A stretch of DNA of 32,826 nucleotides from Anaerolineales bacterium (GTDB taxonomy: Bacteria; Chloroflexota; Anaerolineae; E26-bin7), in NCBI GenBank assembly GCA_004377365.1, contig SOHZ01000653.1, forward strand, positions 1 to 32,826, read 5' to 3'. Below the pieces are notes generated by a model that saw nothing but the letters and a program-made list of their open reading frames with translations, made no database searches and was not told the DNA's origin. Below are positions 1-32,826 of the stretch, piece after piece. Every line of letters starts with the position of its first letter. Position 1 is the stretch's first letter. Position numbers and translations under genes: made by a program.

Positions 1-4
1 GTTC

Positions 5-661
5 GTGGACAACTGCGTGCCCGCAGAGTACCACGAGGAGGCGAAAGCCCAAGGGCTGAACGTGCACCAGTTGCTGGAGCAGAAAGCCGCTCAGCAGAAG
101 CCAGGCGAGCACGGGCTCGTCGCGCTGGATTGGTGGAACGGCAACCGCTCCATTCTGGTGGACGTGGACCTGACTGGCCTGCTGGTAGGGGCGACGCTGG
201 CTACCAAGCCGGAGGACATCTACCGGGCGTTGATCGAAGCCACAGCCTATGGCACGCGGGTGATCATCGAGGCCTTTGAGAAAAATGGCGTCGCTGTGAA
301 TGAGATCGTTGCCTGCGGGGGGCTGCCGGAGCGGAACAGGCTTCTGATGCAGATCTACTCCGACGTCACCGGGCGGGAGATCAGGGTGGCGGCCACGGCC
401 CAGGCAGGAGCCTTCGGCTCGGCAATGTTCGCCGCTGTGGCTGCGGGCAAGGAAGCCGGCGGTTACGACTCTATCTTGGAGGCGGCCAAACAGATGGCTC
501 GCCTGAAGGACGTCGTCTATCGGCCCAACCCGGCCCACAATGCCGTCTACGATCAGCTCTACGCGGAGTACCTAAAGTTACATGACTACTTCGGCCGGGG
601 GCAGAACGACGTGATGAAGCGGTTGAAGGTCCTCCGGCAGCAGGTTCTGGCTGGCGATTAG
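5..661 (+). CDS. araB: Ribulokinase (FGGY family), C-terminal part, truncated by window start
   Basis: FGGY C-terminal motifs ([53 protein letters not shown]) and adjacency to araD. Confidence 0.85.
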
Positions 662-681
662 CCCGCCATAGGAGAGACCCT

Positions 682-1323
682 ATGCTCGAGCATCTCAAGG
701 AAGAGGTCTATAAACTACACCTGGAACTACCCAAGTATGGCCTGGTAGTCTGGACGAGCGGCAATGTCAGCGCCAGAGATCCGGAGAGCGGCCTGGTGGT
801 GATCAAACCCAGTGGTATACCCTACGAAGAACTGCGCCCAGAGCATCACGTCGTCGTGAACTTGCAGGGCGACATAGTAGAGGGAACGCTCAAGCCCTCG
901 TCCGACACGACCAGCCATCTCTACATCTACCGGCAAAGGGAGGATGTCAACGGCGTGGTTCATACACATTCTCCTTACGCCACCGCCTTTGCTGCAGTGG
1001 GCAGGCCTATCCCGGTCTATCTCACCGCGATGGGCGACGAGTTTGGCGGACCCATTCCCTGTGCCGGTTTCGCCTTGATTGGCGATGAGGAGATTGGCCA
1101 GCAGGTGGTGGAGCATATTGGCTCGTCGCCGGCCGTGCTCCTCAAGCAACACGGCGTCTTCACTGTGGGCGCCACTGCCGAGGCCGCCGTCAAGGCCGCG
1201 GTCATGGTGGAAGATGTAGCGCGTACAGTGTGGCTTGCGCTGCAACTGGGACAGCCGGATGAGATTCTCCCAGAAGATGTGGCCAAGTTGCACTATCGCT
1301 ACACCCACGTTTACGGTCAGTAG
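682..1323 (+). CDS. araD: L-ribulose-5-phosphate 4-epimerase (class II aldolase family)
   Basis: SGNVSARDPESGLVVIKPSG, HTHSPYATAFAA, LLKQHGVFTVG motifs; 20 nt after araB. Confidence 0.9.
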   Translation: MLEHLKEEVYKLHLELPKYGLVVWTSGNVSARDPESGLVVIKPSGIPYEELRPEHHVVVNLQGDIVEGTLKPSSDTTSHLYIYRQREDVNGVVHTHSPYATAFAAVGRPIPVYLTAMGDEFGGPIPCAGFALIGDEEIGQQVVEHIGSSPAVLLKQHGVFTVGATAEAAVKAAVMVEDVARTVWLALQLGQPDEILPEDVAKLHYRYTHVYGQ

Positions 1324-1395
1324 GAGCCCCAAGAAGCTAAGCTCCATAGTGCTGTCTAAGTAAGCTAGGTATGACGACCGCAGTTCCGAAAGAAG

Positions 1396-1426
1396 AAAGC
1401 TCCCGGCTCGAATGGCCGGGAGCTTT
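1396..1426 (-). terminator. Intrinsic terminator-like hairpin downstream of tRNA-Gly
   Basis: AAAGCTCCCGGC / GCCGGGAGCTTT 12-bp stem with short loop, T-rich tract on minus strand (tttcttcttt). Confidence 0.75.
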
Positions 1427-1456
1427 GTCTACGGGTGGGGGCTCCCTCCTAGAGGA

Positions 1457-1527
1457 GCGGGTGATGGGATTCGAACCCACGGCCGCCTGCTTGGGAAGCA
1501 GATGCGCTACCACTGCGCTACACCCGC
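1457..1527 (-). tRNA. tRNA-Gly (anticodon CCC), CCA not encoded
   Basis: Cloverleaf readable: GCGGGTG/CACCCGC acceptor, GCGC D stem, TCTGC-TTCCCAA-GCAGG anticodon arm, GTGGGTTCGAATCCCAT T arm. Confidence 0.95.
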
Positions 1528-1641
1528 ACGGCATATTGTACTCAGGCTTATGATATTATACTCCAAAGCTCTATGTTTTGCAAGTACGAACTATCTAGAA
1601 ACCCTATGGCTTTCTAGGACAGTTCGGCAGAAATGAGCTAT

Positions 1642-1766
1642 CGGTTATCTGCTTAGAGGGGATCACCAGATCCCCGTCTGAAGCGCCGATTTTGCCGCAC
1701 AAGGCCGGGATCTGGCGATCTCTGGCGAGCACACAACTGGTGATGGATTTATGCCATCGTGTACTA
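1642..1766 (-). repeat. Dispersed structured repeat, copy 1 (partner at 26274-26419)
   Basis: Near-identical sequence to 26274-26419 including GGGGATC..GATCCCC and GATGG..CCATC hairpins. Confidence 0.85.
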
Positions 1767-2557
1767 GCTCTCCAGTAGCCCCTGCCGCCCGAGCCGGACG
1801 CTGGCCTCTAGCACGGCCTCGGCTTGAAGGTGACAGGCAGTGCGATAGACCTCATCTAGCCGGGCGGGGTTCCAGCCCTGCGCCAGCTCAATGTACGGCT
1901 GGAAGAGCACACCGCCGAGGACTCCCAGCGCCCGGGTCACAGCGAACAACGTGCTGGCCTCGCCGTTCTCCATGCACAGGCAGCCACGCTCGCGGAAGCC
2001 CTTCGCCATCTGTGGCGTAATGCGATACAACGCCTCACAGGACGCGTTTCCGCCCACATGCACCCTTGCTCCCCGTTCGCGGCAGGCCGCCGCCAAGACC
2101 TCGACCACGACCGGATCAGCGTAAACTTGGCCGAGGTGTTGCCGTAGTGAATCGAAGTCCCGTCGGGACCGACGGAAAACGCGGGCACGATCAGGTCGCC
2201 GAACTGGACCGGTGACCCCAGCGACCAAGCGGCGCAGACCAGGAAGATGGCCTGCACTCCGCAGGCGACCAGGTCCTCCACGATGCAGGCCAGCGGGGAA
2301 GCTCCCATTGGCGGGACAAGCACCGTGACGTCTATCCCCTCAAATGCACCACGCTTCACGATTTCGGCGGCCGCGTAGGGGTGGTGGTACGGCGTGATCC
2401 ACGCCGTGTCCTCCAGTCCACAGAGTGCCTGCAGCCAATCCACGACCGCTTTCGAGAAAGTCAACACAGCGACGCCCCCCAGCTTTAACTCCCCGTCGCC
2501 GAGCCCTGCCTGCCGGGCAGCAGACAGGGTCTGTTCTGGTGTGATCAGCCACGTCAT
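1764..2557 (-). pseudogene. Nucleoside (uridine/purine) phosphorylase-like protein, interrupted by a frameshift near 2121-2132
   Basis: N-terminal half in ORF 1937-2557 (…GVQAIFLVCAAWSLGSPVQFGDLIVPAFSVGPDGTSIHYGNTSA) continues in a different frame in ORF 1764-2228 (VYADPVVVEVLAAACRERGARVHVGGNASCEALYRITPQMAKGFRERGCLCMENGEASTLFAVTRALGVLGG). Confidence 0.75.
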
Positions 2558-2584
2558 TCTTTTTCTCCTCCTAATCGGGCGATT

Positions 2585-3709
2585 TCAATCCACCTTTCTC
2601 CGGCCCAGAATCAGAAACGTTGCCGTCAGGCTGCCTATGCCCAATACTATCAGGGCGGCTGCTTCTACCCAGATGTATTGTAAAACAACACCCTTCACCA
2701 TAATGTAGCGGACGATGATGAGATAGTGCTTGATAGGGAAAAGGTTCGAAGCGGCGCGCAGCAATGGAGGCATGTTTTCTACTGAGACTATATAGCCGGA
2801 GAAGACCATCTCCGTCATCGCCAGCAAAAAGACGAAAAGCAACGCCTGTTGCTGGTCACGAGCTATGGCCGAGATCATGATGCCCCACCCCAACTCCACC
2901 GTGATGAACAGCAGGGTCAGGGAGAGCAGCAACCACACCGAGCCCCGCAAAGGTACGTTGAACCCCCAGACGGTCAAGGGCAAAAGCAAGAAAAAGTCCA
3001 CACAGGCGATAACCATCGCCGGAATAGCCTTGCCGATGATCAATTCCAGACTGGTCAGCGGCGTGACCAGCAGTTGCTCCAGGGTGCCCAACTCCCGTTC
3101 CCGGGCGATGCCTACGGCCGCTACCAACAAAGTCACCATATAGACGACAAAGCCCAGTTCGGCGGGGATGGCGTAGAGGCCATATTCCAATTCCTCGTTG
3201 AAACGGGCTATCATACGCAGATCAATGGGCGTGCCCGCATCCCCGGCTCCGCCCCACCGGGAAGCTAACTTTTGTCCCCATTCAGCGACAGCCCCTTCTA
3301 TGGCCTGCCGAACTGTTCCGGAGGCAATCATATTGGAGCCGTCAATGATCACCTGGAGCTGGGGTACACTGTTGGCGGCCTCCAACTCGGCGGCGAAACC
3401 GGGTGGGATGAGGAGGGCCACGGTGGCCTTGCCCCCCTCGATCAACTCCTGGGTCTCTCCCAGAGAATCGGGATAGGCGGTGACATCCAGAGTACCGGCG
3501 TTGGTCACGGCTGTGACCAGGGCCCGGCTGATCTGGCTTCTGTCCTGATCAAAGACAACCAGAGAAAGGTGTTCTACATCCTTGGAAGTTGCCCAGGCCA
3601 TCAACACCAACTGAAGGAGCGGCCCCAGAAGGATGAAAGGTGTGGTCACCCTGTCGCGGCTAAAATGGATGAACTCTTTGAGAGCCAATTGCCAGATACG
3701 ATTGAGCAT
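2585..3709 (-). CDS. ABC-2 type transporter permease
   Basis: ARERELGTLEQLLVTPLTSLELIIGK motif, N-terminal TM plus C-terminal TM cluster. Confidence 0.85.
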   Translation of the reverse strand: MLNRIWQLALKEFIHFSRDRVTTPFILLGPLLQLVLMAWATSKDVEHLSLVVFDQDRSQISRALVTAVTNAGTLDVTAYPDSLGETQELIEGGKATVALLIPPGFAAELEAANSVPQLQVIIDGSNMIASGTVRQAIEGAVAEWGQKLASRWGGAGDAGTPIDLRMIARFNEELEYGLYAIPAELGFVVYMVTLLVAAVGIARERELGTLEQLLVTPLTSLELIIGKAIPAMVIACVDFFLLLPLTVWGFNVPLRGSVWLLLSLTLLFITVELGWGIMISAIARDQQQALLFVFLLAMTEMVFSGYIVSVENMPPLLRAASNLFPIKHYLIIVRYIMVKGVVLQYIWVEAAALIVLGIGSLTATFLILGRRKVD

Positions 3710-3731
3710 CCCGTCCCCTACAACTCGAATA

Positions 3732-4865
3732 TCACCTCAGTTTCTTCCGAAACAGGCCGATCCCCAGCCCCAGAGATACGCCCCCCAACACAGCCAGGAC
3801 CAGCGCCTCCGGCCACAGCTCGGCCAGCCCGACGCCTTTCAGCAAAACCCCGCGGGCGATGGTCACAAAGTAGGTGGTAGGCAGGCTGTAGGACGCCAAC
3901 GTACTGGGCGAAATCTCTCTGGGAACGGGCTGGTAGAGACCTGAGAGAAAGAAGCTGGGCAGAAAGAAGATGAGAAAATTCCCGATCATGGCCGCCTGTT
4001 GACTGGATACGAAACTGGCCATGAGCAAACTCAGCCCCATGGTAGCCACCAGTAAGTCCAGGGTCAACAGACCGAAGACCAGCACATTTCCGCGAAAAGG
4101 AACTTTGAACCAGACGGTCGCCATTATGATGGCCAGGAAACAGCTCAGAAGGCCGCTGATGACGTAGGGGATCATTTTGCCAAACCAGAACTCAGCCCGT
4201 CCCATAGGAGTGACCAGCAATTGCTCCAGGGTGCCCATCTCTTTCTCGCGGGCGAGGGCCACGGCACTGGAGAGCGTCGGCATAATCAGCACCATGCCCA
4301 GTAGGCCCGGCACCAGGCTGAAGAGAGAACGCTCGCCAGGGTTGTACCAGATGCGCAGGCGCACATCTACAGGTAAGGTAGAAGCCAGTGCTGCACCGGA
4401 GGGGGACACAGGCCCCAATTCCTCCAGGACGATGAAGCCCTGGGTGCGAGCTCGGACCCGGGCCAGAGCATCGCGGGCTATCACGGGGTCTGTACCATCG
4501 AGAATCACCTGGATCTGAGCGGAACGGCGGCGTCCCAAATCGGCCTGGAAGCCAGGTGGGATAACGACTACAGCGCTCGCCTGGCGACGGAGAAACCAGC
4601 CATCTACCTCGCTGTAGCTCGATACGTAGCCTGCCAGGGAGACGTTCTCTTCGCTGACGAGACCAGCCACGTACCGCCGCGACAACTCGCTCCTGTCCTG
4701 ATCGAGCACAGCGTAAGAGACCTGCTGGACATCAAAGGTCAAGACGTAAGTGAGAGTGAAAAGAAGAAAAGCCGGGGAAAGGGTCACCAGAAACAGGGTA
4801 CGGGGGTCGCGAATGATGTGCAGACATTCTTTACGCATGATGGCCAGGGTTCGATGTAGGGACAT
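3732..4865 (-). CDS. ABC-2 type transporter permease
   Basis: AREKEMGTLEQLLVTPMGRAEFWFGK motif, same architecture as downstream gene. Confidence 0.85.
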   Translation of the reverse strand: MSLHRTLAIMRKECLHIIRDPRTLFLVTLSPAFLLFTLTYVLTFDVQQVSYAVLDQDRSELSRRYVAGLVSEENVSLAGYVSSYSEVDGWFLRRQASAVVVIPPGFQADLGRRRSAQIQVILDGTDPVIARDALARVRARTQGFIVLEELGPVSPSGAALASTLPVDVRLRIWYNPGERSLFSLVPGLLGMVLIMPTLSSAVALAREKEMGTLEQLLVTPMGRAEFWFGKMIPYVISGLLSCFLAIIMATVWFKVPFRGNVLVFGLLTLDLLVATMGLSLLMASFVSSQQAAMIGNFLIFFLPSFFLSGLYQPVPREISPSTLASYSLPTTYFVTIARGVLLKGVGLAELWPEALVLAVLGGVSLGLGIGLFRKKLR

Positions 4866-4962
4866 TGTACGCGCCTTGCTCCTTGTGGATTCGTGCGAAA
4901 TCCATTGTATCAGAAGGAACCCGAACCGTCAAGGTGAGCCTGATGGGAATCACGATGCCATA

Positions 4963-4991
4963 TTGTCAGACTGGTGAAATGATGATATAAT
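4963..4991 (+). promoter_or_regulatory. Sigma70-type promoter (-35 TTGTCA, 17-bp spacer, -10 TATAAT)
   Basis: ttgtca-gactggtgaaatgatga-tataat upstream of the GNAT/kinase cluster. Confidence 0.7.
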
Positions 4992-5029
4992 CTGGTAAGC
5001 GTTCAGCCGCCAGATGTCAGCTTTTGGAT

Positions 5030-5050
5030 GAGGGCCGCACGCCCTCTTTT
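5030..5050 (+). terminator. Leader hairpin with short T tract (possible attenuator)
   Basis: GAGGGC-cgcac-GCCCTC followed by TTTT about 40 nt downstream of the promoter -10. Confidence 0.45.
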
Positions 5051-5147
5051 CGCATACGTGGAGGTCTGAAAGATTCTTCACACAAGGATTTCGCTGACTC
5101 GGGTGGCTGCTGAATGCTTACCGAACATAATAGAGGAGAGAACCATC

Positions 5148-5594
5148 ATGGAGATAAAACTGGCAACGCCAGATCAGCGGAAGACCGTCATCGAGCTGAT
5201 CACTGAACTCTGGACGTATTATGACATTGCGGCTGAGCGTGACAACATTAGCCAGGCAGTGGACCTGATCTTCAGCCAGCCCGGCCTGGCCGAAATCCAC
5301 CTGATCTACGAGGGCGACGAAGTGGCCGGCTACTTCATCCTGGTGCTCAGCCTCAGTGTCGAATACGGTGGGCTGTACGTGACTCTCGATGGACTGTTTG
5401 TGCGTGAGCCCTTCCGCCGACGTGGGCTGGGCCGCCAAATCGTCAACTTTGTGTTGGATCGCTGTCGCGAGCAGGGTTGGTTGGCCATTGAGGCCATAGC
5501 TGATGAAGAAAACAAGGTAGTCCAATATTTCTATGGGTCTCATGGCTTTGTCCCAGAGCGGTGGGTACATCTCCGGCGCCGGGTGGACCACTAG
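5148..5594 (+). CDS. GNAT family N-acetyltransferase
   Basis: GLYVTLDGLFVREPFRRRGLGRQIVNFVLDRCREQGWLAIEAIADEENKVVQYFYGSHGFVP (R-x-x-G-x-G acetyl-CoA motif); ATG at 5148 preceded by aggagag. Confidence 0.9.
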   Translation: MEIKLATPDQRKTVIELITELWTYYDIAAERDNISQAVDLIFSQPGLAEIHLIYEGDEVAGYFILVLSLSVEYGGLYVTLDGLFVREPFRRRGLGRQIVNFVLDRCREQGWLAIEAIADEENKVVQYFYGSHGFVPERWVHLRRRVDH

Positions 5595-5616
5595 CAACGT
5601 AGATAAGGAGGCGGCC

Positions 5617-7182
5617 ATGGCTGGCAAGTATATCATCGCCCACGACGTAGGCACCAGTGGCAACAAGGCAGTGCTGGTAGACCCACAGGGTCACATCCAC
5701 GGCAGTGCCTTCGAGCCCTACGAGGTCAGCTATCCCCGCCCCGATTGGGCGGAACAGAAACCCGCGGATTGGTGGCGGGCGGTCACCCGCAGCACCCAAC
5801 AGTTGTTGGCCGAGAGCGGGGTGCAGCCAGGCGAGATCATGTGTGTGACCTATTCGACCCAGATGCTGGGCGTGATCCCTGTGGATGGTTCGGGTACCCT
5901 CTTGCGGCCAGCCATTATCTGGCTCGACGGACGAGCTCAGAAGCAAGCCCAGCAGATCATGCGCAAGTTCCTTGGACCGAAGGTTTTCGCTGCGGCCGCT
6001 GGAACGCCTCTCTCGGGCAAGGACGTGGCTCCCAAGATGCTGTGGCTCAAGCAGAACGAGCCCGACGTCTACAAACGCACGGCCAAATTTCTCGACGTTA
6101 GTGGCTACCTCCTCTATCGCAGCACTGACCTTATGGTGGCAGACTGGACGGCTGCCTCGGTGGTGGGGCTGGACCTGAAGAAAAAGCAGTGGATGACATG
6201 GCTGTTCAATTACATCGGCCTGGACCCGGCCAAGTTGCCTACTCTGGTAAAGTCCACCGATCGGGTCGGCGGGCTCACGGCGCAAGCGGCGTCCGAGTGT
6301 GGGCTGCTGGAAGGTACGCCGGTCATCGCTGGGGCGGGCGATGCGCCGTCGGCCGCGGTGGGCTCTGGAGCCGTGGGCGAGGGAGAGGGGCACATCTCTC
6401 TGGGCACCTCGGGATGGGTGGCGGTGGTGACGGAACGCATCGTCACCGGCAAACACGGCATCGCCAGCATCCACTCGGCCGACCCTGGGAAGGCATTTCT
6501 CATCGCCGAGACGGAAACCGCTGGAGCCTGCCTGCAGTGGATCGCCGACCAGTTCTACCGAGAGGAACAGAAAGACCCTGCCATCGAGAACGTGTTCGCG
6601 CTGATGGACCGCGACGTAGAGGCCATCGAGCCAGGCTCCAGCTACCTCATCTTCACCCCCTGGATGTATGGCGAGCGGGCGCCTATCGCCGACACTTTCG
6701 TGCGTTCCACCTTCTTTAACCTGAGTGCAGACCACCACCGCGAGCACCTGCTGCGAGCGGTGTACGAAGGGGTGGCCTACAACCTGCGTTGGATTATGGA
6801 GGTGATGGAGCACAGTTTCGGCCATCGTCAAGAGGTGTTTCGGGTGATCGGCGGGGGGGCGCGAGGTGCCCCGTGGATGCAGATCATTGCCGACGTGACG
6901 GGCAAACGCATCGAAACGGTGCCCAATTCGCAGGAGGCGGGGGCCGTGGGTGTAGCCCTCATTGCTGCCATCGGCCTGGGCATTTATCCCGACTTTGCAG
7001 CGCTCAAGGACGTGATCAAAGTCGCCCGGGCCTTCGAACCCCAGTCAGACCACGCCAGGGTCTACGATTGCTTGTTCGCCGCCTACAAAAAGGTCTACCG
7101 CTCTCTCAAAACAGTATACAGAGAAGTCAACGAGGAGCGATTCTCTGAGGCAAAAGCTCCAATACTCAACCAGACGAGGTGA
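5617..7182 (+). CDS. FGGY-family carbohydrate kinase, xylulokinase-like
   Basis: IIAHDVGTSGNKAVLVD N-terminal phosphate motif, GEGHISLGTSGWVAVV, RVIGGGARGAPWMQIIADVTGKRIETV; ATG at 5617 with RBS aaggagg. Confidence 0.85.
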   Translation: MAGKYIIAHDVGTSGNKAVLVDPQGHIHGSAFEPYEVSYPRPDWAEQKPADWWRAVTRSTQQLLAESGVQPGEIMCVTYSTQMLGVIPVDGSGTLLRPAIIWLDGRAQKQAQQIMRKFLGPKVFAAAAGTPLSGKDVAPKMLWLKQNEPDVYKRTAKFLDVSGYLLYRSTDLMVADWTAASVVGLDLKKKQWMTWLFNYIGLDPAKLPTLVKSTDRVGGLTAQAASECGLLEGTPVIAGAGDAPSAAVGSGAVGEGEGHISLGTSGWVAVVTERIVTGKHGIASIHSADPGKAFLIAETETAGACLQWIADQFYREEQKDPAIENVFALMDRDVEAIEPGSSYLIFTPWMYGERAPIADTFVRSTFFNLSADHHREHLLRAVYEGVAYNLRWIMEVMEHSFGHRQEVFRVIGGGARGAPWMQIIADVTGKRIETVPNSQEAGAVGVALIAAIGLGIYPDFAALKDVIKVARAFEPQSDHARVYDCLFAAYKKVYRSLKTVYREVNEERFSEAKAPILNQTR

Positions 7183-7188
7183 TATAAA

Positions 7189-8472
7189 ATGACTGACATA
7201 GATCAACCTGATGTCCCTCCAGAACAAGAGAGCCCTGAATCTCCGGTCTGGAACGGTTGGGCCGATGCGAGCGGACGACCTGCAGCGTCTGCTGCTCTCC
7301 CTTTCCTGACCACCCTCTCAGAGGCCAGCCGGGCGAGGCTGGAGGAGCTGCTGCACGATGAGCATCATCCAGCCGACACTGTCATCTTCCGCGAAGGAAT
7401 GCCGGGGGATGTGCTCTATATCATCTGGTCTGGCCGCGTGGCCGTCATCAAGGACCTGAAAGGAGAGACTCCCATCCTGCTGGCCTATGGGGAACCAGGA
7501 GAGATTCTGGGGGAGATAAGCCTCCTAGAGAACGGGCCTCACTCGGCTTCAGTGGTGGCTGTGGAGGACACCCATCTGCTCCGCATCTCCCGCGCTGATC
7601 TGCAAAAGCTCTTGGGCGAGCAATCTCCCATCGGTATTGAAATCCTGGGAGCCCTTGGCAAAATTGTCAGCACCCGTCTGCGTGCTGCCGACGAAGCCCG
7701 CACCTCCATTGTCCACGCCGAAAGCCGCCTGGCTCGCCATGTCCAGCGACTGGCCACTGAAAAAGAGTACCTGGCAGAGCTGGAACGACTGCGTCAGGAG
7801 ACCACCGATCTAATCGTACACGACATTCGCAGCCCTCTTAACTGCATTGAGGCCAGCCTCCAGTTGTTGCAGATGATATTGCCCGAAGATGTGCTGGCCT
7901 CTTGTGCTAAAATTATTGACCTGGCTCTGGGTAGTTGCAAGGACGTCCTGAATTTGGTTGATTCCCTGCTGGAGGTGGCCCGCATGGAAAGCGACGAGCT
8001 AGTCCTGGATCTCCAGCCGATCTCGTTAATGCCACTGATCACCGACACCGTCAACCGGCTGCGCCTCCTGGCCGAGCAGTACAAAATCACCCTCGAGCTG
8101 GACGCCCCGGCTGAGTTGCCCTCCATCCAAGGCAATACTGGGAAGCTGGAGCGGGTGCTGGACAACCTGCTGGACAATGCTCTCAAGTACACGCCCGAAG
8201 GAGGGTTGATCACCATAGCCGTCCGGCAGGTGAACGGCCAGATCGAGGTCCGTGTGACCGATAGCGGCCCTGGCATCCCTCCGGAGTATCGAGAGCGCAT
8301 CTTTGACCGGTTTACCCGGGTGCCCGGTTACAAGGGGCGCCGCCGGGGGCTGGGGTGGGGGTTGTCCTTCTGCCGCAGCGTCATCGAAGCCCACGGCGGT
8401 CGTATCTGGTTGGAGAGCGAGGTCGGCCAGGGGAGCACGTTCGCCTTCACCATCCCTGTGGAGGCGCGATGA
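7189..8472 (+). CDS. Cyclic-nucleotide-binding-domain sensor histidine kinase
   Basis: N-terminal cNMP-like domain (FREGMPGDVLYIIWSGRVAVI…GEILGEISLLENGPHSASVVA), H-box LIVHDIRSPLNCIEA, N-box DNLLDNALKYTPEG, DSGPGIP, GLGWGLSFCRSVIEAHGGRIWLES. Confidence 0.9.
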   Translation: MTDIDQPDVPPEQESPESPVWNGWADASGRPAASAALPFLTTLSEASRARLEELLHDEHHPADTVIFREGMPGDVLYIIWSGRVAVIKDLKGETPILLAYGEPGEILGEISLLENGPHSASVVAVEDTHLLRISRADLQKLLGEQSPIGIEILGALGKIVSTRLRAADEARTSIVHAESRLARHVQRLATEKEYLAELERLRQETTDLIVHDIRSPLNCIEASLQLLQMILPEDVLASCAKIIDLALGSCKDVLNLVDSLLEVARMESDELVLDLQPISLMPLITDTVNRLRLLAEQYKITLELDAPAELPSIQGNTGKLERVLDNLLDNALKYTPEGGLITIAVRQVNGQIEVRVTDSGPGIPPEYRERIFDRFTRVPGYKGRRRGLGWGLSFCRSVIEAHGGRIWLESEVGQGSTFAFTIPVEAR

Positions 8473-8660
8473 GAGACCGTTTAGGGAAGCCTTGCGAAGG
8501 TTCCAAAAAGCGCCCTACTATCCGAGAGTCACTGGCCCTCTATAAAGAGAGAGAACGGCAAGAGATGATCCAGGGCTACCAGGAGATGGCAGCGCTCAAT
8601 AAGGAATTGGCTGAAGAATCCATGTCTGCTGTCAACGAGGTATGGGCGAGGTATGATTAG
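8469..8660 (+). CDS. Short MazE/EndoAI-like antitoxin C-terminal region (no complete ribbon-helix-helix domain)
   Basis: RPTIRESLALYKERERQEMIQGYQEMAALNKELAEES resembles helix B plus C-terminal region of MazE-type antitoxins; ATGA overlap with upstream kinase stop. Confidence 0.5.
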   Translation: MRDRLGKPCEGSKKRPTIRESLALYKERERQEMIQGYQEMAALNKELAEESMSAVNEVWARYD

Positions 8661-8813
8661 GGGGAGTGTCCATGCTAGGCCCTAATTCCCGTCTCGGTCA
8701 GGAAATCCAACGTATCCTCAAAGAGAGTTGGCGACGTGGTTAGATCGGTTGGGTGGAGCCGTGCTGGTAAAGGTATTTTGGATAGAGTTGTAATTCACGA
8801 AGCGAGGAGAAAT

Positions 8814-10454
8814 ATGCATCCTCTGGAGATCCTTCAAGGCTACCGTTTGGGTGGACATCAGGCCACCGTGGAGTTGGGTGCACCCATCATCCACATTGAT
8901 TTTGACGTCCTCAAGCTGGTAGAAGACATCCAGGCCGGCAAGGTGAAAGCGGTCATTCTAACTGGCACCGCCGGTGATGGCAAAACCTACCTGGCCTACC
9001 GCGTCATAGGCGCCTTGGAACTGGATCGCACTACTGTCGCTGCTGCACAGGCCGAGGGTGGCTACGACCAGGGCGGCACCTATATTGACCTGGACCTTTC
9101 CGCTGGCCCCCTGACGGACGCTCGCGTGCGGCGGCTGCATCAAGTCCTTAGCACGCCAGGTAGGCTCACGCTTGTCTGCGCCAACGAGGGTAAACTCTCC
9201 GAATTAGAAGAGAGATTCCGTAGCGCCAGTCTGGATATTCCCCAGACGCCCTTGCGTATCAATCTCAGCCGCCGAGCGCTGGTGAGTCCCAAAGCATGGG
9301 ACAAAGTCCGTCGCGGTGTGCTAGACGCGCCCTTTTGGGGCGAAGCGGACCTGTCTAAAACGCACATCATGACTCGCAACCGTGCCTGGCTGCAAGACTC
9401 GACTGTAATGGAGAACGTGCGCCGCTATCTGCTGTTGCCCTACCTCTTGGGCGAGCCGATTACCGTCCGTGAGGTGCTTTCCTTCCTGGCCTACTCCCTT
9501 ACCGGTGATCTGACGCTGGAAGAGGCTGAGCAGATGTCAAAGGATGAAAGGCGCGTGCTTCCCTATTTTCTGTTTAACACCCTCTTCAGCGAACCCGGCG
9601 GCTACGTCCACGGCGGTCGCGCTGTGCCGGCTGAGAAGTTGCTATGGTGGATGTTCCGCTTCGACCCCGGCGCTACGGCCAACCCACAGGCCGACCTGCA
9701 ACTGCTTACCCAGCTTGATCAGCTTGACGTCGCGCCGCCGGACGAACTGCTCGACTACTGGCATTCTGAAACGGTTGTTCAGCCAGAGGAAAGATCCGAT
9801 ACCAAATATCGACGGCGCGTGGCTACGTTTATGAACTACGCCCGGCGCTGGTATGCCCTATTCAGCGAGGTTGGCCACAGCGCCTACTTCCCTTTCCGGC
9901 ACTTTGACGACTATGTTGACGCTCTGCTCACGCCATTCGAGAACCTGGATGACGAGGTTCCAACGCTGATCAAAGGGCTTAACTTGCTTCTATCTGGAGG
10001 ACAGGTTGAGGAAAAGTACGACTTGAACCTATACCACGTAAGTGATATGGGCATTGCCCATCGGTCTGTGATTTATAGCCGCACTCAGGTTCCGTCTCAC
10101 CGTTTCTGGTTAGTGAGCGATCTAAAGCTGGGAGACATGACTGGAGATGCCTACCTTGAGCGCCATCCACGCCAACTTTATCTCTGTTATCCGGCCGACG
10201 CTGAACCAGACGATCAGATTCGTCTGCCCATCTCATTGCTGCTTTACGAGGTACTGAGAGGCGCGGCTAGCCCCGAAAGCGGTTTCCCGGCCACACTCTG
10301 GGCCAAGGAACGCTACATTGTAACGAGGTTCATGGGCGCTCTGAACCGCCTCGCAAAAAAACGTCCAGTGGCCCAATTCATCATATCGGTGGGCACTGAC
10401 GAGAAACTCAAGCTGGCGCACGATCCCAAAGCGCGGAACATTGACGTGTTATAG
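8814..10454 (+). CDS. P-loop ATPase, DptF-like
   Basis: Walker A GTAGDGKT (8964-8987); RLTLVCANEGKLSELEERF; ATG at 8814 with RBS gaggag; first of three closely spaced genes. Confidence 0.65.
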   Translation: MHPLEILQGYRLGGHQATVELGAPIIHIDFDVLKLVEDIQAGKVKAVILTGTAGDGKTYLAYRVIGALELDRTTVAAAQAEGGYDQGGTYIDLDLSAGPLTDARVRRLHQVLSTPGRLTLVCANEGKLSELEERFRSASLDIPQTPLRINLSRRALVSPKAWDKVRRGVLDAPFWGEADLSKTHIMTRNRAWLQDSTVMENVRRYLLLPYLLGEPITVREVLSFLAYSLTGDLTLEEAEQMSKDERRVLPYFLFNTLFSEPGGYVHGGRAVPAEKLLWWMFRFDPGATANPQADLQLLTQLDQLDVAPPDELLDYWHSETVVQPEERSDTKYRRRVATFMNYARRWYALFSEVGHSAYFPFRHFDDYVDALLTPFENLDDEVPTLIKGLNLLLSGGQVEEKYDLNLYHVSDMGIAHRSVIYSRTQVPSHRFWLVSDLKLGDMTGDAYLERHPRQLYLCYPADAEPDDQIRLPISLLLYEVLRGAASPESGFPATLWAKERYIVTRFMGALNRLAKKRPVAQFIISVGTDEKLKLAHDPKARNIDVL

Positions 10455-10464
10455 GAGAGAAACG

Positions 10465-11850
10465 ATGGCTAGCATATCCGCAAAGTTTGCAAATCTGTAT
10501 CGCGCGCGTCGTGAAATGTCCAACCCGGCCGACTTGGCACGGCTTTTTATGGCCCGTCTGTGCTATCCGGCTGATACCTGGCTACCTGCCACCGTGACCG
10601 ACCTGGTCAAGGTGTTGAAAGGTGGGCGACTGAAAGGTCTTACCGGTCATGAGGCGAACAAGTTTGCAGCTTGGCTACATGACTTTATCGTGTTGGGGCA
10701 GCGCAAAGGAGGAGCTTCCTTCTACCCTATACACCCTGTGCTGTCCCGTCCCCTCAACAGAGAGGAATCCCGCGCCGATGGCTTCATTCTTACACTGGTG
10801 CGAGCTTTTTCGTCCAACGAGCGCCAACAACTGGTCAATGCACTGTGGGGTCAGGGTGGTCAGAACCTGCCACCTTTTGAGAGGGTCATCTACGACCTGG
10901 TAGAATGGCAAATCGAGGGGGCCGAACCGATGCCCTTGGCGACCATAGAGCGGGCCAAGCCATCTGATGATCCTGGGCTCAAGCCAGCGGCTGTGGCAAT
11001 CCTCGACCAAACCCGTGAGGATCTACTTGTTTTAGCTGGCGAAGTAAACGGTGTGCAAAGTTTTATTGACCACGCCGGGCGGTTGCTGGCACTGGCCTTG
11101 GCTCGCTTTTTCCCGGCTCAAGCCGACGTGGATATGACACTGCCTATCTATATCGCGCCGGCCGCGGATTCTCATGACGGAGTGCGTGCTCTGGCTCACG
11201 AGGCCATCGAGGTTCACCGCGCTCTCTTTGGGCAGGCGCTACATCGTCAGTTTGAGGCTTTCTACCAGGAGGCAGTCGTAGAAGAGGAGAGTGACCGTGA
11301 CCCACTGGATGCAGAGGTGGCACGCAAGCTGACCAAACATATCTTTCACCCCAGGGCCAACGTCGTGCCTCTGGAACAGGATCGCTACGATGACCTGCGT
11401 GAAGATCACAGTGATCTCTGTGGCGTCTCCTATTACTACTATTGGCGGCGCAGTGGTGCGGGCGGTCGCTTCCTGCGGCGGTTGCACACGGCCCAGCTTA
11501 ATCTCTCAAAAAAAGCTGGCATCGCAAACTCGCGCAACCGGTACAGCGCCTGGCACTACTACTGGCTGGCGTCACCTCTGGTGGAAACACTGCTGTTGGT
11601 GAGCCGCCCCCGGCTTGAGCGCGATCGGATGCTAGTGGTCGAACTGCTGCGTGACTGGCGCGACCGCTACGGCCTGGCACTGCTTATTGACGATTCCTGG
11701 GAGGACGTCTACCACACCCGCTTTCGCGGCCTGGGCAACCCCGAGGCGCTCAACGAAGCCAACCAGCGTCGCTTCAACGAGATTCTGTCTGAACGCGGGC
11801 GGCTGCACAAGAACTCTGACGACTTTCCGTGGGTCATATTGCGGGATTGA
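10465..11850 (+). CDS. DptG-like accessory protein of the three-gene system
   Basis: Position between ATPase and large gene; C-terminal pattern YGLALLIDD…NQRRFNEILSERGRLHKNSDDFPWVILRD; RBS ataggagag. Confidence 0.5.
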   Translation: MASISAKFANLYRARREMSNPADLARLFMARLCYPADTWLPATVTDLVKVLKGGRLKGLTGHEANKFAAWLHDFIVLGQRKGGASFYPIHPVLSRPLNREESRADGFILTLVRAFSSNERQQLVNALWGQGGQNLPPFERVIYDLVEWQIEGAEPMPLATIERAKPSDDPGLKPAAVAILDQTREDLLVLAGEVNGVQSFIDHAGRLLALALARFFPAQADVDMTLPIYIAPAADSHDGVRALAHEAIEVHRALFGQALHRQFEAFYQEAVVEEESDRDPLDAEVARKLTKHIFHPRANVVPLEQDRYDDLREDHSDLCGVSYYYYWRRSGAGGRFLRRLHTAQLNLSKKAGIANSRNRYSAWHYYWLASPLVETLLLVSRPRLERDRMLVVELLRDWRDRYGLALLIDDSWEDVYHTRFRGLGNPEALNEANQRRFNEILSERGRLHKNSDDFPWVILRD

Positions 11851-11867
11851 GCAGGAGGGCATGACGA

Positions 11868-14800
11868 ATGACAACCGCAAACGACTTGTTGATTACACTA
11901 CTACTTGACTTGGTGGAGAGAGTTCCCGACTTGCCCAAACGGGTGCTTTTCAAAGGTGTGTCTAACCTGTACGAGAGTTTCAAACAGCGCGCTGCGGCAG
12001 AACACCCTAATTGGGATATTCGCGTCACCCAGAAGGGCGCAGACGTGGTCGGCGCTCGCAATGATCCCAAAATCGCGGTGCTGGTGGTCTTCTACCAAGC
12101 CGAAGTGCGGGAGCGCGAATCCCTCAATGCCTTCCGGCTCTTCAACGAAGACGAGATTGCCAAGGAATTAGCTGCCCGGTTGGCACCTGACACGCTCTTG
12201 CCTGGTTTGTCTGAGCCATACAACAATAACGAGCGTGAATGCCTGGCCTCGCTGTTGGACGTGGTCTATCCGTCGGTTGAGCGGCTGGCCGAATTTCTTC
12301 TGGCAGGCAAGGCCCATGTGGGCGAGTCCTTGCCTTTACTTGGTCTCTTCCGTGACTCGAACTTGCGTCTCGATATGCCCATCCGTCAGTGGAATGCCCA
12401 GTTGCGTGAAAATCAGCAAGCCGCTGTGCTGCGCTGGCGCGACTTTCTTAGGAAGGGCACCGGCACCAAGTCAGGTCGCCGGACCCTGGGCGATGAGCGA
12501 GTGGCCTTGCTGCGCCAGGCCGAAACCGATCCAGCCAAACGGGAAGATGTCCTTACCAAGGTTACGCTCAACGAAGCCCTCAGTGTCCTCAATCCGCCCA
12601 CGCGCCCGGTGGAGCGGATGATGGCGGCGGGCTTCACTCGCAAGCAAGCCGATGATTTAGTCCGCGCTGTGAAATCGGGTAAGGCTGGGTATGCCGGTGA
12701 GTTGAACCTTGAACCGCTGCTGGTGGGTTTGCCTCCTCTGCCTGATAGAGTGCGGCGCGAGTTGGAGGCACTGGCAAAGGGGAAACCTCCAACGAATCGG
12801 GTGGGCTTTTGTCTGGAGGGTCTGTTGCGTCTGGCCGGTCAGGAGCACATCTCCTTCCCGCGCCGGCTGGAGATTCGGCGCACCGACGTCGAAGGTGACC
12901 ATTGCGCAGTGCTGGAGATCGGCAGCGATGGCCGCTTGCATGTCACGATGGATAGTGAGTCAGCACGCTTCCTGAGTGTGCCGAGTGCATCAGGCCCCAG
13001 TGAGTTGCAATATGAAGTGCATTTGAAGGATGATACACCGTTTCGCTTCACACTTGGAGTGATGCCACGTTGGCTGGAACCCTACGACGAGGACTGGCTC
13101 AGCGAAGAATACTGGGAGAGGGCCGAAGCACTCAACACTGACCACGCAGACAAATGGCGTGCACTGCGTGAGCGGGTGATGGCCTTGCACGGTACCGTTG
13201 ATCCTGACTGGAAAAAGCTGTCTGAGGAGGAAGAACGCGGCGATGCTAGCCAGAAAGAGTCATCTGAGGAGAAGGAACCCAACAATCCTATCTATGCGAT
13301 TTTCGACCTGCTTTATTTTGCCCACAGAGAGCTCTTTGATGCATTCCTCGACGAGTGGTTGACTGTCGCCATGCTTCCCTGGTGTGACGACGCCAAGTTA
13401 GGTCAGAAGCCGCAGGAGTGGTGGGAAGCCGTGAATGGACTTTTACGGTTGGGCACTGCCCAAGGCTCTAATGGGGAGATGGTGGTCTTCCCCTTCTATC
13501 CTCTGCGCCTGGCCTGGTACCGCGAGGTCTTTCGGCAGATTGAAGGCTGGTTGGCTCGGGCTGCACAAAGTGGACGTTCGCTGGTCTTTGAACCCAGCGT
13601 GATGGCGCAGCAACTGAAACCGGTTGACCGGCCACGCGTTTTGCTTGAGGGAAAGAGGAGGCTGGTCGAGACCTCTGCCGACCATTTCTTCATCGCCCGT
13701 TTCGTCCCCGAAGATCAGCATCAGCGCACTCGTCCTCCTCTCTACCGCGCCCGACAAAAGCTAGACCAATTCGGTCGAATGTGGCCCTTTAGTCTCGACC
13801 GGCTCCACCTGGCTTTCCAGCCTGGCGATGCTGGCGAGGATATTCACCGGCTGCTGGAACAAGAACCAGACGATCAACCTGACACGGCCTATCGTGTGCG
13901 GGCAATGGTTGAATCCACTGGTATGATGACCTTCTTTGACCGTCAATTGTTAAGTACCAGTGAGGACACTAATGATTTACTGACCCAGGAACACCACGAG
14001 AGCATTCTGCCTCGCGTCGACTATGCTAAAGGTCAATTGGAGCATGACAGGGACGAAGAGGCAAAGTCCCAGACAATTGCGGCCCATATTGTACTGTTGG
14101 TAGATGCTTTCAGTGAAGCTGGGTTTAACTTTGGCATGGTCACCAGTAGAATCAAAATCTCTGACTGGCATAGATTCAGAAAATTGGCGCGGAGTGGTAC
14201 CTCCGATGATCGTATGACACTGGCTCAAGTGGATATCTCCGCACTGCCATATCACACTGAGTCTGCTCAAGACAACAAACGTAAACTGATTTATGTCCCC
14301 CTCAGCGGCAATCAGCCTGAATACCTGCGGATGCTCTACAATTCACTGACGGCCTGGCAATATCATGGGGAGTTCCAAGAGGGTATCTATTTTGAACAAG
14401 TACACTGGGACGCCGAGCGCCTGCAACGACTACACGAGAATGCTGACTGGGTGGTGCTCTTTGATCGCACCCTCGATAAGTCTCTTTTTGAGACATTGAC
14501 CTCGGCCGACGTCAAGCTCATTGACTACTATTCTAACTTGCCGGGCGGCTACAAGATGTCCGTCTCCTCGCGCCGCACCGATGCCGTTGAGTGGCAATTG
14601 GCCCAAGTCTTGCAGCAATTCTTCTCCAGCGAAGGACTAGACGTACGCCAGGTAGCCGCAGAGATGCTTGATGCGCTCAGCAAGTTCGCCAGTGGTCTGC
14701 TACTCAAGACATTGGGCGGCGGTAGCCTGGCCCAGGAGATGCTCGGACTGTATGCGACTTACCTGTCCTTGATTGAGGAGGGTGAGTTCGTGCCAAACCG

Positions 14801-15362
14801 GGACTGGCTCATCCCCTTGGACAATTACCAGGGCTGGTTTGGCCGCCGTACACGGGGGAGGCGTAGAGCGGATCTGATGGTGTTCCGCAATCCCTCCCCT
14901 GGCGTACTGAGGTTGGTCGCCGTAGAGAGCAAGTGGCGTAAAAGCAATGTCGGTGAGCCGTTTGTCAAAGACGAGTTCGGTGAGGGTGGTCAAATGCGGA
15001 CCACTGTCACCAGCCTACGAGACCTTTTCGATCCCACTCAAGATCGTCTAGACAAGCACTATTGGCAAAAAACGCTGGCCTCTTTACTTGACGCTGCTCC
15101 GTTTTGGGATAGTTTCCGCGAGCAGCTTGGTACCGGTCAGTGGTCGCTGGAGGTTGATGGGCTCGTCTATGTTCATCAATACCAAGAACAGGATGCCGAC
15201 AGACTACGTGCTCGCAACGAAGAGTTGCTTGCCGATGTAGTGGCACACTTGAACTTCCCCGCCGACAAACACTTTTTCTGTATGGGTCCAGATGCCCGAC
15301 GGCTGCGACTCAAGACACGTGATGAGATTATTCACTTGTTTGCTCAAGCGGGCAACGTATAG
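11868..15362 (+). CDS. Large DptH-like protein with C-terminal PD-(D/E)xK-like motif and no recognisable P-loop
   Basis: NADWVVLFDRTLDKSLFETL…VKLIDYYSNLPGGYKMSVSSRRTD block, then RRADLMVFRNPSPGVLRLVAVESKWRK; RBS caggagg, 17 nt after the preceding gene. Confidence 0.55.
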   Translation: MTTANDLLITLLLDLVERVPDLPKRVLFKGVSNLYESFKQRAAAEHPNWDIRVTQKGADVVGARNDPKIAVLVVFYQAEVRERESLNAFRLFNEDEIAKELAARLAPDTLLPGLSEPYNNNERECLASLLDVVYPSVERLAEFLLAGKAHVGESLPLLGLFRDSNLRLDMPIRQWNAQLRENQQAAVLRWRDFLRKGTGTKSGRRTLGDERVALLRQAETDPAKREDVLTKVTLNEALSVLNPPTRPVERMMAAGFTRKQADDLVRAVKSGKAGYAGELNLEPLLVGLPPLPDRVRRELEALAKGKPPTNRVGFCLEGLLRLAGQEHISFPRRLEIRRTDVEGDHCAVLEIGSDGRLHVTMDSESARFLSVPSASGPSELQYEVHLKDDTPFRFTLGVMPRWLEPYDEDWLSEEYWERAEALNTDHADKWRALRERVMALHGTVDPDWKKLSEEEERGDASQKESSEEKEPNNPIYAIFDLLYFAHRELFDAFLDEWLTVAMLPWCDDAKLGQKPQEWWEAVNGLLRLGTAQGSNGEMVVFPFYPLRLAWYREVFRQIEGWLARAAQSGRSLVFEPSVMAQQLKPVDRPRVLLEGKRRLVETSADHFFIARFVPEDQHQRTRPPLYRARQKLDQFGRMWPFSLDRLHLAFQPGDAGEDIHRLLEQEPDDQPDTAYRVRAMVESTGMMTFFDRQLLSTSEDTNDLLTQEHHESILPRVDYAKGQLEHDRDEEAKSQTIAAHIVLLVDAFSEAGFNFGMVTSRIKISDWHRFRKLARSGTSDDRMTLAQVDISALPYHTESAQDNKRKLIYVPLSGNQPEYLRMLYNSLTAWQYHGEFQEGIYFEQVHWDAERLQRLHENADWVVLFDRTLDKSLFETLTSADVKLIDYYSNLPGGYKMSVSSRRTDAVEWQLAQVLQQFFSSEGLDVRQVAAEMLDALSKFASGLLLKTLGGGSLAQEMLGLYATYLSLIEEGEFVPNRDWLIPLDNYQGWFGRRTRGRRRADLMVFRNPSPGVLRLVAVESKWRKSNVGEPFVKDEFGEGGQMRTTVTSLRDLFDPTQDRLDKHYWQKTLASLLDAAPFWDSFREQLGTGQWSLEVDGLVYVHQYQEQDADRLRARNEELLADVVAHLNFPADKHFFCMGPDARRLRLKTRDEIIHLFAQAGNV

Positions 15363-15453
15363 GTGACTTGGGATTTCGAAGCAGTACGGTGTTTACTGCT
15401 ACCACCATTTTCAGCCAAATTCGTGCCATTCGTCCCTTCGTGACATTCGTGTT

Positions 15454-15861
15454 TCAAAATTGTCCAGTGTAGAGAATCTCCTTGATGAGGAATGGCAGGT
15501 TGGGGCAAAAGCTCAGGTGAGGGGCAGGAACACGGTGGTGCTTGAGGTCAGGAGGGACATGCTTGTGATGGGGGTCCGTGCTGGTCAGTTCAGGAATGTC
15601 GGGATGAGACCAGTCATCGTACCAGTACAGTTGCTCGTCATCCCGATAGACCTCGTAGCTATAGGTTTGCAAGAAGCCGCTGTCAAAATCAAGGACTTCT
15701 CTAACTCGCAGGTAGATGTCGCCCTCGAAAAAGACCTCGCCTCTGACCACCGCCGTCAGGGGATCGAGGCGAATAAAGACCAGGGTGCTGTATCGCACTG
15801 CTGGAAACTGGTTGGAGATGTCATAGACGAACTCTTCGTACTCTTCCAACGTAAGGGGCAT
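15454..15861 (-). CDS. tumE: TumE-type toxin (DUF6516-like)
   Basis: PHHKHVPPDLKHHRVPAPHLSFCPNLPFLIKEI and YSYEVYRDDEQLYWYDDWSHP; directly follows small antitoxin gene. Confidence 0.65.
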   Translation of the reverse strand: MPLTLEEYEEFVYDISNQFPAVRYSTLVFIRLDPLTAVVRGEVFFEGDIYLRVREVLDFDSGFLQTYSYEVYRDDEQLYWYDDWSHPDIPELTSTDPHHKHVPPDLKHHRVPAPHLSFCPNLPFLIKEILYTGQF

Positions 15862-15869
15862 CTATTCCC

Positions 15870-16151
15870 TCATGGGATCACTTTAGCAAGGGGCAGTTCC
15901 AGCTTGCTATCGGGAGCGGCGACCTTTGCGGCCTCACTCAAGAGCTCTGCCTTCAATTCAGCATACTTCTGCTCTCGTTTGAGCTTTATCTCGTAGAGGC
16001 CCAGCCACTCTATAAAGTCGGCACTCTGCTCCAGCTTCCCCTCTTGGACGAGACGATAAAAGTCCTCCGACCGGAGTTCGTATTTCTCCTCAAACAGTTG
16101 GAGACGCGTTTCCAAGGCGTGAATGCTTTGGATCAATTCATTGAGTGTCAT
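15870..16151 (-). CDS. tumA: TumA-type antitoxin
   Basis: MTLNELIQSIHALETRLQLFEEKYELRSEDFYRLVQEGKLEQSADFIEWLGLYEIKLKRE; ATG at 16151, 8 nt before the toxin start. Confidence 0.65.
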   Translation of the reverse strand: MTLNELIQSIHALETRLQLFEEKYELRSEDFYRLVQEGKLEQSADFIEWLGLYEIKLKREQKYAELKAELLSEAAKVAAPDSKLELPLAKVIP

Positions 16152-16173
16152 TGGAGCCCTCCCTCCTGCTGAG

Positions 16174-16202
16174 ATTATAGCACAGGGCGTTGTCTTCGTC
16201 AA
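16174..16202 (-). promoter_or_regulatory. Sigma70-type promoter for the TumA/TumE pair (-35 TTGACG, 17-bp spacer, -10 TATAAT)
   Basis: Minus strand TTGACG(16202-16197) and TATAAT(16179-16174), spacer 17 nt, just upstream of ATG 16151. Confidence 0.75.
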
Positions 16203-16315
16203 AGGGCAGAGACATGGTCCAAAGCAGTCGTCGTTCCGGAGTGGCGGAACTTGCACCACTGTTGCGGTACAGGCGGTACAGGTTCCGCGCCTGCTACAAC
16301 GCGAAACAAGTTTCG

Positions 16316-18466
16316 CTACTCCGCTGACACAGTTATGGAGTACCGATAACCGGCCAACTCGGTGGTCTTGGGGGCCAAGGCCGAGACCACCAATACGGCC
16401 CGCTCTACCTCACTGCCGAAACCCTCGATGACCCACTGCCCCTTCTGGGCCGCGTCCAACTCTATCCGGCGCACCCTGGTCTCCGCCCCCAATTCGATGA
16501 GCTGCACCAGGTAGCGCTGAGACAGGGTGTTGTCGGTGCGGATGAAACCCAGGGCCACCCAGCCGTCGTCGTCCTCGGCATCGTAGTGGTAGCCCAACTC
16601 AGGGATAGAGATGTCGTCCACGCAGAAGCCGGGGCTGTTGTAGGCGTCGTCGGTGACGTACTCGAAACGCAGCAGAATCTGCTGGCCAGCGTAGGGAGTC
16701 AGGTCCATCTCCTCGAGAACCCATTCAGGCTTGGCATCTGAGGCCTCGGATGGGCTGGCTTCTACCCCGCTCTTGCCCGTGTAGGCCTGGCCAAAGTTGT
16801 TGCCGGTGGGATTGTAGTCAGTGGTGTACTTCCCTGGCAACACGTCCCACGTCTGGCCACCGTCGGTCGAAACCTCGACGTAGGCGTAGTCATAGTCCTC
16901 CTCGATATCATACCACAGCCAGGCTTGCAGCGTGGCTTGCTCCAGCCCCGCCAGGTCGAAGGCGCGGGTCAGGGTGGTGTCGCTCTCATCGCCCCGGTTG
17001 GACCACCACTGGTAGCTTTCGCTATGGGCCTCGTTGTCCACCAGCCTGGCCGAAGTCGAGCCGGTAAAGTGCACAGTCCAGACTTCCGAAGTCTTAGAGA
17101 CTTCGGAAGTCTCTCCAGCCTGGAGCTCGACATAGTCAGCACCGTACTGGTGGACGGTGGCCGCTGACTGGACAGGGTATTGGTTATAAGTTGCGTCAAC
17201 GGCTGGCCCCTCGATTTCCAGGTCCCGGTAACCATAACGGCCCTCGCCGAGGCCAGGGTCGTCCAAATAGTTGGCGATGAGCCAGTCGGCGAAAACCTCC
17301 TCGAAGGTCACCCCCAGCCCCCGGTCAGCCAGGACCTCATCGAAGCCGGCAATGCCGTCGGCTTTGGAAGCCACCACCTGCCGCAACACCTCATCACCAA
17401 ATCGCTCCAGAAAGTAGACCACGAAGAGATAGCTGCCGCCATAGTTGGGTCCTGCCAGATTAGGGTCGTCGGCCCAGGCCGTCAACTGGGTGTCGGGCGT
17501 GCGGCTAAAGATGCGGTCGGCTGCGCCCACGTCGTGACCGTTGAGGTAAGCCGCCAGTTCCGAGAGGCCCTCGTTGACCCAGGTATCCTCGTTGCGGTCG
17601 GTGTGCCAGTGGATCATGTGCTGGAACTCGTGGGCCAGGATGCCGTCGTAGTAGTCGTTGCCTGGCCGGGCGTTGTCCAAGTTGATGTAGAACATCTCCC
17701 GCTCGTTGCTGTAGGGGTTGACCAGGTGGGAGTACTCGTCGGCGCTGGAATAGTAGCCGCCCACGCCAGGCACGTTGCCGTTGAAGATGCTGATGTGCGG
17801 GTCACTGTCCACGCCGGGCGTCCACTCGCTGCCGAAAAAATGGCGGTTGGTGGGGTAGGTCTCGTCCTCGAAACGTTCGGCCGAGCGGATCAAATCGTCC
17901 TGGTCAACGTCGTAGCCATTTTCTACCCACACGTGGACATGGGGCGTGATGTAGCGCAGGGTGGCCCAGGATTGGAAATAGGTGTTGGTGGCCTGTTCGC
18001 TTATCCAGAACTCGGCCCGGTCACCGACCTCGTAGTGGGGTGAGGTTGCGTTGACCACCTCCGGAATGGGCTCCGCTGGCTTCCTGAGACGAGTAGTCAG
18101 GGCCAGCAAATCCCGCTCAGGCAAGACGGTTTCAGCCAGCCACTCCTCGGTAGAGGGCCCGGCTAAGGGGACAGGCCCTTCGGCTTTGCTCAGGACAGGC
18201 GTCTGAACGATGACAGGCGCAGACGTCGGCGTGGGGACAGGAGCCCGAACGATGGGGGGCGCAGACGTCGGCGTAGGAACAGGCGTCTGAACGACGGTGG
18301 ACACGGTGGTTGGTGTGGGGACGGGCGGTGGGGTGAAAGGGACCACAGCCTGCCGGTCACGGCCCAAATCCGTGACGATCCACAGCAGACCGGCCGTGTA
18401 GACCAGGCCCACGCAGACAAGCAATATAACGATGATAGCCACCCAGATAGCAGTGCGCGTTTGCAA
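16316..18466 (-). CDS. Secreted/membrane-anchored zinc metalloprotease (HExxH, immune inhibitor A-like C-terminal region)
   Basis: N-terminal TM segment, Pro/Thr linker, ILAHEFQHMIHWHTDRNEDTWVNEGLSELAAYL, C-terminal LQAWLWYDIEEDYDYAYVEVSTDGGQTWDVLPG…LRFEYVTDDAYNSPGFCVDDISI. Confidence 0.85.
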   Translation of the reverse strand: MQTRTAIWVAIIVILLVCVGLVYTAGLLWIVTDLGRDRQAVVPFTPPPVPTPTTVSTVVQTPVPTPTSAPPIVRAPVPTPTSAPVIVQTPVLSKAEGPVPLAGPSTEEWLAETVLPERDLLALTTRLRKPAEPIPEVVNATSPHYEVGDRAEFWISEQATNTYFQSWATLRYITPHVHVWVENGYDVDQDDLIRSAERFEDETYPTNRHFFGSEWTPGVDSDPHISIFNGNVPGVGGYYSSADEYSHLVNPYSNEREMFYINLDNARPGNDYYDGILAHEFQHMIHWHTDRNEDTWVNEGLSELAAYLNGHDVGAADRIFSRTPDTQLTAWADDPNLAGPNYGGSYLFVVYFLERFGDEVLRQVVASKADGIAGFDEVLADRGLGVTFEEVFADWLIANYLDDPGLGEGRYGYRDLEIEGPAVDATYNQYPVQSAATVHQYGADYVELQAGETSEVSKTSEVWTVHFTGSTSARLVDNEAHSESYQWWSNRGDESDTTLTRAFDLAGLEQATLQAWLWYDIEEDYDYAYVEVSTDGGQTWDVLPGKYTTDYNPTGNNFGQAYTGKSGVEASPSEASDAKPEWVLEEMDLTPYAGQQILLRFEYVTDDAYNSPGFCVDDISIPELGYHYDAEDDDGWVALGFIRTDNTLSQRYLVQLIELGAETRVRRIELDAAQKGQWVIEGFGSEVERAVLVVSALAPKTTELAGYRYSITVSAE
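17080..17112. repeat. 33-nt intragenic palindromic element (copy A)
   Basis: AGACTTCCGAAGTCT-TAG-AGACTTCGGAAGTCT, 15-bp perfect inverted repeat. Confidence 0.9.
18170..18199. repeat. Short insertion-like repeat (CCCTTCGGCTTTGCTCAG flanked by GACAGG direct repeats)
   Basis: GACAGG / CCCTTCGGCTTTGCTCAG / GACAGG, encodes LSKAEG in the protease linker. Confidence 0.75.
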
Positions 18467-18493
18467 AGTCCCTCCTCTAAAAGTTCCCTCCGA

Positions 18494-21031
18494 TCAAGGA
18501 ACAACGGGCAGAGCGAAGCCGAAAGTGCTGCCCCGACCAGACTGGCTTTTCACCCATATCTGCCCCCCGTGCGCCTCCACAATGGACTTTACAATGGCCA
18601 GCCCCAAACCCGTCCCCTCGATGTCGCTCGTCTCCTTGCTACTGACCCGATAAAACTTCTCAAAGAGATGAACCTGGTCCTCTGGAGCAATGCCAACGCC
18701 GGTGTCGTTGACCTCCACCACTACTTCGCCTTTTTCCTCCCTGGCTGAAACGGTCACCATGCCCCTTTCGGGAGTGAACTTGATCGCGTTGCTCACCAGA
18801 TTGCTCATTACCTGATCAAGGCGGACTTGATTTCCCAGGACGAGCGGAAGCCCCGGTGGAAGATCGAGTTGCAGGATAATCTCCTTAGTCCTGGCCTGTT
18901 CTCTCAAGCCTCCTACTGCTTCGTTGATCACTGTTACCAATTGGCAGGGCTTCATCTCCATTTCTACTTTAGCCTCGATCTTGCCCAGGTCCAAAAGGTT
19001 GTTTATCAGGGTGACCATCTTGGTCACACTCAGCCTGATGTTTTCCACGAACTCTTGCTGGATCTCATTCAGTTCGCCCTCTTCTGGCAGCATGAGGGCA
19101 TAGCCAGTTATAATGGACAGAGGCGAGCGCAAGTCGTGAGAGACGGTGGCCACAAAGTCAGATTTCATTTTGTCTAGCTCTTTGAGGTAGGTGATATCCT
19201 GCATCACAGCGATGCGCCCTACCTCAGCTACAGGGGTCAGGCTGGCGTAAAGGGTCCGCCCATCGCTCAGGGGAATTTCCTCAACCAGGGCCTCTTCTCT
19301 CGCCTCCAGGTGGGCGAAGAGAGCCAAGAGTCTCTCATTGCTCACCACCTCTTCTAGTGGCCTGCCCATCTCTGGCACGGTCTCCACCTGGAAGGCTCTC
19401 TGGGCAGCCTGGTTCATTAACAGCACCCGATTCTGAGCATCGGTGACGATAATGGCATCGTTAGTGCCACCGATGATAGCCTCCAGCTTGGCCCTTTCCT
19501 CTGCTATGGTGGTACGCAGGCGGCGTTCGGCGGAGTAGAGCCGAGCCCTTTCTATAGCAATGGCCGCCTGAGCAGCCACTGAGGACAGGACCCTCAAGTC
19601 GTCGTCATTGAAGGCGCTGACCTCGGATCTCTGCACGTCCAGCACGCCGATCACCTTGTCACCGGCTATCATCGGCACCGCCATCTCCGACCTGGTTTCC
19701 TCTACCACTTCGACATATCTGGAGTCCTGGGTCACGTCGGGCACATTGAGAGCGGTCTTGTGGGCTGCCACCCAGCCGACAATACCCTCCTGGCCTATCT
19801 TCAGTCTCACCTTCCCGGCAATCTCCTGAGGGTAGCCGCGTGCTGCCTTGATTTCAAGCTCTTCAGCCTCCTCGTCAACCAGCAAGATGGCGCAATTAAG
19901 GTAGCCGAAAGACCTCTGCAATACCCTCAGCACCTTCTCCAGGATCTGGTCGAGATTGAGAGTGCGCATCAGTTGGTTGCTCACTTTATAGAGGGCGGTG
20001 GCCTCTCTCATCCTCTCGGTGACTTTTTCGTAGAGGCGCGCGTTCTCGATGGCCACAGCCGCCTGGTTGGCGATGGTCTGGCAGAGGGACACTTCGTCGG
20101 CTGAGAAGGGGGGCTGATCGCCAACGCGGTCCAAGCTGATAGCTCCGATGACCCTCTCCTTAACCATAATGGGCACAGCTAGATAGGCCCTGAGGTCCAA
20201 CTCTCGCGCCAAGGGCCAGAAATCCTCCTTGCTGGGGTCGGCAAAGATATCGGGAATCTCCACTAGCCTGCGGGTGGCTATGGCCTCAGCCACATGAGGA
20301 CGCGCTTCGAGGGACAGGCGCAGACCCAGGGCCTCCGCTGGGCGGTCGGGGTTGTCCACCGCCCGCAGAACCAGGTCTCCCCGCTCCTCGTCCAACAGGA
20401 AAAGGGCACAGCGGTCAGCACGCAGAGCCCGGGCCGTTTTCTCTGCGATAAGGCGCAAAGTTTCATCCAAATGCAAAGAGGAAGCAGCCTGACTGACCTC
20501 GTAGAGGACCGACAGTTCGTGCAGCCTCCGCTGGGAGTCATCGTACAATCGGGCGTTCTCGACGGCAATGGCTGCCTGGTTGGCGATGGATAAGAGCAAG
20601 TCGAGGTGCTCCTCACCGAACCTGTTGGGCTCCGGGTGGCTCAGGGTCAGCGCACCGACTACCCGCTCTTGCCTCAGCAAAGGCACGGCGATGGCCGAGC
20701 GGGTTGCCAGGTGGTCGTCAGTCAGAGCCAGCCAGCGTCCATCGTCTATGGTATCGAAAACGATGGCTCCCTCTTTGTGTCGGACCACCCAGCCGGCCAG
20801 CCCCTTGTCCAGGATTTGGCCCACCGTCTGTTCAGTGACCGGTGTCGCCAATTCTCCCTTGATCAGAGTATGGCGGCGGGCCTGTCCGGATTCGTCCAGA
20901 ACAATGATGCTGCCACTGGTAGCTCCCACGCTGGGGATAGTCAGAGCTAGAATATCACTCAATACTTTGTCCAGATCCAGGCTGGAGCTCAGTTTGCGGC
21001 TGATGTCATAAAGCAGCTCAAATCTTTCCAC
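18494..21031 (-). CDS. Sensor histidine kinase, GAF-GAF-GAF-PAS-HisKA-HATPase
   Basis: Three GAF-like blocks ending in A(V/I)(E)NARLY or AIERARLY, PAS block VTDAQNRVLLMNQAAQRAF, H-box ATVSHDLRSPLS, GTGLGLAIVKSIVEAHGGQIWVKS; likely GTG start at 21031. Confidence 0.85.
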   Translation of the reverse strand: MERFELLYDISRKLSSSLDLDKVLSDILALTIPSVGATSGSIIVLDESGQARRHTLIKGELATPVTEQTVGQILDKGLAGWVVRHKEGAIVFDTIDDGRWLALTDDHLATRSAIAVPLLRQERVVGALTLSHPEPNRFGEEHLDLLLSIANQAAIAVENARLYDDSQRRLHELSVLYEVSQAASSLHLDETLRLIAEKTARALRADRCALFLLDEERGDLVLRAVDNPDRPAEALGLRLSLEARPHVAEAIATRRLVEIPDIFADPSKEDFWPLARELDLRAYLAVPIMVKERVIGAISLDRVGDQPPFSADEVSLCQTIANQAAVAIENARLYEKVTERMREATALYKVSNQLMRTLNLDQILEKVLRVLQRSFGYLNCAILLVDEEAEELEIKAARGYPQEIAGKVRLKIGQEGIVGWVAAHKTALNVPDVTQDSRYVEVVEETRSEMAVPMIAGDKVIGVLDVQRSEVSAFNDDDLRVLSSVAAQAAIAIERARLYSAERRLRTTIAEERAKLEAIIGGTNDAIIVTDAQNRVLLMNQAAQRAFQVETVPEMGRPLEEVVSNERLLALFAHLEAREEALVEEIPLSDGRTLYASLTPVAEVGRIAVMQDITYLKELDKMKSDFVATVSHDLRSPLSIITGYALMLPEEGELNEIQQEFVENIRLSVTKMVTLINNLLDLGKIEAKVEMEMKPCQLVTVINEAVGGLREQARTKEIILQLDLPPGLPLVLGNQVRLDQVMSNLVSNAIKFTPERGMVTVSAREEKGEVVVEVNDTGVGIAPEDQVHLFEKFYRVSSKETSDIEGTGLGLAIVKSIVEAHGGQIWVKSQSGRGSTFGFALPVVP

Positions 21032-21044
21032 AAAAAGTTCTCCC

Positions 21045-23075
21045 TCAGCAAGAAGATGCAATGGGCAGGGCGAAGCCAAAGGTGCTGCCTTGACCAAGCT
21101 CACTCTCCACCCACACCCGGCCGCCGTGCCCTTCGACGATGGATTTGGCGATAGCCAGTCCCAGACCCGTCCCCTCGATTCCAGAAACCTGGGTGCTTTT
21201 CGCACGATAGAATTTGTCAAAGACGCAGGCCTGGTCGTCAGGAGCAATGCCGATGCCTGTGTCTCTGACCTCAATTGCCACTTCACCTTCCGTTTCCCAG
21301 GTCGAGATAGTCACCATACCTCCATCGGGTGTGAACTTGATAGCGTTGCCCACGAAATTGGCCACCACCTGCCCCAGACGAACTGGATTCCCCATGACAA
21401 GGGGCAGAGCCCGCGGCAAGGTGATTTGTAGAGCGATCTCCTTGGCCTTGGCCCGTTCTTCCAGGAACTCTACTGCTTCGTTAACTACCGTCGCCGGTTG
21501 GCAAGGTTCCATCTCCATCTCCACCCCGGCTTCGATCTTGCCCAAATCCAAAAGGTCACGCACCAGAGTGGCCGTCTTGGCTACCATGCGAATGATATCA
21601 CCAACGGCATCCCTCTGATCCTGGTTTACTGGGCCGAGCTTGGGGATCAGCTCAGCCATGATCTGTATGGCCTGGAGGGGAGAACCCAGGTCGTGGGAGA
21701 CGGTGGAGACAAATTCGGACTTTATTTTGTCGAGTTCCTTGAAGTGAGTGATGTCCCGCATGATCGCTATCTGGCCCACACCGGCGATGGGGGTGAGCTG
21801 GGCGTAAAGGGTACGCCCATCGGCCAGGGGGATCTCATCGCTACAGAAGACACCATCCGTCAAGTAGGCTTGCCAAAGGGCAAAGAGGTCAGCGTCCTTG
21901 ATAACGGTCTTCAGCGGTCTGTCAATCCACGTTCCAGGTTCGACATCGAAGGCCTGCTCGGCTGCTGGATTCATGAGGAGCACCCGTCCTCTCTCATTGG
22001 TGACCAATATGGCGTCGCTGGCCCCTCTGATGATGGCCTCCAGCTTGGCCCTTTCCTCTGCAATGGCGGTACGCAGGCGGCGTTCGGCAGAGTAGAGCCG
22101 AGCCCTTTCTATAGCAATGGCCGCCTGAGCAGCTACCGAGGACAGGATCCTCAAGTCGTCGTCATTGAAGGCGTTGACCTCGGATCTCTGCACGTCCAGC
22201 ACGCCAATCACCCTGTCACCGGCCATCATCGGCACCGCCATCTCCGACTTGGTTTCCTCTATCCCTTCGACGTATCTGGAGTCCTGGGTCACGTCGGGTA
22301 CATTGAGAGCGGTCTTGTGGGCTACCACCCAGCCGACAATACCCTCCTGGCCTATCTTGAGCCGCACCTTCCCGACAGTCTCTTGAAGGTAGCCGCGTGC
22401 TGCCTTGACTTCCAACTCTCCAGCCTCCTCGTCAACCAGCAAGATGGCGCAATCCAAATAGCCGAAAAACTTTTGCAATATATCCAGCACCTTCTCCAGG
22501 ATCTGGTCGAGATTGAGAGTGCGCACCAGTTGGTTGCTCACTTTATAGAGGGCGGTGGCCTCTCTCATCCTCTCGGCGACTTTTTCGTAGAGGCGCGCGT
22601 TCTCGACGGCGATGGCTGCCTGATTGGCGATGGATAAGAGCAAGTCGAGGTGCTCCTCACCGAACCTGTTGGGCTCCGGGTGAACCAGAGTCAGCACACC
22701 GACTACCCGCTCCTGTCTCAGCCAAGGCACAGCAATGGCCGAGCGGGTCACCAGGTGGTCATCAGTCAGAGTCAGCCAGCGTTCATCGTCTATGGTATCG
22801 AAAACGATGGTCCCCTCTTTGTGCCGGACCACCCAGCCAGCCAGCCCCTTGTCCAGGACTTGGGCCACCACCTGTTCGGTCACCGGGGTCACCCATCCTT
22901 CCCTGATCAGAGTATGGCGGCGGGCCTGTCCGGATTCGTCCAGAACGACGATGCTGCCACTGGTGGCTCCCACGCTGGGGATGGTCAGAGCCAGAATATC
23001 ACTCAGTACTTTGTCCGGATCCAGGCTGGAGCTCAGTTTGCGGCTGATGTCATAAAGCAGCTCAAGTCTTTCCAC
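21045..23075 (-). CDS. Sensor histidine kinase, GAF-GAF-PAS-HisKA-HATPase (paralogue of downstream gene)
   Basis: MERLELLYDISRKLSSSLDPDKVLSDILALTIPSVGATSGSIVVLDESGQARRHTLI…; H-box STVSHDLGSPLQ; GTGLGLAIAKSIVEGHGGRVWVES. Confidence 0.9.
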   Translation of the reverse strand: MERLELLYDISRKLSSSLDPDKVLSDILALTIPSVGATSGSIVVLDESGQARRHTLIREGWVTPVTEQVVAQVLDKGLAGWVVRHKEGTIVFDTIDDERWLTLTDDHLVTRSAIAVPWLRQERVVGVLTLVHPEPNRFGEEHLDLLLSIANQAAIAVENARLYEKVAERMREATALYKVSNQLVRTLNLDQILEKVLDILQKFFGYLDCAILLVDEEAGELEVKAARGYLQETVGKVRLKIGQEGIVGWVVAHKTALNVPDVTQDSRYVEGIEETKSEMAVPMMAGDRVIGVLDVQRSEVNAFNDDDLRILSSVAAQAAIAIERARLYSAERRLRTAIAEERAKLEAIIRGASDAILVTNERGRVLLMNPAAEQAFDVEPGTWIDRPLKTVIKDADLFALWQAYLTDGVFCSDEIPLADGRTLYAQLTPIAGVGQIAIMRDITHFKELDKIKSEFVSTVSHDLGSPLQAIQIMAELIPKLGPVNQDQRDAVGDIIRMVAKTATLVRDLLDLGKIEAGVEMEMEPCQPATVVNEAVEFLEERAKAKEIALQITLPRALPLVMGNPVRLGQVVANFVGNAIKFTPDGGMVTISTWETEGEVAIEVRDTGIGIAPDDQACVFDKFYRAKSTQVSGIEGTGLGLAIAKSIVEGHGGRVWVESELGQGSTFGFALPIASSC

Positions 23076-23203
23076 GCTTCATCTCCTGAATAGAGTGATT
23101 ATCCCCAAATTGTGGGGAGCGCTGTCTGATCACCTGGCAAGGGGTTGGAAGCTTTCTTGAGACGTCGGGAGGACCGTCCGGCTCCCATCACTCTCTCTAT
23201 CCT

Positions 23204-23212
23204 ATTATATCA
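23204..23212 (-). promoter_or_regulatory. Extended -10 promoter element (TGATATAAT) upstream of kinase pair
   Basis: Minus strand TGaTATAAT about 130 nt upstream of ATG 23075. Confidence 0.45.
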
Positions 23213-23271
23213 CAATTCTCAGAAAATTTCTCTTTGACAGCGAAAACTGTTAATTCTTCCCCAGCCACCTG

Positions 23272-24843
23272 TCAAATGGTTTCAATTGCCCTTTCCACTG
23301 CTCGCACCAGTTCTCCACTGGCGACCAACTCCCGCACGGCCTCGATGTGGGGATACATGATGGCGTCGTGTTCCAAAAAGGGCACGCGCTGACGGATCAG
23401 GTCATAAGCCGGGGCGGTGCCCTGGCCCAGGCGAGCCTCAGGGCCCAGGGCCTCGCGCCGGAAGTCAAGGCCCTGGGCAGCGGCGAAAAGCTCGATGGTC
23501 AGGATCCGCTCCACGTTGTCGGCTATCTGCTGGGCCTGACGGGCGGCAGTGCAGCCCATACTGACGTGATCCTCGGTGTTGGCCGAGGTGGGGATGCTAT
23601 CCACACTGGCCGGGTGGGCCAGCACCTTGTTCTCCGAGGCCAGGGCCGCAGCAGTGTACTGGGTCAGCATGAAACCCGAGTTAAGGCCGCCGTGCTTGAT
23701 GAGGAAGGCGGGCAGGGTCTCGCGGTTAGAAGCTTCGTCGGTCAATCGAGTAAGGCGGCGCTCGGAGATGTTGCCCAACTCGGTGAGGGCCATGCTCAGG
23801 TAGTCCATGGCGATGGCCACGATTTCGCCGTGAAAGTTGCCGCCGGAAAGGGAGATAGGCGTGCCGTCTTCCTCAAAGAAAATGAGGGGATTGTCGGTGG
23901 CCGAGTTTAGTTCGATTTCGAGAACCCAGCGGGCGTAGAGGATAGCGTCGCGCACCGCCCCGTGCACCTGCGGGATGCAGCGCAGGGTGTAGGCGTCCTG
24001 CACGTTGAGGGGATCATAAGGACGCAGGAAGGTGCTGCCCTCGATGAGACGACAGAGGTAGGCAGCGCAGTCTACCTGACGGGGATGGGGACGGACGGCG
24101 TGGATGCGCTCGTCGAAGGCCAGCGGGGTGCCGTGCAGGGCTTCCAGGCTCAGGCAGCCAGCCATGTCGGCCACCTTGCTGAGGTTCTCCGCCTGGTAGG
24201 TAGCCAGGGCTCCTACGGCGCACATGACCGCCGTGCCATTGGTCAGGGCCAGTCCCTCTTTAGCCACCAACTCGATGGTGGGGATGCCCGCTCGCTTCAT
24301 GGCCTCGCCACCGGGCAACCGCTTCCCCCGGTAGATAGCCTCCCCCTCGCCCAGGAGCACCAGAGACATATGGGCCAGGGGAGCCAGGTCACCGCTGGCT
24401 CCCAGGGAGCCTTGGCTGGGGACGACGGGGTGTACTCCCCGATTGATGAGCTCCAGCAGGGTTTCCAGCAGTTCCAAACGCACCCCCGAGCAGCCTTTGG
24501 CCAGGGTATTGGCGCGGATCAGCATCAGGGCGCGAGTGGTGGCCTGGTCGAAGGGCTGGCCCACCCCCACGGAGTGGCTCATGATGATGTTGTGCTGCAG
24601 TCGGGTCACCTGATCGGGGGGGATGATCCTGTCTTTGAAGGCCCCGAAGCCGGTGGTGATGCCGTAGATGATCTCCCCACGGGCCACGAACTCTTCCACG
24701 GCCTGGCGGCTTCGGTTGACTTTCTCACGCGCTTCCGGCGAGAGCGCCACTTTCAGCGTTTCGGGCTGCGACCAGGCCTGGGCCACCGCCACCACGTCCT
24801 CGAGGGTCAGATGCTCGCCGTCAATGGTCAGGGTTTCTGTCAT
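23272..24843 (-). CDS. hutH: Histidine ammonia-lyase
   Basis: MIO motif GSLGASGDLAPLAHMSL; LQHNIIMSHSVGVGQPF (Ser-His as in histidine lyases); full length 523 aa. Confidence 0.93.
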   Translation of the reverse strand: MTETLTIDGEHLTLEDVVAVAQAWSQPETLKVALSPEAREKVNRSRQAVEEFVARGEIIYGITTGFGAFKDRIIPPDQVTRLQHNIIMSHSVGVGQPFDQATTRALMLIRANTLAKGCSGVRLELLETLLELINRGVHPVVPSQGSLGASGDLAPLAHMSLVLLGEGEAIYRGKRLPGGEAMKRAGIPTIELVAKEGLALTNGTAVMCAVGALATYQAENLSKVADMAGCLSLEALHGTPLAFDERIHAVRPHPRQVDCAAYLCRLIEGSTFLRPYDPLNVQDAYTLRCIPQVHGAVRDAILYARWVLEIELNSATDNPLIFFEEDGTPISLSGGNFHGEIVAIAMDYLSMALTELGNISERRLTRLTDEASNRETLPAFLIKHGGLNSGFMLTQYTAAALASENKVLAHPASVDSIPTSANTEDHVSMGCTAARQAQQIADNVERILTIELFAAAQGLDFRREALGPEARLGQGTAPAYDLIRQRVPFLEHDAIMYPHIEAVRELVASGELVRAVERAIETI

Positions 24844-24864
24844 GCCATCTCCTCCCGCTATTGG

Positions 24865-25947
24865 TTAATTCCCACTTCTTTGACTGACTCCCGTCTCTCC
24901 TCCGCTCTGAGGATAAGGACTAACGTTTTCGTAGAACTCCTTGGGTCTGAGCTCTTGGAAGTCTCCCTGTCCAGAAAGGTGCCTTCGCACATCCACGCAG
25001 AGGTGGCATTTGCCGGCGTAGCCCTCCAGCAACTCCTGGTAGCCGTAATCCTCTTTTCCCAGATCATAAAGTCCGAAAGGGCCCGTCCTGACGAGGATGT
25101 CAATCAACGGCGGAAAGCGATGCGCCTCGAAATCGTCGAGGATTCGCGGCAGGTCGTGCCAATCGCCGATGGTCAATCCGCCGCAGAACCAGGAGATATA
25201 GTTTCCATAGAGGTCAAAGTGGGAATGGTGGGCATAGAGAATTTCCATGAAGCAATTCTCACCCTTGAAGGCCGAGGCGGGACGCTTCTGGGTCAGGTGT
25301 CCCAGGCAATATCCAGACCGCCCTGCCGGGATGATACTGTAACCATCCCAGAGCATCCTGCCCGCCCTTGCCAGTCCGAACTTTTCCACGTACCGTTCCA
25401 GGGGAGTGGGCTTCTCAATACCGAAAATCTGAATCTGCTCTATCCAGTGGGGCAGATAGACGATGACGTTCTGCCGGCCAAAGATTTCCAGGGCCTTGGT
25501 GATGGCCAGCAGGGTCCGTGCAGGCGGGATTTTCTCGGCGTGGAAGGGGGAACAGCTTATAAACATGGCATTGAGCCCCGCTTCTCTCAAAGTGGCAAAC
25601 TTTTCGAGGACATCTTTTTCCTCCAGGCACCAACCGGCGTTGGTTTCGACGTAGCAGGGAATGCCCAATTGGGCGGCGAGTTGGACGCCCTGCAGCAAAA
25701 GGGGGAAATTGAGAAAGGGTTCTCCGCCCGTGAGATGAATCTGGAACTGATGCCCCCAGGCCGTGGTTGCCTGGAGTGCCTCTTCCAGGGTTTCAAGGGG
25801 CATCCAGTCTTTCCACGCCGGACCACAATTGTACAAACAGTGCTTGCAGGCACTTTGACACCTGTAGCTCAGGATGATTCCCAGGTCGGTTGGGCAGAGT
25901 GGATCCCTGTACATGACTCTGTACCTTTGCGAGTTAGGCAAGGCCAT
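24865..25947 (-). CDS. Radical SAM domain protein
   Basis: LSYRCQSACKHCLYNCGPAW (CxxxCxxC), HLTGGEPFLNFPLLL, YVETNAGW. Confidence 0.88.
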   Translation of the reverse strand: MALPNSQRYRVMYRDPLCPTDLGIILSYRCQSACKHCLYNCGPAWKDWMPLETLEEALQATTAWGHQFQIHLTGGEPFLNFPLLLQGVQLAAQLGIPCYVETNAGWCLEEKDVLEKFATLREAGLNAMFISCSPFHAEKIPPARTLLAITKALEIFGRQNVIVYLPHWIEQIQIFGIEKPTPLERYVEKFGLARAGRMLWDGYSIIPAGRSGYCLGHLTQKRPASAFKGENCFMEILYAHHSHFDLYGNYISWFCGGLTIGDWHDLPRILDDFEAHRFPPLIDILVRTGPFGLYDLGKEDYGYQELLEGYAGKCHLCVDVRRHLSGQGDFQELRPKEFYENVSPYPQSGGETGVSQRSGN

Positions 25948-26163
25948 TCAGTTCTTCGACAAGTAGCTAGCGAGCGCTGATTGAGTAGCCGCAGGCGTAT
26001 CGCGGCACTGTTGCGCCACAGGAAATCAAGCGAGCGGGTCTAGCCAGATGGTCCCGCTTGGCTTCGATACGGCTCTCCGCTACACTCCGAGCCTACTCAG
26101 CCGGCGCTTCCGGGAAAACCGAATGGCTCTGCAAGTAAGGGCCACGCCCTTGCATAATGGCAA

Positions 26164-26188
26164 GGGGCGGAGTACGGGACTCCGCCCC
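26164..26188. repeat. Perfect 10-bp stem hairpin
   Basis: GGGGCGGAGT-acggg-ACTCCGCCCC. Confidence 0.85.
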
Positions 26189-26273
26189 CAGATGGGCAAT
26201 GGCTCGATGGCGATAGGCGTGACTCAGTCAAGACCGGCAAGGGTGGCTAGTACAGCCCGGTGAAAATGGGCAA

Positions 26274-26419
26274 CCGGTTACTTGCTCAGCGGGGATCGCC
26301 AGATCCCCGTCTGAAGTGCCGATTTTGCCATTCATGGCAGACTTTTGCCGCATAAGCCCGGGATCTGGCGATCCCTGGCGAGCACACAACTGGTGACGGA
26401 TTTGCACCGTCGTGTACTA
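26274..26419 (-). repeat. Dispersed structured repeat, copy 2 (partner at 1642-1766)
   Basis: Near-identical to copy 1 with ~20-nt extra internal segment; hairpins GGGGATC..GATCCCC, GACGG..CCGTC, long inverted repeat GGGATCGCCAGATCCC/GGGATCTGGCGATCCC. Confidence 0.85.
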
Positions 26420-27097
26420 ACCTTTGGTCGGCAGGTAGCGGGCCAGCTTGCCAGCCAGGTTGGAGAGAGGCAAGCTCTGCAGCCAGATTTTGCCCGGTCC
26501 GGTCATGGTGGCCAGGAACAGCCCCTCACCGCCGAAGAGGATATTCTTCACGCCTTTCACCCGGCTGATGTCGTATTTGACGGTGGGCTCGTACAAGGCG
26601 ATGTGGCCAGGGTCCACCTTCATCACCTGGCCGGCCTGCAATTCGTATTCCCTCACCTCGCCGGCCACCTCCATGAAGACCGTGCCTGGGCCGGTGATCT
26701 TTTGCAAGACAAAGCCCTCGCCGCCAAAGAGGCCCGTCCCCAGCTTCTTGCGGAAGTGCATCTCCAACTGGACCGAGTCCTCGGCGCACATAAAAGAGTC
26801 CCTCTGGCAGATGAGGCTCTGGCCAGCCTCCAGGGTGAAAGGCAAGACCTTGCCCGGAGCCTCGGGGGTGAAAGTGATCAGACCCGACGCCCCCTGGCAG
26901 GTATAAGTGGTCATGAACAGAGACTCCCCGGCCAGCTTGCGGCCCAGCCCCTTCAATAGCCCACCCCGGGTGCTGGTGCTCATCTCGATGTCCCCCGACA
27001 TCCAGGCCATGCCGCCCGATTCGGTGTAAACCGCCTCACCGTTGGCCAGTTGGACATCCAACGTTTGCATGGTCGTGCCATGGATCTTGTATTCCAT
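26417..27097 (-). CDS. AIM24 / TIGR00266 family protein
   Basis: MEYKIHGTTMQTLDVQLANGEAVYTESGGMAWMSGDIEMSTSTRGG…GLGRKLAGESLFMTTYTCQG; ATG at 27097 with upstream GGAGC. Confidence 0.88.
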   Translation of the reverse strand: MEYKIHGTTMQTLDVQLANGEAVYTESGGMAWMSGDIEMSTSTRGGLLKGLGRKLAGESLFMTTYTCQGASGLITFTPEAPGKVLPFTLEAGQSLICQRDSFMCAEDSVQLEMHFRKKLGTGLFGGEGFVLQKITGPGTVFMEVAGEVREYELQAGQVMKVDPGHIALYEPTVKYDISRVKGVKNILFGGEGLFLATMTGPGKIWLQSLPLSNLAGKLARYLPTKG

Positions 27098-27335
27098 CAA
27101 CCTGCTCCTTTCCCAAACGGTCTCAGACTCAGGCGGAGGTGCGCCCGAAGAGACTCGCACTCTCCACCTTCGGTTTCATAGTTGGCTTGTCAGACTGAGA
27201 TCTCACTTGCATTGAACAATGCCCGGTGGTATTCGCGGGTCCGTTGGGTATATTGTACCACAATCTGCTGGTCGGGTCAATGAGGCCCCAACACCGGGGT
27301 ATATTCCAGAACCGTCGGTAAATGCAGCACAGTCT

Positions 27336-27420
27336 GTCATTGCGAGCGACCGGAGGGAGCGAAGCAATCTCCCGACTTGGCCAAACGAGATTGCTTCGTC
27401 GCTGCGCTCCTCGCAATGAC
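27336..27420. repeat. Palindromic dispersed repeat (GTCATTGCGAG…CTCGCAATGAC)
   Basis: Arms gtcattgcgag…cgaagcaatctc and gagattgcttcg…ctcgcaatgac are inverted copies around a ~15-nt centre. Confidence 0.85.
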
Positions 27421-27462
27421 AGTACCACCAACAATTTTGGGATATACCCCCCAACACGACCC

Positions 27463-28110
27463 TCATTCTAAAGGTGGAGAATAACACCGACCAGGGCGGG
27501 GGATCAACCGGGGCACCTGCTGCTGGTAATCTTGATAGGCATCACCGAACTCGGCCAGCAGCCGCCTCTCCTCGTGCAGCGAGCCGACGTAAAAGTAGAG
27601 GGTGGTCAGGATGTAAACCGTTAGTAAATTGACCGTCATGGCCAGAGTCAGCCAGAGGAGAAGTATGCCGAACGAATAGATGGGATGCCGCACGTAGCAG
27701 TAAAAGCCGCGCACCTCCAACGAACCGGTTGGGGCTGGCTGCCGGGCAAACAATTGGGACAGCCCCAAAAAGTGAAGGGGGCCAGTTTGCAAAAACGAGC
27801 CGGCCAGCCCGGCCAGGGCTACCACCTGCCCGCCCACCATCAGCCAGCGCCAAGGCACAGGCACCACGTACAGCGCTCGATCCGGCAAGAAAACCAGCAT
27901 CGGGAAAATGGGCAGAATCGTGATCACAGCAAAGACATTGAAAGCCAGCCGGTACCAGCGATCAACCCCCGCGCCGAAAACGCGCCGCGCCCAGTTCTTG
28001 CAGGGTAAACTGGCCAGAAGACTGTGCACCAGAGCCCACACAACAAAAAAGGCTGTCAAAATCAATACACTACACTCCCTACTCACCCGGCCGCTGACCA
28101 ACGGGGGCAC
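27463..28110 (-). CDS. Membrane methyltransferase (NnrU / isoprenylcysteine methyltransferase-like)
   Basis: GFYCYVRHPIYSFGILLLWLTLAMT…LYFYVGSLHEERRLLAEFGDAYQDYQQQVPRLIP; start codon uncertain (overlaps upstream gene). Confidence 0.8.
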   Translation of the reverse strand: MPPLVSGRVSRECSVLILTAFFVVWALVHSLLASLPCKNWARRVFGAGVDRWYRLAFNVFAVITILPIFPMLVFLPDRALYVVPVPWRWLMVGGQVVALAGLAGSFLQTGPLHFLGLSQLFARQPAPTGSLEVRGFYCYVRHPIYSFGILLLWLTLAMTVNLLTVYILTTLYFYVGSLHEERRLLAEFGDAYQDYQQQVPRLIPRPGRCYSPPLE

Positions 28111-29732
28111 CGGCCGCGAGCGATGACCACGGCCAGGCTGTCGAAATCCATCCCCATTTCAATCGCGGATCGAATGTCCTCACCGCGGTCGAGGTCAACC
28201 ACCTGCACCATGTCAGCGCCAGCCTCGCGGGCCAATGCAGCCAGGTCCACTGCACGCCGAGGCCTTCCTCGGGCATCCGACTGACTGGCCGGGTGGGGCT
28301 GCCCACCCGAGAGCGCGGTCGTGCCGTTATCGAGGATCAGCACCAACATCCTCGCGCCCACCTGCGTCGCGTCCACCAGCCCGCTGAAGCCGGAATGCAA
28401 AAAGCTCGAGTCCCCACACAGCGCGACGACCCGTTTCCCTGTGCCGCCCTTCAGCATGCCCAGAGCGATCCCAGCCGCCATCCCAATACTCGAGCCCAGG
28501 CTGGTCTTGACATCCAGCAACTCGTAGGGCGGCAACTGAGCGCGGACCATGCAGCCCGGATCGCCGACGACGATGGCTTGGTCGCGCCCCCCTAATTGGG
28601 CGACGATCTCGGTGAGGGCGTCAAAGGTGGGAACGTAGGGACAGCCATCGCAGAGAGGCTGCCGGCTGGGCATGGGCCGGCTGCTCTCTCCCTCTGTAGG
28701 CAGAGCCAGACGGGGCAGGAAGCGGTTCAGCGCGGCCGCGATGTGGGGAGCAAGCAACTCGCCAGTCCGGCTCACGTGGCCGGTGCCACGGCCGTAGACA
28801 GGCAAAGTCAGTCCGGCCCCTTGCGCAGCCGTTCGCACAGCCCTTTCAACCAAAGGGGCGGTCTCCTCCAGAACCAGGACCGACTCTACCGTCTGCAGAA
28901 AGGCCGTCACCCGTTCCATGGGCAACGGATAAAAGGTCCCCAACCGCAGGAGTCGCAGCCCGGGCGGGACGGTGCCGTCCAGCAGGTCTAAGAGCTTTTG
29001 GTAAGCGAACCCGGCCGCAATCACCCCTTGTGGCCCCTCCCCTTCCACCCCATTGAACGGCGAGTCCTCAAAGCGCGCCTGGACCGCGTCCAGCCGTTGA
29101 AGCAGGCGGAGATGGCGGGGCACGACGTTGATGGGCAGCACCACCCAGCGCATGAATTCACGCTGAAAGGAGGGTGGTGCAAGACTTCGGAAGTCTTTTG
29201 AGACTTCCGAAGTCTGAATCTCATCTTTGGCGAGGACGAGGGCGCGGGTGACGCGCACGATGACCGGCAGGCCCGTCTCCTCCGACAGTTGGAACGCCTG
29301 GCGCATGGCTGCCCGTGCATCAGAGACTGTGGTGGGTTCGAGCAGAGGGACCTCGGCCGCCAGGGCCAGCGCCCGGCTGTCCTGCTCGTTTTGCGACCCC
29401 CAGCCGCCGGGGTCATCGCCGACGAGGATGACCAATCCAGCGTTGCAGCCGGAGAGGTTGAGGGCCATCAGCGGATCCAGCGCGACGTTGAGCCCCACGC
29501 TTTTCACGCACAGCAGCGAGCGCGTCCCACCCAGCGAGCCGCCAAAGGCCATCTCAATGGCCACTTTTTCGTTGCTGGCCCACTCGACCTGCACCTCGTC
29601 GGGGGAGGTCAGTTCCAGGATCTCGTTGACGACGGCCGTGGCTGGCGCACCCGGGTAGCCGGTCACCAACGAAACGCCAGCCTCGATAGCGCCACGGGCC
29701 AGGGCGTAGGCTCCGGAAACAGGTTCGTTCAT
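28083..29732 (-). CDS. TPP-dependent 2-oxoacid:ferredoxin oxidoreductase, IorA-like (indolepyruvate oxidoreductase alpha-type)
   Basis: SGAYALARGAIEAGVSLVTGYPGAPATAVVNEIL, VGDDPGGWGSQNEQDSRALA, LCDGCPYVPTFDAL, VGDPGCMVRAQLPPYELLDVKTSLGSSIGMAAG, ALCGDSSFLHSGFSGLVDA; start probably 29732 or 29741. Confidence 0.82.
   Translation of the reverse strand: MNEPVSGAYALARGAIEAGVSLVTGYPGAPATAVVNEILELTSPDEVQVEWASNEKVAIEMAFGGSLGGTRSLLCVKSVGLNVALDPLMALNLSGCNAGLVILVGDDPGGWGSQNEQDSRALALAAEVPLLEPTTVSDARAAMRQAFQLSEETGLPVIVRVTRALVLAKDEIQTSEVSKDFRSLAPPSFQREFMRWVVLPINVVPRHLRLLQRLDAVQARFEDSPFNGVEGEGPQGVIAAGFAYQKLLDLLDGTVPPGLRLLRLGTFYPLPMERVTAFLQTVESVLVLEETAPLVERAVRTAAQGAGLTLPVYGRGTGHVSRTGELLAPHIAAALNRFLPRLALPTEGESSRPMPSRQPLCDGCPYVPTFDALTEIVAQLGGRDQAIVVGDPGCMVRAQLPPYELLDVKTSLGSSIGMAAGIALGMLKGGTGKRVVALCGDSSFLHSGFSGLVDATQVGARMLVLILDNGTTALSGGQPHPASQSDARGRPRRAVDLAALAREAGADMVQVVDLDRGEDIRSAIEMGMDFDSLAVVIARGRCPRWSAAG
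29182..29215. repeat. 34-nt intragenic palindromic element (copy B)
   Basis: AGACTTCGGAAGTCT-TTTG-AGACTTCCGAAGTCT, same arms as 17080-17112. Confidence 0.9.
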
Positions 29733-29754
29733 GTTTTGCATCTTCCTCCGAGTC

Positions 29755-29925
29755 TTATAAGGTTGGATTGGCCGCCACTCGTGAAACGTGTTGCGTGGAG
29801 GCAGCTTCGGGGTTTCCGCACAGGCCCCATTGCCAGCCACCCATGACATACTCCACGATGACCCACAGGAAGAAGAGATCGGTCAGCAGGGTGCCTGCGG
29901 TGGTCCAGGTTTTCCTGTATGCCAT
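29755..29925 (-). CDS. Small single-TM protein (56 aa), hypothetical
   Basis: MAYRKTWTTAGTLLTDLFFLWVIVEYVMGGWQWGLCGNPEAASTQHVSRVAANPTL, hydrophobic segment, upstream AAGAGG. Confidence 0.4.
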   Translation of the reverse strand: MAYRKTWTTAGTLLTDLFFLWVIVEYVMGGWQWGLCGNPEAASTQHVSRVAANPTL

Positions 29926-29935
29926 CAATGGCCTC

Positions 29936-32809
29936 TTACTCGCTGCAACGCTTCTGAATTCGCTCAATCGCCTCTCTAGCCGCGTCCGCCAGTAATACAT
30001 CCCCTGAAGCTCCCGTGTCCTCTTCGGCTACGCGGGTCAATGCTGGCAATACTGTCGCATCCCCAATTTCTCCCAAGCGCCGAACTGCTATGTACCTAAC
30101 AACCTCAGCGGGATCATTCAAAGCTTCTATCATCGCCCCAACTGCTTCAGGGGTACCTATGTTAGCCAAACTTGACACAGCCCCCGCTCTTATCATGTAA
30201 GGAGTCTCACCCGCGCTGTCCAGTATTCCCCGCAGGAGAGATATTGCCTCTGGAGTCGCAACCTTGCCTAGCCCTCGGACTGCGTGTAATCGGACTAACT
30301 CACCCTCATCCTCAATCATATCAGTGCAAAGCTTCAGCAGGCGTTTGGCGTCAAGCAACTCGCTGCCCGCAGAGACCAGCGCATTGAGCGCCTCCTCTCG
30401 GATGCCAGTTTCACTGCAATTGAGAGCCTCCATACAACGCTCCACATCACTGGAATCCTTCAACCAAACCAGGGTTATGGCTGCCCAATATTGAACGTTG
30501 GGGCTCTCGGTTTCCGAAACCTCCATCAGAAGGGGTTTGACCCTCTCTAATTCACCAATCTTCCCTGTGGCGTGAGCGGCGGCCCGTTGAACCTCTAGCT
30601 CTGAATCAGTCAAAGCTTTCACCAGCGAGGGAACGACGCTGGCATCTCCCAACTCGCCCAAGGCTCTTGCTGCCTGAGATCGAACCTCTGGCTCTGGATC
30701 GGCTAAGGCTGCCACCAGCGAGGGAATGGCGCTGGCATCTCCCAACTCGCCCAAAGCCCCTGCCGCCCGAGACCGAACATCGGCATCTTCGTCTTGGAGT
30801 GCTCTTGCAAAGGCCTCCGCCACTGCCGGGTCTCCTATCTTCCCCAAAGCTACTGCTGCCCACTGCCGTGTATCTTCATCTTCGTGATACCACAAAACAT
30901 CGGCCAAAGCTCCCACTGCGCGAGGACCACCGATTTTGCCCAGCGCTCCTATCACCTCGTGGCGTATAGAAGAATCCTCGTCATCCAAAGCTTGGATCAG
31001 CGCCTCCACAAATGACTCGTCGCCTTTATCGTGTAGCACTTCAGCAGCAGTCCATCTAACCCACCATTCAGGATCCTGTAGCGCATTGCCAAAGGCAGCT
31101 ATTACCGCCGGATGATCCAATTCCTTTAACTTTAGGGCAATCGCTCTCCTTATCGCTGGATCTGTTGCTTTGCGCAGTGCTTCAATTGCCGTATCAATTA
31201 CTCGCTCATCAGCATAGTCAGCATAGAATGTCAGTAAGAGCAACGCCGAACTGTATCGCCTTTGGTGGTCTTCATCATTCAAGGCTTCAAGCAGCCAATC
31301 CGCAGCCTGGGGCTCGCCAAAATAGGCCAGGGTGACGAATGCTCTTCGTCGTTTGTATCCCTCCTCTGTTCTCAGGTCTTCGACCGATGGCTCTACAACT
31401 TGCTGGTACACTTTGGCTCCTATAGCAGTATCCCTGCCGGCCACCCGGATAAATCGGGCCAGGGCTTTGGCTGCCGCTTCCTGAACGCTTGCCCATTCGG
31501 ACTTTTGATAAGCCTCGATAAACAGGTCAACCAGCTTTTCACTCTCCTTCAATGCGTCGAGAAGAGGGTCTTCTGCCCCAATATGCGCTTCCCCCAGAAG
31601 ATATATTGCACTCTCCACCTCTTCGCTGATTCGCGACGCTTCGGCCAGCAGCTTGATGAGCTCCTCAACCTTGGTGGCTTTGCGGATCTCTTCCAGCAAA
31701 CGATGGCTCTCGTCTTCGACAAGCTCGGGCTGGGTTGTTCCCTCTGCCTCACTGAGGCACTCTAACAAAGGCACAACCGCTTTCGCGCCCATCGCTATGA
31801 TGGCAGGTACCATCTTTTCTTCATACCACTGCAGGCGGTCCAATCGGTACATCTGGATGAATCCTGATAGATCGCCTGCTTCCTCATCAGTAGTAGCTCC
31901 GAGTCTGCCTCTCCAATCACTGACAATGTCTACCAGTCTTGTGATCCCCCAGCTATCCTCATTCAAGGCACAACCTGCACATATCTCGAACCAAACAGGG
32001 CTTCCTGTCCAACCAATATCAGGAAACGCACGATCAGGATGCGTTACATCCAAAACCACTTTTGGAACCGGCACATCACCAAATAAAGCGTTATTATTGA
32101 ATTCCCCCAGAGCGCCAACAGCCTCCTCGGTACCAATGTACCCGAGTGCTCTCGCCACACGCCCCTTGTCATAATAGTCGAACTCGGCATCCATCAATAT
32201 CTCTGCCAGTTGGTCCACAACTCGAGTTTCGCCCAGGCATCCAAGGACGATGGCAGTCTCAGTCCTTACTGCTTCGCTTGAATCAGAAAGGGCCAGCCGC
32301 AGCAGCTTCTTTACTTCCTCAACCTCGGCGCTGTCTGGTTCCTGATGGGGGGCAATAGGCGCGAGGATGGCAAATAGGAAAGTTGGCGGTGGCCGTACGT
32401 CTGCACCACATAAGCTCCCCAGAGCAGTTATGGCAATGCAGCGCACATCGCTGTCATTATCAAACAAACACGGCTTCAGTGCTTCGATTGCCCTTGGGTC
32501 TCCTATTCTGCCCAATGCTAGAATAGCAGGGAAACGCAAGTCAGGGTTCTCCTCCTCAAGACAGGTGACCAGGGGTTCAACAGACTTTTCGGTACCCAGG
32601 GACACCAGAAGATCAACAGCTCTCAGTCGTTCATTTTCTTCATCGGAATTTTCCAGAGCAGCCAGTAGCTCGGGCTCTACCAACCAGCCCCCATAAAGGC
32701 CATACAGGAAGATCAAATTCTGGGAAATGGTGTCCGAGGACAGAACCCTCTCAGTCCAAACATTTGCCAGATAGCCTATCAATTCTTCATGGGAGGCAAT
32801 TGATGGCAA
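29936..32809 (-). CDS. HEAT-repeat (PBS-lyase-like) protein, large; 5' end uncertain (TTG start or continues outside window)
   Basis: Many ~31-aa HEAT units e.g. DADVRSRAAGALGELGDASAIPSLVAALADPEPEVRSQAARALGELGDASVVPSLVKALTD. Confidence 0.88.
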   Translation of the reverse strand: MPSIASHEELIGYLANVWTERVLSSDTISQNLIFLYGLYGGWLVEPELLAALENSDEENERLRAVDLLVSLGTEKSVEPLVTCLEEENPDLRFPAILALGRIGDPRAIEALKPCLFDNDSDVRCIAITALGSLCGADVRPPPTFLFAILAPIAPHQEPDSAEVEEVKKLLRLALSDSSEAVRTETAIVLGCLGETRVVDQLAEILMDAEFDYYDKGRVARALGYIGTEEAVGALGEFNNNALFGDVPVPKVVLDVTHPDRAFPDIGWTGSPVWFEICAGCALNEDSWGITRLVDIVSDWRGRLGATTDEEAGDLSGFIQMYRLDRLQWYEEKMVPAIIAMGAKAVVPLLECLSEAEGTTQPELVEDESHRLLEEIRKATKVEELIKLLAEASRISEEVESAIYLLGEAHIGAEDPLLDALKESEKLVDLFIEAYQKSEWASVQEAAAKALARFIRVAGRDTAIGAKVYQQVVEPSVEDLRTEEGYKRRRAFVTLAYFGEPQAADWLLEALNDEDHQRRYSSALLLLTFYADYADERVIDTAIEALRKATDPAIRRAIALKLKELDHPAVIAAFGNALQDPEWWVRWTAAEVLHDKGDESFVEALIQALDDEDSSIRHEVIGALGKIGGPRAVGALADVLWYHEDEDTRQWAAVALGKIGDPAVAEAFARALQDEDADVRSRAAGALGELGDASAIPSLVAALADPEPEVRSQAARALGELGDASVVPSLVKALTDSELEVQRAAAHATGKIGELERVKPLLMEVSETESPNVQYWAAITLVWLKDSSDVERCMEALNCSETGIREEALNALVSAGSELLDAKRLLKLCTDMIEDEGELVRLHAVRGLGKVATPEAISLLRGILDSAGETPYMIRAGAVSSLANIGTPEAVGAMIEALNDPAEVVRYIAVRRLGEIGDATVLPALTRVAEEDTGASGDVLLADAAREAIERIQKRCSE

Positions 32810-32826
32810 CGCAGAAAGGAATCCCT

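Follow-up and report, generated by a model that had tools for sequence, protein, structure and literature searches.

The operon described here is a rare variant of the FGH-type nuclease modules, conserved in two bacterial phyla, in which protein H resembles SspH through its nuclease domain and then lacks the HerA/FtsK translocase. It lies in the window, by which we mean the whole stretch of 32,826 bases that was analyzed and which constitutes the complete contig C164 of a draft genome in 676 contigs. Three intact, co-directional genes, here called F, G and H, are encoded on the forward strand with intergenic gaps of 10 and 17 nt, and an AGGAG-type ribosome-binding site precedes each start (Table 1). 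The initial annotation had reported three tightly spaced genes with ribosome-binding sites, and the coordinates, gaps and sites were all confirmed. Its reading of the trio as a P-loop protein, an accessory protein and a nuclease of the FGH restriction type is supported by the homology of F and H. It missed what is novel about the operon, namely the absence of HerA/FtsK from H, a domain carried by all 65 of the 65 H proteins outside the clade described below, and the existence of an orthologous operon adjacent to DISARM genes.

Table 1. Features of the F-G-H operon, in coordinates of the window.
Feature	Coordinates	Strand	Details	Assignment or evidence
Gene F	8814..10454	+	ATG start, 546 aa	Derived P-loop NTPase, SspF/DndF type
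Walker A of F	8964..8987	+	GTAGDGKT, residues 51-58	Sequence; LTG-AGDGKT invariant in F alignments
Walker B position of F	9171..9197	+	LVCANEGKL, residues 120-128	Asn replacing Asp; AN-G conserved in alignment
Gene G	10465..11850	+	ATG start, 461 aa	SspG/DndG-like accessory protein
Winged-helix-like C-terminal region of G	11557..11847	+	Residues ~365-461	AlphaFold model, pLDDT ~80-90 over most
Gene H	11868..15362	+	ATG start, 1164 aa	SspH/DndH-like, without C-terminal HerA/FtsK domain
PD-(D/E)XK restriction-endonuclease region of H	14376..15203	+	Residues ~837-1112	PADLOC SspH match; conserved alignment block
E957 of H	14736..14738	+	Acidic, precedes nuclease core	Invariant alignment column
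D1002 of H	14871..14873	+	RADLMV, predicted catalytic Asp	Invariant in one alignment, nearly so in another
E1020-S-K1022 of H	14925..14933	+	VAVESKW, predicted catalytic ExK	E1020 nearly invariant

By sequence comparison, the operon is a distant relative of SspFGH and DndFGH, closest to SspFGH, and is not DptFGH. F matches SspF in PADLOC (1.5e-15), and profile-profile comparison with hhalign aligns it to canonical SspF with a probability of 99.9% (E 3e-32). The C-terminal third of H matches SspH (PADLOC, 1.9e-21), with a profile-profile probability of 99.8% for H against canonical SspH. Identity to canonical SspFGH members is only ~20%, and PDB sequence searches returned nothing significant. 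The initial annotation had compared the genes to DptFGH. However, the matches obtained are to SspF and SspH, and weakly to MAD7, while the DptF, DptG and DptH profiles of PADLOC and NCBIfam matched none of the three proteins up to E = 1. Membership in DptFGH proper was rejected on this basis.

The GTAGDGKT and NEGKL motifs that had been noted in the first gene are present in F. Like DndF, which has a derived P-loop with Asn at the Walker B position (PMC10853773), F carries Asn at this position. G of the window has no PADLOC match of its own. Its orthologue in the Chloroflexota locus L063 matches SspG (PADLOC, 3e-7), and the G family is colinear with SspG up to the C terminus (hhalign probability 52%, E 1.5e-4), with a weak C-terminal match of G to MAD7 (0.0015). 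Taken alone, the apparent homology of G to SspG is weak. In the revised description of DndFGH, the accessory subunit DndG consists of three winged helices (PMC10853773). The AlphaFold model of G (mean pLDDT 70) has a winged-helix-like fold at the C terminus only, where the order of helices and strands is compatible with a wHTH, and a Foldseek search with this model gave no significant match.

Judged by its predicted catalytic residues, H retains an intact PD-(D/E)XK nuclease. The ExK motif is conserved in both orthologous loci, L063 and L064, and none of the three orthologues has lost D1002, E1020 or K1022. The remainder of the protein is where H departs from its relatives. Canonical SspH and DndH are ~1,700-1,800 aa long with a C-terminal HerA/FtsK ATPase, and DndH is reported always to possess eight domains, HerA/FtsK among them (PMC10853773). 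H falls short of the usual SspH length by ~600 aa. Specifically, its alignment to the canonical SspH profile of 1791 columns spans residues 3-1106 of H and columns 7-1258 of the profile, and then ends. Six-frame searches of the window, L063 and L064 found no HerA match or remnant, and a HerA encoded in cis downstream of H was therefore rejected. Foldseek found no significant match for the model of H, which is itself weak. One PADLOC SspH model comprises only 1,255 positions, so a shorter form of SspH may already sit unremarked in PADLOC. In the literature examined, coverage of which is incomplete, no description of a DndH or SspH lineage without HerA was found.

The distribution of the variant was followed through F. 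Used as the query against GTDB contigs, an F alignment yielded 76 loci, so that 77 were examined together with the window. When the single H protein was searched against genome and viral contigs, no relatives were found, and a plasmid search returned only two matches, both weak, to the nuclease region of H. Among the 68 loci bearing an H with a recognizable nuclease region, HerA is present in the same reading frame in 65. The three exceptions are the window and the two true orthologous F-G-H operons, L063 (Chloroflexota) and L064 (Armatimonadota), whose F proteins share 65 and 53% identity, respectively, with that of the window. Both have the same gene order and the same end point of H as the window, the H of L063 being broken by an assembly gap of Ns and compared as two separate parts. 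The three loci form one clade in the trees of F (100/100) and of the nuclease (99/94), although its deeper placement is unsafe because of a long branch. A tyrosine recombinase is encoded immediately past H in L064, whose genome (G574) contains a separate locus of SspB-C-D and F-G-H genes (L145/L146, contig C109) in which H possesses HerA and F is longer (877 aa). In L063, H is followed by an 846-aa protein that is cut by the contig end and has no Pfam, PADLOC or NCBIfam match.

Since H has the same end point in independent orthologues, the short protein is a conserved variant, and truncation or frameshift of H was rejected. The missing ~600 aa might otherwise suggest that H has decayed and that the operon is a relic. 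This is very improbable given that the orthologues, at 49-63% identity, keep both the end point and the catalytic residues and that no HerA remnant follows H in any of six frames.

The operon may be compared with several known systems. Canonical SspFGH, which requires all three genes, damages DNA that does not bear the phosphorothioate mark and suppresses the replication of phage DNA, and in the absence of SspABCD it is toxic (PMC8092258). The F-G-H order, the Walker A of F, the colinearity of H through the nuclease region and the best PADLOC matches all liken the operon to SspFGH. In contrast, H has no FtsK/HerA-like C terminus, and the operon is not linked to sspBCD. With DndFGH and DptFGH (PMC10853773) it shares a derived P-loop F, an accessory protein that may be of winged-helix type and a nuclease-bearing H, but DndH has the HerA/FtsK domain that H lacks, and the Dpt profiles are unmatched. 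MAD6-MAD7-MAD8 of the MADS system form a distantly homologous trio, in which MAD7 is the weak match of G. While MAD6 has kinase domains fused at its N terminus, profile searches with the 546-aa F gave no kinase match. Moreover, unlike in MADS loci with methylation genes, none of the flanking genes scanned in the window matched a methyltransferase or specificity subunit.

The one same-genus genome compared, G210, has no match to the operon, and in G210 the sequences corresponding to the left flank (to 8467) and to the right flank (from ~16334) are on different contigs. Thus, the operon is probably accessory, and the site may have been rearranged. Just downstream, at 15405-15466, is a ~60 bp element whose copies, about 90% identical, recur across many contigs of the genome. 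Another repeated sequence, at 15476-15665, overlaps small open reading frames. Elsewhere in the window, on the reverse strand, a large HEAT-repeat protein (29939-32824) matches PADLOC HEAT-ARM_XIII over its repeats (2.6e-41), possibly through repeat similarity only, and a radical SAM protein (24868-25947) with a weak match to prokaryotic viperin (2.6e-8) is probably an ordinary radical SAM enzyme.

No dnd or ssp genes were found in the 32.8-kb window, and the earlier statement that it contains none holds across the whole contig. Taken as organism-wide, however, the absence of DNA-sulfur modification genes is rejected for this draft genome, which has sspD-like, sspB, sspC, desulfurase and dndB-like genes on two other contigs, C546 and C196. 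C546 encodes an SspD/BrxP-like PAPS reductase (559 aa, 2.1e-88), SspB (DUF4007, 1.6e-70) and SspC (4.6e-158). Its first 55 bases are the last 55 of C196, an exact assembly overlap, and SspC ends on C196. Next on C196 come a cysteine desulfurase, a 177-aa protein that is GIY-YIG nuclease-like by eye and has no Pfam match, and a DndB-family protein (PF14072, 2.7e-31). Long PAPS reductases with a ferredoxin-like end are noted both for Type-4 BREX and for some Ssp systems (PMC12839542), and the cluster looks like a phosphorothioation cluster, whether Ssp or Type-4 BREX. After the DndB-like gene come a P-loop protein, a large ATPase, a PglZ-like protein, so read from sub-threshold PglZ matches only, and a stand-alone HerA of 393 aa (DUF87, 1e-12). 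This stretch of C196 (locus L062, 346-8105) encodes a 281-aa protein, a small P-loop NTPase, a 1350-aa BrxC/D-like ATPase, the PglZ-like protein and HerA, a set that resembles the BREX-related capture systems described elsewhere (PMC12839542). Additional DUF4007 and SspC/BrxC-like ATPase genes of the same genome, on contigs C363 (L147), C582 (L143) and C508 (L148), represent at least two more BREX/Ssp-like loci.

The tetranucleotide correlation with the window is 0.83 for C546 and 0.79 for C196, compared with 0.37-0.70 for loci of other genomes in the same phylum and class, and a 36-bp repeat is common to C196 and the window. These observations support, but do not prove, that the three contigs belong to one genome. 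With a completeness of 88.8% and a contamination of 7.1%, the draft genome could include C546 and C196 through mis-binning.

The stand-alone HerA-family ATPase of the sulfur island (DUF87, 1e-12) could in principle supply the motor in trans, in which case the complex would be an ordinary SspFGH that has been split. However, this HerA has PglZ-like and BrxC-like partners of its own, as in BREX-related capture systems (PMC12839542), and no HerA lies near H in L063 or L064. Such an arrangement is improbable.

Among the relatives, the linkage between FGH and sulfur genes is not fixed. Genes of the ssp type were present within the fetched stretch at 60 of the 77 loci, several of the others being cut by contig ends. 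At L073 a closely related SspD-B-C-desulfurase set is found upstream of the FGH genes, and at L116 relatives of the 177-aa and DndB-like genes directly precede F. L030, a MADS-like locus, couples FGH-type genes with a mad5-type specificity-subunit gene. In L063, the DISARM genes drmA-drmB-drmC (positions 3-4235 of that locus; PADLOC 5e-186, 1e-75 and 2e-78) are directly upstream of FGH. SspB, SspD and DndC were not found in that draft genome, and its PAPS-reductase-like matches, on contig C156, do not look like SspD or DndC and have ParB-like and methyltransferase-like neighbors by eye. FGH is not a known component of DISARM, which adjoins the orthologous operon in L063 only, and DrmB is absent from the genomes of the window and of L064. 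A DISARM-linked FGH was not found in the literature examined, again with incomplete coverage, and the word "disarm" is absent from PMC10853773 and PMC12839542.

Based on this evidence, the reading that we somewhat favor is a motor-less restriction nuclease that acts at or near its recognition sites and spares self DNA through a mark made by another locus, here phosphorothioate. F would be the P-loop NTPase that senses or gates, G the winged-helix DNA-binding subunit, and H the scaffold whose PD-(D/E)XK nuclease would nick or cut non-self DNA. Because it has no HerA/FtsK motor, the complex would not translocate as is thought for SspFGH and DndFGH and would either act at or near the recognition site or use a motor borrowed from elsewhere. 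The host would survive because its own DNA carries the protective mark from another locus. We infer the nuclease activity, the anti-phage role, the dependence on a mark and the identity of that mark. In the genome of the window, the likeliest source would be the unlinked Ssp-type cluster on C546 and C196, while in the lineage of L063 the adjacent DISARM genes may serve as the partner. Against C546 and C196 as the partner, their sulfur genes are unlinked to the operon and have their own neighbors on C196 (the P-loop protein, ATPase, PglZ-like protein and HerA).

A serious but less probable alternative is that the clade has left phosphorothioation altogether and that its FGH is autonomous or partnered with DISARM, recognizing another feature. 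Candidate targets are methylation state, DNA ends or intermediates of replication, and nucleotides of a phage detected through F. In favor of this reading, the operon has no neighboring ssp gene in any of the three genomes, within the limits of the contigs, and FGH in L063 directly follows drmA-drmB-drmC in a genome where SspB, SspD and DndC were not found. The MADS-like pairing at L030 is consistent with it as well. Moreover, stand-alone FGH modules have already been described, with the proposal that they detect invaders even though no modification module accompanies them (PMC10853773). The initial annotation had suggested a stand-alone or re-purposed module, and the lack of dnd and ssp genes in the window agrees with this, but given that publication the idea is not new. 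On the other hand, genes of the SspB type (DUF4007) were found in two of the three genomes that carry the HerA-less operon, compared with 25 of 300 other Chloroflexota genomes. This enrichment (binomial ~0.02) is only suggestive, as it concerns three genomes, one of them from another phylum. SspB-type genes are also found in all six genomes with the strongest H matches (G012, G043, G052, G094, G124 and G134), and the absence of DrmB from two of the three clade genomes further argues against a general DISARM partnership.

Returning to the motor-less nuclease, a broader proposal would make the clade a distinct FGH lineage with neither a HerA/FtsK motor nor an obligatory phosphorothioate partnership, whose site-local nuclease pairs with various modification or sensing systems, DISARM included. 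In this general form the proposal is tentative and rather unlikely. If it were true, motor-less FGH would be a new effector module for DISARM. The linkage in L063 suggests that the nuclease trio can be plugged into another defense system and could bear on how DISARM destroys DNA. Translocation by HerA/FtsK has been taken as a core element of DndFGH and SspFGH action, and the domain is reported as universal in DndH, so a lineage without the motor represents a natural minimal version of these systems. It would allow the role of the motor itself to be asked, whether in target search, in cutting or in determining the stage of the invader's life cycle at which the system acts.
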